Source: a bacterium A37T11
Lineage (GTDB): Bacteria > Bacteroidota > Bacteroidia > Sphingobacteriales > Sphingobacteriaceae
NCBI GenBank assembly: GCA_900109895.1
Contig: FOBR01000013.1
Span: 62,001 to 126,000 of the forward strand
Direction: 5' to 3'
DNA: 64,000 bases
Shown here: in pieces, positions 1 to 64,000 of the stretch
Layout of the letters: every line of letters starts with the position of its first letter
Numbering within the stretch: position 1 is the stretch's first letter
Translations under genes and position numbers: made by a program
Notes under the pieces: model-generated
The model's input: only the letters and a program-made list of their open reading frames with translations
Told to the model about the DNA's origin: nothing
The model's database searches: none

Positions 1-789
1 AAAAATCTTTCTTTTTACGTGAAAATTTCGATTTAAAAAGAGTGTTAAAAAGAAAATGGCACTCACCGTACCTATTAGGATATGATCAGAATGGTACCAG
101 TTTTCAATCATTCCATATGTACTGAAAAAAGCAATTAATAATAGGGATATTGCCATTAGTACACTTCCAAAAAAATCGTACTGATATAATGGTATGTACC
201 TTTTATTAGTAGGCTGTTTGGTCATACATATAATTATGATTAGTCCGATAAACAATAATAAATTCTGAAAATGAAAACTCATTTCCCAAAAATAGGTGTC
301 GGCGATCTGCGCAGCCACCAAACCAGATACACCTGGAATCAATATAGCTAACGGATAATATACACAGTATAATTGATATCTTTCACCTTTGGGCATCAAT
401 ATTGGAGTCAACTCTCCAATAATGCAAACACTACCAAAAATTTTCACCGCTCCGACTATAAATGATGCCATCACCATGGATAGTACATCACTGGCTGTTG
501 CCAGCACAAAATTTAGAGGAAGCAGAATTAAAATTACTGTAAGTAGGATATTTTTTTTGCTGGTGAAGTTATTAACCCGAAATACAAGGGGCATGGCACA
601 AGTCATTCCCGTATAATAGGCATATGATGCCATGGATATGTCAGAAGATATAGCAGATTGACTACCTATAATATAAGAACTAATTGTTGTAGGAATGCCA
701 TTACTAAATGAAAGAAAAGTAGCCAGGATTAATAACAGCCAAAAATCAAGCTGTTGTGGTACCCACGATCGAAATATCCGGTCAGACAT
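1..789 (-). CDS. MFS multidrug efflux pump, C-terminal part beyond window
   Basis: An open frame starts at ATG 789 and runs off the left edge, giving 263 residues without a stop. The product is very hydrophobic, with alternating membrane segments and short basic loops. It directly follows an HlyD/EmrA-like adaptor and a TolC-like channel, so it is most likely the inner-membrane pump (DHA2/EmrB-like major facilitator) of a tripartite exporter. The sequence starts MSDRIFRSWVPQQ and is the divergent type common next to HlyD genes in Bacteroidota. The gap to the adaptor gene is 20 bp, which suggests one operon. The transported drug cannot be read from the sequence. Confidence 0.75.
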   Translation of the reverse strand, partial: MSDRIFRSWVPQQLDFWLLLILATFLSFSNGIPTTISSYIIGSQSAISSDISMASYAYYTGMTCAMPLVFRVNNFTSKKNILLTVILILLPLNFVLATASDVLSMVMASFIVGAVKIFGSVCIIGELTPILMPKGERYQLYCVYYPLAILIPGVSGLVAAQIADTYFWEMSFHFQNLLLFIGLIIIICMTKQPTNKRYIPLYQYDFFGSVLMAISLLLIAFFSTYGMIENWYHSDHILIGTVSAIFFLTLFLNRNFHVKRKIF

Positions 790-809
790 CTAATTTAACC
801 CTTCTGCTT

Positions 810-1898
810 TTATTTATTTACAATTGCATTCATACCAATCCGAAGGCGATCCAAATCTTCTGCATTATTTTGCTTATCAAAGTCAATCCTTACAGGAATG
901 CGTTGTTGCACTTTCACAAAATTTCCGGTAGAATTATCTACAGGAACTGCCGAATATTTAGAACCAGTAGCTTCTGATATAGCGGTGATACGACCATGAA
1001 AAGTTTTACCCCTCAACGCATCAATTTTTATGTTTACCTCCTGACCTATATTCACACTTTTCATTTGAGACTCCGTATAATTCGCAGTGATCCATTTTTC
1101 ATTACCGCGAATAATGCTCACTAGTGCCTGACCTGGTTGAATAAGTTGCCCTTCTTCAATTATCTTGCGGCCTAAAACTCCGTCATAAGGTGCCCGTATT
1201 ATCGTATAAGACAAATTAAGTTTTGCCAGCGCAACTGCAGCCCGCGCACTCTCCAAAGCTGCATCATTTAACGGAAGCTTTTTACGACTTTCTTCGGTAG
1301 TCAGTTTTGTGGTGGTATGTTGTGCTTGCAATGCACGGTATTTTGCCTTCATCGCATCTAACTGCGTTTTCACTTCATCAAATTGATATTGAGAAACCAC
1401 ATCGGCTTTAAGTAAATTTTCATAACGGCGGTAGTTTGTTTCCAAATTCTGTAACTGCGCCCGCAATTCTTCTAAATTAGCGTCTGCCACATTCACACTA
1501 TTTGATGCAACATCTACGCCTGATGAGGTAACGATGCGTGACGCTTCGGCATTGGCCAGCGCAGAAAGTGCTTCCTGCACATGCAGTTTATATTCATCAT
1601 CTTCAATAATAGCCAGCGTATCACCTTTATGTACAGCCTGATGTTCCGTAAACCGGATCTCCTTGATATATCCGGCTATTCTTGAATTGATAGGGTTAAT
1701 ATAAGCATCCACCTGTGCATCGTCAGTATACACGCTTTCATTAAAATGAAAAAACACCAACACGCCCCAAATGATTGCTGCCAGCACGACAAGTGCAGAA
1801 ATCCAATTAACAATTCGGATTTGCTTTCTCCGTTTTTCTTCCCTTTCGGTATGTGTCTCCACTTTGATTTCCGGATTTTGTACGATATCTTCGTTCAT
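810..1898 (-). CDS. HlyD/EmrA-family periplasmic adaptor (membrane fusion) protein
   Basis: This 362-residue protein bridges an inner-membrane pump and an outer-membrane channel. A single N-terminal membrane anchor lies at about residues 28-50 (WISALVVLAAIIWG region). It is followed by the first half of a biotinyl-lipoyl domain (SRIAGYIKEI, HKGDTLAIIED), an alpha-helical hairpin rich in Ala, Leu and Gln (about 100-215), and the second lipoyl half (APYDGVLGRKIIEEGQLIQPG). The length and layout fit EmrA-like adaptors. It lies between the TolC-like gene (33 bp upstream) and the MFS pump (20 bp downstream), so all are probably co-transcribed from the marR promoter. Confidence 0.9.
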   Translation of the reverse strand: MNEDIVQNPEIKVETHTEREEKRRKQIRIVNWISALVVLAAIIWGVLVFFHFNESVYTDDAQVDAYINPINSRIAGYIKEIRFTEHQAVHKGDTLAIIEDDEYKLHVQEALSALANAEASRIVTSSGVDVASNSVNVADANLEELRAQLQNLETNYRRYENLLKADVVSQYQFDEVKTQLDAMKAKYRALQAQHTTTKLTTEESRKKLPLNDAALESARAAVALAKLNLSYTIIRAPYDGVLGRKIIEEGQLIQPGQALVSIIRGNEKWITANYTESQMKSVNIGQEVNIKIDALRGKTFHGRITAISEATGSKYSAVPVDNSTGNFVKVQQRIPVRIDFDKQNNAEDLDRLRIGMNAIVNK

Positions 1899-1931
1899 AT
1901 ATTTCTAACTAAAAATTTTCTACAATTGTTT

Positions 1932-3251
1932 TTAAAGTTTTCCCACAGCTTTTTGCAACTGGTACCAGCGGAACAAGATGTTTGCTTTGGCATTGCTCAA
2001 AGCTAAGCCCGCATTCAGCTTAGCAGTACTGGCATCCAGAATATCGGTCAGGACAGCAAATTGATTATAGTATTTACTCTCTACGATGCGGTAATTGTCA
2101 TTGGCCAGATCAAAGCTTTTTTCATAAGCAGCATAATCGCTCTTAGCTTCCTCCCATTTTACAAACGCCTGATGAACTGCCAAATCAGTTTTTTCCCTGA
2201 CAAGTTCGGTTGCCTTTTGTTGGCGACCATATTCTAACCTAGCCAAATCAATATGATGCTTAGCATGGTACAGCGAGGAAATGTTATAATTTATTTTAAT
2301 CCCAGCCTGGAAAAAAGACATATAAATATCCATGGGAGGCAGGGAATATAAAAAGGGCCTTGATAACGCATCGCCAGCATACAGTGAAATAACAGGTCTG
2401 CGTGCAGCTTTTGCAATAGCTATGTCCCTGTCGGCCATCAATTCTTTAACTGTACTTGCCTTTATGGCGGGATTAGTTGCACTTGCCTCGGCCAGAATAT
2501 TACCAAATCCAGCACTTTGCTGACCTGCAGAATCCAGCGTACTATCCACCTGAAGTTTTGTGTCAAGCGGGAATCCGAGTACGGTACACAGTTCGCGGTT
2601 AATGATCGTAATATCATTTCCTACATCTTCCAATTCTGTCTGCAAGTTAGTTAACTGGAGTTCACTCCGTACAATGTCATTCTGCGTTACCATTCCCTCC
2701 GTGCGCAATTTTCGGATATTATCCAACCTTTTTTTCGCCAGTTCAATATTTTGCCGGTAAACTTTCTGTTGATTATAGGACCGATACAGGTCAAAATACT
2801 TTCCTGCAAGTAAGAACAAAATATCCTGTGTATCCTGGTCATAATTTAGTTGCGCTAATTGCTCAGCCAATTCTGACTTTTTAATATTATTGGTAATAGC
2901 ATTACCCTTATATAATATTTGGCTCGCTTCAATTGAAAAATCCGTGCTAATGTGAGGAATGGCTGCCCTTTCTCTATTGGATAAGGTATGGTCCCAAACA
3001 AAAGCATCACTGAGATAACCATATTTTAAGCCAGCTTCCACTTCAGGCAGGCGTTCAGCTTTGGCTATTTCAGTTTGTTTTTTACTGATGCCGATAGCTT
3101 CGTTTGATATACCTAACTCCTTACTATGCGCTTTCGCCAGCGAGAAGAGGTCTTGAATTTTTAATATATGCTGGGTAGTATCTATCTGTGCATAGGAAAA
3201 TGCAGGTAGAACTGTTAAAAACAAAGATATAATTTTAAATATATGACGCAT
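1932..3251 (-). CDS. TolC-family outer-membrane efflux protein
   Basis: The 439-residue protein has a Sec signal peptide ending near FSYA-Q (residue 21). Two long helical repeats typical of outer membrane efflux proteins follow (for example SKKQTEIAKAERLPEVEAG and LDNIRKLRTEGMVTQNDIVR). It would form the trimeric outer-membrane channel for the HlyD/MFS pump encoded next to it. It sits 62 bp after marR and 33 bp before the adaptor gene, which fits a marR-tolC-hlyD-mfs operon. The fold family is clear; the substrate is unknown. Confidence 0.9.
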   Translation of the reverse strand: MRHIFKIISLFLTVLPAFSYAQIDTTQHILKIQDLFSLAKAHSKELGISNEAIGISKKQTEIAKAERLPEVEAGLKYGYLSDAFVWDHTLSNRERAAIPHISTDFSIEASQILYKGNAITNNIKKSELAEQLAQLNYDQDTQDILFLLAGKYFDLYRSYNQQKVYRQNIELAKKRLDNIRKLRTEGMVTQNDIVRSELQLTNLQTELEDVGNDITIINRELCTVLGFPLDTKLQVDSTLDSAGQQSAGFGNILAEASATNPAIKASTVKELMADRDIAIAKAARRPVISLYAGDALSRPFLYSLPPMDIYMSFFQAGIKINYNISSLYHAKHHIDLARLEYGRQQKATELVREKTDLAVHQAFVKWEEAKSDYAAYEKSFDLANDNYRIVESKYYNQFAVLTDILDASTAKLNAGLALSNAKANILFRWYQLQKAVGKL

Positions 3252-3313
3252 TGTTCAATAATATACAGTTTAACGTTTAACTTTTGTATCAAAAAAATCA
3301 ATCAGTACATTAA

Positions 3314-3772
3314 CTAATCAGTAACTGCTTTGTTTGCCAAACGATTCAATAAATTAGCTTGAAATCCAAGATCCTTTGAAGAAATAGCAGATAGGAGGAG
3401 TTTATAAAAATTGTCCTCCATAGGGCGGAATATTTGCTGATATTGCATCCCTTTTTCTGTTAATAAAATAATTTTATTTCTGCGGTCGTTCACATCTTCC
3501 ATCCGTGATACCAACCCTCTTTTGCACAAGTTATCTATAAGTGGAGTCATACTGGCTTTATTCTTCTGAATAGCATTAGCAATATCCTGCTGGTTCATTT
3601 GTTTATTTTTCCAAAGAACAGCCAATACCTGAAACATTTCATAGGTAAGGTCCTGGAGCTCACTATGCCTTATTTTTTGTAAAAAATGCTGTTTGATGGC
3701 ATTCCGCATATTAATAACTGCATCCATAAAGCGAGCTGCAGAAATTAAGTCCAGATTATCTTCCTTATTCAT
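3314..3772 (-). CDS. MarR-family transcriptional regulator
   Basis: About 152 residues with a central winged helix-turn-helix (QQDIANAIQKNKASMTPLIDN, then the wing DVNDRRNKIILLTEKG). This is the classical MarR layout with N- and C-terminal dimer helices. I start it at ATG 3772 (MNKEDN) rather than ATG 3781 (MPCMNKED), because a -7 promoter element TATTTTTG (minus strand, 3788-3781) abuts the upstream ATG, which would then lie before the transcription start. As the first gene of the efflux operon, it probably represses marR-tolC-hlyD-mfs until a ligand binds. An inverted repeat near the promoter is a candidate operator. Confidence 0.88.
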   Translation of the reverse strand: MNKEDNLDLISAARFMDAVINMRNAIKQHFLQKIRHSELQDLTYEMFQVLAVLWKNKQMNQQDIANAIQKNKASMTPLIDNLCKRGLVSRMEDVNDRRNKIILLTEKGMQYQQIFRPMEDNFYKLLLSAISSKDLGFQANLLNRLANKAVTD

Positions 3773-3780
3773 ACAAGGCA

Positions 3781-3814
3781 CAAAAATAAAACGATTATTG
3801 TTGACTGTATGTCA
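3781..3814 (-). promoter_or_regulatory. Putative promoter -7 box and MarR operator of the efflux operon
   Basis: On the minus strand TATTTTTG (3788-3781) fits the Bacteroidota -7 element TAnnTTTG. No good -33 TTTG is present 19-20 bp upstream. An inverted repeat TGAC-TGTAT-GTCA lies at 3802-3814, in the area where the -33 box would be, which is a usual place for a MarR-type operator. Assigning it to the MarR protein is inference. Confidence 0.4.
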
Positions 3815-3968
3815 TTAATTTTCTTTCGGCCAAATTTGATATTTATTTCGCGTTCAAGGGATAAATACTCGCGTTTTTACTGTAGGCTACCCCTTACCTT
3901 AGCTGTGAGTAAATTCTGGCTATTTATGTGTGAACTTAAAATGGCAAGGAAAGTACTTGTTAATATTG

Positions 3969-5300
3969 TTATTTACGTTCTAGTTCTAATTGTATTTCTT
4001 CAAGTGTTTTGCCTTTAGTTTCTGGCATAAACTTCCAGATAAAGAAAAAGGCAATTACCATCATAACGCTGTAAAATATAAATGAATAATAGCCCCCCAT
4101 GGCGCTACTTTCCACAATGATGGGGAACAGCCAAGATATGATTGCTGCCATTATCCAATGGGTGGAACTGCCCAGTGAGCTTCCTTTTGAACGGACGGCA
4201 TTGGGAAAGATTTCAGATATGAACACCCAAATGACAGCACCTTGAGAGAAGGCAAAGAAGGCAATAAACCCAATGAGGTATGACAGGATGTACCCTGATT
4301 CAGCTGCGCCGTTTTTGAAGGCGTGGGCCACCAAAGCCAAAAAGATAATCATGCCTGCGCTGCCAGTTAAAAGCAGTTTTTTCCTGCCAAATTTGTCAAT
4401 AACCAGCATGGCTAGGCAGGTGAATAAAAGATTAGCACCCCCAATAAAAATTGGCTGTATAAAGGCCTTTTGTTTGTCAAACCCAGCCATCTCAAAGATG
4501 CGGGGAGCATAATATAGGATGGCGTTTATACCGCTTAGTTGGTTGAACATGGCCAAAAGCATAGCATACAAAATGGGCCTGAGGAATTTACGCTGAAACA
4601 GCACTTCCGGCTTTTGATTGTTGTTGGAAGCGGTCTGGCTGAGTTGGTTGGCGACGTCGTTTTCTCCCAGTTTTTTGAAAATATCCAAGGCTTTTTGCTT
4701 TTGGCCGTTTAATGCCAACCACCTTGGACTTTCTGGCACAAAATTAAGCAGTAAAAAGAAAAGAAGCGCAGGAACGACCATGATGCCGAGCATCCAACGC
4801 CAGGAGTCGTCTCCCGAACCAACAAATAAAAAGTTGGAGAGGTATGCTATAAATATGCCCAGAACGATCATAAATTGAAAGGAGCCGGCAAGCCGTCCAC
4901 GAATTTTGGCAGGGGCGATCTCTGAGATGTAAATGGGTCCGACAACGGAAGATATGCCTACGGCAATGCCTCCAAGAAACCGAAATAGGATAAAAAGTAA
5001 CCAAGCTTGCGATGTGGCACACCCGAGGGCTGAAGCGACATAGCAAAGCGCTATAACAAGCAGGACTTTCTTTCTTCCGTACTTTTGTGCGGGTATGCTT
5101 GCTACAAGGGCACCAAGTACGGTTCCGATGAGGCTGGCTGAAACGGTAAATCCTTGCCAAAAGGAACTGAGCACCCACAGTTGTTGGATGGTCTTTTCGG
5201 CACCGGAGATGACGGCTGTTTCAAAGCCAAACAGAAAGCCTCCTAATGCGGCAATAAGAGAGCATCGTATAGCAAAATTATGATTTTTTTGGACTAGCAT
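3969..5300 (-). CDS. Sugar porter family MFS transporter
   Basis: A 443-residue, 12-helix major facilitator of the sugar porter (XylE/GLUT-like) family, which moves monosaccharides across the inner membrane by proton symport or facilitated diffusion. Diagnostic motifs are visible: GRKKVL after helix 2, PESPRWL before the central loop, DKFGRKK after helix 8, and PETKGKTLEE after helix 12. It follows the GH130 gene by 94 bp on the same strand, both downstream of LacI-type operators. It probably imports the sugar released by that enzyme, plausibly mannose or a mannose derivative; the exact sugar is inference. Confidence 0.9.
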   Translation of the reverse strand: MLVQKNHNFAIRCSLIAALGGFLFGFETAVISGAEKTIQQLWVLSSFWQGFTVSASLIGTVLGALVASIPAQKYGRKKVLLVIALCYVASALGCATSQAWLLFILFRFLGGIAVGISSVVGPIYISEIAPAKIRGRLAGSFQFMIVLGIFIAYLSNFLFVGSGDDSWRWMLGIMVVPALLFFLLLNFVPESPRWLALNGQKQKALDIFKKLGENDVANQLSQTASNNNQKPEVLFQRKFLRPILYAMLLAMFNQLSGINAILYYAPRIFEMAGFDKQKAFIQPIFIGGANLLFTCLAMLVIDKFGRKKLLLTGSAGMIIFLALVAHAFKNGAAESGYILSYLIGFIAFFAFSQGAVIWVFISEIFPNAVRSKGSSLGSSTHWIMAAIISWLFPIIVESSAMGGYYSFIFYSVMMVIAFFFIWKFMPETKGKTLEEIQLELERK

Positions 5301-5394
5301 AAGGTGGTAAATTTAATGAAAGAAATTCAATTATCCAGTTACTTTAATGTTGAAAGGAAAGGCTGGCAGCTATTGTTCATTTGCAACCAATCAA

Positions 5395-6558
5395 TTAAGG
5401 TAGCGGGTCGGCTTTGGCCGGATTGGATGGATCATAAACCGCAACCCCTACTTTTGAGTCCGCACATCCATAGTATAGAAACCACTTTTTTTGAAAATAA
5501 ACGAGACCTTCTATAAATACAGTCCCATCAATATATTGCCCGCTTTTTTCAAAGGGCTCCATGGGTCTGAGAAAGGGTACATCTAAACGGCCAAGTACTT
5601 TTGTAGGATCGTGTAGGTCAAACAATACCTGACCTGCACTGTAGGTGCCTTGATTAAAACGTTTATCCCCTTCAGTTGCATTATTTTTTCCATTATATAA
5701 TAACAATATTCCTTTGTCTGTTAATATGGCAGGAGGACCGCATTCGGTGAGATCGCTGTCGAAATAACCTTTTCTGGGTGATATAAAGGCTTTGAGTTGT
5801 CCTTGTTCATCCAAAATTGGCTGCCAGTCTACCAAATTGTCTGAAATGGCTCCATAAACTCCCTGCTCACCCCAATACATCCAATAATGGCCATTGACCT
5901 TGGTGACGATTTGTTTTCCGTTTTTTAACTGGGTTACAATCGAGGCTGATTTGTGAGGTTGGTTGACTAACGAGGGAAGATTTTTGGCATGTTTAAATAT
6001 GGGCCCGTGTTTTTTCCAGGTCATGAGATCTTTGGAGGTGGCTACACCCAAACGGGGGACATTCCTGTTCCACTGCGTATAGAAAATGACGTAAGTGCCA
6101 TCTTCCGTGACGGCGATACGGGGATCTTCAGTTCCTCCGGGCCATTCGTATGCTTTTTGATCATCTTTGGCAGGGTAAAGAACAGGGTTTTTTTTCCGAT
6201 TGAAATGTAGTCCGTTATTACTACTGGCATAACCAATACGCGAAGTACGGTGGCCGATGCCAACCCCCGATTTGTCTTCGGCTCTATACAATACGATAAT
6301 TTTTCCATCTTTGACGGTGGCGGCAGGGTTGAATGTGTCATTGGATTCCCATGCGATGGGCTTACCACTTATGGGATCTTTGAAAAAGGTGTTGGAAATG
6401 GGCGAAATGACCGGATTAACCCCTTTGGGCCTAACAAATCCGCCAAATGCCCAATCAGGGAGGGTGTTGGTTGTTTGCTGAGCTAGACCTGTGACCCACC
6501 ATCCTAGTAGAAAGAGGATAGGCATGATGATCCGTTTTGGATTTTTAATATGCGCCAT
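5395..6558 (-). CDS. Secreted GH130-family glycosidase/phosphorylase (beta-mannoside-active)
   Basis: This 387-residue protein has an N-terminal signal peptide (about residues 1-26, ending near GLA-QQ) and a five-bladed beta-propeller of family GH130. Family signatures seen are FNPAATVKDGKIIVLYRAED, GGTEDPRIAV and repeated WxxxG-like blade motifs. GH130 enzymes act on beta-mannosidic bonds: cytoplasmic members are phosphorylases, while several exported Bacteroides members are hydrolases. The export signal favours a periplasmic hydrolase here, but I cannot tell the mechanism from motifs alone. It is the first gene of a GH130-sugar porter unit preceded by two perfect AAAACCGGTTTT operators. Confidence 0.82.
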   Translation of the reverse strand: MAHIKNPKRIIMPILFLLGWWVTGLAQQTTNTLPDWAFGGFVRPKGVNPVISPISNTFFKDPISGKPIAWESNDTFNPAATVKDGKIIVLYRAEDKSGVGIGHRTSRIGYASSNNGLHFNRKKNPVLYPAKDDQKAYEWPGGTEDPRIAVTEDGTYVIFYTQWNRNVPRLGVATSKDLMTWKKHGPIFKHAKNLPSLVNQPHKSASIVTQLKNGKQIVTKVNGHYWMYWGEQGVYGAISDNLVDWQPILDEQGQLKAFISPRKGYFDSDLTECGPPAILTDKGILLLYNGKNNATEGDKRFNQGTYSAGQVLFDLHDPTKVLGRLDVPFLRPMEPFEKSGQYIDGTVFIEGLVYFQKKWFLYYGCADSKVGVAVYDPSNPAKADPLP

Positions 6559-6608
6559 ATCGTTTTATAAATTTACAATAATTAGGTCTAATAAAGAATA
6601 ATTCATGA

Positions 6609-6620
6609 AAAACCGGTTTT
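6609..6620. promoter_or_regulatory. LacI-type operator, downstream copy (leader of GH130 gene)
   Basis: Perfect palindrome AAAACCGGTTTT followed by GCA, about 51 bp upstream of the GH130 start codon and roughly 30-40 bp downstream of its predicted transcription start. Its centre is exactly 64 bp from the centre of the copy at 6673-6684, close to six helical turns, so one repressor tetramer or two dimers could bind on the same DNA face. A central CG in a 12-bp palindrome is typical of LacI-family operators. Confidence 0.7.
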
Positions 6621-6658
6621 GCATTCAAGTCCTACCATGTAAGACCTAAGTGCGAGGC

Positions 6659-6689
6659 CAAATTTAGATTAAAAAACCGGTTTTGCAAA
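6659..6689 (-). promoter_or_regulatory. GH130-sugar porter promoter with embedded operator
   Basis: On the minus strand a -33 box TTTG (6689-6686), a 19-nt spacer and a -7 box TAAATTTG (6666-6659) match the Bacteroidota housekeeping promoter exactly. The palindrome AAAACCGGTTTT (6673-6684) fills the spacer, so a bound repressor would block polymerase. The next gene upstream on this strand is the LacI-family regulator. Confidence 0.75.
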
Positions 6690-6694
6690 ATATT

Positions 6695-7723
6695 CTAATT
6701 TTTTTCCCGGATGGTTGATTGCCGAATAATTAGCGAGGATGGAATGATGATACGTTGGTTGTTAAGGATTGGTTTTTTCAAGCTGATTTTTTGCAGTAAG
6801 TTGTCAATGATAGCTGCACTGAGCAATTCCAGAGGTTGTACAATGGATGTAATTGGTGGATGATATAACCTGAAGAGATCATTTTCATCAAAAACCATCA
6901 CACCCATGGTTTCAGGAATGCTTTTACCCAGCTCACGAAGCGCTTCGAGGCCACTTATGCATAAATAATTGGTGGCAAAGAAAGTGGCATCGATTTGTGG
7001 GTTCTCTTGAAAAAATTTCATAATTCGGTTTTTCCGCATATACTGGATTTCTTGATAGGGTACTTTGAAAATTATGCTCTGCTGTTTAAAATGCCGCATG
7101 CAACTTTTATAGCCCTCTAGTCTTTCTAACATCTGGCTTTGCTCGGAATCCAGCGTAATTATGGCTATTTTCTTAAATCCTTGTTCTACCAAATGGGTGC
7201 ACGCATCAAAAGAAATTTCTTGATTGTTTGTCCCCACATAATCTGTATCGATTCCATTAAGGATTCTATCAAAAATTATAACGGGAATGCCTTCATGGAT
7301 AACTTGTCCAATTTTATCTTCCATATGCGGAGGAGGGGCAATTATAAATCCGTCGACATGGCTTTCCATAAAGAACTTTAAAATGGAGGCTGCTGTCTCA
7401 GTTTCGCCCCTGGTGCTGCTATATATAATACGGTATCCACTTTTCATCGCTTTTTCTTCGATCATAAGTGCGATGGGGCCAAAAAAAGAATCTGCAATGT
7501 TCTCCACAATGAGCCCAATACTTTTTGATTTACCAGTAGCCAAATTTTGGGCCAGATGATGAGGTTTAAATCCAATTTTATTGACATAATCAAGTACCCT
7601 TTTTTCCAGATCTTTGCTGATCCTGCGTTCTGCTGCTTTTCCATTTATTATACATGATATGGTAGATTTTGCTACATGAAGGTGCTTGGCAATATCATTA
7701 ATAGATAGTCTTGTTTCTGACAT
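6695..7723 (-). CDS. LacI-family transcriptional regulator
   Basis: A 342-residue regulator with an N-terminal LacI helix-turn-helix (SINDIAKHLHVAKSTISCIING), a hinge helix (LAQNLATGKSKSIGL) carrying the Leu that wedges into the central CG step, and a periplasmic-binding-protein-like sensor domain (about 62-335, with VIIFDRILNGIDTDYVGTNN). It probably senses a mono- or oligosaccharide and controls the downstream GH130-sugar porter unit through the two AAAACCGGTTTT sites between the genes. A third site upstream suggests autoregulation and possibly control of the divergent SusCD operon. The gene and its targets are next to each other, which strengthens the link. Confidence 0.92.
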   Translation of the reverse strand: MSETRLSINDIAKHLHVAKSTISCIINGKAAERRISKDLEKRVLDYVNKIGFKPHHLAQNLATGKSKSIGLIVENIADSFFGPIALMIEEKAMKSGYRIIYSSTRGETETAASILKFFMESHVDGFIIAPPPHMEDKIGQVIHEGIPVIIFDRILNGIDTDYVGTNNQEISFDACTHLVEQGFKKIAIITLDSEQSQMLERLEGYKSCMRHFKQQSIIFKVPYQEIQYMRKNRIMKFFQENPQIDATFFATNYLCISGLEALRELGKSIPETMGVMVFDENDLFRLYHPPITSIVQPLELLSAAIIDNLLQKISLKKPILNNQRIIIPSSLIIRQSTIREKN

Positions 7724-8076
7724 GTATGATTGCTGTTATTATATACTGATTGGTAAATGTATAAATTTATTCGTTTTTTTGCAAAACCGGTTTTTTAAAT
7801 TAATTTTGTCAATATTAAGTGGAAGCTTTATTATGATCTTACTTTAATATTTAAGTGGTTGAAGATGGTTTAAATCTTAATTACTTTTTTTAATCTAATA
7901 GGTAAAACCCTTTATAACCTTCAATTCGTAGAGTTTAATTCATAAATAAATAGGTATTAAGGTTAACATAAACTTTATATTTTGTTTATATAAATGATGT
8001 TGCTTTGAATTATGAAATGCTGGTAGAACCGAGTAGGTTATTGAACATTATAAATGGTTAAATGTGACTTTTAAAC
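7724..8076. other. Divergent intergenic region between lacI-type gene and ECF sigma gene
   Basis: This 353-bp AT-rich spacer has no credible gene. It holds the lacI promoter and operator near its left end (7754-7794). Towards the right I see TTTG (7981-7984) and a near-match TTGCTTTG (8000-8007), but their spacing of 15 nt is too short for a confident sigma-gene promoter. The sigma operon may use an ECF-type promoter that I cannot recognise. Confidence 0.6.
7754..7794 (-). promoter_or_regulatory. lacI-type gene promoter with third AAAACCGGTTTT operator
   Basis: On the minus strand TTTG (7785-7782), a 20-nt spacer and TACATTTA (7761-7754, one mismatch from TAnnTTTG) form a plausible promoter for the LacI-family gene. 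The operator palindrome AAAACCGGTTTT at 7783-7794 overlaps the -33 box, which suggests autoregulation. In all three sites the flank reads TTTTGCA on one side, so they share an extended, slightly asymmetric consensus. Confidence 0.65.
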
Positions 8077-8643
8077 ATGGATTTAAATAGTTGTTGGAGT
8101 ATATTTATAAATGGGGATAAAGCTGCTTTCCAACAGCTCTACGAACAGACGTCTGATGAATTGTTTGCATATGGTATAGGTATTTCAAATGACCGTGAAA
8201 TAGTGCTTGACTCTATACATGATCTTTTTGTGGATCTTTATGGTAATAAAAAAATTTCCAGAGAGGTGAATGTAAAGCATTATTTGTTTGCATCCCTGCG
8301 AAGGCGCATCCTGGCAGCAAATAAATCTCACTTTGAATCCTTTGGTGATGGGGATGAATCGCTGGATAACACAGACAGCAGAGAAACTGAGATCATTTTG
8401 GACGAAACGGAAAAAATGATTTCGAGCCGCCTGATGGCGGAGGTTAGCCAGCTGCCAAAGAGACAACGGGAAGTTTTGCACCTGCGTTATACCATGGATC
8501 TTTCCTATGCAGAGATATCTTCAGTTATGGAAATTAATATTGAAACGTGCAGAACATTGTGTCACAGGGCAGTAAAGGTGCTTAGGGCCAATCTTAAACT
8601 CATGAAACTGATGGCAATTCTGGTTTTTTATTATTTTTCTTAA
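8077..8643 (+). CDS. ECF RNA polymerase sigma factor
   Basis: A 188-residue ECF sigma factor with region 2 near the N-terminus (DELFAYGIGISNDREIVLDSIHDLFVDLYGNK) and region 4 (LPKRQREVLHLRYTMDLSYAEISSVMEINIETCRTLCHRA). The protein ends in a short hydrophobic tail (LMAILVFYYF), a feature often seen in SusC/D-associated sigma factors. It is followed 58 bp later by a FecR anti-sigma gene and then by an STN-domain SusC. It therefore belongs to a trans-envelope circuit in which substrate binding outside activates this sigma factor, likely for its own operon. Confidence 0.92.
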   Translation: MDLNSCWSIFINGDKAAFQQLYEQTSDELFAYGIGISNDREIVLDSIHDLFVDLYGNKKISREVNVKHYLFASLRRRILAANKSHFESFGDGDESLDNTDSRETEIILDETEKMISSRLMAEVSQLPKRQREVLHLRYTMDLSYAEISSVMEINIETCRTLCHRAVKVLRANLKLMKLMAILVFYYFS

Positions 8644-8701
8644 AAAAAAAGTCAACGTAAGATATACTTTTTGCTCTATCTTGGTAAAGGATGGTGCATA
8701 G

Positions 8702-9688
8702 GTGAAGAAACACGATAAATTCAGGGATGATGAACCTCTACGCAGGGGTGAAAAAGACTTGCTATGGGTAAAGATCAACCATACACTGGGCAAAAGGAAA
8801 AGGCTAATTTGGATAAGATGGGCAAGTGCAGCTGCGGCGGTTTTGATTATTGGTGGAGGAGTGTTTTTTCTTTTAACCTTTAAGGGGAAAAGTGATCGTA
8901 CAGCTAATATTTTCCAAGTTGCACGCATAAGTGGAAAATTACTTCAAGGTAACAAAGAAATCAGTATTTTGGAGTACGGGCAATCTGTACGTAAGGTGTC
9001 AAACTCCCTTTACTTTGGGCAGGATAATCAAAGCAGTAACGGATACAAGACTTTATTTGTACCGTATGGTCGGCGCCAGGATGTGATCCTGGCAGATGGT
9101 ACAAAAATATGGCTAAATTCTGGTTCCTATTTAACTTTTCCTTCCAATTTCTCAGGTAAAGATCGTGAGGTATATCTGAATGGTGAGGCATTTTTTGACG
9201 TAGCCCACAATATTAAGCCATTTAAAGTTCTGACACGGGAAAATACAATAAGGGTATTGGGGACGAGCTTTAATGTGAGTAGCTATGAGGATGATGCCAA
9301 AATGGTTACGGGATTAATTTCAGGCAGCATTTCCTTAGAGAATAATAACCAATTATTTCATCCTTTACATTTAAAACCTGGAGAGGAATTGTCTGTTGAA
9401 TTTGGTGATCATACTCCCAAATTAACTAAGAGTTTAACTATGGATGGGATTTTGTGGACAAAAAGACAACTGGCGTTAAATAGAACCCCTATGCCTGAAC
9501 TGATAAAAAAATTAGAACGAATATACAATGTATCCATCCATTTTTCTTCTGGAACTGATCAAGCGACTACTTCTTACTTGGGAAGGATCGACCTGAATAT
9601 GCCAGTAGATGAAGTCTTAAAAAATATTTATGAACTGGAAGGTTATCATATCGAATTAAAAAACAAGGAGGTCATGATCAACAAATAG
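8702..9688 (+). CDS. FecR-family anti-sigma factor
   Basis: 328 residues, apparently starting at GTG 8702 since no in-frame ATG is nearby upstream. A cytoplasmic N-terminus (about 1-38) precedes one membrane helix (about 41-62, ASAAAAVLIIGGGVFFLLTF). The periplasmic FecR domain follows (VPYGRRQDVILADGTKIWLNSGS; YLNGEAFFDVAHNIKPFKV; VLGTSFNVSSY) and then the DUF4974 C-terminal domain (MPMPELIKKLERIYNVSIHF region). It would hold the sigma factor inactive until the STN domain of the adjacent SusC signals. Gene order sigma-fecR-susC is typical. Confidence 0.92.
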   Translation: MKKHDKFRDDEPLRRGEKDLLWVKINHTLGKRKRLIWIRWASAAAAVLIIGGGVFFLLTFKGKSDRTANIFQVARISGKLLQGNKEISILEYGQSVRKVSNSLYFGQDNQSSNGYKTLFVPYGRRQDVILADGTKIWLNSGSYLTFPSNFSGKDREVYLNGEAFFDVAHNIKPFKVLTRENTIRVLGTSFNVSSYEDDAKMVTGLISGSISLENNNQLFHPLHLKPGEELSVEFGDHTPKLTKSLTMDGILWTKRQLALNRTPMPELIKKLERIYNVSIHFSSGTDQATTSYLGRIDLNMPVDEVLKNIYELEGYHIELKNKEVMINK

Positions 9689-9780
9689 GCTACAAATAAT
9701 CAGTTAAAATAGAAGGGGCCAATTCTTCTTTATAACAATATATAAATCGTATTAAACTTAAAAATAATTTTTTTTTAAAA

Positions 9781-12700
9781 ATGAAAAATAATCGTGCCAA
9801 TAAAGGCATACTTTCCTTTCTGTTGACTGCAATATTCATAGGTTGGGAAGCTATGGCATTTGGTCAAAGGGTCTCTGTCAATTTGGACAGAGCTTCCATG
9901 GAGACTTTCTTAACAACGCTTCAACAACAAACGGATGTAGCGCTGCTTTTTAATGAACAATTAGTGGCCAATAAAATAGTTTCAGTTAAGGCAAAAGATG
10001 TTGATATTAAAGATTTGCTTAAATCAGAATTGCCAAAATACGGATTATCTTACCGTGTCTCCAATAATCAAATTACCATAATTCCTGCTGCGCAATCTGA
10101 AGCTAATATAGTATCAAAAATTGGCGATGTTACCAAGCAGGTGCAGGTATTGCTTTCTGTAAAGGGACGTGTATTTGACAACAGTCAACCTCCTTCTGCG
10201 TTATCTTCCGTAACAGTGGCAGAGCAGGGTACTACAAATGCAGTGGTAACCGATGAATCTGGTTCTTTTTCTATAAAGGTACCAAAGGGAGCAACATTGA
10301 CTTTTAGTAGTGTGGGGCTCCAAACCAAACAATTGGTAATTTCAAAAAATGAGCCTTCGTTGACGGTTACATTGACGGATGAAGTCTCTGAACTGAATGA
10401 GATCGTAGTGGTGGGTTATGGCGTACAAAAAAAGGCTTCTGTAACAGGTTCGGTGGCGTCCATCCAATCAAAAGATCTGGTTAAGGTAAAGACGGCTAGC
10501 GTGACTAATATGCTGGCAGGTCGATTACCCGGATTACGTGCGGTGCAACGAAGCGGGGCTCCAGGCGATGATGGTGCTTCGATTGATATCAGGGGATATG
10601 GGGGCATGTTAGTTATTGTTGATGGTGTTGAACGTGGGTTTTCTGAGCTGGACGCGAATGATATTGAGTCAATTTCTATATTGAAGGATGCTGCCGCAGC
10701 AGTCTACGGATTTAAAGGATCAAATGGGGTTTTGCTGGTCACTACTAAAAAAGGGAGTGAAACTAAGACCAAATTGGAATATAATGGTTATTATGGGGTG
10801 CAGGATGTGACGCGTTATCCGCGTATGATGAATGCTTATGAATATGCAGCTTTGTATAATGAAGCAATTTATAATACAAACCCATGGACAGGTGTTCCTG
10901 CATACACTAACGAACAGCTGGCCGCATACAAAAATGGATCGGTTGGCACTGATTGGTGGGACGAAATGGTGCAACCCGCTGCGCCCCAGTCTTCCCATAA
11001 TTTAAGTGTGTATGGTGGGAATGACAAGGTTAATTTTTATAATTCGGTTGGTTATTTAAGCCAGCAGGGGATCTTGCGATCCAATGACTGGAATTTTGAC
11101 CGGTATAACATACGTTCCAATATCACAGTAAATGTGACAAAGGATTTTAGTGTAGATTTAAAGTTGAGTGGCCGCTACGAAAAACGGGATAAACCTTTCG
11201 ATAGTGATAACTTGTTTAGACAGGCCCAGGTTGCTGTACCAATATTTTCTATTTATGCCAATGAAAATCCTAACTACTGGCAAGCTGTAGGTGACATGGC
11301 AAATCCAATCCATACGTCTTATTCGGAAAATGCCGGGTATGAAAATAGGTACAGAAGAGAGTTTAATAGTTCGCTTACTTTCAACTGGAAACTTCCATGG
11401 GTAGTGGGTTTAAATGCTAAAGCTATGGTAGCCTACGACTATGAGAACAGTGAGTGGAAGACATGGCAGAAAGCACTTAATGAGTATACGTTTGATGCTT
11501 CTTCAGATACCTATAATGAAGTCGTGTTGCGAAATCTTTCGACATTGGAATCAAAGCAACAAAACTATTACAAACCCACCCAGCAGTATTCTTTAAATTA
11601 TAACCATTTGTTTGGTGATAAACATGATGTAAGTGGAATGCTTTTATGGGAGCTTTACAACGACCAGACTACCTGGGTGACGGGCTACCGTCAATTTGCC
11701 TTAGGTTTAATCGATAATCTTGATTATGGCGATGCAATAAACCAAACGTCTGGGGGTAATACTACCTCTACTGCACATGCGGGGCTGGTTGGTCGATTTA
11801 ATTACGCATATGATAGTCGGTATCTATTGGAATTTAGCTTTCGGGAAGATGGTTCTTATAAATTCCAGTCAGATAGGCGATGGGGTTTTTTCCCTGGAAT
11901 TTCTTTGGGGTGGCGTGCTTCTGAGGAATCATTCTTTAAAAGAATTTTGCCGGATGTAGATAATTTTAAGATCCGGGGCTCATATGCCAAAGTGGGAGAT
12001 GAAGGAAGCTTCGATGCTTACCAATATCTGGAAGGGTATACGTATAGCGGAAGCTATGTGTTGGGTGATGGTGGGTTGTCAACCGGTTTGTCAAGTAGCG
12101 GTTTGGCTAATCCCTGGCTTACTTGGTATGTGTCGAAAATAATGAATCTGGGCTTTGAAGGATCTTATAAACATGGATTGTTAACGGCCGAATTTGATTG
12201 GTTCCGCCGTGATAGGTCTGGTCTTCCGGCTACCCGCCAGGCTACCCTGCCCACGATTTTTGGGGAGTCAATGCCGCAAGAAAATCTTAATTCAGATTTA
12301 AACACAGGTTTTGAGATAAGCATTGGCCACAAAAACAAAATCGGTCAACTAGCATATAATGTGACTGCCAATTTTTCGACAACTCGTATTAAAAATAAAT
12401 ATGTGGAGCGTGCTGTTCCCACAAATATGTATGACAATTACCGGAATAATACGAATGATCGGAATACGGGAATTCAATGGGGTAGGGAAGTTATTGGTCA
12501 ATTTACTTCCTATGAAGATATCCTGAATTCACCGATACAGGATAATAATGGCAATAAATCGTTGCTTCCTGGCGATCTAAAATTCAAGGATGTCAATAAT
12601 GACGGGATCATTGATAATAACGACCAGGCTCCAATAGGACGAGGCACGACACCCACCATGTATTATGGGCTGAATCTGGGTGTAGATTACAAAGGCTTTG

Positions 12701-13164
12701 ATTTTAACTTGTTTTTTCAGGGAGGCGCTGGTCACGATGTGTACATCAGCGGGGATGTGTTGGATCCATTTATCCAGCAAGGACTTGGAAACGGTTTTGC
12801 TTTCATGACCGACCGCTGGCATCGGGAAGATCCTACAGATCCATCCAGCCCGTGGATTCCAGGCCTGATGCCTGCCGCACGGATTACTGGTCAAGCTGAT
12901 AATAGGTCTCAAAATTCTTACACATTGCATGATGCTGCCTATCTCCGTTTGAAGTCTTTGGAGCTGGGGTATACTTTTCCTACTACTTGGTTTAAACAAA
13001 TTGGCCTAGAAAAGGTCCGTGTTTACTTCAATGGCAATAACCTGTTGACCTTTACGGGTAAGGAAGGATTAATGAAATATATTGATCCTGAAAATAATGA
13101 TACATCTCTGAGGTATTACCCTCAGTTAAAAACGTATAACTTGGGTATTAATGTCATTTTCTAA
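9781..13164 (+). CDS. SusC/RagA-family TonB-dependent outer-membrane receptor with STN domain
   Basis: An 1127-residue transporter. After the signal peptide (about 1-28, MAFGQ) comes an STN domain (about 31-105, for signalling to FecR), a carboxypeptidase-regulatory-like beta sandwich (about 127-210), the TonB-box region (NEIVVVGYGVQKK), a plug domain with the SusC pattern (DIRGYGGMLVIVDGVERG, ILKDAAAAVYGFKGSNGVLLVTTKKG) and a 22-strand barrel ending in the aromatic NLGINVIF. It pairs with the SusD lipoprotein encoded next and imports oligosaccharides. With GH92 and GH130 nearby, a mannose-rich glycan is the likely cargo; that specificity is inferred. Confidence 0.96.
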   Translation: MKNNRANKGILSFLLTAIFIGWEAMAFGQRVSVNLDRASMETFLTTLQQQTDVALLFNEQLVANKIVSVKAKDVDIKDLLKSELPKYGLSYRVSNNQITIIPAAQSEANIVSKIGDVTKQVQVLLSVKGRVFDNSQPPSALSSVTVAEQGTTNAVVTDESGSFSIKVPKGATLTFSSVGLQTKQLVISKNEPSLTVTLTDEVSELNEIVVVGYGVQKKASVTGSVASIQSKDLVKVKTASVTNMLAGRLPGLRAVQRSGAPGDDGASIDIRGYGGMLVIVDGVERGFSELDANDIESISILKDAAAAVYGFKGSNGVLLVTTKKGSETKTKLEYNGYYGVQDVTRYPRMMNAYEYAALYNEAIYNTNPWTGVPAYTNEQLAAYKNGSVGTDWWDEMVQPAAPQSSHNLSVYGGNDKVNFYNSVGYLSQQGILRSNDWNFDRYNIRSNITVNVTKDFSVDLKLSGRYEKRDKPFDSDNLFRQAQVAVPIFSIYANENPNYWQAVGDMANPIHTSYSENAGYENRYRREFNSSLTFNWKLPWVVGLNAKAMVAYDYENSEWKTWQKALNEYTFDASSDTYNEVVLRNLSTLESKQQNYYKPTQQYSLNYNHLFGDKHDVSGMLLWELYNDQTTWVTGYRQFALGLIDNLDYGDAINQTSGGNTTSTAHAGLVGRFNYAYDSRYLLEFSFREDGSYKFQSDRRWGFFPGISLGWRASEESFFKRILPDVDNFKIRGSYAKVGDEGSFDAYQYLEGYTYSGSYVLGDGGLSTGLSSSGLANPWLTWYVSKIMNLGFEGSYKHGLLTAEFDWFRRDRSGLPATRQATLPTIFGESMPQENLNSDLNTGFEISIGHKNKIGQLAYNVTANFSTTRIKNKYVERAVPTNMYDNYRNNTNDRNTGIQWGREVIGQFTSYEDILNSPIQDNNGNKSLLPGDLKFKDVNNDGIIDNNDQAPIGRGTTPTMYYGLNLGVDYKGFDFNLFFQGGAGHDVYISGDVLDPFIQQGLGNGFAFMTDRWHREDPTDPSSPWIPGLMPAARITGQADNRSQNSYTLHDAAYLRLKSLELGYTFPTTWFKQIGLEKVRVYFNGNNLLTFTGKEGLMKYIDPENNDTSLRYYPQLKTYNLGINVIF

Positions 13165-13171
13165 AATTCTG

Positions 13172-15073
13172 ATGATGAGTATAAAACAATTTAAACATAT
13201 AATTATTAGCGCTACATTACTTAGTAGTGTTGTGGGATGTAATAATTACCTGGACAAAGATCTTAACAGTGGTATTGTAACCAGTGAACAGATTTGGAAA
13301 AATGCGGCTGCTATTGATGCTGTCATAGTAAGCATGTATGACAAAGGCCTTCGTCTGGATGAATTTGATGATTGGTATGATGGTAAGGCAAATGAACAAA
13401 ATCAGACCAGTCTTTCGGACGAAGCACAGGGTTCTTATCAAAAGGACTATGCCTTTAGTAATGCTAATGCTGTTTATACCTATAGTGATTACCTATTTAA
13501 TGATCCATTTTCCGATCGGTATGTAGAAATAAGGAAAGCGAATGACTTTCTAATAAAATTGGCTGAGACCTCGGCTGTACTTGACGAAAATAAAGCTCTT
13601 TATGATGCAGAAGCTCGCTTTATACGGGCTATGGAATATTTTGGTTTGGTAAAACGGTATGGAGGGGTACCTTTGCTTACCGAGCCACAGGCATATGATC
13701 CGGGCAATTTTACCCCACTTCAGATTCCACGCAATACCGAGGCAGAAACGTATGATTTTATTATCAGTGAGTGTAAGGCTATCGCAGATGTTTTGCCTGT
13801 TTCCCGCTCTTCCGAAGGTAAATACAGGGCTACAAAAGGAGCCGCTTTGGCTTTATGGTCCAGGGCGGCTTTATATGCAGGATCTATTGCTAAATACTCT
13901 GAAACACTTTCTTTAGGAGGAACTGCTGTAGCCAAAGGATATGCCTATATCCCTTCTTCGGAAGCTACCCGTTTTTTTACAGAGTCTTATAATGCCTCTA
14001 AGGAACTGCTTGAAATGGGTCAGTATAGCTTGTATAACAAAAATTCAGATAAGGCCCAAAATTTCTATGACTTATTTTCTAAAGCTGTAAATGGAAACAA
14101 CGGGGAATACATTTTTCAAAAGCAGTATAATGTGGCGGGAGGAAAAGGGCATATGTGGGATAAGATGAATGCTCCATTTTCTTATCGTGGAGATGGTTGG
14201 GGTTGCGGTATGGCTCCCAGCTTGGAAATGGTAGAGGCTTTTCAGTATACAGATGGCTCTGACGGCAAGTTGAAACTCAATGATGATAATGGTACTCCCA
14301 GAAGTTTTGACGATCCTTTTGAACTATTTGCAGGCAAAGACCCACGGCTATTTGGGTCTGTTTATTTGCCAGGTTCTGCACTGCAGGGGAAAAAAATAGA
14401 GTGGAAAAGAGGTATTATTGATGGGAAGGATGGTGCTGGCCAAAAATACCAAGCCCAAAATCAACCAGATAAAGACAACACCGTGACCATCGGCAACACG
14501 AAGTATACTACTTCTGGCAAAGACGGCGGGGCTGATGTAGGTGATGCTTCTAAAACGGGTTTCTACGAACGTAAGTTCTTTGATGAAACACTCACCGATA
14601 TGACCGATATTTCCGCCAAACGTTCTTCAACTCCTTGGGTGGTTTTTCGCCTGGGCGAAGTTTACCTCAACCTGGCTGAAGCATGTATGGAATTGGGCGG
14701 AAAGGACGCAGAAGCTTTGGAGGCGGTCAATGCCATTCGTGATCGTGCGGGAATTGCGTTATTAACTACCATTGATCTGGAGAAAGTACGCCATGAACGG
14801 AAGGTGGAGCTTGCGTTTGAAAAATTGCGATACTGGGATCTTAAAAGGTGGCGAGTTGCCCACCTCGACGTATCACAAGGAGGCCTAACCAATTTTCGAG
14901 GGACGGCTTTGTATCCCTGGTACAATCTTAAAAGTGGTAAGTATACGTTTGAAACGGGTACTCCCCCCAAACAAAAAAGATTGTTCCTTGAAAAAAATTA
15001 TTATATCAGATTGGGATCGGAAGATATAAGTTCAGATCCTCAAATAGTACAAAATCCAGGTTATGGAAATTAA
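13172..15073 (+). CDS. RagB/SusD-family nutrient uptake lipoprotein
   Basis: About 633 residues. I place the start at ATG 13172 (MMSIKQF), just after the SusC stop. An upstream in-frame ATG at 13151 overlaps susC and would give an unusual signal sequence. The signal peptide ends in a lipobox with Cys (LLSSVVGC), so it is surface-lipidated. SusD features are the N-terminal TPR-like part (WKNAAAIDAVIVSMYD), RFIRAMEYFGLVKRYGGVPLL, and the conserved C-terminal segment (FRLGEVYLNLAEACMELG, LEAVNAIRDRAG, VRHERKVELAFEKLRYWDLKRW). It forms the lid that captures glycans over SusC. Confidence 0.95.
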   Translation: MMSIKQFKHIIISATLLSSVVGCNNYLDKDLNSGIVTSEQIWKNAAAIDAVIVSMYDKGLRLDEFDDWYDGKANEQNQTSLSDEAQGSYQKDYAFSNANAVYTYSDYLFNDPFSDRYVEIRKANDFLIKLAETSAVLDENKALYDAEARFIRAMEYFGLVKRYGGVPLLTEPQAYDPGNFTPLQIPRNTEAETYDFIISECKAIADVLPVSRSSEGKYRATKGAALALWSRAALYAGSIAKYSETLSLGGTAVAKGYAYIPSSEATRFFTESYNASKELLEMGQYSLYNKNSDKAQNFYDLFSKAVNGNNGEYIFQKQYNVAGGKGHMWDKMNAPFSYRGDGWGCGMAPSLEMVEAFQYTDGSDGKLKLNDDNGTPRSFDDPFELFAGKDPRLFGSVYLPGSALQGKKIEWKRGIIDGKDGAGQKYQAQNQPDKDNTVTIGNTKYTTSGKDGGADVGDASKTGFYERKFFDETLTDMTDISAKRSSTPWVVFRLGEVYLNLAEACMELGGKDAEALEAVNAIRDRAGIALLTTIDLEKVRHERKVELAFEKLRYWDLKRWRVAHLDVSQGGLTNFRGTALYPWYNLKSGKYTFETGTPPKQKRLFLEKNYYIRLGSEDISSDPQIVQNPGYGN

Positions 15074-15102
15074 ATTAATTCCTGCATTTTCAAACAGGTC
15101 AT

Positions 15103-15810
15103 ATGATGAATAGAATTTTTAAAATAGGGTATTTCTTGTTTTTTATGGGGTTTTTAGGCTCCTGCAAAAAAGACATTGACAATTACGATGCTCCAAATGG
15201 GGGTATCACAGGTACTGTTTATGACAGCGAAACCAATGAACCTATTCCCCTGCCCGTGCAAGGTAACAGTGGTACATTGGTGAGTTTGTTTGAACGAAAT
15301 ACGAACGCTTCCGTTTCCATTGATTTCAGGGCTAAACAAGATGGTAGCTTTACAAATTCAACCGTTTTTAATGGCGATTACCGGGTGTTGGTTGACGGGC
15401 CTTTTGTAGGGGTATGCGAAGGATATGTAACTATTAAAGGGCAAACGACTTTTGACCTGAAGGCTATCCCCTTTTCGCGTATATCGGCAGAGGCAACAAT
15501 CTCTGACGATAACAAAGTGAGCGTTAGCTATAGCGTGGCGACAGCTGATGAAAGTTTCACGCTGAACGATGTATCGATTATGTGGAACTACGCTCCTGGA
15601 GTGGACATAAATACGGCCAACTATGTGGCTAAAATCTCAAAGGGCACAGTTTCCAATGGCACACAGGTGTTTGATCTGCTCAATGATAAACAGTTTGTTG
15701 AAAATTTATATAAGATACAGGCTAATGGGAATAAAGTGTATGTTAGGGTAGCAGCTACTGTCAATAAACTGGTTAATTATAGTAAAGTAATTGTGCTGGT
15801 TGTTCATTAA
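15103..15810 (+). CDS. DUF3823 domain lipoprotein (SusE-like position)
   Basis: 235 residues with a lipoprotein signal (FFMGFLGSCKKDIDNYDAPNGGI). The beta-rich body starts with a carboxypeptidase-regulatory-like fold (GITGTVYDSETNEPIPLPVQ; GDYRVLVDGPF), followed by a second fibronectin-like half. This matches the DUF3823 proteins regularly encoded right after susCD in this phylum. They are thought to be outer-membrane accessory or glycan-binding proteins, but no binding residues are known to me. The gap to susD is 29 bp, so it belongs to the same operon. Confidence 0.8.
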   Translation: MMNRIFKIGYFLFFMGFLGSCKKDIDNYDAPNGGITGTVYDSETNEPIPLPVQGNSGTLVSLFERNTNASVSIDFRAKQDGSFTNSTVFNGDYRVLVDGPFVGVCEGYVTIKGQTTFDLKAIPFSRISAEATISDDNKVSVSYSVATADESFTLNDVSIMWNYAPGVDINTANYVAKISKGTVSNGTQVFDLLNDKQFVENLYKIQANGNKVYVRVAATVNKLVNYSKVIVLVVH

Positions 15811-15833
15811 AAATTTAAATTAAGTTATTATAA

Positions 15834-16655
15834 ATGAAAATAGCTATGAAATTATACCGCTGCCTTTTATTGGCAGCGGTATTTTCCCTGGCGGGATGCA
15901 AGTCTGATAAGGATAAGCAGGATCAGACGCCTGAGCCCCCGGCTGGGGTGTCTGTGAAGATAATGACCTATAATACGTATAGCGGGCGTAAAAAAGGGAT
16001 TGATGCTATCGCTGAAATTATAAAAAGTCAAGATCCAGATTTGGTAGGTCTACAGGAGATTGAAAGCAATTCGGACGATTTCAGCTATGATGTACCTAAA
16101 GCATTGGCAGAAAAGACAGGTATGCCATATTATTATTTGGCTAAAGCGTTGGATCTGGATCCCGGGGATTACGGAAACCTTATTTTGTCAAAATATCCGC
16201 TTTCTCAACAAACGACCTATGAACTTGGCCTGGCGCCTGGAGGGCCGAATTCGTATATGCGTGCAATGGGATTGGTGAAAACTCAAAAGGATGGAAAAGA
16301 GTTTTATTTTGCAACGGCACATTTAGATCAATTGTCTGATGAGACCAACCGCCTTTACCAGGCAGACCTGATTCATACTTATACAAAAGACCTGGACAAA
16401 CCTGTAATTATTACGGGCGACTTTAATGCCCAGCCGACAGATGCGACCATAAAACTGATGACGCAATGGTTCACGTTGGGGTGTCTGAATGGGCATTGTG
16501 GATATACAGACCCGGCTCCAAAGCCGGATGGTACGATTGATTACATTATGTATGCTCCTATTGATTCAGTGAGTACAGTGACTTATGACGTCGACTATCA
16601 GGCCTATTCTCAATCTGACCATTTTCCTGTTGTTGCTAATTTAGTTATTCATTAA
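15834..16655 (+). CDS. Endonuclease/exonuclease/phosphatase-family lipoprotein (first copy)
   Basis: 273 residues with a lipoprotein signal (AAVFSLAGCKSD). The EEP fold is complete: MTYNTYSG, the metal-binding Glu in LQEIE, the His in TAHLDQ, the GDFN motif, and the terminal SDHFPVV. Such metal-dependent hydrolases cleave phosphodiesters or phosphomonoesters; in glycan loci a sugar-phosphatase role is more likely than DNA cleavage. A Cys pair in TLGCLNGHCGY is shared with the second copy at 18027-18815, to which it is clearly related along its length. It lies 23 bp after the DUF3823 gene in the SusCD operon. The substrate is not known. Confidence 0.85.
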   Translation: MKIAMKLYRCLLLAAVFSLAGCKSDKDKQDQTPEPPAGVSVKIMTYNTYSGRKKGIDAIAEIIKSQDPDLVGLQEIESNSDDFSYDVPKALAEKTGMPYYYLAKALDLDPGDYGNLILSKYPLSQQTTYELGLAPGGPNSYMRAMGLVKTQKDGKEFYFATAHLDQLSDETNRLYQADLIHTYTKDLDKPVIITGDFNAQPTDATIKLMTQWFTLGCLNGHCGYTDPAPKPDGTIDYIMYAPIDSVSTVTYDVDYQAYSQSDHFPVVANLVIH

Positions 16656-16669
16656 ACCTAAAAGTTACC

Positions 16670-17992
16670 ATGAAATTTAAATTTTATACCATGTTGGCCA
16701 TTTTAGCGGGTTTCATAGGTTGCAAAAATAAGGAGGGCAAGGATATAACTCTTCCAGCCACAGACAATCCTGCCAAAGTAGACTTGTATATGCCTACCAA
16801 TGGGGGGGCATCTACCCAGCTTAGCCTGTACGGCAACAATTTTGGTACGGATATTTCGCAGATACGCGTTACGGTAAATGGTGTGGATGCGACCGTGACG
16901 GGCTCAAATGGGCGTGTCATTACAGCTACAGTACAAAAAAATTCGGGCTCTGGCCCTGTAATGGTATTTATCGGCAAAGATAGTCAAACACAGGAGTTGA
17001 CCTATAAATACCCATTTCAATATCAGACGCAATTTTTAATCAGTACATATCTTGGAAAGGAAACAGCAGGAATTGACGATGGAAATTTTACAACGACTAC
17101 GCTGAGAAGACCAAGATACCTAAGGTGGGGCGTAGATGGCACGCTCTATTTTATCGAGGAGGGAGAGAATACTTCAGGAAATGGGGGAATTCGAGTTGCA
17201 AAGGATAATAAGGTGACTACATTAGTCCGGAACACCACTTCCGGAGGTGCTTTTGACAGGATCAGGTCAATAGATTTGAACTTGAATGAAGATAAATTGT
17301 TTGTGTCCAATGATATTAAAGTCACCGGATCAATCGGGCTTGGTGCTTATAACCGCGGCGCAGATGGTTTTGCAAATCTGGCCCCAATTTCTACTACGAG
17401 TGGACTCACCTTGGTCAGGACCAATCCCGTGAGTGGTGAACAATTTGTGGCGGTCTATTCTGGAGCTAAGATCTGTAAATTGGTCAATGGCAATTTACAG
17501 CAGTTGTGCCAGCTACCTGGGCCAGATGGGACTACGCCGATGAGTAGTGCGAATGTCAATGCGTTGGTTTTTAGTAAGGATGGGCAAACAATTTACATTG
17601 TGACGCGTGACAAGCAGGCTATTTACAAGGCTAATTATGACATTGCCAGCGGTGCCATTACCCAGGTTGCCTTGTTTGCAGGTGCCATAGGTAAATCGGG
17701 GTATGTTGATGGGCCAGGTACATCTGCCATGTTTAACAATCCCTGCCAAGCCGACCTGGATGCCGATGGAAATCTCTATGTGGCAGACAGGTCTAACAGC
17801 TGCATTCGAAAAATCTCCCCCGATGGCGGGGTAACAACCTATGTAGGCATTGGAGGTACCGCAGGTTTTAAAGATGGCGATCAGAAATCAGCCCTTTTCA
17901 AAAACCCCGAAGGTTGCCAGTTTGGTCCGGACGGGGCTCTATATATTGCTGATTTTGACAATAATAGGATTAGGCGGGTATTCGTAGAATAA
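16670..17992 (+). CDS. IPT/TIG and NHL-repeat lipoprotein
   Basis: 440 residues with a lipoprotein signal (ILAGFIGCKNKEG). Residues of about 30-115 form an IPT/TIG immunoglobulin-like domain (VDLYMPTNGGASTQLSLYGNNFGTDIS split over the domain). The rest is an NHL-type beta-propeller with repeats such as ADLDADGNLYVADRSNSCIRKI and CQFGPDGALYIADFDNNRIRRV. It is predicted to be a cell-surface or periplasmic binding protein of the polysaccharide locus; proteins of this plan occur in SusCD operons and may bind glycan. It sits 14 bp after the first EEP gene and 34 bp before the second one. Confidence 0.82.
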   Translation: MKFKFYTMLAILAGFIGCKNKEGKDITLPATDNPAKVDLYMPTNGGASTQLSLYGNNFGTDISQIRVTVNGVDATVTGSNGRVITATVQKNSGSGPVMVFIGKDSQTQELTYKYPFQYQTQFLISTYLGKETAGIDDGNFTTTTLRRPRYLRWGVDGTLYFIEEGENTSGNGGIRVAKDNKVTTLVRNTTSGGAFDRIRSIDLNLNEDKLFVSNDIKVTGSIGLGAYNRGADGFANLAPISTTSGLTLVRTNPVSGEQFVAVYSGAKICKLVNGNLQQLCQLPGPDGTTPMSSANVNALVFSKDGQTIYIVTRDKQAIYKANYDIASGAITQVALFAGAIGKSGYVDGPGTSAMFNNPCQADLDADGNLYVADRSNSCIRKISPDGGVTTYVGIGGTAGFKDGDQKSALFKNPEGCQFGPDGALYIADFDNNRIRRVFVE

Positions 17993-18026
17993 TGTAAGAA
18001 AATTATTAACCATTAAAATAGTTCTA

Positions 18027-18815
18027 ATGAACAGACGCATTTATTTATTAAACAGCTATATTGGTATTTTTTGTTTGCTATTTGCATGTGATGCTTATGC
18101 ACAAAAGAAGTCCATCAGTATTAAGGTAATGACTTATAATACCCATAGTGGGCATCAAAAGGGGATCGAGTCAATTGCAAATGTAATAAAAGCAGCTGAC
18201 CCTGATGTGGTAGCTCTGGAGGAGATTGAGCGTAATACGGAGGCTAACCCCATGGATTTTCCTGCTGAACTTGCTAAACTGACGGGCATGAGCTATTATT
18301 ATTTCGCCAAAGCACTCGACTTGAAGAAGGGAGACTATGGGAATGCGATATTATCTAAATATCCGATTTCTGATGAAAAGAGTTATCCGTTGAGTATCGT
18401 TAATAATAAAGGTGGTTTTCCACGATCAATCGGTATTGTGAAGGTTAAAATAGATGGCAAGAAATTTTATTTTGCTGTTACTCATCTGGACCATAAAGGA
18501 GACATGAACCGCCTGAAGGAGGTGGAAGAGATTAGGGAGTATACCAAAAATTTGCGTGGCCCTATCATTCTGGCCGGTGATTTTAATTCCCATCCTGATG
18601 GAGCGGCTATTAAAACCATTACACAGTGGTTTACACTAGGTTGCATAAATGGCGATTGCGGCTGGACGGCTCCTGCTCCGGTGGCTAAATATACCATTGA
18701 CTATGTGATGTATGCGCCCAAAAATGCTTTTTCAACCGAAAAGTATGATGTGATCCATACGGCAAACTCAGAATCTGATCATTTTCCTGTGTTAGCAACC
18801 TTTCAAATGCGATAA
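18027..18815 (+). CDS. Endonuclease/exonuclease/phosphatase-family exported protein (second copy)
   Basis: 262 residues, a paralogue of the protein at 15834-16655. EEP motifs are all present: MTYNTHSG, LEEIE, THLDH, GDFN and SDHFPV, and the Cys motif TLGCINGDCGW is kept. The N-terminus is different: a Sec signal that may be cleaved after AYA-Q, with a weak alternative lipobox (LFAC). This copy may be soluble in the periplasm while the first is lipid-anchored. As the last gene of the operon it converges on GH92 with only 4 bp between the stops. Role: probably phosphate removal from a glycan or sugar phosphate, by context. Confidence 0.85.
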   Translation: MNRRIYLLNSYIGIFCLLFACDAYAQKKSISIKVMTYNTHSGHQKGIESIANVIKAADPDVVALEEIERNTEANPMDFPAELAKLTGMSYYYFAKALDLKKGDYGNAILSKYPISDEKSYPLSIVNNKGGFPRSIGIVKVKIDGKKFYFAVTHLDHKGDMNRLKEVEEIREYTKNLRGPIILAGDFNSHPDGAAIKTITQWFTLGCINGDCGWTAPAPVAKYTIDYVMYAPKNAFSTEKYDVIHTANSESDHFPVLATFQMR

Positions 18816-18819
18816 ACGA

Positions 18820-20961
18820 TCAATTAGTTGCTATCTCAATCAACCCGCCATTCTTAAACAGCTCGTGCGGCACGAAATAGCCGGAAAGAGGTTTTCCATT
18901 TACTTTAATACCGGTAATTCCTCTTCCCTTGCCCGGCTTTTTAAGAATAAGGGTTTTTCCCGTGCTGGTTCGCCAAGTCACCTCGTTAAATAATGGTGAC
19001 GTGATCATGTATTGCGGATCGGTGGCAGAAAAGGGGTACATTCCCAGCGAGCTGAAGACGTACCAGGCCGACATTTCGCCCGCATCGTCCATGCCTGATA
19101 GCGCCAGGCCTTTAGGTCCGATGCCATAGAGGTTATTCAAAATGGTATCCAATATTTTTTGTGTCTTTTCAGGTTTGCCGATAAACGTATATTCAAAAGG
19201 AGCCTCGTGGTCTGGTTGGTTACCCTGGCAATATTGACCGATCATGGTTTCAACATTTCGGGCAATGTATGATGGGTTCCATGGCAGGCTAAACAATGAG
19301 TCTAATTTGGATTCAAAGCCCTTAGGCCCACCATACAGGCTGATTAGTCCTGGCATGTCGTGTGGAACATAAAAAGATACCTGCCAGGCGTTGGCCTCGC
19401 GATACATATATTCATAATATGGATATTGTGGGTTAAATGGGGTAATCCAATCCCCGTTTTCAAGGCGGCCCCTCATAAATCGTGAAGATGGGTCAAAGAT
19501 ATTTTTATAGTTTTTAGACCGTGCTATTAAAATTCGGTAGTTTACTGTATCCCCCAGTTTTTTGGCGAACTGTGCCAACGAGTAGTCGTCGTATGCATAT
19601 TCGAGTGTTTTCGAAACACCTGCTTTTGCTTTAGTCTCTACTTGCGGTTTAGGAATGTCTGGGTCTGATATAAAACCTTTTCGAATGTATTCATCTAAAT
19701 AGGGCCTGGCTCCGGGTGAAACATTGGCGTTCCTGAGCAACAGTTGATAGGTGCCTTTAACATCAAAAGAATCAATACCTCTGAGATATGCCCCTACAAT
19801 AGATGAGGCTCCATGGTCGCCATGGAAAAATGTCGGGATAAAACCTGTTTTATCGCCAACTTCTTTCATCGACTTGATGACATCGAGGGTTACGTGCGGA
19901 GTGATCAACCCTAAAAGGACGTCTTTATTACGATAGGTATCCCATAGAGAGGGTTCTGTATAATAGTTGAAACCGACCTTATTAATTTGTCCTTTTGCAT
20001 CTGTAAACTCCCCGTTCACATCACTACGAAGTGCTGGCCATAAAAACGAGCGGTATAAGCAAGAGTAGAGCATTTGCTTTTGCTTAGTAGTGCCACCTTT
20101 AACCTGTACAGCCGACAATAGATGTTCCCAGGTGCGGTTGGCTTCTTCGCGAATATCGTTGAAGGATTTTGTACCAATTTCTTCCTCCAAATTTTGTTTG
20201 GCGTTTTTGGCACTAACAAACGATAATCCAATCTTAAGTTCAACAGGCCCATAATCACCATCTGCTAAATGCACTATAGCATAGCCTGAATGATGACCTT
20301 CTTTAACTTTTTCAAGTTTTGCGATGGGAGCGTTTAGTGTGGCGTAGAAATAGACATTTTCCCCGCTTTGAAACCCCTGTATAGCGGTGTTGCCTATTTG
20401 CTCAATATTCCAGATACCCACACGGCTGTTGGCTTTCGCCAAGTCAAACAGAATTTGCCTATCACTGTTATTTTTATAGGTATATTGGTGATATCCGCAC
20501 CTTAAAGTGGATGTTAAACGGACGTCAATTTTATAGTCATCCAGATAGACTTGATAATAACCTGGGGAGGAGTGTTCATTCTTGTGGGAAAACCTGGAGC
20601 CAAATTTGGTTCCTGGTTTAGATAGGGGAAGCACCGGTATATTACACAGGTTCCAATGACCCTTATTGGTATGTGCAAAACCCAGAATCACAGAGTCTTC
20701 ATACTCATATCCTGCCCCTGATCCAAATTCTGTAATGGGGCTAAGTTGAACCATGGCGTTGGGGAGTGAACTTCCGGGAAATGTTAGTCCGGCCCATGAT
20801 CTCCAGCCTTGGGGCAGTTCATATCCCAGTATCTTAGGATCTGTAAGGGCGTACGTCCCGATAAGCGTATTGACATAACGGGTGTGTGGGCCTATCTGCC
20901 CTTTTAGTCCGGTGGCGGTTATAAAAATGAGCCATAGAAGAGATAAAAATCGTTTTGGCAT
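18820..20961 (-). CDS. GH92-family alpha-mannosidase, exported
   Basis: 713 residues with a signal peptide (cleavage near GLKGQ). GH92 exo-alpha-mannosidases are Ca2+-dependent inverting enzymes that trim mannans and high-mannose N-glycans in the periplasm or at the surface. Signatures: RYVNTLIGTYALTDP, GFAHTNKGHWN, the catalytic-acid region REANAWQVSFYVPHD, and the acid pair region GMDDAGEMSAWYVFSSLGMYPF. The segment GNQPDHEAPF differs from the GNEPxHH form found in many family members, which may change the +1 subsite. The length fits the family. A -7 promoter box TATCTTTG lies 51 bp upstream. It completes the mannose-directed set with GH130. Confidence 0.92.
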   Translation of the reverse strand: MPKRFLSLLWLIFITATGLKGQIGPHTRYVNTLIGTYALTDPKILGYELPQGWRSWAGLTFPGSSLPNAMVQLSPITEFGSGAGYEYEDSVILGFAHTNKGHWNLCNIPVLPLSKPGTKFGSRFSHKNEHSSPGYYQVYLDDYKIDVRLTSTLRCGYHQYTYKNNSDRQILFDLAKANSRVGIWNIEQIGNTAIQGFQSGENVYFYATLNAPIAKLEKVKEGHHSGYAIVHLADGDYGPVELKIGLSFVSAKNAKQNLEEEIGTKSFNDIREEANRTWEHLLSAVQVKGGTTKQKQMLYSCLYRSFLWPALRSDVNGEFTDAKGQINKVGFNYYTEPSLWDTYRNKDVLLGLITPHVTLDVIKSMKEVGDKTGFIPTFFHGDHGASSIVGAYLRGIDSFDVKGTYQLLLRNANVSPGARPYLDEYIRKGFISDPDIPKPQVETKAKAGVSKTLEYAYDDYSLAQFAKKLGDTVNYRILIARSKNYKNIFDPSSRFMRGRLENGDWITPFNPQYPYYEYMYREANAWQVSFYVPHDMPGLISLYGGPKGFESKLDSLFSLPWNPSYIARNVETMIGQYCQGNQPDHEAPFEYTFIGKPEKTQKILDTILNNLYGIGPKGLALSGMDDAGEMSAWYVFSSLGMYPFSATDPQYMITSPLFNEVTWRTSTGKTLILKKPGKGRGITGIKVNGKPLSGYFVPHELFKNGGLIEIATN

Positions 20962-21011
20962 GTTATCATCAAGAAAAAATTAACACTAACTAAATTGGAC
21001 GGCTGTTTAGG

Positions 21012-21019
21012 CAAAGATA
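21012..21019 (-). promoter_or_regulatory. Putative -7 promoter element for GH92 gene
   Basis: TATCTTTG on the minus strand is a perfect Bacteroidota -7 box, 51 bp upstream of the GH92 start codon. No TTTG is found at the expected -33 distance, so an activator may be needed. Confidence 0.45.
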
Positions 21020-21089
21020 TTATATTAAAAATAGATCTATACACATTAAGCTTAATATCCCACAATGATTTTGGTTTTTAGGTATGTAG

Positions 21090-22277
21090 TTATCGGAGCA
21101 GGCTTTCAACCACCAGGACAGCGCCCCCTAACAACTCCGCTTCATAACCTATTTCTGAAATCACAATAGCAGTATTGGCTGAGATACGTTTAATGCAATG
21201 TTTGTTTAGGGCTTGTTGTATAGGAGGCATTAACAGATTGGCAACAACCGCCCCCCTGCCGCTAAGGACAATCGTTTTGGGATTCATGAGATGTATAAGT
21301 ATGGCCAAAGCTCTTCCAATTTTGTATCCAGCTTCAGATATAAGTTCGATGGCATATTGGTCACCATTCAAAGAAGCGTCCAGTAGTGCATCCCCAATCT
21401 CAAATTTCGACAGATTATTTATGTCCAGATTCTGTAGTATGGTGGCTTTGCCCTGTCGGATGCCTTTGATTGCCTGATCGGTGATAGCTAATAAGGAGGC
21501 TTCAGCCTCCAGACAACCTTGTTTGCCGCAGGAACACAATTTGCCGTCTTCTGTGATGGGGATGTGGCTTAGTTCGCCGGCATAACCTTCGCTTCCTTTA
21601 AATAGGCTTCCATTCAGGATCATTCCAAGCCCTATACCCCAGCCCAGGTTTACCACCATTACGTTGTCTTCATTTTTTGCTTTTCCAAACGTAAGTTCTG
21701 ACAAGGCAATGATGCTGGAATCATTATCTAAAAATACGGCAAGGCCCAGCCGGTCGCTGATAAGTTTAGTAATACTTACATCCTTTGTTGGGAGGTAGGA
21801 ATAATTAATCCCAGTTTCAACACTCACAAAGCCAGGCATGCCAATGCCTACGCCAATAAATTTTTTTTTGTCTACAGATGTTAAAATTAGGTAGTTTTCT
21901 ATCGCCCGAATCAATTCTTCCGCCGAATCTGGATTATCCTGCAGTGCCAATTTATAGTTCACTGCAGCAATCAATTTCTCATTGTGAAGATTCACAGCAC
22001 CAATTCTTGTGGTCAGCTGGTCCATGGCTACCGTAAGGATAAAATACTCATCGCCTTTTAAACTGTAGAGCAGTGGTTTTCTGCCTCCCTTGGATGGAGC
22101 GAAACCTTGTTCTTCGACATAGCCTTCTTTAACCATTTTCCGGAGAGCCTTTGCAATCATTGGAATACTAAGTTGTATGCGGAAACTTAGATCGGCACAA
22201 GAAAGTGCCTTTTCATAATACAGACACCTGAAAATATCTTTGAAGAGGGCTGAATGATTTTGAATGTCGGTAAACAT
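21090..22277 (-). CDS. ROK-family transcriptional regulator (NagC/XylR-like)
   Basis: 395 residues. The N-terminal winged helix (about 14-75; LSCADLSFRIQLSIPMIAKALRKMVKEGYVEE is the recognition region) is fused to a ROK sugar-binding domain with IGVGIGMPGFV, the DNDSS motif, VVNLGWGIGLGMILNG and the zinc site CSCGKQGCLEAE. These proteins are repressors or activators that sense sugars or sugar phosphates such as GlcNAc-6-P. It is divergent from the acyltransferase-like gene and close to GH92, so either could be a target. An inverted repeat TTTGTT-N5-AACAAA overlaps its own -7 box, pointing to autoregulation. Confidence 0.88.
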   Translation of the reverse strand: MFTDIQNHSALFKDIFRCLYYEKALSCADLSFRIQLSIPMIAKALRKMVKEGYVEEQGFAPSKGGRKPLLYSLKGDEYFILTVAMDQLTTRIGAVNLHNEKLIAAVNYKLALQDNPDSAEELIRAIENYLILTSVDKKKFIGVGIGMPGFVSVETGINYSYLPTKDVSITKLISDRLGLAVFLDNDSSIIALSELTFGKAKNEDNVMVVNLGWGIGLGMILNGSLFKGSEGYAGELSHIPITEDGKLCSCGKQGCLEAEASLLAITDQAIKGIRQGKATILQNLDINNLSKFEIGDALLDASLNGDQYAIELISEAGYKIGRALAILIHLMNPKTIVLSGRGAVVANLLMPPIQQALNKHCIKRISANTAIVISEIGYEAELLGGAVLVVESLLR

Positions 22278-22302
22278 ACTTTATAAATTAGTTATAGGAG
22301 TA

Positions 22303-22323
22303 TTTGTTTAATTAACAAAGATA
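22303..22323 (-). promoter_or_regulatory. ROK-gene -7 box overlapped by inverted repeat
   Basis: The minus strand shows TATCTTTG (22323-22316), a perfect -7 box, 39 bp upstream of the ROK start codon. It overlaps the perfect inverted repeat TTTGTT-TAATT-AACAAA (22303-22319). This arrangement would let the ROK protein block its own promoter; binding is inferred only from position. Confidence 0.45.
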
Positions 22324-22428
22324 ACTTGATAAAATGATTTAAAAAGGTAAAGATTTCAATTTTCCAGCATAAATTTAGGATTGCATTTTAAAAAATATAA
22401 CTTTATTAGGGTTTAATACTTAAAATAA

Positions 22429-22459
22429 TTTGCAAAGTATAAAAACAATTTTAACTTTG
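22429..22459 (+). promoter_or_regulatory. Promoter of the DUF5009/NagX-like gene
   Basis: TTTG (22429-22432), 19-nt spacer, TAACTTTG (22452-22459): an exact match to the Bacteroidota primary-sigma promoter. The predicted leader before ATG 22530 is about 64 nt. Confidence 0.75.
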
Positions 22460-22529
22460 CTTACGCCACCCAGTTGTAAATTGTTTTAAATTTTTATCAG
22501 GGATTTTTAAAATGCTGAAAAATTAATTT

Positions 22530-23648
22530 ATGACTATGAAAGAAAATCGACAAAGACTTCTGTCGCTGGATGCGCTAAGAGGATTCGACATGTTTTGGAT
22601 CTCTGGGGGAGATTCAATTTTCCAAGTATTGGCAAAAGTGACCGGATTTGCCTGGGCTACCACCCTGGCCCTGCAATTTGAACATCCGGATTGGAATGGA
22701 TTTACAGCTTATGATTGCATATTTCCAACTTTCCTGTTTATGGCAGGAGTGTCTACCCCATTTTCATTCTCGAGCAGGCTGGCAAAAGGGATGACCCGTT
22801 CTGCACTTTTACGAAAAGCCATACAGCGCGGCCTGATTCTGGTCGTGCTAGGCATCATTACCAATAATGGGCTTTTTGAAAAGCCTTTTTCAGAAATGCG
22901 ATATGGGAGCGTATTGGGACGTATCGGCTTAGCTGGTATGTTTGCCCAGATTATCTACCTGTATGTGCCAAACAAAAAATATCTCTATATAATATTCTTT
23001 GCGATACTTTTACTTTACTGGGCTTTTATCTGTTATTTCCCGGTACCCGGGTGTGGTTTAGGAGAAATGACCATGGCATGCAATCCGGCAAGTTATTTGG
23101 ATCGTGTTTTAATGCCAGGCCACCTTTACAAAACCATTCATGATCCTGAAGGACTTGCATCTACTTTTCCAGCAGTGGCTACGGGGCTTTTGGGAATTTT
23201 AACAGGGATTGAGTTGCATAAACCAGAAATCAAAGATTCAAAAAGTCGAAAAGTTATAAATATGGCGGTAGCGGGAATAATTTTGGCAATTTTGGCTATT
23301 TTCTGGAATGAGGTATTTCCCATCAATAAGAATCTTTGGACAAGTTCGTTTGTGCTTGCAGCGGGTAGCGTAAGTCTAATCTTACTCGCGTTGTTTTACT
23401 GGGTGATTGACGTATTAAACTTCCGTAAATGGACGCTCTTCTTTGTCGTTATTGGCATGAATTCTATCGTCATCTACATGGCTCATCGGTTCATAGATTT
23501 TAATTACACTTCCCAAAAGTTGTTTGGTGGCCTATTGCACTATTTCCCATCATCTATTTCGGATATTGGCGGCGTATTAGGATTTATTGCCGTTGAATGG
23601 GCATTTATGTATGTTCTTTACCGAAACAAATGGTTTCTTAAAGTTTAG
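22530..23648 (+). CDS. DUF5009 / heparan-alpha-glucosaminide N-acetyltransferase-like membrane protein
   Basis: A 372-residue polytopic membrane protein with about ten helices. The opening LLSLDALRGFDMFWISGGD and GFTAYDCIFPTFLFMAGVSTPFS are characteristic of the NagX/HGSNAT-like acyltransferase family (DUF5009). Members sit near amino-sugar genes and may acetylate or transport glucosamine derivatives, but the bacterial activity is poorly defined. ATG 22530 is used; ATG 22536 is equally possible. It has a strong promoter of its own and is divergent from a ROK regulator, a class that often senses amino sugars. Confidence 0.8.
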   Translation: MTMKENRQRLLSLDALRGFDMFWISGGDSIFQVLAKVTGFAWATTLALQFEHPDWNGFTAYDCIFPTFLFMAGVSTPFSFSSRLAKGMTRSALLRKAIQRGLILVVLGIITNNGLFEKPFSEMRYGSVLGRIGLAGMFAQIIYLYVPNKKYLYIIFFAILLLYWAFICYFPVPGCGLGEMTMACNPASYLDRVLMPGHLYKTIHDPEGLASTFPAVATGLLGILTGIELHKPEIKDSKSRKVINMAVAGIILAILAIFWNEVFPINKNLWTSSFVLAAGSVSLILLALFYWVIDVLNFRKWTLFFVVIGMNSIVIYMAHRFIDFNYTSQKLFGGLLHYFPSSISDIGGVLGFIAVEWAFMYVLYRNKWFLKV

Positions 23649-23744
23649 GCAAATAAGCCTAATAAAAGAAACGGATTCAACTTTCAAATCATACTGTGAA
23701 AAGGAATGCGGTATAGTGGGCAGGAATTCATTTAAAAGAATTTT

Positions 23745-23807
23745 ATAAAAAAGGCCTTCGAACGGGGAGAACGAAGGCCTTTAAACCAATTATAAACCTA
23801 AATTATG
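23745..23807 (-). ncRNA. Candidate intergenic small RNA (about 60 nt)
   Basis: On the minus strand a promoter-like pair (23844-23814) predicts a transcription start near 23807. About 25 nt downstream is an 11-bp perfect hairpin (CGAAGGCCTTT with AAAGGCCTTCG, 11-nt loop) followed by a T-rich tail, i.e. an intrinsic terminator. The resulting RNA would have an unpaired AU-rich 5' segment and a terminator stem. It does not read into a gene. I recognise no named family; the identity is inferred from signals only. Confidence 0.45.
23750..23782 (-). terminator. Intrinsic terminator hairpin of candidate small RNA
   Basis: Stem 23750-23760 with 23772-23782, 11 perfect base pairs, loop of 11 nt. On the minus strand six T residues begin in the stem and continue into the tail; on the plus strand the T-run is shorter. 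It could also stop plus-strand transcription from the acyltransferase-like gene. Confidence 0.65.
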
Positions 23808-23813
23808 ATGACA

Positions 23814-23844
23814 CAAAGATAGTGTGATCTATACACTTTGTAAA
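23814..23844 (-). promoter_or_regulatory. Promoter-like pair for candidate small RNA
   Basis: Minus strand: TTTA (23844-23841, one mismatch to TTTG), 19-nt spacer, perfect -7 box TATCTTTG (23821-23814). There is no gene on this strand until after the terminator at 23750. Confidence 0.5.
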
Positions 23845-24061
23845 ATTATTTTTGAAATAAGACTTTCTGATGACAATTTCCCGCCCATGGAGGTGTGGCT
23901 AAAATGCCGACATTGTTCTGTGTCTGACGGATCCGATTGAACAAAGAATAAATCTTTGTCAAATAATCGGATAATAAGCATAGTTATTTTTGATATCTTT
24001 ACAGGCATTAGGGGCCTGCACAATGGTTACAAGGCCTTAAATATATTAAATTAGAAAAACG

Positions 24062-24961
24062 ATGAAAATTTCAATAGTACCGATATTGATGTTGGTAGCA
24101 TTGGTGTCAACCAGTTGTGGCGTCAGTAAAAAAGTGCATCAGGCCTTGCAGGCCAATTATGACGAATTACAGGTTAGGAATAGAGAATTAGCTAAGCGTT
24201 TTCAGGATAGCCAGCAGGAGCTTGCATCCAGTAAAACCCGGGTTAGCAGTTTAGAAGAACAGATTGCCTCAGAAAAATCAACCGTAGCCTCCCTACAGGC
24301 GGCGCTTGATAAATGCCTCACGTCAACCAGCGAGGGAAATGTAAATGTTTCAAAGTTGGTCGATGAGATCAATGCTTCAAATAAGTATATTCAGCACTTG
24401 GTGAATACGAAAAATAAGAGTGACTCACTGAATATGGTGCTGACCAATAACCTGACTCGTTCGTTGAGCCGTGAAGAAATGCAGGATGTGGATGTGCAAG
24501 TATTAAAAGGTGTCGTTTACATTTCCCTTTCGGATAATATGCTGTACAAATCGGGTAGTTATGAAATATCCGAGCAGGCAGGCGAAACGCTGAGTAAGAT
24601 CGCCAAAATCATCACAGATTATAAGAATTACGAAGTGCTGATTGAAGGAAATACAGATAACGATCCGATTAAGCAAACCAACATCCGGAATAATTGGGAC
24701 CTGAGTGCCCTACGCGCATCCTCGGTTGTCCAAGCTCTTCAGAATAATTATGGAGTGGATCCAAAACGCCTTACCGCTGGTGGGCGTGGAGAATACAATC
24801 CAGTAGCTGACAACAGTACACCAGATGGAAAGGCTAAAAACAGGCGGACACAGATTATTATTACGCCAAAGTTGGATCAGTTTATGGAATTGATCGACAA
24901 GGCTCCTGACAGCGACTCTACTGCCATTGATACAACCGGTACAGGGCCGTCATTGCGGTAG
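24062..24961 (+). CDS. OmpA-family peptidoglycan-binding lipoprotein
   Basis: 299 residues with a lipoprotein signal (LVSTSCGVSKK). Residues of about 30-95 form a coiled coil (NRELAKRFQDSQQELASSK and following), and about 165-275 an OmpA C-terminal domain with EGNTDNDPI, NWDLSALRASSVVQAL and KNRRTQIII, which binds diaminopimelate in peptidoglycan. It tethers the outer membrane to the cell wall. The last 20 residues are acidic and Ser/Thr-rich. It is monocistronic: a strong two-way terminator follows at 24992. Confidence 0.92.
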   Translation: MKISIVPILMLVALVSTSCGVSKKVHQALQANYDELQVRNRELAKRFQDSQQELASSKTRVSSLEEQIASEKSTVASLQAALDKCLTSTSEGNVNVSKLVDEINASNKYIQHLVNTKNKSDSLNMVLTNNLTRSLSREEMQDVDVQVLKGVVYISLSDNMLYKSGSYEISEQAGETLSKIAKIITDYKNYEVLIEGNTDNDPIKQTNIRNNWDLSALRASSVVQALQNNYGVDPKRLTAGGRGEYNPVADNSTPDGKAKNRRTQIIITPKLDQFMELIDKAPDSDSTAIDTTGTGPSLR

Positions 24962-24991
24962 GATACTGTTTTAACGTTTAATAATCAAAAT

Positions 24992-25040
24992 TTATTACAT
25001 AAAGAAAGCCGGGCAAAACCCGGCTTTCTTTATGTAATAA
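24992..25040. terminator. Bidirectional terminator between OmpA and inositol synthase genes
   Basis: A perfect 22-bp stem (24992-25013 with 25019-25040) with a 5-nt loop CAAAA. The GC-rich core GCCGGG and A/T-rich lower arms give a U-rich tail on both strands, serving both converging genes. Confidence 0.9.
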
Positions 25041-25065
25041 CAGTCTTATCAAGCGTTTAAGGCGG

Positions 25066-26283
25066 TTATACGCCTTCTTGAACTACCTTTTCGACAGCTT
25101 TCTGTTTAATAGTAGATTCAGTCAATTGCCGGTTTGCTAATGCGTGGCATTCTTCCAGGGCGTGGCTGAACATCATTTGTTCAGGCGGCGTTTTTTGGGT
25201 GGCTGCAGAAGGTCCTCTAAGAGCACCAACCAGACCCATTTCCCTGGCTACATATACGTAACGGATAGCATCGATAACTACACCTGCTGAGTTAGGTGAA
25301 TCCTGAACTGAAAGCTGCGCATCAAAAATAACAGGAGCACCCATAAATCCTTCTAGTTCCAATCGGAAATTGGCCACTTTGTTATCTCCATAGAACGCAA
25401 TATATTCTGAAGGTCCTGCATGCAGAAAGCTGTTTTCTGTAGAAATACCCCGGATATCGTTTTGAGCGCGAATTACGTTTTCCTTAGAAATCTTCTTGGA
25501 TTTAAGACGATCCTTATCTTCCATATTTAGAAAATCTGTATTTCCGCCAACATTCCGTTGAATATGGGCCTTAACATGGTGTCCTCTGGCAAATGCAAGT
25601 TCCTGCAACATTTGGGAAACGATACTAGCACCAAATTGGCTTCTCATATCGTCACCAATAATAGGTATGCCAGCCTCGATAAACCTATTTTCCCACTCCG
25701 GATCTGAAGCAATGAACACAGGAATACAATTGACCAAAGATATACCCAGCTCCAAGCAGATTTCAGCCCAAAACTCAGTAGCAACTTGCGAGCCGACTGG
25801 AAGGTAATTAATTAAAACGTCTGGTTGATGTACCTTAAGTTTTTCAATAATTTCCTGTCTGCGCTGGGCAACCAAATCAGCATCATAATTAACCTTGCGA
25901 TTCAGCAGGTCGGTATTTTTTAAACTTTCCCTGATGACGAACCGCTGTGACTCCGGATAGGCTTCCATCAGTGGAGAAACGCCGTCCAGTACTACAGAGG
26001 GATAAACGGGTGCTTCCGTGGTAATCTGATCATTCAGGATAATTGTACAGTTGGGCTTTTCAAACATCGCATCCTTTAGGGGCTTACCTACCTTTCGGTC
26101 ATCGATATCAAATGCGCAGACAAACTCAATGTTTTTGGCAGTATAGCCACCAATGTCATCCGCCATAAGCCCTGATTTTTGCTCAGGTAACCGGGTGTAA
26201 TATTCCACTCCTTGTATTAAAGAACTGGCACAGTTCCCTACTCCTACAATGGCCACCCGGATCTTTTTATTCTGTATAGACAT
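25066..26283 (-). CDS. ino1: myo-Inositol-1-phosphate synthase
   Basis: 405 residues. NAD+-dependent conversion of glucose-6-phosphate to 1L-myo-inositol-1-phosphate. The N-terminal Rossmann motif is VAIVGVGNCASSLIQGVEYY. Family segments include GDDMRSQFGASIVSQMLQELA, the lysine-rich catalytic helix RNVGGNTDFLNMEDKDR, and DSPNSAGVVIDAIRY. The length fits the prokaryotic type. In Bacteroidota the enzyme supplies inositol for inositol phospho- and sphingolipids; the partner genes are not in this window. It stands alone, between the two-way terminator and the AraC gene. Confidence 0.93.
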   Translation of the reverse strand: MSIQNKKIRVAIVGVGNCASSLIQGVEYYTRLPEQKSGLMADDIGGYTAKNIEFVCAFDIDDRKVGKPLKDAMFEKPNCTIILNDQITTEAPVYPSVVLDGVSPLMEAYPESQRFVIRESLKNTDLLNRKVNYDADLVAQRRQEIIEKLKVHQPDVLINYLPVGSQVATEFWAEICLELGISLVNCIPVFIASDPEWENRFIEAGIPIIGDDMRSQFGASIVSQMLQELAFARGHHVKAHIQRNVGGNTDFLNMEDKDRLKSKKISKENVIRAQNDIRGISTENSFLHAGPSEYIAFYGDNKVANFRLELEGFMGAPVIFDAQLSVQDSPNSAGVVIDAIRYVYVAREMGLVGALRGPSAATQKTPPEQMMFSHALEECHALANRQLTESTIKQKAVEKVVQEGV

Positions 26284-26396
26284 TATTTATGTAATAAAAT
26301 TTGATTAATTGTTAGTTTTTTATCAATATGTGATTGTTTTCTTTGTGTACAAGAATAGTGACAAATAAACTTTGCGCGCCAAATATAAGGTAGAAT

Positions 26397-27218
26397 TCAC
26401 AAAATCTTAACAATTAGGGAAAAAACTGTCATTAACATGATAATAATAGCAGGTTTAACCTTGCTGGGCAGAATTCCCCATTTCTTTTTGAAAGCTGCGG
26501 TGAAATGGTGGGCATTTTTGTATCCTACGGCGTCTGCAGTTTCTCCGACGGTATACCCCTCCTTCAGAAGTTCCTTTCCTCTTTTCATCCTAAGTTCATT
26601 TAAATAACCGAATACAGTATGGCCGAATAGCTCTTTAAACCCCTTTTTGAGTTTAAATTCATTTAATCCGGATTGTTGCGACAGTTCAGTTAAAGAGGAT
26701 GGCCGCCGGAGGTTTGACTCGACAAGAGATTTGACTTCATGCAATTTTTGAAGGTCTTTCTCTTTGATTATGTATGATGACCCCAGCTTCTGTGCAATTC
26801 CGATTTGTTGAGATTGGAGAAATGGTGTGGCCAGGCATAATGTAATCAATTTGGAAGGGTTATCTATTTCAATAACAGTTTGGAGCTGTTCACTAAAATA
26901 AGTATGATACTGGCCATCTTCTATAATCTGTGGTTTTTCAATCGGGTGAATAGTTGCCCGGATGCGTCCATTTATCATAAAATGGGTTATCAGGCAGCTG
27001 GGTGGGCCAAAAATTCTAAGTAGACACGGGAGTCCAGTGTCCCAGGTGCCCTCCAAAATATAAATACCAGAAATGTAGGTGCAGTGAAGAGAGAGAGAGC
27101 CTTGCGAAGTGTGCTTTTTATGATCGCAGTGTTTAAGCCCGCCTTTTTCAGGTGAATCCATAGAAAAATCCACATTAACTTGAATGTCTGTCGCTGTTTC
27201 AATGCTAGTAATTTTCAT
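26397..27218 (-). CDS. AraC-family regulator with hydrophobic C-terminal tail (heme locus)
   Basis: 273 residues. The two-helix-turn-helix AraC domain spans about 160-255 (SLTELSQQSGLNEFKLKKGFKELFGHTVFGYLNELR; TVGETADAVGYKNAHHFTAAFKKKWG), with a PchR-like N-terminal sensor part. It is divergent from the heme receptor gene with a 99-bp gap, so it very likely regulates heme uptake, as PchR-type regulators do for siderophores. Odd feature: after the DNA-binding domain the protein ends with about 18 very hydrophobic residues (PAIIIMLMTVFSLIVKIL), which could insert into the membrane. Confidence 0.85.
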   Translation of the reverse strand: MKITSIETATDIQVNVDFSMDSPEKGGLKHCDHKKHTSQGSLSLHCTYISGIYILEGTWDTGLPCLLRIFGPPSCLITHFMINGRIRATIHPIEKPQIIEDGQYHTYFSEQLQTVIEIDNPSKLITLCLATPFLQSQQIGIAQKLGSSYIIKEKDLQKLHEVKSLVESNLRRPSSLTELSQQSGLNEFKLKKGFKELFGHTVFGYLNELRMKRGKELLKEGYTVGETADAVGYKNAHHFTAAFKKKWGILPSKVKPAIIIMLMTVFSLIVKIL

Positions 27219-27280
27219 GTGACAATCCTTTCGGCGTTGTTTTTAATCCGTTTGACGTGGCTGTTGATTCAGCCTGTACC

Positions 27281-27292
27281 TGCAAATTTGCA
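27281..27292. promoter_or_regulatory. Palindrome in araC-heme receptor intergenic region
   Basis: Perfect 12-bp palindrome TGCAAATTTGCA, 26 bp upstream of the receptor start and 63 bp upstream of the araC start. It could bind the local regulator or a Fur-like iron repressor, although it does not match the classical Fur box well. No clear promoter boxes could be assigned around it. Confidence 0.35.
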
Positions 27293-27317
27293 TTATTATT
27301 TTTAAACAGTCTAAATA

Positions 27318-29576
27318 ATGCTTAGAATATTTGAAGTACTTTTATTTGGAATTTGGATATTATTTTCTCAGGTATTAGCACAAAGCTCACTCAGTACTAT
27401 TAAAGGGAGGATATTAACAAACGACGGCAAGCCTGCTGACGGGGTAACTGTTTTCCTAAGGGAGAACAATTATGTGACGGTTACCCAACGTGACGGTACG
27501 TATGTATTAAAAGTGCGGCCCGGTAAATACACTGTACAATATAAGATTTTGGGAATGGTGGCAAAAGAATCTCCGCTTGAGGTTGTTTCAAATGCTGCCA
27601 TTCATCTGCCAGAGGTATCCTTGGAAGTCTCTTCCATTGAACTTGATGAGGTGGTAATTACAGGGCAATTTGCACCCATTTCATTAAATAACTCGGTTTA
27701 TTTAGTACGTACACTAAGCCATGAGCAGATACGGTTACGCAATGCAACCAAAGTGCAGGAGGTTTTGAGTGATCAACTGGGGGTGCGGTTCACAAATGAC
27801 CTTACGCTGGGAACGACTGATATTTCATTAATGGGAATGTCTGGTCAGCGCGTTAAGATCTTGTTGGACGGAGTGCCGTTACTGGACCGCGGTGATACCC
27901 GGGAAAGCCTCAACCAGATTGATATTAATCAGATTGACCACATCGAACTCGTGGAAGGACCGATGTCAGTGAGTTATGGAAGCGATGCGCTGGGTGGGGT
28001 TATAAATCTGATCACCCAGAAGGGTGCAGGGGGCGAAAACTTTCGGGTATCGGGGAGAATTCAGGAAGAAACGGCAGGAAATGACTACAAGGGCTTTCAG
28101 GGAAGCGGCACCCATCATGAACATGTTGGGGTAAATTGGCAGCATAAAGGCTGGCAGCTTGACGGCCATATAACCCGGAATAATTTTAATGGCGCGCAGT
28201 TGGGCTGGCTGCCCAAAGACCAGTTGCTGGGGAATGTGACAACGGGTTACCGCAACAACACGATACATATCTGGTATCGTCTGGATGCAGAAGATGAAAC
28301 GATCAAAAATAACGGCGCACCAAATATAAATACGCATATACAAACAGATCAGCATTATTTAAGCAATCGTTGGATGCACCAGTTGCAGGTTGAGTGGAAT
28401 ATCAACAGCCGGATGAGTTTTTCGGGCGCCGCTTCATATACTGACTATAGCCGGAGGACGCAAACAACTACATTGGATGTTTTAACGGGCGATCGCAGAC
28501 TTTCACTGGGTGCAGGTGAGCAGGATAAATCGATGTTTGATAGCAAATTTTTTAGGAGTACGCTGCAGTACCGCATTTCCAATTCGGTGTCATTACAGCC
28601 TGGTGCCGAGATCAGTCTGACAGGAAGCAGTGGTGCCCGCATCCTGGGTACGCCAACGATCAATGATTATGCTTTTTTTGTGTCTTCTGAAGTGGCTGTT
28701 ACTCCTGGCATCCATCTCAGGCCCGGATTACGCTTTATCAAAAATTCGGTCTACGATGCACCGCCAGTCATCCCGTCGATCAATGCGAAAGTATCTCTTT
28801 CAAAGGCACTGGATTTACGGCTGGCTTATGCACGAGGTTTCAGGTCTCCGGCCCTTCGTGAACTCTACTTCGATTTCTTTGACGCCAGCCACTCCATCAG
28901 AGGAAATGAACATCTCGAAGCCGAGTTTTCTAACAGCTTTAATGCTTCTGTTGCACTAAAAACACGTGAATGGGGTTCCATGCAGTTAAAATCAGAACTG
29001 GGAGCTTTTTATAATGATTTTAATAACCTGATCACCACGGGTTACGATCAGACCAATCCAGCTGTAATGACGTATATTAATATTGATAAATATCGTACTA
29101 CCGGTGGTACATGGAATAATACAGTATATTATCAGAACTTGCAGGTTGGTATAGGTTTTTCTTATACAGGTGTATATAATCGCCTGCATGAGGAGGATAC
29201 CAGCCTTCCCGGATTGACTTGGTATCCTGAAGTCAATGCCAACCTGCTGTATCACTTAAAAAAGATCAGGACTGACGTCAGCCTGTTTTATAAATTCAAC
29301 GGCAAACTGCCCTCCTATGAAACTACCATTGAAAACGAAGAAACTATTATCCATCGTGCAGAGCGATCAGCCTACCATATCGCTGATTTCACGATTAATA
29401 AATACATTAACAACAGGTTGTCACTAGCTGGTGGGGTTAAGAATCTTTTTAATGTCACCAATGTCAGGAACACCTCAGCCGATGTGGGAGGGGCACACAG
29501 TACAGGTGGGCCGGTTCCGCTGGGCTATGGCCGTTCATTTTTTTTGGGCCTCAATTTTCAGTTTAGCAACTATTAA
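27318..29576 (+). CDS. hmuR: TonB-dependent heme receptor
   Basis: 752 residues: signal peptide (to about residue 22, VLAQ), carboxypeptidase-regulatory-like domain (about 26-105, IKGRILTNDGKPADGVTV), TonB box region (LDEVVITGQFAP), plug (VQEVLSDQLGVRF; MGMSGQRVKILLDGVPLLDRGD; IDHIELVEGPMSVSYGSDALGGVINLI) and a beta barrel ending FFLGLNFQFSNY. The FRSPALRELYFDF segment resembles the FRAP/NPNL region of heme receptors. With HmuY, the ABC importer and HmuS encoded next, heme is the most likely substrate. It starts the heme uptake operon, divergent from the AraC gene. Confidence 0.88.
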   Translation: MLRIFEVLLFGIWILFSQVLAQSSLSTIKGRILTNDGKPADGVTVFLRENNYVTVTQRDGTYVLKVRPGKYTVQYKILGMVAKESPLEVVSNAAIHLPEVSLEVSSIELDEVVITGQFAPISLNNSVYLVRTLSHEQIRLRNATKVQEVLSDQLGVRFTNDLTLGTTDISLMGMSGQRVKILLDGVPLLDRGDTRESLNQIDINQIDHIELVEGPMSVSYGSDALGGVINLITQKGAGGENFRVSGRIQEETAGNDYKGFQGSGTHHEHVGVNWQHKGWQLDGHITRNNFNGAQLGWLPKDQLLGNVTTGYRNNTIHIWYRLDAEDETIKNNGAPNINTHIQTDQHYLSNRWMHQLQVEWNINSRMSFSGAASYTDYSRRTQTTTLDVLTGDRRLSLGAGEQDKSMFDSKFFRSTLQYRISNSVSLQPGAEISLTGSSGARILGTPTINDYAFFVSSEVAVTPGIHLRPGLRFIKNSVYDAPPVIPSINAKVSLSKALDLRLAYARGFRSPALRELYFDFFDASHSIRGNEHLEAEFSNSFNASVALKTREWGSMQLKSELGAFYNDFNNLITTGYDQTNPAVMTYINIDKYRTTGGTWNNTVYYQNLQVGIGFSYTGVYNRLHEEDTSLPGLTWYPEVNANLLYHLKKIRTDVSLFYKFNGKLPSYETTIENEETIIHRAERSAYHIADFTINKYINNRLSLAGGVKNLFNVTNVRNTSADVGGAHSTGGPVPLGYGRSFFLGLNFQFSNY

Positions 29577-29617
29577 TTTTTAATTCATCAATATTCAACA
29601 TGTTAAATCACAAGTTC

Positions 29618-30994
29618 ATGAAAAAGCTATTATATTACGTTATTTTAGGAACATTTACGGTAATTTCCTGTAAAAATGACGACCCTCCACTGCCTGACAA
29701 TCTGGTCAATTTTGTAAGTGACACCCAAGGGATGGAATCGGAAGATGGCTCTGCCACTGTTACGCTCAACTTAAGCCGATCCACTGATGTTGCCGTGCCA
29801 CTGACTATAGACCTGCAAGCTTCGGGCGTTAACTATGGTACACAATTCACTACAGAGCCTTCTGCCACGGAAGGATCCCTGATGGTCACCGTGCCGGCTG
29901 GCAGCAACACTGTATCTTTCAAAGTAGTGAGGGCCGATGGTGTGCTGCTTGAAGGAACGGAATCGCTGGCGTTTACCATTAAATCTGCCGGACAGCCTGT
30001 ATTGATAGGTCAAACAGCTAAGCTCACGCTTAGCTTTGCATCCATTATTTCCCAAGGCAGCTCACTCACACTAAACGGTGGTGAAGGGGGTGCGGCAGCC
30101 GTTAATTCAGTATTCGTAGACTTAAGCGCAAATTCGCAGGTTTCTGTGGCAAGGGATAGCTGGGATTTGGGCTTTTATAGCGGTGACGATTTTAGGGTGA
30201 TCTTAAATAATTCAACGGCGGCCTCCGTAGTTACCGTGAATAAAACCGACCTAGCGCAGGTTTCATCCGCAGATATCAATATTGCCGATTTGGAACTGGG
30301 CTTCGGTAAAGGAACCTTTAGTCTATTTGACGATGTAACTGGCGACCTGGCAAAAACAGCGATTCAGCAGGTTTCTGCTACAGATGGTGATAATAAAGTC
30401 TATGTGATCAACCGGGCAGGAGGTTCTGGAACTACGTCCACTGCAGCCGATTTGGTGAAAGTGCGAATTGTAAGAGCCTCAGGAGGCTATACGTTACAGT
30501 TTGCCAAGTTAAACGAAACTACGTTTAAAACAGTAACCGTGACTAAAGATACCAAATATAACTTTAATTACGTTTCTTTTAACAGTGGAGCCGCGGTAGC
30601 CGTAGAACCCACAAAAGACCATTGGGACATGGAATGGACGTATAGTATATATTTTACTGGCAGCTTTCCTTATGCTTTTTCAGACTTGATATTCACCAAT
30701 TATTTGGGAAATACACAGTCAGCTGAAGTACTCACCAGCACGGTAGGCTACCAGGCATTTAATGAAAGCAATTTAAGCAGTGTAACGTTTAGCAATAGCC
30801 GTAACACCATCAGCTCAAATTGGCGCACCACTTCGCCCTCCACGCAGGCGGGCGTAAAAACCGATCGGTTTTATGTCATTAAAGATGCTGCTGGTAATAT
30901 ATATAAAATTAAATTCATTAGTTTCACTACACAGGATGGAGGTACCAGAGGATATCCAAAACTGGAATATGCACTGGTCAAAAAGGGAGTATAA
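29618..30994 (+). CDS. hmuY: HmuY-family heme-binding lipoprotein
   Basis: About 458 residues starting at ATG 29618 (MKKLLYYV). ATG 29600 would add six residues before the signal. The lipoprotein signal ends TVISCKNDDPP. Residues of about 30-140 form a Calx-beta-like module (MESEDGSATVTLNLSRS). The rest is the HmuY beta-rich domain (SWDLGFYSGDDFRVILNNS; HWDMEWTYSIYF; YVIKDAAGNIYKIKFISF). HmuY captures heme at the surface and hands it to the TonB receptor. The added N-terminal module makes it longer than a bare HmuY domain protein. The operon position right after the receptor fits. Confidence 0.88.
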   Translation: MKKLLYYVILGTFTVISCKNDDPPLPDNLVNFVSDTQGMESEDGSATVTLNLSRSTDVAVPLTIDLQASGVNYGTQFTTEPSATEGSLMVTVPAGSNTVSFKVVRADGVLLEGTESLAFTIKSAGQPVLIGQTAKLTLSFASIISQGSSLTLNGGEGGAAAVNSVFVDLSANSQVSVARDSWDLGFYSGDDFRVILNNSTAASVVTVNKTDLAQVSSADINIADLELGFGKGTFSLFDDVTGDLAKTAIQQVSATDGDNKVYVINRAGGSGTTSTAADLVKVRIVRASGGYTLQFAKLNETTFKTVTVTKDTKYNFNYVSFNSGAAVAVEPTKDHWDMEWTYSIYFTGSFPYAFSDLIFTNYLGNTQSAEVLTSTVGYQAFNESNLSSVTFSNSRNTISSNWRTTSPSTQAGVKTDRFYVIKDAAGNIYKIKFISFTTQDGGTRGYPKLEYALVKKGV

Positions 30995-30995
30995 T

Positions 30996-31850
30996 ATGAG
31001 TACCTGTAAAATATATTTGTTTTTTTTATTGTTATTTGGGCCAGGAACAATCCTGGCCCAAGGCAGTAAATCATTATCTCCTGGAGTAAAGATTGTTTCG
31101 GTAAATGGTACCATAAGCGAAATATTGGCAGATCTGGGATTGGAAAAAAATTTAGTGGGTGTGGATGTAACGAGTACCTATCCAGCCAGTATGCGGGCAA
31201 AACCCAAAGTGGGACATAACCGCAATTTGTCTGCCGAAGGAATATTGGCTTTACAACCAGATATCGTAACAGGCTTGTATTTGGATATGAAGCCCGAGCT
31301 GATCACCCAGCTAAAAAGTGCTGGCATCAAATTATTATTATTTAAACAGGAATATTCTGCCGAAGGGACGCGCAAATTGATTAGGGAGGTAGCAGCCAGT
31401 GTTGGCAAAACGCAGCTGGCGGCAGGGATGATTGCCAAACTGGATAAAGACCTGGCTGGGGCATCAAGGATCATTCACGCACGAATTAAACCAAAAGTAT
31501 TGTTTATTTATGCACGTGGCACTGGAACAATGATGGTGGCGGGCAAAGGAACCCAAGTACAAACTATCATCCAATTGTCCGGCGGCGAGAATGCAGTAAC
31601 AGGCTTCTCTGATTTTAAACCGCTCACAGCAGAGTCGTTGGTAGAGTCAGACCCCGATGTGATTCTATTATTTAGCAGTGGACTGGAAAGTTTGGGTGGC
31701 ATAGGAGGGCTGTTATCCGTACAGGGCATTGATCAGACCAAAGCTGGGAAAAATAAAAAAGTAGTAAGTATGGACGGAGCATTGCTGACGGGATTTGGGC
31801 CCAGACTTGGCCAGGCGGTGGCGGAGTTAACTCAAAAAATACATCAATAA
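30996..31850 (+). CDS. hmuT: Heme ABC transporter substrate-binding protein
   Basis: 284 residues from ATG 30996, which begins one base after the HmuY stop. A longer in-frame reading from 30873 would overlap hmuY and lack a signal. The signal peptide ends near TILAQ. It is a class III binding protein with ISEILADLGLEKNLVGVDVTSTYP, KVGHNRNLSAEGILALQPD and ALLTGFGPRLGQAVAEL, close to HmuT/PhuT. It carries heme through the periplasm to the FecCD-type permease. The stop TAA directly abuts the permease ATG. Confidence 0.92.
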   Translation: MSTCKIYLFFLLLFGPGTILAQGSKSLSPGVKIVSVNGTISEILADLGLEKNLVGVDVTSTYPASMRAKPKVGHNRNLSAEGILALQPDIVTGLYLDMKPELITQLKSAGIKLLLFKQEYSAEGTRKLIREVAASVGKTQLAAGMIAKLDKDLAGASRIIHARIKPKVLFIYARGTGTMMVAGKGTQVQTIIQLSGGENAVTGFSDFKPLTAESLVESDPDVILLFSSGLESLGGIGGLLSVQGIDQTKAGKNKKVVSMDGALLTGFGPRLGQAVAELTQKIHQ

Positions 31851-32900
31851 ATGGTAAAAAACTATAGCCTCATCATGGGAGGCTTATTGGTGCTATTGCT
31901 AATGGTTATGACGTTGTCTGTATGTTTGGGTGCTGTGTCTATCCCGTTGGATGCTTTTTTTTCAATCGTTGGTGCTCGTTTGGGCCTCAACAGCCACCAT
32001 AATTTCCTGCCCAGGCAAGAAGCGGTACTATGGGTGCTCCGGTTTCCCCGGACAATTTTGGCAATGCTGATTGGTGCAGGTTTGGCAACATCTGGAGCAG
32101 CTTTTCAGGGTCTATTCCGCAATCCATTGGCAGAACCTGGACTAATTGGCATCTCATCGGGGGCTTCGCTTTTTGCGGTAGCTATGATCGTATTAGAAGT
32201 GGGTATATTCCAACAATTGACCGGGTATCTAGGTTATTATGCCTTATCGGTAGCGGCGTTTATAGGTGCTTGTCTTACTACATTTATGGTTTACCGGTTG
32301 TCTATTCGCCATGGCAAAGCAGACATTGCATCACTGTTGCTGGTTGGAATTGCTATGAATGCGCTAGCGGGAGCCTTTATAGGGTTAATGACCTACATGG
32401 CTACCGACGAGCAGTTGCGTACGATCACGTTTTGGAGCCTCGGCAGCCTGGGCGGTGCAACCTGGCAATCGGTATTTACCGTCATGCCCTTTATAGGTAT
32501 ACCACTATTGGTTTTGCCGTTTTTGGCGAAATCGCTTAATGCTTTTTCGCTGGGGGACGCCACAGCCAGACATATGGGAATTAATACGAACCAAGTAAAA
32601 AGGAATGTCATTATCCTGGCAACTATGGCTGTGGGTGGTTCTGTAGCCGTCGCTGGTATAATTGGCTTCATTGGCCTCATTATCCCGCATATGATCCGAA
32701 TGGCTTTTAGCGCAGACCATCGCTTAGTGATCCCGGGGTCTGCACTGTTGGGAGCGTCAGTATTGACGGGTGCAGACCTGCTGGCCAGGACGGTTGCGTC
32801 CCCAGCAGAGCTACCAATAGGTATTGTGACTTCACTGATAGGCGTTCCAGTATTTATTTATATCATTGTAAACCAAAAAAAGAGGAATAGCGATGATTAA
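31851..32900 (+). CDS. hmuU: FecCD-family heme ABC transporter permease
   Basis: 349 residues with about ten membrane helices. Typical FecCD/BtuC elements: LRFPRTILAMLIGAGLATSGAAFQGLFRNPLAEPGLIG split over helix 2, WSLGSLGG, and the coupling region GFIGLIIPHMIR followed by LLGASVLTGADLLART. It is the inner-membrane channel of the heme importer. It begins immediately after the hmuT stop and overlaps the ATPase gene by 8 bp, signs of translational coupling. Confidence 0.94.
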   Translation: MVKNYSLIMGGLLVLLLMVMTLSVCLGAVSIPLDAFFSIVGARLGLNSHHNFLPRQEAVLWVLRFPRTILAMLIGAGLATSGAAFQGLFRNPLAEPGLIGISSGASLFAVAMIVLEVGIFQQLTGYLGYYALSVAAFIGACLTTFMVYRLSIRHGKADIASLLLVGIAMNALAGAFIGLMTYMATDEQLRTITFWSLGSLGGATWQSVFTVMPFIGIPLLVLPFLAKSLNAFSLGDATARHMGINTNQVKRNVIILATMAVGGSVAVAGIIGFIGLIIPHMIRMAFSADHRLVIPGSALLGASVLTGADLLARTVASPAELPIGIVTSLIGVPVFIYIIVNQKKRNSDD

Positions 32901-33684
32901 AGCAGAAAGCATAGAATATTGGGCTGGAAAGCGCAGACTATTGCATGATGTAAGCCTCGAAGTGCGGAAAGGAGAGATGCTTTCTATCATCGGGGCTAAT
33001 GGAGCAGGAAAAAGTACGCTCTTGAAATTGTTATGTGGCGATCAAAAGGCCCATGCAGGCACTATAAGCCTAAATGGTATAACCATCGCGGAACTATCCT
33101 CACAGCAACTAGCCAAAATGCGTGCGGTATTGATGCAGCGGCATACCTTATCGGTCGCTTTTACCGTTAAAGAAATTGTATTAATGGGTCGTTATCCACA
33201 TTTTGATGTACGCCCTAGTCAGCAAGATATGGAGGTGGTACGCTTGGCAATGGAAGATACGGGGATTATAGATATGGCCGCCAGGAACTATCACACCTTA
33301 TCTGGCGGTGAACAACAGCGAGTGCAGTTGTCGCGGGTTATCGCCCAGATCAGAGATGTGCCGCATGCGGTCTTATTTCTCGACGAACCCACAACAGGTT
33401 TGGATTTACTTTATCAGCAACAGCTGTTACTAATAGCAAAAAAAATGGCTGGAGCCGGGCATAGCATAGTCACCGTATTGCATGATATTAATTTTGCTGC
33501 CCATTATTCAGATCATATCCTAATTCTGAAAGAAGGTCGCATGGTGGCTTATGGCAAGCCCCGGGAAGTAATTACCGGCAAACATATTCAGGACGCATTC
33601 GGCATTGGCGTCAGGCTAATCACTACAGACGACCCGGATAGACCCTTGATATTTCCCGGCGACTTGATGGATACTCATAAATAA
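32893..33684 (+). CDS. hmuV: Heme ABC transporter ATP-binding protein
   Basis: 263 residues, one ABC ATPase domain: Walker A GANGAGKST, Q-loop MQRHTL, signature LSGGEQQRVQLSR, Walker B AVLFLDEPTTGLD and H-switch TVLHDINFAAHYSD. Close to HmuV/FecE-type subunits that drive heme import. It overlaps hmuU by 8 bp and is followed after 16 bp by hmuS. Confidence 0.94.
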   Translation: MIKAESIEYWAGKRRLLHDVSLEVRKGEMLSIIGANGAGKSTLLKLLCGDQKAHAGTISLNGITIAELSSQQLAKMRAVLMQRHTLSVAFTVKEIVLMGRYPHFDVRPSQQDMEVVRLAMEDTGIIDMAARNYHTLSGGEQQRVQLSRVIAQIRDVPHAVLFLDEPTTGLDLLYQQQLLLIAKKMAGAGHSIVTVLHDINFAAHYSDHILILKEGRMVAYGKPREVITGKHIQDAFGIGVRLITTDDPDRPLIFPGDLMDTHK

Positions 33685-33700
33685 TAAATAATAAAACGAT

Positions 33701-34726
33701 ATGGAAACGATACTATCAAATTTGAAAGCAAAATGGGAAGCTCTGAAAGCTGAAAACCCGAAACTGCGCATCCGCGATGCGGCAAAACAACTAGAAGTAA
33801 GCGAAGCTGAATTGCTCAATACAGGCATAGGCCAAGGTGTGAACCGCTTAAACGATGATTTTCAAGGGTTACTGAAAGAAACCGAGGGTCTTGGTAAAGT
33901 GATGGCGTTGACACGCAACGACCATTGCGTACATGAGCGTAAAGGAATCTATAAGAAAGTGGGGTTTAATGGTCACGTGGGCTTGGTGGTCACGCCAGAT
34001 ATCGATCTGCGCTTGTTTATGTCACACTGGCATTTTGGTTTTGCCGTTAATGAAGATGAGCGTCTCAGCTTACAGTTTTTTGACAGCGATGGCACTGCAG
34101 TGCATAAAATATACCTCACCGAACACAGCGATCGGCTAGCTTATAATCAGCTGGTGGACAAATACCGGGCGCAAGAACAGGCCACGGCATTGAAAACACA
34201 GCCCTTGCCGGTCCCGGCTACGGATATTGCCGATGAGGACGCAGACCTGGCAGGTTTCCATCAGGACTGGATAGCACTAAAGGATACCCATGACTTTCAT
34301 TCCATGGTTAAGAAGCACCGGCTAAGCCGATCACAGGCCATTAGGCTAGCTCCCGAAGGATACACCGTGCGGCTGGAATTAGAAACGTTAAAAGATCTAT
34401 TAAAAGCAGCTTCTGATAGTCAAACGGAGATCATGGTATTTACGGGAAGTGCGGGCTGTATACAAATACATACCGGCCAAATTAATCGGTTGGTAGAGAC
34501 AGGCCCTTGGTTTAACGTGCTCGACCCAATGTTTAACATGCACCTGCGTATGGATGGTATAGCTGCCATCTGGCTGGTGAAGAAGCCGACAGTAGATGGC
34601 TTGGTTCATAGTATAGAGGTTTATAATGCAGAAGGAAATACCATCGTACAATTCTTTGGCAAGCGTAAGCCAGGTATACCTGAGAGCGAAGCTTGGAGGA
34701 CATTATTAAGCGCTATTCCTGCGTAA
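33701..34726 (+). CDS. hmuS: HmuS/ChuS-family heme-degrading protein
   Basis: 341 residues, the usual length of the two-domain HemS/ChuS/HmuS family. Two related halves are visible (about 20-150 with LGKVMALTRNDHCVHERKG and HVGLVVTPDIDLRLFMSHWHFGF; about 185-335 with IMVFTGSAGCIQIHTGQINRL, NVLDPMFNMHLRMDGIAAIWLVKKP). These cytoplasmic proteins bind heme and release its iron or store it after import. As the last gene of the heme operon it completes the route from surface to cytoplasm. The axial His cannot be assigned with certainty here. Confidence 0.92.
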   Translation: METILSNLKAKWEALKAENPKLRIRDAAKQLEVSEAELLNTGIGQGVNRLNDDFQGLLKETEGLGKVMALTRNDHCVHERKGIYKKVGFNGHVGLVVTPDIDLRLFMSHWHFGFAVNEDERLSLQFFDSDGTAVHKIYLTEHSDRLAYNQLVDKYRAQEQATALKTQPLPVPATDIADEDADLAGFHQDWIALKDTHDFHSMVKKHRLSRSQAIRLAPEGYTVRLELETLKDLLKAASDSQTEIMVFTGSAGCIQIHTGQINRLVETGPWFNVLDPMFNMHLRMDGIAAIWLVKKPTVDGLVHSIEVYNAEGNTIVQFFGKRKPGIPESEAWRTLLSAIPA

Positions 34727-34751
34727 TTACCTTTTAAGTTACACTTAGTTA

Positions 34752-36407
34752 TTAGTTGGAATTGTTATTCGCATTTAAAAGCAACTCTGCCAATCGTTCA
34801 TCCCGTTTGTAAATGTCTTTGCGAAAATTAAGACGGCCCCTACGGTCAACAAATGCGGTGAAATAGGCAATAAAAACCGGCACTGTTTGTTTAAGCGTGA
34901 CGGTTTTTTCCTTGCCCAGGTGCATGGCTTTATCAATGCTTTCAGCAGTCCATGTACTGTCTTTTTTTAATAAAAACTCGGCCAGCCGCTTTGGCTCACT
35001 CACCCGGATACAGCCGTGGCTAAATGCCCGCGACGTTTCATTGTATAGCGATTTGGCGGGACTGTCGTGCAGGTATATATTATGGCTATTTGGAAAAAGG
35101 AACTTGACGAGCCCCAGTGAATTAGCGGGTCCCGGTTTCTGGCGTACTACCGGGAGACCTCCGCTGTTGCCTGTAACTTCCATATGGTGGGCAATAAGGT
35201 AATTGGAATTGCGTTTCATGCCGGGAACAATCTCCGCCTTTACAATGCTGGGAGGCACATTCCAATAGGGGCTAAAGACCACATATTTTACATTTCCGGA
35301 AAAAATGACGGTTTCATGCAGCGCTTTTCCTACAACCACATTGGTGCTCCAAAGCAAACTATCGTCCCGGTAAATGTGCAACTTAAACTCGGGGATGTTT
35401 ACCCCAAGATATTCCCCTTGTTGGCTTGCCGGCAACCAACGGCTCCGCTCCATATTCACAATAATCTGCCGCAGGCGTTGATTTGGACTTATGTTCAATT
35501 CGCTTAGCGTTCCCGGACCGATAGCGCCATCCGGATTGATCCCGTGCCTTTCCTGAAACTGCTGCATGGCCTTGAACAAGGTAGAGTCATAGCTTGGGCT
35601 TAACGTATCGCTCTTTAGATCGCCGAGTGCATACAGGCGCCGGCGAATTTTAACCAATGTTTCCGACGAATCACCATATTTAAATGATTTAATGCTTTTA
35701 TCCAAATTGATGGCTGGCCAAACACCTCGTTCGTCGAGATGCTTATATTGGCTGATAAATGCCCGGAGATGATCGTATTGCCGGTAAACAGGGTCCTTAT
35801 AAGCATTATGTGAATGGTTGGGTTTCTGTTGGAGCATGCTGTCCAGGTATTGCTCATAAGACACCTTTTTGCGCGGCACAAACCAGTCATTAGCTTTCTC
35901 CGGACTTTCGTCAATGCCTTGCCAAGCCAGTTTAGCGAAAGCGAAATACTGTGCGGTAAGCATTAGCTCCAATGGTTTGCTTGCTTTATGTGCACCTGAA
36001 TTTTCTCGATAGTTGTGAATAAGTGAGTCCAGGACCGCTTGATAAGGGGTTGATTTATTAAGGCCTTCACCGGCCAGGTTCAGGATGCGGTCGCTTAGGT
36101 TGCCAGCGGGTTCAATAAGCCCCTTGCCATCAAACCATGCGAAGGCATACTGCCTTTTTGAATAAAATTTGCGAATATCGCTTTCGTACCGTACCATATC
36201 AGGATATTGCTCCAGAAATCCACGTAAGTAAGTGCTGTCAAATCGAAGCGAAGTCTGTGGGCTGAAATTGCCAGGAATGGTTTTATCCCATTGTTTTAAG
36301 GCTTCGCGACGTAGGGAGGCCGCCGAAGGCCGTTTGTTATTAGGGCTTTTCTGATGACAAGCACTCAGCAGAACAAGTACAAAAAGGCACCACCAGGGAT
36401 GTTTCAT
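34752..36407 (-). CDS. L,D-transpeptidase (YcbB/LdtD-like) lipoprotein
   Basis: 551 residues with a lipoprotein signal (LVLLSACHQKSP). A scaffold domain (about 60-240) is followed by a peptidoglycan-binding domain (about 255-315, IRRRLYALGD and MQQFQERHGINPDGAIGPGTL) and the YkuD catalytic domain with the active-site motif FSHGCIRV (Cys nucleophile). It makes 3-3 crosslinks in peptidoglycan or attaches proteins to it. It lies 5 bp after the GH20 gene on the same strand and is probably co-transcribed with it. Confidence 0.92.
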   Translation of the reverse strand: MKHPWWCLFVLVLLSACHQKSPNNKRPSAASLRREALKQWDKTIPGNFSPQTSLRFDSTYLRGFLEQYPDMVRYESDIRKFYSKRQYAFAWFDGKGLIEPAGNLSDRILNLAGEGLNKSTPYQAVLDSLIHNYRENSGAHKASKPLELMLTAQYFAFAKLAWQGIDESPEKANDWFVPRKKVSYEQYLDSMLQQKPNHSHNAYKDPVYRQYDHLRAFISQYKHLDERGVWPAINLDKSIKSFKYGDSSETLVKIRRRLYALGDLKSDTLSPSYDSTLFKAMQQFQERHGINPDGAIGPGTLSELNISPNQRLRQIIVNMERSRWLPASQQGEYLGVNIPEFKLHIYRDDSLLWSTNVVVGKALHETVIFSGNVKYVVFSPYWNVPPSIVKAEIVPGMKRNSNYLIAHHMEVTGNSGGLPVVRQKPGPANSLGLVKFLFPNSHNIYLHDSPAKSLYNETSRAFSHGCIRVSEPKRLAEFLLKKDSTWTAESIDKAMHLGKEKTVTLKQTVPVFIAYFTAFVDRRGRLNFRKDIYKRDERLAELLLNANNNSN

Positions 36408-36412
36408 CCGTA

Positions 36413-38272
36413 TTATTTTTTCTTAGTGTTCACAATAACGGTCTCTACGAAATTGCTGGTCCGTCCGGAAGGAGCCACTACAATCGCCTTGAAAACCCGC
36501 TGTTTTCCTGCGGGCACATTGACCGTGATGGGTCCTTTATATTCCTTGTCTGTTTCGGATGGATCAAGACCATTGAGTGTATAATAGATCTTTCCTCCTT
36601 TAACCGATGGCAGTAATTGATCCACCAGATAACTGCTGGCATATACCACGGTGTCTTTTAAGCCAATGACCTCCGGAACTCGGTAGGTTGTTCCTGTAAG
36701 GTCTAAAACAGCTAACCGGGCAGGGACACGAACTTCCGAAAAGTTTTTCCAATCCTTGTGCTCAGGGGCGGTCCAGGCTATTTCAGAAAGGGCATATATT
36801 CGAGGAAGAACCATGAAGTCAACTTTATTACTTGTCTCTATGTATTCTGTCCATACGTTAGCCTGCACACCCAAAATATGCTTTTGCTCTTCAGCCGAAA
36901 GACCTTTAGGAGTCGGTTCGGCGATATAAACCTTTTGCAGGGATGAATAACCACCAATACTTAACGGTTCCCGTTCGGAATCTGGCCCCTGTTTATGGTC
37001 AAAATACAGGCCGTAGCTATTGGCAGTCATAATCACATCATGTCCCTGCTTAGCAGCATCAATGCCTCCCTCTTCCCCGCGCCAGCTCATCACGGTGGCG
37101 TTAGGCGCCAACCCCCCTTCCAGAATCTCGTCCCAACCAATAATACGGCGGCCTTTACTGTTCAAATATTTTTCGATGCGTTGTATGAAGTAACTTTGTA
37201 AGCCATGTTCATCTTTCAACCCGTTATCTTTCATTCGCTTTTGGCAATAAGGGCAGGTTTTCCAACGGGTTTTCGGGCATTCATCACCGCCAATATGGAT
37301 ATAGGTGCTTGGAAACAGGGGAAGCACTTCGTCCAGTACATTTTCAATAAATTTGAAAGTTTCTTCTTTTCCGGCACAGTAAACATCATCAAAAACGCCC
37401 CAGGTTTGGCCCACTTTAAAAGGACCCGGATGATCACCACAGGCCAATTCCGGATAAGAAGCTAATGCTGCCAGGGCATGACCAGGCATCTCTATTTCGG
37501 GTATAACCTTAACGTAACGAGCTGCGGCGTAAGCTACCACCTCTTTTACTTCATCCTGTGTATAAAATCCGCCATAACGGATGCTATCGTATTCGCCTGG
37601 ATTGCGGTAACGCCCTAACAATGTTTGGTCACGAAAAGCGCCAATTTGGGTTAGCTTTGGATATTTCTTGATCTCAATACGCCAGCCTTGGTCTTCAGTA
37701 AGGTGCCAATGAAAATTATTCAGTTTATAGGCAGCAATCAAATCAATGTATTTTTTTATGTAAGAAACCGGAAAAAAGTGTCGGCCTACATCCAGGTGAA
37801 GGCCACGGTATGCATAGCGGGGTTGATCTTTGATAGTCACCGCCGGAATAGTTAGCTGACCTGTTAAAGTATCCGGCAGAATTTGCAGTAAGGTTTCATA
37901 CGCGTAAAACAAACCAGCTTCTTTACCTTTAAGTACTACCTTATCAGGATCAACCTGCAATTCATAGGCTTCATTAGTTAATCCTGCTGCATTTTTAGAC
38001 GAAAAGTAAATGAGGTGATCACCCTCGCCTGACTGTTGTATAGGTAGGTTGAGGCCGTAGGCGTTTTTGATAAACGATTGAAACAGGTTGGCTGTTTTTT
38101 TATCCGAGTCAGTATCATAAGCAATTTGGGTAGATGTATTTAATACAAAACTGCCATCCCGGGCCATTACAGAGTTGGGTTGGGGAATAATAGCGAAGGC
38201 TGTTTTTGTTTGTGCATTGCTTTGCAGACAAGCGAAAGTGAAAATACATAAAACGTATAAGGCATTTTTCAT
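36413..38272 (-). CDS. GH20 beta-N-acetylhexosaminidase, exported
   Basis: About 619 residues from ATG 38272 (MKNALYVL). An upstream ATG at 38332 would place extra residues before the signal peptide and inside the promoter. After the signal (cleavage near SNAQ) come the GH20b domain (about 30-150) and the catalytic TIM barrel: GLHLDVGRHFFP, NNFHWHLTEDQGWRIEI, the catalytic Asp-Glu pair in HIGGDECPKT, and WRGEEGG. The C-terminal beta domain has YYTLNGLDPS. It removes terminal GlcNAc or GalNAc from glycans or wall fragments. It has a clear own promoter and shares a transcript with the L,D-transpeptidase. Confidence 0.95.
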   Translation of the reverse strand: MKNALYVLCIFTFACLQSNAQTKTAFAIIPQPNSVMARDGSFVLNTSTQIAYDTDSDKKTANLFQSFIKNAYGLNLPIQQSGEGDHLIYFSSKNAAGLTNEAYELQVDPDKVVLKGKEAGLFYAYETLLQILPDTLTGQLTIPAVTIKDQPRYAYRGLHLDVGRHFFPVSYIKKYIDLIAAYKLNNFHWHLTEDQGWRIEIKKYPKLTQIGAFRDQTLLGRYRNPGEYDSIRYGGFYTQDEVKEVVAYAAARYVKVIPEIEMPGHALAALASYPELACGDHPGPFKVGQTWGVFDDVYCAGKEETFKFIENVLDEVLPLFPSTYIHIGGDECPKTRWKTCPYCQKRMKDNGLKDEHGLQSYFIQRIEKYLNSKGRRIIGWDEILEGGLAPNATVMSWRGEEGGIDAAKQGHDVIMTANSYGLYFDHKQGPDSEREPLSIGGYSSLQKVYIAEPTPKGLSAEEQKHILGVQANVWTEYIETSNKVDFMVLPRIYALSEIAWTAPEHKDWKNFSEVRVPARLAVLDLTGTTYRVPEVIGLKDTVVYASSYLVDQLLPSVKGGKIYYTLNGLDPSETDKEYKGPITVNVPAGKQRVFKAIVVAPSGRTSNFVETVIVNTKKK

Positions 38273-38302
38273 CGTAATAAATAAAGATATGATTGTTCTG
38301 AA

Positions 38303-38333
38303 CAAACATACTGAAAATTGTATCCCATACAAA
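38303..38333 (-). promoter_or_regulatory. Promoter of the GH20/L,D-transpeptidase unit
   Basis: Minus strand TTTG (38333-38330), 19-nt spacer, TATGTTTG (38310-38303): an exact consensus match, with a leader of about 25 nt before ATG 38272. It supports the shorter GH20 start. Confidence 0.75.
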
Positions 38334-38378
38334 AAAATATAGATTTTGTTGGCATAGTAGCATTTGGATCCTTATCCT

Positions 38379-38386
38379 TATCTTTG
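38379..38386 (+). promoter_or_regulatory. Putative -7 promoter element of phosphatidylserine decarboxylase gene
   Basis: TATCTTTG, perfect -7 box, 22 bp upstream of ATG 38409. No TTTG at the right -33 distance. It supports the shorter start of the gene, since a start at 38364 would precede the promoter. Confidence 0.5.
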
Positions 38387-38408
38387 CCTTGAACACGTTA
38401 TTTTTTAT

Positions 38409-39065
38409 ATGACCATACATAAAGAGGGTTATACCTCTATCGCACTCACAGTACTTTTTATTTTCATTATTAATGCACTGGCACATTATTATTTGCCAGA
38501 TTATCCCCGGATAATCTGGCTGGTCTATGTGATATCTTTTGTTTTATTTGTAACAATTCTTCAGTTCTTTAGAAGCCCGAAACGCCTAATCCCGCTGAAT
38601 GATGGCCATATACTTTGTCCGGCAGACGGTAAAGTTGTTGTAATCGAAGAAACGGAAGAAACCGAATATTTTAAAGATAAGCGGATACAGATTTCTATTT
38701 TTATGTCTCCAGTAAATGTGCACATCAACCGGACTCCAATAAGTGGCCTCGTTCGGTTTTTTAAATACCACCCTGGTAAGTATTTGATGGCATGGAACCC
38801 AAAATCATCCATATTGAATGAACGGACAACAGTTGTGGTAGCAAATCAACAAGGCAAAGAGGTCCTGTTCCGGCAAATTGCAGGCGCAATGGCCCGCCGC
38901 ATTGTGTGGTATGTAAAAGAAGGTGATCAGGTGGCACAAGGCCAGGAGTTTGGCTTTATTAAATTCGGATCCAGAGTAGACGTTTTTTTACCATTAGGTA
39001 CAAAAGTGAACGTAAAGTTAGGCGAAAAAGTAACTGGAGGAATTACGCCATTGGCTATATGGTAA
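38409..39065 (+). CDS. psd: Phosphatidylserine decarboxylase, short form
   Basis: 218 residues from ATG 38409 (MTIHKEGYTS). Two membrane helices near the N-terminus (about 9-55) precede the decarboxylase domain: ILCPADGKVV, ISIFMSPVNVHINRTP, and the self-cleavage site KFGSRVDVFLP, where the Ser becomes the pyruvoyl group. It turns phosphatidylserine into phosphatidylethanolamine. The length fits the compact pro-enzyme family of Bacteroidota. The stop is one base before the histidine kinase ATG. Confidence 0.93.
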   Translation: MTIHKEGYTSIALTVLFIFIINALAHYYLPDYPRIIWLVYVISFVLFVTILQFFRSPKRLIPLNDGHILCPADGKVVVIEETEETEYFKDKRIQISIFMSPVNVHINRTPISGLVRFFKYHPGKYLMAWNPKSSILNERTTVVVANQQGKEVLFRQIAGAMARRIVWYVKEGDQVAQGQEFGFIKFGSRVDVFLPLGTKVNVKLGEKVTGGITPLAIW

Positions 39066-39066
39066 G

Positions 39067-40092
39067 ATGAAATTCAGAACACTTGTATTTATTAATGCCT
39101 TTGCGGTTGCACTTTCATTGGGAGTCGTCAATTTTTACTTTCAGCACAGCTGGTATTACCTGCTGATCACATTTGGGATTGCTTTTGTATCCAGTTTCAT
39201 TGTTTTCTATTATTTTATAGAGCGATATGTATACAGCAAGATCAAATTGATCTATAAACTTATTCATAACCTCAAGTTAGGAAAGGATCTGAAAGACGCA
39301 TTGGGTGAAAAGACTAGCGATGATCCCATCAACGATGTTCATCTGCAGGTAACAAACTGGGCGAGGGATAAGAAAAAAGAGATTGATGCGCTAAAAAGCC
39401 AGGAGCAGTTCAGAAGGGAGTTCCTGTCAAACATTTCCCACGAATTTAAAACACCGTTGTTTGCCATTCAGGGATACATAGATGCCATACAGGATGACTT
39501 GCTGCGTGACGATCCCGATCAGGCGGCAATATTCCTTGAAAAAGCTTCGCGAAATCTGGAACGGCTCAATTACCTCATCAAAGACCTCGACGCCATTTCA
39601 AAGCTGGAAAGTGGCGAGATACCCGTCAACTATCAGCGGTTTGATGTGGTTCTGCTTATCAAGGAGGTCATGGATACAATGGAACTGAAAGCTCAGCAAA
39701 ATCAAATCCAGCTTTTATTTAAAGAAAAATACCATACACCAATGACGGTCCATGCAGACCGGGAAAAAATCAGGCAGGTTTTGGTTAATTTGATCGACAA
39801 TTCTTTTAAGTACGGAAAAGTGGGAGGGCTAACCAGCGTTCACATCTATGAGTTGTTTGACCAAGTGTTGATTGAAGTGACCGATAACGGAATAGGTGTC
39901 GAAGAAAAATTATTGCCTCGTCTTTTTGAACGGTTTTTCAGGACAGATAAGAGTCGTTCCAGGCAGATAGGGGGATCAGGGCTTGGTTTGGCCATAGTAA
40001 AACATATCTTAGAGGCCCATCAACAAACCATTACGGTGCGCAGCACCGAGGGCTTGGGATCTACTTTTGGCTTCACCCTCGCCAAAGCTTAA
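39067..40092 (+). CDS. PhoR-like sensor histidine kinase
   Basis: 341 residues. Two N-terminal membrane helices (about 5-24 and 31-52) are joined by a very short loop, so it has no large periplasmic sensor. It continues with HisKA (FLSNISHEFKTPLFAIQGYID, phospho-acceptor His) and HATPase_c (N box NLIDNSFKYG, G1 DNGIGV, F box LFERFFRTDKSRSRQ, G2 GGSGLGLAIVKH). No response regulator is encoded next to it. The neighbouring phosphate transporter with a Pho-box-like repeat suggests that it acts like PhoR in phosphate sensing; this is inference. Confidence 0.85.
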   Translation: MKFRTLVFINAFAVALSLGVVNFYFQHSWYYLLITFGIAFVSSFIVFYYFIERYVYSKIKLIYKLIHNLKLGKDLKDALGEKTSDDPINDVHLQVTNWARDKKKEIDALKSQEQFRREFLSNISHEFKTPLFAIQGYIDAIQDDLLRDDPDQAAIFLEKASRNLERLNYLIKDLDAISKLESGEIPVNYQRFDVVLLIKEVMDTMELKAQQNQIQLLFKEKYHTPMTVHADREKIRQVLVNLIDNSFKYGKVGGLTSVHIYELFDQVLIEVTDNGIGVEEKLLPRLFERFFRTDKSRSRQIGGSGLGLAIVKHILEAHQQTITVRSTEGLGSTFGFTLAKA

Positions 40093-40121
40093 CATCTTAC
40101 CGCTATTAAATACCCTCAAAC

Positions 40122-40155
40122 TTAACATTAACTTAACATTGGGTGCGTACCTTTG
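40122..40155 (+). promoter_or_regulatory. Pho-box-like direct repeat and promoter of the DUF47-PiT operon
   Basis: Two perfect hexamers TTAACA (40122-40127 and 40133-40138) with a 5-bp spacer repeat every 11 bp, the arrangement recognised by PhoP/PhoB-type regulators. A perfect -7 box TACCTTTG (40148-40155) begins 9 bp further on, and a normal -33 TTTG is missing, as at activator-dependent promoters. The genes behind it encode phosphate transport. Confidence 0.6.
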
Positions 40156-40175
40156 TACACATTGATGATAAGACT

Positions 40176-40823
40176 ATGTCACTAAATAGCATATTCCAAT
40201 ATTTTGTACCCAAGGACAAAAAGTTTTTCCCACTATTTGAACAGGCAAGTACCAATTTAATTGAATTGGGTAAAGTATTGGTGGAGTTGGTAAATACCGA
40301 CGATCCTGAAAGCAGGAAGTCACTGGCCTCGCAAATTGAAGATTTGGAGCATAAAGGGGATGAAATTACCCACCAAATCCATTTGGAACTGGGTAAAAAT
40401 TTTATCACTCCCTTTGATCGGGAGGACATACATACGCTGGCCAGTGCCCTGGACGATGTGGCCGATTATATCCACGATTCGGCTAATCGAATAGAACTTT
40501 ACCACATTGTCGAAATAACAGAACCCATCAAAGAGCTGGCCAGTCTGATCCTGGATGCCGTGACCGTTATGGCAAAAGCCGTACATGAACTGCGCAACCT
40601 AAAAGATTTGCGGAACATTACCGATGCCTGCGTCCGGATTAACAGTATTGAGAACAAAGCTGACGAAGTGTTTGATAAAGCGGTAGGGTACCTGTTTGAA
40701 TATGAAAAAGACGCCATAGCCCTGATCAAATACAAAGAAGTACTTTTAGCACTGGAAACGGCTACTGACAGGTGTGAGGACGTGGCGAACGTCATGGAGA
40801 GTATTTTGGTAAAAAATGCCTGA
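40176..40823 (+). CDS. DUF47 (PhoU-like) phosphate transport accessory protein
   Basis: About 215 residues from ATG 40176 (MSLNSIFQYF). A GTG start at 40143 would lie upstream of the promoter -7 box. It is an all-helical PhoU-like protein with the repeated metal-binding pattern EDLEHKGDEITHQIH and ALDDVADYIHDSANR. DUF47 proteins are nearly always encoded with PiT transporters and are thought to regulate them. The transporter gene follows after 15 bp. Confidence 0.9.
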   Translation: MSLNSIFQYFVPKDKKFFPLFEQASTNLIELGKVLVELVNTDDPESRKSLASQIEDLEHKGDEITHQIHLELGKNFITPFDREDIHTLASALDDVADYIHDSANRIELYHIVEITEPIKELASLILDAVTVMAKAVHELRNLKDLRNITDACVRINSIENKADEVFDKAVGYLFEYEKDAIALIKYKEVLLALETATDRCEDVANVMESILVKNA

Positions 40824-40838
40824 TCTTAACGAAATATC

Positions 40839-41846
40839 ATGCTGACTATTCTGGTTGTTGTTATTGTCCTTGCCGTTGCTTTTGATTTTATAAATGGGTT
40901 TCATGATGCGGCCAATTCCATCGCAACCGTGGTTTCAACCAAAGTACTTTCGCCATTTCAGGCCGTGCTCTGGGCAGCGCTGTTTAATTTTGCAGCATAT
41001 TTCTATTTTACCGATCACAAGGTAGCCAACACCATCGCCAAAACGGTGCTGGAACATTATATCACCATAGAAGTGATCCTGGCAGGCATCCTGGCAGCCA
41101 TCTGCTGGAACCTGTTCACCTGGTACTTTGGTATCCCTTCCAGTTCATCCCATACCCTGATTGGTGGGTTTGCGGGTGCAGGAATGGCCTATGCAATTGT
41201 TTTAGGAGACAATCCACTGCATGCCATCAACCTGGGATCCATATTCAATATCGTCATTTTTATCGCACTTGCCCCCATAATTGGGATGTTCATATCCATT
41301 GTCATCACCTTGATCATAATTAATATCGCCAAACACGCCCGGCCATCTACGGCCGATTGGTGGTTTAGGAAACTACAGTTGATTTCCTCGGCAGCACTAA
41401 GTTTTGCGCATGGTGGAAATGACGCGCAAAAAGTTATGGGGATCATTGTGGTAGCTATGGTAGCATCCGGATATTTACCTAATTCAAACCATATGCCTGA
41501 ATGGATACCCATCGTTTGTTATAGTGCCATCGGATTAGGCACCATGAGCGGAGGATGGAAAATCGTAAAAACCATGGGCACAAAGATTACCAAGGTAACG
41601 CCACTTGAAGGTGTAGGAGCGGAATCGGCTGCCGCGGTAACACTTGGATTGACCGAACACTTTGGAATCCCAGTCTCTACCACACATACCCTTACAGGGT
41701 CTATCATAGGCGTAGGTTTGGTGAAGCGGGTTTCGGCCGTTCGTTGGGGAGTAACCATTAGCCTGCTCTGGGCTTGGGTACTTACTATCCCGGTATCAGC
41801 CATTCTGGCCGGCGTATTTTACACCATTATCCATTTTGTTTTTTAA
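40839..41846 (+). CDS. pit: PiT-family inorganic phosphate transporter
   Basis: 335 residues, about ten membrane helices, with the two PiT signature repeats: DFINGFHDAANSIATVVSTKVLSP near the N-terminus and SFAHGGNDAQKVMG in the second half, plus GIPSSSSHTLIGG and GIPVSTTHTLTGSIIG. It takes up phosphate, usually as a metal-phosphate complex, with protons or Na+. It lies behind DUF47 and the Pho-box-like promoter. The stop overlaps the convergent anti-sigma-like gene by 4 bp. Confidence 0.95.
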   Translation: MLTILVVVIVLAVAFDFINGFHDAANSIATVVSTKVLSPFQAVLWAALFNFAAYFYFTDHKVANTIAKTVLEHYITIEVILAGILAAICWNLFTWYFGIPSSSSHTLIGGFAGAGMAYAIVLGDNPLHAINLGSIFNIVIFIALAPIIGMFISIVITLIIINIAKHARPSTADWWFRKLQLISSAALSFAHGGNDAQKVMGIIVVAMVASGYLPNSNHMPEWIPIVCYSAIGLGTMSGGWKIVKTMGTKITKVTPLEGVGAESAAAVTLGLTEHFGIPVSTTHTLTGSIIGVGLVKRVSAVRWGVTISLLWAWVLTIPVSAILAGVFYTIIHFVF

Positions 41847-42232
41847 TGTGGCGCAGGCGTTAATTCTACGTCAACTTTCTTTTGCGGTTGTGCTTGTTTA
41901 TGCTGATGATGATTAATAACCATCCATAATAAGATACACGCTATAAAAAATAATAAGCCTGCCGTAGCCGCAACGGCCAGTCGCTGCCAGCCAAAATAAA
42001 AAGCCGTTTTTTCCGCTAGTTGGCCTGCGATACGATTTTCCAGGCGCTGCTGTAATAAACTTAGTTGTCGGTGGTCCACCAGCTTTGCCTGCCTATATCC
42101 GTCAATGGCGTCCTGCAGCATAGGATCATCCAGGGCCTCCCGCTCCAGCTGGTGCATTTCCCCAGGCTGTAGCTGTCCTTGCAGGTATTGTTGTATTTTT
42201 AATAGTAGGTGTTCGTTATGATCCATTGCCAA
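41843..42232 (-). CDS. Putative membrane anti-sigma factor
   Basis: 129 residues, start ATG 42232 or ATG 42226. The N-terminal helical part (LLKIQQYLQGQLQPGEMHQLEREALDDPMLQDAIDGYR) is typical of small anti-sigma-like proteins in this phylum. A membrane helix follows (about 87-107, AVAATAGLLFFIACILLWMVI) with a His/Gln/Lys-rich tail. It overlaps the 3' end of the sigma factor gene, so it is translationally coupled to it and probably sequesters that sigma factor. No family name can be given with certainty. Confidence 0.65.
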   Translation of the reverse strand: MAMDHNEHLLLKIQQYLQGQLQPGEMHQLEREALDDPMLQDAIDGYRQAKLVDHRQLSLLQQRLENRIAGQLAEKTAFYFGWQRLAVAATAGLLFFIACILLWMVINHHQHKQAQPQKKVDVELTPAPH

Positions 42233-42803
42233 ATTTATCCATGCAGATTTTTAAATTTCGTTTTCCATTCTGTATACAGCTTTTTACCTTATTCAGATCG
42301 AAGCCCGTTATTTCAGCCACCTCTTTATAGCATTTTTCTTCCAGGTAAAACAGTCGGATACATTGTTGCTGGTCTGCATTTAATTGCTGTACACATTGCT
42401 CCATGATTGTCAATTTTTCTTCTAACGGATCCCCGGTTATAGCTGGATGCTCAAAATGCTCAAATTCCACAAATGTTTCTTCAATGGATATGTGGGGATG
42501 TTTGTCAGCGCTTCGTAACTCCATCAGGCAATGATTGCGTGCCAGCGTATACAGCCAGCTTTTGAAATGGCTAACCTCATGGATGCGAAGTTTGCCGATC
42601 AGCTGCTCAAAAATCTGCATAACGGCATCTTCACTCTTTGCCTCATCTTTCAGGTACTTTAGGCACAAGCCGTAAATTAGCGACATGTAAGGTTCATAAA
42701 GCAAACCCAACAACTCCAAATCACCACTTACACGGTAATTAAAGAGGAGCTCTTGTTCAGAGAAGCCACTGCGAATTTCCGGTGTTATTTTTTTGAAAGC
42801 CAA
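42216..42803 (-). CDS. RNA polymerase sigma-70 family (ECF-like) factor
   Basis: 195 residues with region 2 (LGLLYEPYMSLIYGLCLKYLKDEAKSEDAVMQIFEQL, then FKSWLYTLARNHCLMELR) and region 4 (LNADQQQCIRLFYLEEKCYKEVAEITGFDLNKVKSCIQNGKRNLKI). It is an ECF sigma factor paired with the overlapping small membrane protein downstream. A -7 box TATATTTG lies at 42827-42820 on the minus strand. The regulon is unknown; it is not linked to a SusC gene, unlike the sigma factor at 8 kb. Confidence 0.9.
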   Translation of the reverse strand: MAFKKITPEIRSGFSEQELLFNYRVSGDLELLGLLYEPYMSLIYGLCLKYLKDEAKSEDAVMQIFEQLIGKLRIHEVSHFKSWLYTLARNHCLMELRSADKHPHISIEETFVEFEHFEHPAITGDPLEEKLTIMEQCVQQLNADQQQCIRLFYLEEKCYKEVAEITGFDLNKVKSCIQNGKRNLKICMDKFGNGS

Positions 42804-42878
42804 TTGGAAGATCTATTATCAAATATATCGTGAGCTAAAGATAAGGAGTTTTGCAGAAATACCCGTATTTTCGCAAAA

Positions 42879-43352
42879 ATGAATTTCGATTATCAGCATC
42901 TTCCGGAGGGCATTGTCCAGTTATTGGCGGCATTAGGTATCATCACCGTACTAATATGGGTTTTTTATGCAAATACTGTTCGCAAAGTAATAAGGCTCAT
43001 AGCGCCTGAAAACCGTTTTCTCAAACCTGACCAAGTATGGCTATTGGTCATTCCGCTATTTAATATTTACTGGAATTTTGTAGTGGCACGCCGATTGGCA
43101 GATTCGTTGACCAATGAGTTTTTTGATCGTAAGATCGCCGAAGAAGAAAGCCCTGGAAAGATAGCGGGTATCCGCTACGCCATTTTTTTCTTACTATGTA
43201 ATATTCCGCTCCCAGGTATTATCAGCCTCACATTCTTTCTACTGGCAGTCATTTATTTTGTGGCTTACTGGGTAAAAGTATATAATTTTAAATTATTATT
43301 GGAAGAGCACGATCATTTTTTAGAAAGCCACAACATCTCTAAAAAAGGATGA
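42879..43352 (+). CDS. Uncharacterised membrane protein
   Basis: 157 residues. I do not recognise a family. Four hydrophobic segments are visible (about 13-32, 55-70, 103-119 and 122-140), and a charged stretch in the middle (EFFDRKIAEEESPGK). It is divergent from the sigma factor gene and lies 23 bp before the Nif3-like gene, so it may be in the same transcript as Nif3 and the zinc-ribbon protein. No function can be proposed from the sequence. Confidence 0.7.
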   Translation: MNFDYQHLPEGIVQLLAALGIITVLIWVFYANTVRKVIRLIAPENRFLKPDQVWLLVIPLFNIYWNFVVARRLADSLTNEFFDRKIAEEESPGKIAGIRYAIFFLLCNIPLPGIISLTFFLLAVIYFVAYWVKVYNFKLLLEEHDHFLESHNISKKG

Positions 43353-43375
43353 TAAACTTCATGAAAGTGTAAAAT

Positions 43376-44473
43376 ATGGTTATAAACGATATTATTCAGC
43401 TTCTAGAGCAGTTGGCCCCGCCAGCCTATCAGGAAAGTTATGATAATTCAGGTCTGCTGGTTGGCCACCCTACAACGGTCATTGATAAAGCCATCATTTC
43501 CCTTGATTGTACAGAAGAGGTGGTTGATGAAGCTATCCATTCAGGTTGTGGACTTATAATTTCACATCACCCAATTCTTTTTAAGGGTCTGAAGCGTTTA
43601 AATGGTACCACCTATATTGAACGGGCAATTATAAAAGCCATTAAGCATGATGTGGCAATATATGCCATCCATACCAACCTGGATAACGTACTGGGAGGGG
43701 TGAACTCGCAGATTGCAAAACGCCTGGGATTAATAAATACATCGATCCTTGCACCAAGAGGAGAAGCTTTGTACAAACTTGTAGTTTTTGCCCCGCAAAA
43801 TCAGGCAGAAGCAATAAGAACAGCTTTATTTAATGCTGGCTGCGGAAATATAGGCAATTATAGTGAATGTAGCTTCAGCGGGTTAGGAGAAGGTACTTTT
43901 AAAGGAGGCATCGGTACACATCCTTTTGTGGGAGAGCCAGGGTATGTGCATTTGGAGCATGAGATCAGGATAGAAACGGTTTTTCCCATGCATTTAAAGA
44001 GCCAGGTAGTTCAAGCCCTTTTAAAGGCCCATCCCTATGAAGAAGTGGCTTATGATATTTATCCGCTACAAAACGAATGGCCCCAGGTAGGAAGCGGTCT
44101 TCTCGGAGAATTGGAGGTGCCTTGTTCCGCAGCAGAATTTTTAGCGCAATTGAAAGAAAAACTGCAGGTAACCGTTATCCGTCATACCGCATTAAAGGAA
44201 GGACAGGTAAAAAAGGTGGCTGTATGCGGCGGTGCAGGAGGCTTTTTGTTGCCGGTTGCGAAAGGCGTTAATGCTGATTTTTTTGTAACGGCTGATTTTA
44301 AATATCACGAGTTTTTTGATGCAGAAGGCAAAATTGTTATTGCAGATATCGGACATTTTGAGAGTGAGCAATTTACCCAAGAATTATTGTTAGAAACAAT
44401 TCAAAAAAAATTTCCTAACTTTGCAATCCGTTTAACCGGAGTTAATACAAACCCCATAAAATATTACATTTAA
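43376..44473 (+). CDS. Nif3-like dinuclear metal center protein
   Basis: 365 residues, the long YqfO type: two NIF3 halves around a central CutA-like insertion (about 130-230, YKLVVFAPQNQAEAIRTALFNAGCGNIGNY). Metal-binding motifs are present: LIISHHPILFKG, YAIHTNLDN and, in the second half, ADIGHFESEQF. The family is widespread and is often annotated as a GTP cyclohydrolase I type 2 homologue; the true activity is not settled. The stop overlaps the start of the zinc-ribbon gene by one base. Confidence 0.93.
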   Translation: MVINDIIQLLEQLAPPAYQESYDNSGLLVGHPTTVIDKAIISLDCTEEVVDEAIHSGCGLIISHHPILFKGLKRLNGTTYIERAIIKAIKHDVAIYAIHTNLDNVLGGVNSQIAKRLGLINTSILAPRGEALYKLVVFAPQNQAEAIRTALFNAGCGNIGNYSECSFSGLGEGTFKGGIGTHPFVGEPGYVHLEHEIRIETVFPMHLKSQVVQALLKAHPYEEVAYDIYPLQNEWPQVGSGLLGELEVPCSAAEFLAQLKEKLQVTVIRHTALKEGQVKKVAVCGGAGGFLLPVAKGVNADFFVTADFKYHEFFDAEGKIVIADIGHFESEQFTQELLLETIQKKFPNFAIRLTGVNTNPIKYYI

Positions 44474-45222
44474 TGGAACAAAGCGTAGAGCAAAAATTGA
44501 AAGACCTGTGGAAACTGCAAACAATCCATAGCCAAATAGATAAAATACGACAGATAAGAGGGGAGCTTCCTGAAGAGGTTTCGGATCTGGAGGATGAAGT
44601 AGCCGGGCTTGAGACCCGTCTTGAAAAGATCAGGACCGAGCTTGATTCGTTGGAAGATGCGATCGTTAATCGTAAAAACCTGATCAGGGATGCGCAAACG
44701 GCCATAAAAAAATACGAGACCCAGTTGAATGAGGTCAAAAATAATCGTGAATACGATGCAATTACCAAGGAGATAGAAATCCAGGGTCTTGAAATACAAG
44801 TTTGCGAAAAGAAGATTCGCGAGCATGAATATGAAATCCGTAATAAAACGGAAATCTATGAAGTCACCGAAAAGTCACTTGAAGAACGGAAATCAGACCT
44901 TGTCGTTAAAAGGCAGGAATTAAATAACATCACCTCAGAGACCCAACGGGAGGAAGATGATTTGGATAAACAAACACAAGAGGCCAAAGAAAACATTGAA
45001 GAACGCTTATTGACCGTCTATAACCGGTTAAGAAAAGCTTACAAAAATGGTTTAGCTGTAGTGCCTATTGAAAGGGACAGTTGTTCAGGCTGTCACAATA
45101 AAATACCGCCACAATTGCAGTCTGAGATTAGGCAGCGCAAACGGATCATATTCTGTGAGCATTGCGGCCGTATTCTGATCGACGACAATTTTCTGGAAGA
45201 AATACAACAGGTAGCATCTTAG
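44473..45222 (+). CDS. Coiled-coil C4-type zinc-ribbon protein (DUF164 family)
   Basis: 249 residues. A long charged coiled coil (about 10-185) precedes a C-terminal zinc ribbon with Cys pairs CSGCHNKIPP and CEHCGRIL. Such proteins regularly follow Nif3-like genes. Their role is unclear, with nucleic acid or envelope-complex roles suggested for some relatives. The start codon overlaps the previous stop (TAATG), so the pair is translationally coupled. A strong two-way terminator follows. Confidence 0.9.
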   Translation: MEQSVEQKLKDLWKLQTIHSQIDKIRQIRGELPEEVSDLEDEVAGLETRLEKIRTELDSLEDAIVNRKNLIRDAQTAIKKYETQLNEVKNNREYDAITKEIEIQGLEIQVCEKKIREHEYEIRNKTEIYEVTEKSLEERKSDLVVKRQELNNITSETQREEDDLDKQTQEAKENIEERLLTVYNRLRKAYKNGLAVVPIERDSCSGCHNKIPPQLQSEIRQRKRIIFCEHCGRILIDDNFLEEIQQVAS

Positions 45223-45234
45223 TGGCAGATGATA

Positions 45235-45281
45235 ATCACAAAAAAAGCGGAGCTTTATAAAAGTTCCGCTTTTTTTGTGAT
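45235..45281. terminator. Bidirectional terminator between zinc-ribbon and bacilliredoxin genes
   Basis: Stem of 17 bp (45235-45251 with 45265-45281): ATCAC, seven A, GCGGA and its complement, with runs of seven T on both strands. It serves both converging genes. Confidence 0.88.
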
Positions 45282-45296
45282 TGTTTTATTGGGCAG

Positions 45297-45707
45297 TTAG
45301 CAAAATTCGTCAAATGCTGACACCAAATTGTCAGCAATTAGCTGTGCTGGCCTGCCTTCGATGTGGTGCCGCTCAATCATATGCACCAATTTACCGTCTT
45401 TGAATAAGGCAATAGCCGGTGAAGACGGTGGGTAAGGTAACATGTAAGAACGGGCTTTATCAACTGCTTCCTTTTCCATCCCAGCAAATACGGTTACGAT
45501 CTTATCAGGGCGTTTTTCATTTTGGATAGCAACGCGGGCAGCCGGACGGGCATTCGCTGCGGCGCAGCCACAAACCGAATTTACAACCACCAAAACAGTT
45601 CCATCTGTCGCCAAGGCAACGTCAACCTCTTCAGGTGTTTTAAGTTCTTCAAAACCAACGGCGGTCAGCTCTTTCCGCATGGGTTCCACTAAATATTCAG
45701 GGTACAT
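45297..45707 (-). CDS. Bacilliredoxin (BrxA/BrxB family)
   Basis: 136 residues with a thioredoxin-like fold and the CGC active site at Cys46-Gly-Cys48 (NSVCGCAAANARPAAR). Bacilliredoxins remove bacillithiol from proteins after oxidative stress, in organisms that make this thiol; Bacteroidota often encode homologues. The length fits the YphP/YqiW family. It has a good promoter of its own (45743-45774) and ends at the shared terminator. Confidence 0.93.
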   Translation of the reverse strand: MYPEYLVEPMRKELTAVGFEELKTPEEVDVALATDGTVLVVVNSVCGCAAANARPAARVAIQNEKRPDKIVTVFAGMEKEAVDKARSYMLPYPPSSPAIALFKDGKLVHMIERHHIEGRPAQLIADNLVSAFDEFC

Positions 45708-45742
45708 AGTTCGTTTCCTTTCTTTTTAAGAATTAACTAGTA

Positions 45743-45774
45743 CAAAGATAGGAGATGCATTGCGGTAATACAAC
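45743..45774 (-). promoter_or_regulatory. Promoter of the bacilliredoxin gene
   Basis: Minus strand GTTG (45774-45771), 20-nt spacer, TATCTTTG (45750-45743). The -7 box is perfect and the -33 box has TTG. The leader would be about 30 nt. Confidence 0.6.
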
Positions 45775-45820
45775 TATTAGCTTCAAAGGATTGTCAGAAT
45801 TAGCGGGATAAATTTAAATT

Positions 45821-45852
45821 TTTGACTTTCAACACAAAATGCGGTATTTTTG
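45821..45852 (+). promoter_or_regulatory. Promoter of ahcY
   Basis: TTTG (45821-45824), 20-nt spacer, TATTTTTG (45845-45852). A full consensus match. It shows that the true start is ATG 45874, not the in-frame TTG at 45850. Confidence 0.75.
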
Positions 45853-45873
45853 CGGTTCACCAAAACAACAATT

Positions 45874-47190
45874 ATGTCATCAGTGGAGACAGCATATGTT
45901 CCTTATAAGGTAAAGGATATTAGTTTGGCCGAATGGGGCCGTAAAGAAATAGAATTAGCAGAAGCTGAAATGCCGGGATTGATGTCCCTTCGTGCCGAAT
46001 TTGGAGCTACTAAACCGTTAAGTGGCGCCCGCATCGCAGGATGTTTGCATATGACCATCCAAACGGCGGTTTTAATTGAAACACTCATTGAATTAGGGGC
46101 CAGAGTCACTTGGTCATCCTGCAATATTTTCTCAACACAAGATCACGCCGCTGCAGCCATCGCAGCAACCGGAGTTCCGGTATATGCTTGGAAAGGCATG
46201 AATGAGGACGAATTTAATTGGTGTATTGAGCAAACCTTATATTTTGGTGAAGAACGTGAACCATTAAACATGATCCTGGACGATGGAGGTGACCTCACAA
46301 ACATGGTTTTTGATAAATATCCGGAATTAATAAAAGGGATAAAAGGCCTGTCTGAAGAAACAACCACCGGTGTCCACCGATTGTATGAACGCATGAAGAA
46401 TGGAACACTGCACTTGCCAGCCATCAATGTGAATGACTCGGTAACCAAGTCAAAGTTTGACAATAAATATGGTTGCCGGGAATCGTTGGTTGATGCGATA
46501 CGCCGGGCTACAGACCTCATGCTTGCCGGCAAAGTGGCCGTTGTTGCTGGCTATGGTGATGTAGGAAAAGGTTCTGCCGAATCATTAAGCAGCGCGGGTG
46601 TACGGGTTATTGTTACTGAAATTGATCCCATCTGTGCTTTACAAGCGGCTATGGAAGGCTATCAGGTAAAGAAATTTGCAAACGCGGTGAAAGAAGCAGA
46701 TATTATTGTCACCACCACTGGCAATTGCAACATCGTGCGTCCGGAGCATTTTAAATCGATGAAAGATAAAGCCATTGTTTGTAATATAGGCCATTTTGAT
46801 AACGAGATTGATGTGGCCTGGTTAAATACCAACTATGGAAATACCAAAGTAGAGATCAAACCCCAGGTAGACAAATATACTATTGATGGCAAGGATATCA
46901 TCCTGTTGGCTGAAGGACGGCTTGTGAATTTAGGATGCGCCACAGGGCACCCTTCCTTTGTGATGAGCAATTCATTTACCAACCAAACCCTGGCCCAGAT
47001 TGAGTTGTGGACCAATAACGGGAGTTATGAAAATAAGGTTTATACCTTGCCAAAACATTTGGATGAGAAGGTGGCACGTTTGCACTTGGCCAAAATTGGT
47101 GTGGAGCTTGACGTGCTCGATGATGAACAGGCAGCCTACATTGGCGTTACTGTAGATGGCCCTTACAAAGCCGAACATTATCGGTATTAA
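45874..47190 (+). CDS. ahcY: Adenosylhomocysteinase
   Basis: 438 residues from ATG 45874 ([15 protein letters not shown]). It hydrolyses S-adenosylhomocysteine to adenosine and homocysteine in the methylation cycle, with bound NAD+. Motifs: [38 protein letters not shown], the NAD-binding [24 protein letters not shown], and the C-terminal [10 protein letters not shown]. The length fits the short bacterial type. Single gene with its own promoter and a two-way terminator. Confidence 0.97.
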
Positions 47191-47208
47191 TTGAATTCCC
47201 CGGAAGAT

Positions 47209-47250
47209 CATAAAAAAACCTGGATTGTTAGCAATCCAGGTTTTTTTATG
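47209..47250. terminator. Bidirectional terminator between ahcY and groEL
   Basis: A perfect 19-bp stem (47209-47227 with 47232-47250) with the loop TTAG. Runs of seven A and seven T on the two arms give a U-tract on each strand. Confidence 0.9.
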
Positions 47251-47268
47251 AAGAGAAATGATGCGATT

Positions 47269-48966
<1,698 letters not shown>

Positions 48967-49000
48967 TTAAATTAATAAATTGTTTAATGGTTACCCAATA

Positions 49001-49276
49001 CTAGAGTATTGCATAAATATCCGATTCACGCATGATCAGATATTCTTTTCCTTCATAAGTGATCTCAGTGCCTGAGTATTTTCCATATAACACTTCATCA
49101 CCAACTTTAACCGTAACGGGTTCATCCTTTTTACCATCGCCAACGGCTACTACTTTTCCACGTTGGGGTTTTTCTTTCGCGGTATCCGGAATGTAGATAC
49201 CAGAGGCTGTTTTCTCTTCTGCAGGGGCTGCTTCAACGACTACCCTGTCTCCGATAGGCTTAATACTTAATGACAT
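49001..49276 (-). CDS. groS: Co-chaperonin GroES
   Basis: 91 residues with the full Cpn10 fold: [33 protein letters not shown] (mobile loop), [15 protein letters not shown], and the end ESDIYAIL. It caps GroEL. It is the first gene of the groES-groEL operon. The upstream region carries several TGTCA/TGACA repeats that could be a regulatory site. Confidence 0.98.
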
Positions 49277-49335
49277 AATCGATTAATTTATTTAATTAAA
49301 TTTATTTTATAAGTGTTTAAAATATAGAAGATATC

Positions 49336-49441
49336 TGTCAGCAATTATGCCAAACCATCAAACCAGCCTTAAGTTGTCATTTTTTCATTCATCAATTGTC
49401 GAGGTGTCAGCCGGCACCATTTATTGGTGTCAACCTGTCAG
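49336..49441 (-). promoter_or_regulatory. TGTCA/TGACA repeat cluster upstream of groES
   Basis: On the plus strand TGTCA occurs at 49336-49340, 49375-49379, 49405-49409, 49429-49433 and 49436-49440, with a variant TTGTCG at 49396-49401. GGTGTCA appears as a direct repeat (49403-49409 and 49427-area), with inverted partners in GGCACC. This density in a 106-bp stretch before groES is more than expected by chance and may bind a stress regulator. I see no CIRCE element. Confidence 0.35.
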
Positions 49442-49465
49442 TTTTTGCCACAGCTCTAAAAAAGA

Positions 49466-49488
49466 AAAGGACACCTTAAGTGTCCTTT
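49466..49488 (-). terminator. Terminator of the secG operon
   Basis: A 9-bp stem AAAGGACAC/GTGTCCTTT with a 5-nt loop (49475-49479), followed on the minus strand by TCTTTTTT. It lies 28 bp after the secG stop. Confidence 0.8.
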
Positions 49489-49515
49489 AACTATATACGA
49501 TGGTAATGAATGCTT

Positions 49516-49896
49516 TTATTTAGAACTGTCTGATTTACTAGCGGGCGCAGTAGCCGGGCTTTTTTGCTGACCCTGTGAAGGTTGCTGCGGAATACTTAAC
49601 GTATTGCCTGTGGCAGGTGCAGAAGTCGGTGCAATTTGCTTTTGCAGTTCAATGCCTTGCGAATCACTACTTGCGGTAGGAGTGGTAATATTAATGAGTA
49701 AGGAAAGGACCATGATGGATAAAACCAATACCCAGGTTCCTTTTTCAAGAATATCCCCTGTACGTTGTACGCCCATCAGGTTGTTTGAGCCCGCAAAGCC
49801 TGAAGAAAGGCCGCCACCCTTCGGGTTTTGGATCAGCACGATAAATACCAGCAAAATGCAGGCAATAATCACAAGTGCAATGAATAATATATACAT
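49516..49896 (-). CDS. secG: Protein translocase subunit SecG
   Basis: 126 residues. Two membrane helices (about 3-22 and 52-72) are separated by the conserved cytoplasmic loop QNPKGGGLSSGFAGSNNLMGVQRTGD. The tail of about 50 residues is Pro/Ser/Gln-rich, common in Bacteroidota SecG. It is part of the SecYEG channel. The gene follows the TPR protein gene by 5 bp and is the last gene before a terminator. Confidence 0.94.
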   Translation of the reverse strand: MYILFIALVIIACILLVFIVLIQNPKGGGLSSGFAGSNNLMGVQRTGDILEKGTWVLVLSIMVLSLLINITTPTASSDSQGIELQKQIAPTSAPATGNTLSIPQQPSQGQQKSPATAPASKSDSSK

Positions 49897-49901
49897 TTTC
49901 T

Positions 49902-50726
49902 TTAATTATTTAACTTATTTGTCAATTCAGAAATACGGTCGGCAAAGTAAGCACTTTTTTCAGGATATTTCAAACTTAATTTTTCGTAAGTATGAATTGC
50001 CTTGTCATATAAGCCCTGATCCTCATAAATTTTAGCCAACGTTTCTGAAACAAAGATGGATTGGTCTTCAGAACTTTTACGGGCCTTATTCTCCAGGTCG
50101 ATTTTGTCGGGCGATGGGGGCTTAATCTGCGGTTCCTCACGGATAAAGCGTTCAATAACGGCGTCCTCTTTGCGGTGTATGCTAAAGGTAACCGTATCTC
50201 CTTTATATTTAGAGCTCAGCTTTTCTTCCGGATCCTGCAGATGGAAAATATTTTCCCGAATCTGTTGATTCAATACCTTCGGGCCAGCAATTGGTGCATA
50301 AGGCCGGTAAGTTTCGGCATGTTCAAGGCGTGTTTTATGCAACCACCATAAAAAACTGTAGGGCATTGTTTCGTCGTGATAACGGCTCACAGTTTCGTCT
50401 TCGGCGGCCGATCCTGCCTCGGCAGCCGACTCGGCCATTCCCTCATTGAACCGAAGGTAATCCATAGATGCCGGATGCTCAAATAAGAGCTCTTCAAACC
50501 CGTCTGTTTCCTCAGGGAGTACTTCCTTACCTGTAGGAAAATAGTTCACAAAAATCCCGTCTGCAGCATAAAGGGCTGCAGGATTCCCTGTAATTTGAGA
50601 CTTGATTACATGCAGAGAATGGGCAAAAGGATAGGGATGGATGAGCTCATCCAATGCCCCTGCATCCGAGGTTGAATATCCGGATAATAACTGATGAAAA
50701 TATTCCTTTTTTGCTTCAGCGGTCAT
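49902..50726 (-). CDS. Uncharacterised protein with C-terminal TPR-like helices
   Basis: About 274 residues from ATG 50726 ([10 protein letters not shown]). ATG 50765 would overlap the LptE gene. The N-terminal part lacks a recognisable domain ([17 protein letters not shown] near the start; acidic and Ala-rich centre). The C-terminal about 55 residues look like tetratricopeptide helices ([32 protein letters not shown]). There is no signal peptide, so it is cytoplasmic. The order lptE - this gene - secG is commonly kept in Bacteroidota, which suggests an envelope-related role, but no function is known to me. Confidence 0.8.
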
Positions 50727-50745
50727 GTATAATAGGCTTTTACAT

Positions 50746-51252
50746 CTACCAATTGGCAAATGCACGATTATAAATATCTTCCGTCAGCATTTGGTTGATC
50801 TGCCTGATCAGCTCACTTTCCTGTGATTGAATTTGACCGGAAAATTCTACAAACCTTGAGAACGATTGCTCAAAACTATCATCTGTTTTGACATTATTGG
50901 TATATTTAACATTCACCGTAATGGTCAATTTATTGAGGGCAGCACGATTATTACCTTCCACTGCAGAAGACGTGATGCTATACCCGGTTATGCGTCCTTC
51001 CATAATACCATCCGCATCGCTTGTTACCATACTAAGGCCTGATTGGCTCCGTATGCGCTCTTTTAGGGCTTCCGTAAACTCATTGCTCAGGGTTGGCACT
51101 ACTTGTGGCGCCGTATTTTCGAAAAAAAGCACAGCCATGGTTTTCATGCCTTCCGGGATGGAACCGCCGGATAAGCTGTATTTCACTTTGCAACTACTGC
51201 ATACCAGAAGGCATAGGATGCCAATTAACAACGGTGGACGCAACTGTTTCAT
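50746..51252 (-). CDS. LptE-family LPS assembly lipoprotein
   Basis: 168 residues with a lipoprotein signal ([16 protein letters not shown]). The fold is that of the Bacteroidota LptE family: [41 protein letters not shown] and [10 protein letters not shown]. LptE supports LptD in placing lipopolysaccharide in the outer leaflet. It is 3 bp after the sigma-54-type regulator gene and 19 bp before the TPR protein gene; the set appears to be one transcript. Confidence 0.88.
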
Positions 51253-51255
51253 GGT

Positions 51256-52503
51256 TCAGTTAAGATTAAGGTCTTTGATCTTTCTGTAAAGCGTTCGCTC
51301 AGATATCCCAAGCTCCTGTGCCGCCAATTTACGCTTTCCTTTATGTTTTCTTAAAGCTTTTTTAATGAGGTCTGACTCTTTATCAATAAGCGAAAGAGAT
51401 TCTTCTTCCACTTCCTCAGCCTCATGGGTATATTGAAAATCCGGACTTCTTTCTTTTTGAGGATTATGAATAGTGAGCGTCGTCTGTGGCTCAGGCACTG
51501 CAGGTGCCTGGACAGGCTCTACTTCCCGGTAAAGCTGGTTAATATAAGGCGTATGCTCACTGAAAGTAGAAGGTGTGATGCCATTTTGAATAATGCCGAC
51601 CACCAGTTTCTTGAGTTCTACCATATCCTTCTTCATATCAAAAAGCACCTTATATAACAGGTCTCTCTCCGAAAAATCCTCTTTATTACCCTGTTGTACG
51701 CGCATCGGAAGTTTAGAGCCTCCCTCAGCAGGCAGGTAATTTTGCAAGGCCTGTGCCGTAAGAGTTCGGTCTTTTTCAAGTACTGCAATCTGTTCAGCCA
51801 CATTTTTAAGCTGCCGTACATTACCGGGCCAGGCATAATTTACCAGCAGCTGTTGGGCATCATCAGTGAGCTGCACGTTCGGGCTGCGGTATTTGTCCGT
51901 GAAATCTGCTACAAATTTGCGGAAAATGAGATGAATGTCTTCCTTTCTGTCACGTAGCGGGGGAATCCGCAGAGGCACGGTATTAAGTCGATAATAAAGG
52001 TCTTCCCTGAATTTCCCGGCTTTAACAGCCTCATAAACGTCTACATTCGTAGCAGCAATAATCCGCACATTGGTTTTTTGCACTTTTGAAGAGCCTACGC
52101 GAATATACTCGCCCGATTCCAGTACGCGTAGCAGCCGGGCCTGTGTACCCACAGGAAGTTCAGCCACTTCATCCAGGAAGATGGTCCCTCCGTCTACCAC
52201 TTCAAAATATCCCTTGCGGGCTTCATGAGCGCCAGTAAACGAACCCTTCTCATGACCAAATAGCTCCGAATCAATGGTGCCTTCTGGGATGGCCCCACAG
52301 TTTACGGCGATAAATGCACCATGTTTACGAGAGCTCAACTGGTGTATAATATGTGAAAATACCTCTTTACCACTACCACTTTCGCCCGTAATTAACACAG
52401 AAATGTCTGTTGGAGCTACCTGGCGGGCCACATCAATGGCACGGTTTAGCAATGGAGAATTGCCGATGATCCCAAATCTATTTTTAATATCCTGAATATC
52501 CAT
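51256..52503 (-). CDS. Sigma-54-type AAA+ transcriptional regulator without receiver domain
   Basis: 415 residues. The AAA+ domain starts almost at once (about 15-240): Walker A TGESGSGKE, the GSFTGA loop that contacts sigma-54, Walker B GGTIFLDEVAELP, and EDLYYRLNTVPLRIPPLRDR. A linker follows and a Fis-type helix-turn-helix at the end (LIKKALRKHKGKRKLAAQELGISERTLYRKIKDL). There is no N-terminal receiver, GAF or PAS domain, so activity is probably controlled by level or by a partner. The gene lies between miaB and lptE, a conserved order in the phylum. Confidence 0.92.
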   Translation of the reverse strand: MDIQDIKNRFGIIGNSPLLNRAIDVARQVAPTDISVLITGESGSGKEVFSHIIHQLSSRKHGAFIAVNCGAIPEGTIDSELFGHEKGSFTGAHEARKGYFEVVDGGTIFLDEVAELPVGTQARLLRVLESGEYIRVGSSKVQKTNVRIIAATNVDVYEAVKAGKFREDLYYRLNTVPLRIPPLRDRKEDIHLIFRKFVADFTDKYRSPNVQLTDDAQQLLVNYAWPGNVRQLKNVAEQIAVLEKDRTLTAQALQNYLPAEGGSKLPMRVQQGNKEDFSERDLLYKVLFDMKKDMVELKKLVVGIIQNGITPSTFSEHTPYINQLYREVEPVQAPAVPEPQTTLTIHNPQKERSPDFQYTHEAEEVEEESLSLIDKESDLIKKALRKHKGKRKLAAQELGISERTLYRKIKDLNLN

Positions 52504-52520
52504 TTTTGGTTACTGGTCCT

Positions 52521-53933
52521 TTAAATAATCTTTCCAATAAGCGTAGCCGAAGTGCAATTTTCGACAAGTACGTGGACATAATCTCCAATTTTATACCGCG
52601 GATCCACGGCAAACACCACCATCGCATTCTGATCGTTGCGGCCGCAGTAATCCTGGTCTGAACGTTTTGAAAACCCTTCAATAAGTACTTTTTGAATTTT
52701 GCCAAGCTGCTCGCTGAGGCGTAATAAACTATGTTGTCTTTGAAGGGCAACCACTTCTGTAAGGCGTTGTTTTTTTACGTTTTCGGGCACGTCATCCGTA
52801 TAACGTTTGGCAGCCAATGTACCAGGCCGCTCCGAATAGGCAAACATATAGGCATAATCGTATTTAACATAATCCATCATGCTAAGCGTTTCCAGGTGTT
52901 GCTCATCGGTCTCACCACAAAAGCCGGTAATTACGTCTGTGGATATACCACAATCCGGAATGATCCGCCTGATGGCATTAATCCGGTCCATATACCATTC
53001 GCGGTCGTAGGTGCGGTTCATCCGATCCAACACCTCAGAATTGCCAGATTGTATCGGCAAATGAATATAGTTGCAGATGTTTTCATAACGGGCAATTGTA
53101 TACAATACTTCGTCGGTGATGTCCTTGGGGTGAGAAGTAGAGAATCGCACACGTAGCAGGGGGTTGACCAATGCTACCTTCTCGAGCAGTTGCGCAAAAG
53201 TGACCCCATCGTGTTTATATGAATCCACATTCTGGCCCAGCAAGGTTACTTCCCGATAACCCGCATTAAACAGGTCCCGTGCTTCCCGAACAATGGAGTT
53301 AGCATCGCGGCTGCGCTCGCGACCCCTGGTAAAAGGCACCACGCAAAAAGAACACATGTTGTCACAACCCCGCATGATGGATATAAAAGCCGAAACGCCA
53401 TTTGAATTTAAGCGAACGGGGCTAATGTCCGCGTAGGTTTCCTCACGGGACAGCAGTACATTTACAGAACGCTGGCCGTCATCTGCCTGCCCGATCAGAT
53501 TGGGCAGATCCCGATAAGCATCCGGACCTACCACTACATCTACCAGCTTCTCTTCCTCCAGGAATTTTGATTTAAGGCGTTCGGCCATACAACCCAGCAC
53601 GCCCACAATCATCCCGGGGTTCCGGGTTTTAGCAGCCTCAAATTCTTTGAGCCGGTTCCGAACCCGTTGTTCAGCGTTTTCACGGATGGAGCAAGTATTA
53701 ATAAAGACCACATCTGCTTCTTTATAGTCGCGAGTTGTCTCAAACCCGCTATCCAATAAAATAGAAGCTACGATCTCACTATCTGAAAAATTCATCTGGC
53801 AGCCATAGCTTTCAATATACAGTTTACGGCCACTCGCCCCGTTATCTTTCTGTTGTAAGGAAGGTTCCAACAGCAGCGCTTCACCCTGCCTGGATTCATC
53901 GTGTTCCTTAATGCCGTGTTTAATATCAAACAT
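52521..53933 (-). CDS. miaB: tRNA-2-methylthio-N6-dimethylallyladenosine synthase MiaB
   Basis: 470 residues. A radical-SAM methylthiotransferase that modifies A37 of tRNAs reading UNN codons. UPF0004 domain Cys residues: [23 protein letters not shown] and [10 protein letters not shown]. Radical SAM cluster: [21 protein letters not shown]-terminal TRAM domain follows ([20 protein letters not shown] onwards). A -7 box TACCTTTG lies at 53959-53952 on the minus strand. It heads the run miaB - regulator - lptE - TPR - secG. Confidence 0.96.
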
Positions 53934-53951
53934 GCCTTTTTATTAAGAATA

Positions 53952-53959
53952 CAAAGGTA
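53952..53959 (-). promoter_or_regulatory. Putative -7 promoter element of miaB
   Basis: Minus strand TACCTTTG, 18 bp upstream of ATG 53933. No -33 TTTG at the usual distance. It may drive the whole miaB-to-secG set. Confidence 0.45.
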
Positions 53960-53998
53960 AAAAATTATTTTGAAAATGACACTTTGTCAGTCGCACTG

Positions 53999-55705
53999 TT
54001 ACAACCCATCCCCATATTTAAAGAAGGCATTGATCGAAACCGGCAGCTTACCACTGGGCACCAATTGATTGGCAATTATCCGGGCTGCAGCATTTTGCAT
54101 ATATCCATTGTTCTGGTAGGCCACAATCAGGCTTTTGCTAAGTTCAATGCCCGGCAAACCGGATATGCTGTATGGATTGGCAAATATACTTACAAATGCG
54201 CCTTGTGCAGCAGTTTGTTTAATGAACCTAATAACACTATTATTAACTATAAGTGTGCTGGCAGGCCGTAATCTGCTATCGTGGATACCAACGATGACTT
54301 GCTTAAACTTTCTCAGCTCGCCAGCCACCCTGTCTATATCCTGAGAGGATGCCTGGGCCGCTAGAAGAAATTGGGTGCTATTCGGAAAACGGTCTTTCAG
54401 CGTAAGCTGAAAAGGGGTGATGCTATCAGAGCCAATGCTGATAAGGGCTGTGTGCAGGGAATAGTTGAGTTGATGGATGGCAGAATCGCCCTTGAGCAGC
54501 GTAATCGCTGCATCGGCCAATTGCCCCTGTAGCTTTAAGGATGCAGGCCGGTTTACGCCGGAGTATAAACCAATAGGTTTAACTTTACCGCCGTGATCCA
54601 GCCCGGCCCAGAGTTTAGCGGCTAATATTTTTTTAACGCGTAAGTCTATTTCTGGCTGTGTGATCAGTTTCTTGCGGATGGCCTTTTGTACCATTTTAAT
54701 AGCTCTTTTACTATTTTCAGAAAGCTCCAGCACATCATCCCCTGCAATCACTGCCCGTACATCGGCCTCACCGTCTGGAAAATATTTAACCACCCCCTTC
54801 ATGTCCATGGCATCTGTAAAGATAAGCCCCTTAAATCCGAGCTCGTTCTTCAATATACCCGTAATGATGGGTTGCGACAAGGAAGAGGGTAAATGGGCGG
54901 TACTATCCAGTGATGGAATATTCATGTGGGCCACCATCACTCCAGAGGCACCAGCCTTGACCAGTTCCTTGAATGGTACCATCTCTAACGAATCCAGCCT
55001 GACGCGGTTAAATGGCAATTGGGGAAGATCCTTGTGAGAATCTACATCCGTATCCCCGTGGCCTGGAAAATGCTTAAGGGTAACGATAAGGCCTCCATCC
55101 ATCATCCCGCGCATATAGGCCAAACCTTTGCGCGTTACATTCTCCTTATTTTCGCCGAAGGAACGGAAGTTAATCACCGGATTACGGGGGTTATTATTGA
55201 TATCTACCACGGGGGCGAAATTTACCTGGAGACCCAAACGTTTAAAATCAAGGGCTACTTCACGACCCATTTGGTAGATCAAGCTATCATTCTGGACGGC
55301 ACCAAGCGTCATTTGATAAGGGTATGAAATGGTAGAATCAGGCAGTCGCATGCCCAAGCCCCACTCACCGTCAATGGCAAATAGCAAAGGCACCTTTGCC
55401 TGTTTTTGGTAATTGTTAATCAGGTCTGCATGCCTCATAAGGCCACCCTGAAAAAGTACGACTCCACCCAGCTTTTCTTTTCTGATAACTTTCGCTACAG
55501 AATCGATGTAATCCTGCCCAAGATTGGTATGGGCCCGTACCATAAATAGTTGCGCTATCCGTTCTTTTTTGCTTAGTTTATTAAAAACAGAATCAACCCA
55601 GGGATGATCCGTGTTAATAAAAGAAATAAAATCTGCTTTTTGCTGGGCAAATAACCCGCTTGAAACCATTAGCAGAATTGGTAGGATGAAACTTTTTCTT
55701 TGCAT
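53999..55705 (-). CDS. GH3-family exported beta-N-acetylhexosaminidase (NagZ-like)
   Basis: About 568 residues from ATG 55705 (MQRKSFILPI), with a signal peptide (cleavage near GLFAQ). The GH3 barrel has QLFMVRAHTNLG, FAIDGEWGLGMRLP, the NagZ-type motif VTLKHFPGHGDTDVDSHKDLP carrying the catalytic His/Asp dyad, and FTDAMDMKGV with the nucleophile Asp. A C-terminal GH3_C-like domain completes it. Many Bacteroidota relatives are longer and fused to a beta-lactamase-like domain; this one stops before it. It probably releases GlcNAc from peptidoglycan fragments in the periplasm. Confidence 0.92.
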   Translation of the reverse strand: MQRKSFILPILLMVSSGLFAQQKADFISFINTDHPWVDSVFNKLSKKERIAQLFMVRAHTNLGQDYIDSVAKVIRKEKLGGVVLFQGGLMRHADLINNYQKQAKVPLLFAIDGEWGLGMRLPDSTISYPYQMTLGAVQNDSLIYQMGREVALDFKRLGLQVNFAPVVDINNNPRNPVINFRSFGENKENVTRKGLAYMRGMMDGGLIVTLKHFPGHGDTDVDSHKDLPQLPFNRVRLDSLEMVPFKELVKAGASGVMVAHMNIPSLDSTAHLPSSLSQPIITGILKNELGFKGLIFTDAMDMKGVVKYFPDGEADVRAVIAGDDVLELSENSKRAIKMVQKAIRKKLITQPEIDLRVKKILAAKLWAGLDHGGKVKPIGLYSGVNRPASLKLQGQLADAAITLLKGDSAIHQLNYSLHTALISIGSDSITPFQLTLKDRFPNSTQFLLAAQASSQDIDRVAGELRKFKQVIVGIHDSRLRPASTLIVNNSVIRFIKQTAAQGAFVSIFANPYSISGLPGIELSKSLIVAYQNNGYMQNAAARIIANQLVPSGKLPVSINAFFKYGDGL

Positions 55706-55719
55706 GCTATAATAATCCC

Positions 55720-55751
55720 CAAACATACACATATGTGCCGCTTGATGCAAA
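55720..55751 (-). promoter_or_regulatory. Promoter of the GH3 gene
   Basis: Minus strand TTTG (55751-55748), 20-nt spacer, TATGTTTG (55727-55720): an exact consensus match, 15 bp before ATG 55705. It lies in the 83-bp gap to the divergent ku gene and rules out the longer reading of GH3. Confidence 0.72.
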
Positions 55752-55788
55752 CTTATTGCCCCATCAATTGTTATACAGTAAAAATAAT

Positions 55789-56544
55789 ATGCGGGCAATT
55801 TGGACAGGGGCCATTGGATTTGGCCTCGTAAACATTCCGGTCAAGATATTTAGCGCCACTACCGAGAGTCGACTGGATTTTGATATGCTTGACCGAAAAG
55901 ACCATGCTCGTATCCGCTATCTGCGCGTTAATGAACAGACAGGAAAAGAAGTTGAGTGGAATAACATTGTAAAAGGCTACATGCTCAATGACCAGTATGT
56001 GGTGCTTGATGATAGCGATTTTGAGGAAGCCAGCCCGGAAAAGACCAAAATGATCGACATACAATCATTCGTTAAAGAAAAAGAAATCGATAGTCTGTAT
56101 TTTGAAACCCCTTATTACCTCGAACCGCAAAAGGGCGGTCAAAAAGCCTACCAACTATTATTGGAAGCCTTGCATCAAACGCAGATGGTAGGTCTATCTA
56201 CCTTTGTGCTGCGCAATACAGAAAATTTGGCCATGATCCGGCCAAAAGACGGTATACTAGTTCTGAATAAACTGCGTTTTGCGCATGAGGTGCGGGAAAC
56301 AGACGAACTAAATTTGCCTGGCGCTATCAAGATCAGTAAGCCTGAAATGGATATGGCCGTAGAACTAATAAAAAGGCACAGCAGCGCTTTTGACATCTCC
56401 AAATTTAAGGACGAATACAATGATGAACTGCTAAAAATTATCAAAGCGCGAGCTGCAGGCAAGAAATCGAAAGTTCACAAAATGAAAGTGAGTTCTACCA
56501 AGTCATCAGACTTGATTGAAAAATTAAAAGCCAGTTTAGCCTGA
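55789..56544 (+). CDS. ku: Ku protein for non-homologous end joining
   Basis: 251 residues from ATG 55789 (MRAIWTGAIGFGLVNIPVKIFSATTE), the classical bacterial Ku start. Core features: ARIRYLRVNEQTGKEVEWNNIVKGY, YFETPYYLEPQKGGQKAYQLLLEALHQT and MDMAVELIKRHSSAFDISKFKDEY. It binds DNA ends as a homodimer and recruits LigD. No ligD lies in this window, so the partner must be elsewhere if the pathway works. The C-terminal tail is Lys/Ser-rich. Confidence 0.95.
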   Translation: MRAIWTGAIGFGLVNIPVKIFSATTESRLDFDMLDRKDHARIRYLRVNEQTGKEVEWNNIVKGYMLNDQYVVLDDSDFEEASPEKTKMIDIQSFVKEKEIDSLYFETPYYLEPQKGGQKAYQLLLEALHQTQMVGLSTFVLRNTENLAMIRPKDGILVLNKLRFAHEVRETDELNLPGAIKISKPEMDMAVELIKRHSSAFDISKFKDEYNDELLKIIKARAAGKKSKVHKMKVSSTKSSDLIEKLKASLA

Positions 56545-56584
56545 TGGTCGGCAAAACACTACCTTTGCGAAAAGCAAGGACGGA

Positions 56585-56797
56585 ATGAACCCTGAAATAC
56601 TGAACGAATTGATAATTACCAAAATGCCCTTTGGCAAGTACAAAGGCCAACTGGTATGTAACCTGCCAGAAACTTATCTTGTTTGGTTCTCAGGCCAGGG
56701 ATTTCCAAAAGGTAAGCTAGGTATGCTGCTGGCAACCATGTATGAAATAAAATTAAACGGTCTGGAATACCTGCTACAACCCTTGCGCCAAAAATAA
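56585..56797 (+). CDS. Small DUF3820-family protein
   Basis: 70 residues. The core [22 protein letters not shown] is the DUF3820 signature, found in small proteins of unclear, possibly nucleic-acid-related, function and as a part of some exonucleases. A -7 box TACCTTTG at 56560-56567 suggests its own promoter with a very short leader. Its 3' end overlaps the convergent hisS gene by 24 bp. Confidence 0.8.
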
Positions 56798-58204
56798 TTG
56801 GCCAGTCAGCTCATTTGCCGATAGTTTTTGCTGCTCGCCCGTTTGCATATTCTTGAGTGAAAGCAGGCCGCTTTGCATTTCTTCCTCACCAATCAAAATG
56901 ACGTACGGTATGTGCCGGGCATCTGCATAAGCCAGTTGCTTTTTAAGCTTGGCCGCTGTGGGGTAAAGCTCCGCAGCAATACCATTTTTCCGTAGCTGCT
57001 GCAAAATGGGTAAAGCATAGCGCTCGGCCTTTTCATCAAAATTGGATATCAACACACGCGTGCCCTGCACGGCCCCGGCCGGAAATAAGCCCAGTTCTTC
57101 CAGAACATCATAAATACGGTCAGCCCCAAAAGAGATACCCACGCCCGTTAGGCCCTTAAGACCAAACATGCCCGTAAGGTCGTCGTACCGGCCACCCCCA
57201 CCAATACTGCCCATAGCTACTTGGTTGGTTTTGACTTCAAAAATACAACCTGTATAGTAGTTCAGACCCCGCGCCAGCGTAATATCCAGCTGGCAATCGG
57301 GATTTTCCAACCCGCCATCGGCAGGTGAAAGCAAGGAGAGGTACTCAAAAACCGTTTCAATCTCAGCGATCCCCCGCAGGCCCGTTTCAGAACCTTCAAG
57401 TACCTTTTTGAGCCGGGCAAGCTTTTCTTCGTTGGTGCCTTTCAGCAAGATCACGGGTTTAAGTTTTTCCACATCTCCTTCGGTAAAACCACGCACGATT
57501 AGTTCATTGCTCACACCTTCCAAACCAATTTTATCCAGCTTATCAATGGCAACGGTCATATCCACAATGAGCTCAGGCTTGCCCAGCAGCTCAGCAATAC
57601 CGGCCAGGATTTTGCGGTTGTTGATCTTGATGGTAAAATCTGTCAGTCCCAGGCTGCTCAGGGCCTCCTGGTAAATCAGCACAAATTCAGCCTCATTCAG
57701 TAAACTTTCAGAACCCACCACATCGGCATCACATTGATAAAACTCCCGATACCGGCCTTTTTGTGGCCGATCGGCCCGCCAAACCGGCTGTATCTGGTAG
57801 CGTTTAAAGGGTAAGGTGATCTCATTCTGGTGCATCACCACATACCGGGCAAAGGGCACCGTCAGGTCATAGCGCAGTGCCTTTTCTGCAATCAGCGGCA
57901 GTAAGCTCTTTGAACTAAAACCATTGGAACCGCTTTTCGGAGCGGAGTGGAGATCCCGGTCCGTTGGGACCGCTTTCTCCCAAAAATCACCACTATTCAG
58001 GATCTTAAAAATTAATTTATCGCCTTCATCCCCGTATTTTCCCGTCAGGGTACCTAAGTTTTCAAACGAAGGGGTTTGGATCTCCCGGTAACCATACTTA
58101 CGGAAAACCGTGCGGATCGTATCAAATATGTACGTACGTTTCTCCATTTCTTCCGGAGAAAAATCGCGGGTGCCTTTTGCTAAAGACGGTTTAATTTGCG
58201 CCAT
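56774..58204 (-). CDS. hisS: Histidyl-tRNA synthetase
   Basis: 476 residues, class II synthetase. Motif 1 region ([14 protein letters not shown]), motif 2 ([30 protein letters not shown] split), the histidine-specific [14 protein letters not shown] and motif 3 [14 protein letters not shown] with GISFGADRI. An anticodon-binding domain follows ([17 protein letters not shown]). An insertion after motif 1 (about 75-105, with [15 protein letters not shown]) is typical of the Bacteroidota type. The -7 box lies only 5 bp before the start codon, so the mRNA may be nearly leaderless. Confidence 0.97.
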
Positions 58205-58209
58205 GGGCG

Positions 58210-58217
58210 CAAAGGTA
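58210..58217 (-). promoter_or_regulatory. Putative -7 promoter element directly before hisS
   Basis: Minus strand TACCTTTG ends 5 bp upstream of ATG 58204, so transcription would begin at or next to the start codon. No TTTG at the right -33 distance. Confidence 0.45.
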
Positions 58218-58307
58218 AGTATAGGAATTAAAAAAAAGAGGTATGAAAGACGCCTCTTTGTACATTAAAATTTTGAATAAGCAAAGTTTATCCGCATATT
58301 AGCCGAT

Positions 58308-60092
58308 ATGAGCAGACACACCTATAATAGTGGCATTATTGGAAATTGCGCATTTTTAGCCCATGTGCAGAAGAGTACCGAGATCTCCTGGCTATGCTGG
58401 CCCACCTTTGACAGCAGCTTCGTGTTTGGCAGTATGCTTGATAAGAAAAAAGGAGGCACATTTTCCATATTGCCCGAGGGAGACCATACCACGGAACAAT
58501 ATTATATCGAAAATACCAATGTGTTATGCACGGAGGTGACCACCGCTGCGGGTAAATATCGCGTTACAGACTTCGCCCCGCGCTTTCGGCAGTATGACCG
58601 TTACTATAAGCCTTTGATGCTGATCCGTAAGATAGAGCCCCTCACCGGGGATCCCACCATCCGGATAAAATGTGAACCTGTGGGTGACTACGGAAGGCAG
58701 CCTTTGCAGAAATTGCGGGGCAGCAACCACATTGAGTTTACTGGCGGGGATGAGGCCATCCGACTCACCAGCAACATGCCGATAACGCATTTTTTTGAGG
58801 ACAATGTATATGTACTCACTGAAACGAAATATTTGGTGCTAACTTATGGGCAACCCTTGGAAGCCCCGCTCATCAGTACAGTTGAACATTTTTTGCGCGA
58901 AACCATTACCTACTGGCGCACCTGGATTAAACACTCCACCATTTCCCCATTTTACCAGCAGCAGGTTATCCGTTCTGCCTTGGCGCTAAAAATCCATCAA
59001 TATGAAGACACCGGAGCCATCATTGCAGGCAGCACCACCAGCCTGCCGGAGTCTCCTGGCAGCGGGCGCAACTGGGACTACCGCTATTGCTGGCTACGTG
59101 ATAGCTACTATGTAATTACCTCACTTAACCACATTGGCCATTTTGAAGAGATGGAGCGCTATGCCTCTTATATTGCCAATATATCTCACGGCGACGAAGG
59201 CCGTTTTCAGCCTTTATATGGTATTGACGGCCGGAAATTGCTGATAGAAGAAATCATGGAACACCTGGAGGGCTATGAAGGAAACCAGCCTGTCAGAGTA
59301 GGTAACCAGGCCTATGAACATATTCAGAACGATGTCTATGGGCAGGCGCTCATATCCCTGTTACCGTTATATACAGACCACCGCTTTGTCTTTAAGGAAC
59401 GGTCTGATTCCAGCAAATGGGTGTCTTTTCTACTCACCAAAATCGAGCGTACCATGGATGAAAAGGACGCAGGCATCTGGGAATTCCGCAATTTTGCCAA
59501 TTACCATTGCTATACCAACTTGTTTCAATGGGCAGGCAGTTCAGCCGCATTAAAGATCGGCAGGGCCATTGACGATAAAGGGATCATGACAAGGGCCGAA
59601 AACCTTATGAAACGTGCCGCCAAGCATATTGAAGATTGTTATGACGCCGAGCGGAACGTATATACCAATGCCGTGGGCAGTCCCCATCTGGATGCCAGTA
59701 CACTGCAGCTGATCATGATGAACTACCTGGACCCTGCCAGCGAACGTGCGCGGGATCACCTTACAGCGCTTGAAAAGGAACTCAAAACCCCGCAGGGACT
59801 ATTTTACAGGTACTTGCACGCCGACGATTTTGGAAAACCCAAGACAACCTTCCTGATCTGTGCATTTTGGTATGTTGAAGCCCTTGCCTGTGTAGGGCGA
59901 ATAGATGATGCGGTCAGGACCTTTGAGCAACTCCTCCCATATGCCAACCATTTAAATCTGTTTAGTGAAGATATTGATGAAAATGATGGCAGCCAATGGG
60001 GCAATTTTCCGCAGGCATATAGCCATGTGGGTTTAATGAATGCCGCCTACCGCATTTCTATGAAACTGGACCGACCGCTGTTTTTGATTTAA
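58308..60092 (+). CDS. GH15-family glycosidase (glucoamylase/trehalase-like)
   Basis: 594 residues, cytoplasmic (no signal peptide). An N-terminal beta domain (about 1-210; GNCAFLAHVQKSTEISWLCWPTFDS) precedes the (alpha/alpha)6 barrel with GSGRNWDYRYCWLRDSYY, RNVYTNAVGSPHLDAS and the end LFSEDIDENDGSQWGNFPQAYSHVGLMNAAYR. GH15 includes glucoamylases and the trehalases of Actinobacteria. The convergent neighbour (9 bp between stops) makes trehalose, so a trehalase or a related alpha-glucosidase role is plausible. Substrate is inferred only from context. Confidence 0.9.
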   Translation: MSRHTYNSGIIGNCAFLAHVQKSTEISWLCWPTFDSSFVFGSMLDKKKGGTFSILPEGDHTTEQYYIENTNVLCTEVTTAAGKYRVTDFAPRFRQYDRYYKPLMLIRKIEPLTGDPTIRIKCEPVGDYGRQPLQKLRGSNHIEFTGGDEAIRLTSNMPITHFFEDNVYVLTETKYLVLTYGQPLEAPLISTVEHFLRETITYWRTWIKHSTISPFYQQQVIRSALALKIHQYEDTGAIIAGSTTSLPESPGSGRNWDYRYCWLRDSYYVITSLNHIGHFEEMERYASYIANISHGDEGRFQPLYGIDGRKLLIEEIMEHLEGYEGNQPVRVGNQAYEHIQNDVYGQALISLLPLYTDHRFVFKERSDSSKWVSFLLTKIERTMDEKDAGIWEFRNFANYHCYTNLFQWAGSSAALKIGRAIDDKGIMTRAENLMKRAAKHIEDCYDAERNVYTNAVGSPHLDASTLQLIMMNYLDPASERARDHLTALEKELKTPQGLFYRYLHADDFGKPKTTFLICAFWYVEALACVGRIDDAVRTFEQLLPYANHLNLFSEDIDENDGSQWGNFPQAYSHVGLMNAAYRISMKLDRPLFLI

Positions 60093-60101
60093 TAACACAG
60101 A

Positions 60102-62279
60102 TCAGGTGCTGGCCAATTGAATCAGAAGTTTCCGTACGTCCTGATAAGTTTCTACATAATAGCGGGCAGCAGACACATCCGATCCTACTTTAATCGTGAT
60201 GGAATCTTCGGGCAATGCCTTAAAGGTATCCTCGTCGGTCACGTCGTCACCAATTGCTAATATAAAATCAAACGTCTCACCATGGAGCAAATCAAGTGTT
60301 GCCCGTCCTTTGGTCACTTCCGCATTTTTTACCTCCACCACTTTATCGCCCAATAGTAGCTGTAGGCCATTTGAGGTCAAATAATAGCGTAAATTATCGA
60401 TCAATTCATTTGCCCGGAGGTCGCCTAAACCCGTTTGAACCGTGCGGAAATGCCAAACCAGCGAATAACTTTTTTCTTCCACAAACGCTCCAGGGGTACG
60501 GTCTGCAAATGTTTCCATCAATGGCCGCACCTGTTCTTTCCATTGGCCAGTAAGGCCTGACCGTTGTATCCAACTACTATTTGGAGATTTTCGCCAAGCG
60601 CCGTGCTCAGCGATCAAATCATAATTCTTGTTCCCGAACCACACTTCAAGCGTTTCGTGCTTGCGCCCACTTATGATCACCAAATGATTGCGGGGATCGG
60701 CCTGCAGGCGGTCAAGCAAGTTGTATAAAGCCTCATCGGGTGAAGCCTTGTCAATTTGTTTCTGAAAACCGACAAGCGTACCATCGTAATCAAACAGCAA
60801 CAACCTTTTGGAGGCTTGTGGGTATTGATCAATCATCTGCTTCAACACCGGTTCCCGTACCAGTTTTGCTTTGGTGGATTGCTGAAGTAGTTTTACCTCC
60901 TTAAGCCTTCCCATAAATAAGTTGACCCAATGGTCTATATTAAATTTAAAAACAACTTCCCGCATATTCTTCATCCGCATCTCCTGTTCATCAAGCGGCA
61001 TGTTGATAGCAGCTATGATGGCTTTGCGTACGGCACTTATGCTATTTGGGTTCACAATAATGGCGTCAATCAGTTCTTTGGAAGCACCCGCCATTTCACT
61101 TAAAATTAGGACACCATCATTTTTGTTTCGGCTGGCCACATATTCTTTGCTTACCAGGTTCATGCCATCGCGCATCGGCGTTACCAAACAAATATCTGCC
61201 GCATTATATAAGGCCGATATTTCTTCTATAGGATAGCCGTGGTAAAAATAAGCTATGGGAAGCCAGCTAAAAGTACGGTATTGCGCATTGATGTTGCCTA
61301 CTAACCGATCGATTTCATCTTTCAGATCCCGGTATTGTGGCACGTTATCGCGTGAAGGAACCACCACCATATACAGAATCATTTTTTCCCGATATGCTGG
61401 ATTTTCCCTGAGGAGTAATTCATAAGCCTCTAAACGCTGGATGATACCTTTGCTATAATCCAGCCGGTCAATAGACAGAATAATCTTTTGGTTTCTGTAA
61501 TTGTCTTTTATTTGTTGCGCCAATGTTTTAACCCGTAAGTTTTCAGAAAGCGCTGAGAACTTTTGGCAATCTATGCCCATTGGAAAAGGTTCAGCCAACA
61601 CCGTACGGTCATCCATCTTTATCATATTGGCATTGGTTTGTACAGGCAATAGCCGCGCAGCAGAGCTAACAAAATGCCGTACATCATCAAAGGTGTGGAA
61701 ACCTAATAAATCGGCCCCAAGCATTCCGTTAAGCAATTCTTTACGCCAGGGGATAAGACGGAAAAGCTCCTGCGAAGGAAAGGGAATGTGCTGAAAGAAA
61801 CCAATAGTGGCATCCGGTTGTACTTGCCGGATAAGGCCGGCAAGCAGTAAAAGCTGATAATCCTGAATCCATAGCGTATCATCAGGTTCCAAATAGGTCA
61901 ACACAACTTCCGCAAATTTCTTATTGACCATTTTATACATGAGCCAGTTATCATAATCATACCGCGCGTAAGTAGATAGATAATGGAATACAGGCCATAA
62001 AACCTCGTTTGAAAAACCCTCGTAGTAGCCTTGTATTTCTTCCTGGTCTAAAAATACCGGCACCAGGTTCAACCCATTTAATTTGTTTATAACATCCGTA
62101 CGGTCATCGGTATCGCCTACTTCAATGCCGGGCCAGCCAATCCAAATATTGTTACCCTGCCTGTAAACCGATCCCAAGCCGGTGGCTAATCCGCCCTCAC
62201 TCGGCGTAAAAATAAACTCGTTGCCTACAGTAGATATTTTAACCGGTAACCGGTTTGAAACTATGATGGTTTTACTCAA
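60102..62279 (-). CDS. otsAB: Bifunctional trehalose-6-phosphate synthase/phosphatase
   Basis: 725 residues. The GT20 synthase part (about 1-465) has SNRLPVKIS, WIGWPGIE, WIQDYQLLLLAG, LLGFHTFDD, IDRLDYSKGI and RDGMNLVSKEYVA. It joins UDP-glucose and glucose-6-P. The HAD phosphatase part (about 490-725) has the nucleophile motif LFDYDGTL, VIISGR and AIGDDVTDEDTF. The fusion produces trehalose in one polypeptide, a stress protectant in this phylum. Both active sites look intact. The GH15 gene is convergent. Confidence 0.95.
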   Translation of the reverse strand: MSKTIIVSNRLPVKISTVGNEFIFTPSEGGLATGLGSVYRQGNNIWIGWPGIEVGDTDDRTDVINKLNGLNLVPVFLDQEEIQGYYEGFSNEVLWPVFHYLSTYARYDYDNWLMYKMVNKKFAEVVLTYLEPDDTLWIQDYQLLLLAGLIRQVQPDATIGFFQHIPFPSQELFRLIPWRKELLNGMLGADLLGFHTFDDVRHFVSSAARLLPVQTNANMIKMDDRTVLAEPFPMGIDCQKFSALSENLRVKTLAQQIKDNYRNQKIILSIDRLDYSKGIIQRLEAYELLLRENPAYREKMILYMVVVPSRDNVPQYRDLKDEIDRLVGNINAQYRTFSWLPIAYFYHGYPIEEISALYNAADICLVTPMRDGMNLVSKEYVASRNKNDGVLILSEMAGASKELIDAIIVNPNSISAVRKAIIAAINMPLDEQEMRMKNMREVVFKFNIDHWVNLFMGRLKEVKLLQQSTKAKLVREPVLKQMIDQYPQASKRLLLFDYDGTLVGFQKQIDKASPDEALYNLLDRLQADPRNHLVIISGRKHETLEVWFGNKNYDLIAEHGAWRKSPNSSWIQRSGLTGQWKEQVRPLMETFADRTPGAFVEEKSYSLVWHFRTVQTGLGDLRANELIDNLRYYLTSNGLQLLLGDKVVEVKNAEVTKGRATLDLLHGETFDFILAIGDDVTDEDTFKALPEDSITIKVGSDVSAARYYVETYQDVRKLLIQLAST

Positions 62280-62421
62280 AACAAGGTTTTTTAACGTGAT
62301 AAAACAATTCTATTAACAATTGAATGGTAATAGGGTTCGGGTAAAATAGCAATAAAAACCCATCTAATCAATCTTCATTTATTATTCAGGTAAAAAATAA
62401 TAAAATTTCTAAATGTTTACT

Positions 62422-62429
62422 TATCTTTG
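62422..62429 (+). promoter_or_regulatory. Putative -7 promoter element of the rpsP operon
   Basis: TATCTTTG, perfect -7 box, 59 bp upstream of rpsP. The expected -33 position reads AT-rich with no TTTG. Confidence 0.5.
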
Positions 62430-62488
62430 CAGCCCCGCAGTAAAAAATATTCTCCGGGAATATGTTGAATACATAAAATCAGAATTAA

Positions 62489-63028
62489 ATGGCAACTAAA
62501 ATCAGATTGCAAAGATTCGGTAAAAAGGGAAAACCTTTTTATCATGTAGTAGTGGCTGACTCCCGTGCGCCCCGTGATGGTAAATTCATTGAGCGTTTAG
62601 GATCATATAACCCTAATACAAACCCGGCAACCATCGAATTGGACTTCGATAGCGCCCTGAATTGGCTTATACAAGGTGCTCAGCCTACTGACACCGCTAA
62701 AGCTATTTTATCATACAAAGGTGTACTTTACAAAAAACACCTGCTTGGCGGTGTTACAAAAGGCGCATTTGACGAAGCAACCGCTGATGCCCGTTTTAAC
62801 GAATGGCTTGAGAAAAAAGGTGGTCTGATCGAAAGCAAAAAAGAAAGCCTAAGTAAATTACAAGCAGAGTCAAAACAAGCCGCTTTTGAAGCAGAGGCTA
62901 AGAAAAAAGCAGACATAGCAGCAGCTATTGCCGCTAAGAACGCTCCTAAAGTAGTTGAAGAACCTATAGCTGAAGAAGCAGTTGAAGAATCTGCGGCACC
63001 TGCAGCCGACGAGGCGGAAGAAAAATAA
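62489..63028 (+). CDS. rpsP: 30S ribosomal protein S16 with long C-terminal extension
   Basis: 179 residues. The conserved S16 core (about 1-85) has [42 protein letters not shown] and [17 protein letters not shown]. The remaining about 90 residues are rich in Lys, Ala and Glu (helical, acidic at the end) and absent from short S16 proteins of about 80-90 residues; such extensions are common in Bacteroidota. The gene begins the conserved rpsP-rimM-trmD group. Confidence 0.96.
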
Positions 63029-63097
63029 GAACTTGGTGTTTACGCATCATTAGCAAAGTCATTCCTAAAGCCAGTCTTTGGGAATGACTTTTTTCAT

Positions 63098-63628
63098 ATG
63101 GACATACACGACAGTTTCAGTATTGGTTACATAAGTAAAACCAGGGGGTTGAAAGGCGAACTTCAGGTGTTTTTTGAAGAAGAGGACTACCAGGATCTTG
63201 ATTTAGATGTTATATTTATTGACATCGACCGCCGGCTTGTACCATTTTTTGTATCATCCAGCAAATTGCATGACAATCGGACCGGCTATTTCTTTCTCGA
63301 AGACGTAGACCATGTGGATAAGGCAAAAGCTTTGGTTAGGCACACCGTTTACCTGCCTAATAGCAAAAAACCGGTCAGGGATGCTGATGATTTCAGGATC
63401 ACTGACCTGAAAGGATACCTCGTAAAAGATAAGAACCACGGGGAGCTGGGAGAAATCATCGAAGTGCACCAATACCCACAGCACGACGTGGCCGCCATAT
63501 CCTACAAATTCCGTGAGCTGTTGATCCCACTAAATGATAGTTTCATTATTTCGATCAACAAGGAAGAGGGGATCCTTGAAACTGACCTCCCTGAAGGATT
63601 GGTTGAATTGTATAGCGGTGAGGACTGA
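63098..63628 (+). CDS. rimM: Ribosome maturation factor RimM
   Basis: 176 residues. RimM N domain (SIGYISKTRGLKGELQVFFEEED) and PRC-barrel C-terminal domain (TDLKGYLVKDKNHGELGEIIEVHQYPQHDVAAI, then LIPLNDSFIISINKEEGILETDLPEGLVEL). It helps 30S head assembly and binds S19. It lies between rpsP (69-bp gap) and trmD (3-bp gap), the usual order. Confidence 0.96.
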   Translation: MDIHDSFSIGYISKTRGLKGELQVFFEEEDYQDLDLDVIFIDIDRRLVPFFVSSSKLHDNRTGYFFLEDVDHVDKAKALVRHTVYLPNSKKPVRDADDFRITDLKGYLVKDKNHGELGEIIEVHQYPQHDVAAISYKFRELLIPLNDSFIISINKEEGILETDLPEGLVELYSGED

Positions 63629-63631
63629 CCT

Positions 63632-64000
63632 ATGCGTTTCGATATCATCACCGTTTTGCCAGGCTTACTCGAAAGCCCCTTTGCCCACTCCATCTTGCAG
63701 CGGGCACAAAACAAAGGTATCGTAGAAATTCATGTGCACAATTTGCGGAACTATACCGACAATAAGCATAAGAACGTGGATGATTATCCCTATGGGGGCG
63801 GGAGTGGTATGGTCATGCAAATTGGCCCATTTGCAGCCTGTATTGATAAATTGAAGGCTGAACGAGCGTATGATGAGGTTATTTTTTTAAGTCCGGACGG
63901 AAAGACACTGAACCAGGAGATGGCCAATGAACTATCTGGTAAGGGAAATCTGCTGTTGCTTTGCGGGCATTATAAAGGAATTGACCAGCGCATACGCGAC
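63632..64000 (+). CDS. trmD: tRNA (guanine-37-N1)-methyltransferase TrmD, N-terminal part
   Basis: 123 residues are visible from ATG 63632 before the window ends, about half of the usual length. SPOUT-fold motifs: [27 protein letters not shown], and the knot-region [12 protein letters not shown]. It methylates G37 in tRNAs with a G at 36, which prevents frameshifting. It starts 3 bp after the rimM stop. Confidence 0.96.

Follow-up and report, generated by a model that had tools for sequence, protein, structure and literature searches.

The window analysed here (64,000 nucleotides of contig FOBR01000013.1 of the Sphingobacteriaceae bacterium A37T11) carries on its minus strand one of 11 paralogous copies of a small RNA family which, judging from conservation and complementarity, probably acts in trans as a multicopy antisense RNA repressing carbohydrate import at translation starts. 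The window copy and its neighbours have the following features.

23841-23844, minus strand: -33 element TTTA, a variant of TTTG (read directly from the sequence)
23821-23837, minus strand: inverted repeat AGTGTATAGATCACACT between -33 and -7, probable operator (class A repeat statistics, see below)
23814-23821, minus strand: -7 element TATCTTTG (direct reading and aligned class A promoters)
23747-23808, minus strand: predicted small RNA of about 62 nt (covariance model R2 and fold)
23784-23808, minus strand: 25-nt core and predicted antisense seed TCATAATTTAGGTTTATAATTGGTT (conservation, and complementarity to SusC and SSF leaders)
23750-23782, minus strand: terminator hairpin, an 11-bp perfect stem of 23772-23782 with 23750-23760 (covariation)
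23761-23771, minus strand: terminator loop TTCTCCCCGTT, 11 nt (CCC motif counts)
23747-23752, minus strand: terminator T tract, six T (direct reading)
22530-23648, plus strand: converging neighbour, NagX-like acetyltransferase (334.9 bits against a model cut-off of 480)
24062-24961, plus strand: divergent neighbour with OmpA-like domain (none of the listed models reaches its cut-off)

The preliminary description of this region had proposed a TTTA-N19-TATCTTTG promoter, an 11-bp stem and a T tail, all of which were confirmed base by base at their minus-strand places, the N19 spacer separating TTTA (23844-23841) from TATCTTTG (23821-23814). The -33/-7 pair is of the Bacteroidota type; in 57 aligned copies, the first two positions of the -33 element are T in 93% and 86%. 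From the position of the -7 box, the 5' end would lie at about 23808 and the 3' end at about 23747, so that the predicted length (about 62 nt) agrees with the earlier estimate of about 60 nt. Covariance model R2 gave 91.1 bits (E 3.7e-14) over 23744-23813, the window copy being itself in the training set. In the predicted fold (-17.9 kcal/mol), most of the 5' part is unpaired and a single hairpin forms; the body between promoter and stem is AU-rich. The RNA was rightly expected to encode nothing and to read into no gene: it contains no ORF of 60 aa or more, a 64-aa minus-strand ORF (23829-24023) overlaps only its promoter region, and about 100 nt separate its 3' end from the converging NagX-like gene.

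It should be noted that a single promoter-like match and a single hairpin match are not by themselves beyond chance, because shuffled sequences give similar counts of promoter-like sites (28 in 8 kb vs 20.1 +/- 4.4 in shuffles; the same scan did not list the window hairpin, probably since its 11-nt loop exceeds the scan's loop limit of 8). The conservation of the locus does exceed chance, as 25 of the 60 genomes searched (own genome included) matched the query 23700-23900 (minus strand) at E <= 0.001, all in one family, while the 23 searched genomes of other families gave no match at this threshold. The best of these matches span more than 100 bases, and many weaker ones consist of the 22-25 nt core alone.

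The own genome contains eight matches to this query. The 25-nt core was found at nine own-genome sites with up to three mismatches (none for the backwards control), eight of them followed by a terminator-like hairpin and the ninth forming the leader of a symporter gene. Three more diverged hairpin copies (contig C34 at 78.1 kb, C28 at 39.4 kb and C57 at 71.6 kb) bring the total to 11 paralogues, window copy included, which share the 25-nt core with at most four changes; the copies found with mismatches differ mainly in its 5' part. Elsewhere, the exact 21-mer core occurs in at least 119 named-genome stretches, although such exact-match searches overstate the constancy of the core. The hosts named among the matches listed are Sphingobacterium, Mucilaginibacter, Parapedobacter, Olivibacter, Pedobacter, Arcticibacter, Rhinopithecimicrobium and Sphingobacteriaceae bacterium, apart from two MAGs titled only Bacteroidetes bacterium. 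A taxonomy look-up assigned Mucilaginibacter, Parapedobacter, Olivibacter, Arcticibacter and Rhinopithecimicrobium to Sphingobacteriaceae, to which Sphingobacterium and Pedobacter also belong. Model R2, built from alignment A3, was run on 247 genomes sampled from the class and detected the family in six, the own genome among them, all Sphingobacteriaceae; ten copies were counted in the own genome and 13 in genome G016. This class-wide search used stricter filters, by which weak matches were lost. Some copies stand in tandem (loci L016 and L203).

The absence of a named family was also borne out, in that Rfam at its gathering score returned no family match in the window. On 16 related loci, Rfam gave one tRNA and otherwise chance-level matches only. 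The window copy had no match among PLSDB plasmids and INPHARED phages, nor did one tRNA-like-linked copy and one IMG/VR copy in INPHARED, and the openly licensed PubMed Central literature yielded no paper on this small RNA family in Sphingobacteriaceae, which is weak evidence of absence.

The body of the RNA had been thought possibly conserved, and the core, which lies outside the stem, is in fact the most conserved part of the locus. The hairpin lies 100 nt past the stop of the converging NagX-like gene and might thus be only the 3' terminator of that gene, conserved in nothing but its stem; but its T tract is on the minus strand, ten other copies exist elsewhere in the genome, and the best conserved part is not the hairpin, so that this explanation is refuted by the conservation outside the stem and keeps a negligible probability.

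The hairpin itself is maintained by compensatory changes, which had been suggested as a check. In 47 loop-anchored hairpins (alignment A2, comprising 47 of the 48 collected; L214 was left out as a wrong hit), 96.7% of the cells are paired and ten of the 11 stem pairs are altered on both sides. This covariation was equalled in 0 of 500 shuffles, and pairing falls to 66-68% when the partner is slid by one column. The constancy of the loop within A2 is due to selection, because only copies with a CTCCCC loop were taken. Counted over every copy with enough sequence, loop CCC is present in 9/11 own, 129/131 named-genome and 19/34 viral copies, the last figure making the motif a feature of host copies rather than of all copies. 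Among terminators recognised in the named-genome loci, the CCC loop was found in 43/43 behind a core vs 4/177 others, the scan having recognised only 43 terminators behind a core. Taken together, the 11 paralogues, the constant distance between promoter and core, the conserved core and the compensated stem support the proposed promoter-body-terminator order of a small RNA gene, as far as sequence can tell. The multicopy status, the viral contigs, the complementarity to SusC and symporter starts and the likeness to FopS go beyond what the preliminary description contained.

Copies of the window type (class A) carry TAnnTTTG exactly 14 nt before AGGTT in 55 of the 57 copies that have TAnnTTTG. 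A strict inverted repeat, GTGTA-N4-10-TACAC, is present in 29/57 class A copies vs 1/1096 other TAnnTTTG sites, and the loose form GTGT-N5-11-ACAC in 37/57 vs 14/1096; the window copy lacks the strict form and carries a looser GTGT/ACAC repeat. In the other groups, the loose repeat occurs in 15/78 other host copies and 0/31 viral copies (seven of 173 copies, each sharing a locus with a class A copy, were kept out of these groups). An AGTGTA-N6-TACACT-type repeat located between -33 and -7 points to a common transcription factor for class A. A separate, earlier promoter classification had found a promoter in 45/125 host and 1/37 viral copies; its tRNA step found nothing.

Other copies have, by eye, (G)TCTTYTC before the core and promoter-like sequence 30-50 nt further up (L013, L014 and L016 of the own genome), and further ones lie directly 3' of a tRNA-like stretch. 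Such a stretch, conserved, tRNA-Leu-like and about 120 nt long, stands directly upstream of the core in L098, L119, L124, L134, L136, L140, L162, L201, L203 (with four such copies in tandem) and L213. It has matching acceptor ends such as GTAGGA/TCCTAC, a T-arm GGTTCGA and an odd middle part. ARAGORN called no tRNA in these loci, and Rfam gave no match at E <= 0.05 on L203 3900-5350; from its sequence, the stretch appears to be an unrecognised tRNA-like RNA to which the small RNA is attached.

The exact 21-nt core was also present in 37 viral contigs (IMG/VR, L217-L253), where the terminators are often unlike those of hosts. Twenty proteins from eight loci, seven of them viral contigs, were compared with PHROGs; in six of the seven contigs, phage packaging or tail genes were found no more than about 3 kb from the copy: portal and large terminase in L252 and L221, portal and small terminase in L246, large terminase in L225 and L230, and tape measure in L239. 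The single protein tried in L244 had no PHROGs match. In three of the 37 contigs (L230, L241 and L242), ARAGORN placed the end of a tRNA no more than about 12 nt before the core; the anticodon loops in L241 and L242 are odd. The eighth locus, L108, belongs to the Sphingobacterium mizutaii chromosome. Its copy and the adjoining flanks are identical to those of viral contig L224, which is therefore probably a prophage of Sphingobacteriaceae.

Multiple copies, tandem arrangement in L016 and L203 and occurrence in viral contigs might also be expected of a dispersed repeat or the attachment site of a mobile element rather than a regulator, and in 13/37 viral contigs the copy does lie within 3 kb of an end. 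We consider this highly improbable: the stem sequences vary between copies yet remain paired, the promoter keeps a constant distance from the core, and in 24/37 viral contigs (21/28 of those of at least 30 kb) the copy is at least 5 kb from both ends, where the attachment site of an integrated phage would not lie.

With little confidence, we suggest that phages and hosts share an importer-silencing seed. The phage copies, which have other terminators and sit close to tail or packaging genes or follow tRNA genes, might draw on the host regulon to lower SusC-type surface transporters, which could serve as receptors, and might in this way keep out rival phages, for example. In Mucilaginibacter, Arcticibacter and Pedobacter, the seed might in addition come from a tRNA-like RNA, as its released 3' trailer. 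That a phage would gain from down-regulating host receptors is speculation.

The antisense function is suggested by the reverse complement of the core, AACCAATTATAAACCTAAATTATGA, which resembles an AU-rich leader ending in a start codon. Pairing was evaluated by comparing ViennaRNA duplex energies with those of composition-preserving shuffles of the seed, SusC genes being defined by TIGR04056 and their starts picked by signal-peptide likeness, a heuristic. Of the SusC genes over the cut-off, 56/56 were used in the own genome, 43/48 in G016 and 37/40 in G013 (those left out in the latter two being N-terminally incomplete, broken or not fetched), plus ten in G037. With 56 SusC-type transporters in 5.09 Mb, the own genome is strongly glycan-oriented. 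The seed of the window copy paired better than any of 150 shuffled seeds with the SusC starts of the own genome (z -3.39), G016 (z -5.52) and G013 (z -4.80). The 107 ordinary own-genome genes gave a non-significant z of -0.72 (32/150 shuffles as good), the SusC coding stretches nothing (z +0.97, +0.82 and +0.55), and 684 genes from named family members likewise nothing (18/40 shuffles as good). One of these 684 is an artefact opposite a small-RNA copy; it was left in there and removed for the ATGA-start and A+T controls. When only ATGA starts were considered, SusC gave z -2.53, -4.14 and -4.63, and 433 ordinary ATGA genes z -1.01 (24/150); A+T-rich leaders gave z -0.77. Without the start codon, z was -3.52 in G016, -4.68 in G013 and a modest -1.86 (7/150) in the own genome. 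The SusC signal thus holds against the start-codon and A+T controls, but is weak in the own genome without the start codon. G037, of another family and with ten SusC starts only, gave z -1.25 (25/200).

G013 shows its strong SusC signal although a single variant copy was found there. This variant RNA, CATAACAGGTTTATATTTGGTTAG plus hairpin, occurs once each in G013 and G034, and its seed gave z -4.65 on G013 starts vs -2.41 on own-genome starts. Because the own seed pairs with the G013 starts as well as the variant does, no co-evolution of seed and targets is claimed. Strong duplexes overlap -30..+3 in 49/50 cases; as the stretch examined spanned no more than -50..+25, this position is given no weight as evidence. 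One of the 56 SusC genes lies in the window (10156-13161, plus strand) and, at -10.1 kcal/mol, is not a predicted target.

Leaders of sodium/solute symporter (SSF) genes behaved similarly, 26 of them giving z -4.82 (0/200 shuffles as good) and z -4.13 even when the best leader and the start codon were left out. Of 32 SSF matches, two had no locus; 27 of the 30 loci served for single relatives, and 26 for the pooled test, from which G044 (another family) was also left out. Among relatives, pairing was found in G013 (z -5.7), G021 (z -4.1) and G020 (z -3.7) and not in G015 (z +0.7 and +0.2), G016 (z +0.6) or G014 (z -0.8). The strongest single target found is an own SSF gene on contig C24, where pairing covers 24 nt immediately before the start (-26.6 kcal/mol, z -7.8). 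A ribulokinase gene lies some 2 kb away from this gene, and a further copy of the small RNA at a distance of 11-12 kb.

Given this complementarity to SusC and SSF starts, repression at translation initiation is the best-supported mechanism. About 11 loci would each make a short RNA (around 60 nt for the window copy), with an unpaired 25-nt seed near the 5' end followed by a terminator hairpin with a mostly C-rich loop. The seed would pair with the translation start of sugar-uptake mRNAs, namely those for SusC-type outer-membrane transporters of polysaccharide loci and for SSF symporters, and so block ribosome entry, the copies together repressing carbohydrate import. Class A copies would probably be switched together by a regulator at the promoter inverted repeat. 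We infer transcription, repression, the regulator and the signal to which it would respond.

The 25-nt core seems too constant and too long for pairing alone, and a protein may therefore also bind it. A further reading is that the RNA is real, with a core that serves mainly as the site of an RNA-binding protein or as a sponge for another RNA, the SusC complementarity being secondary. That the core hardly varies along its 25 nt, across many genera and in viral contigs, would fit, as would loop CCC in nearly all named-genome copies, suggesting a second recognition element, and the trailing of tRNA-like stretches by the same core. We regard this as rather unlikely, since the complementarity to SusC and SSF starts exceeds that of ordinary genes, coding sequence and shuffled seeds, and constant cores were selected by the exact-match searches themselves.

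Gut Bacteroides are known to control polysaccharide loci post-transcriptionally. In Bacteroides thetaiotaomicron, FopS consists of 14 paralogous sRNAs with canonical Bacteroides promoters, a 5' seed directed against SusC starts and a terminator, and is antagonized by RbpB; the pairing was tested in vitro with compensatory mutations, and a phage occurrence is reported as well (Ruettiger et al., 2025; PMC11697453). The antisense RNA proposed here is likewise multicopy (14 there, 11 here) and predicted to have an unpaired 5' seed followed by a Rho-independent terminator; its seed is complementary to SusC starts, statistically and in silico, and weakly so in the own genome without the start codon (7/150). 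Its length of about 62 nt compares with about 70 nt in the Rfam model of FopS (RF04319). Rfam aligned the whole of this model to 23814-23743, with UCAU and the UUUAAGGUU / UUUAGGUU stretches in line; the score of 19.1 bits falls short of the 56-bit gathering score and, with E 0.33 in a search of 91 bases, is no better than that of unrelated families, and membership of the window RNA in the Rfam family was rejected. For a G016 variant, Rfam did not list FopS at E <= 1.

The window family differs from FopS as described there in having another seed, and also in that copies lie behind tRNA-like stretches and that the class-wide R2 search saw it only in Sphingobacteriaceae. The loop CCC motif and the promoter inverted repeat are features found here and were not compared with FopS. 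No match at E <= 0.001 to RRM_1 (PF00076), the domain type of the FopS partner RbpB, was found in the own genome (97.48% complete), the control search giving a match in Bacteroides ihuae. By analogy, the window RNA probably works like FopS. A similarity also exists to GibS of B. thetaiotaomicron, which pairs with the messages of carbohydrate-related genes at their translation starts (PMC11697453). GibS is a single sRNA with two seeds, R1 and R2, unlike the one core in many copies seen here.

If the proposed function is correct, a FopS-like system with a different seed and no detectable RRM_1 partner would exist in another Bacteroidota family and in viral contigs, and importer silencing by multicopy small RNAs might be more widespread in the phylum as a strategy, whether it is ancient or arose twice. 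With dozens of SusC genes per genome and one seed, the family offers a clean test case.

Another hairpin, with a 20-bp stem and a T-rich tail, was noticed on the minus strand of the window at 24994-25038. It is situated between the OmpA-like gene and an inositol-phosphate-synthase-like gene and is probably a terminator.
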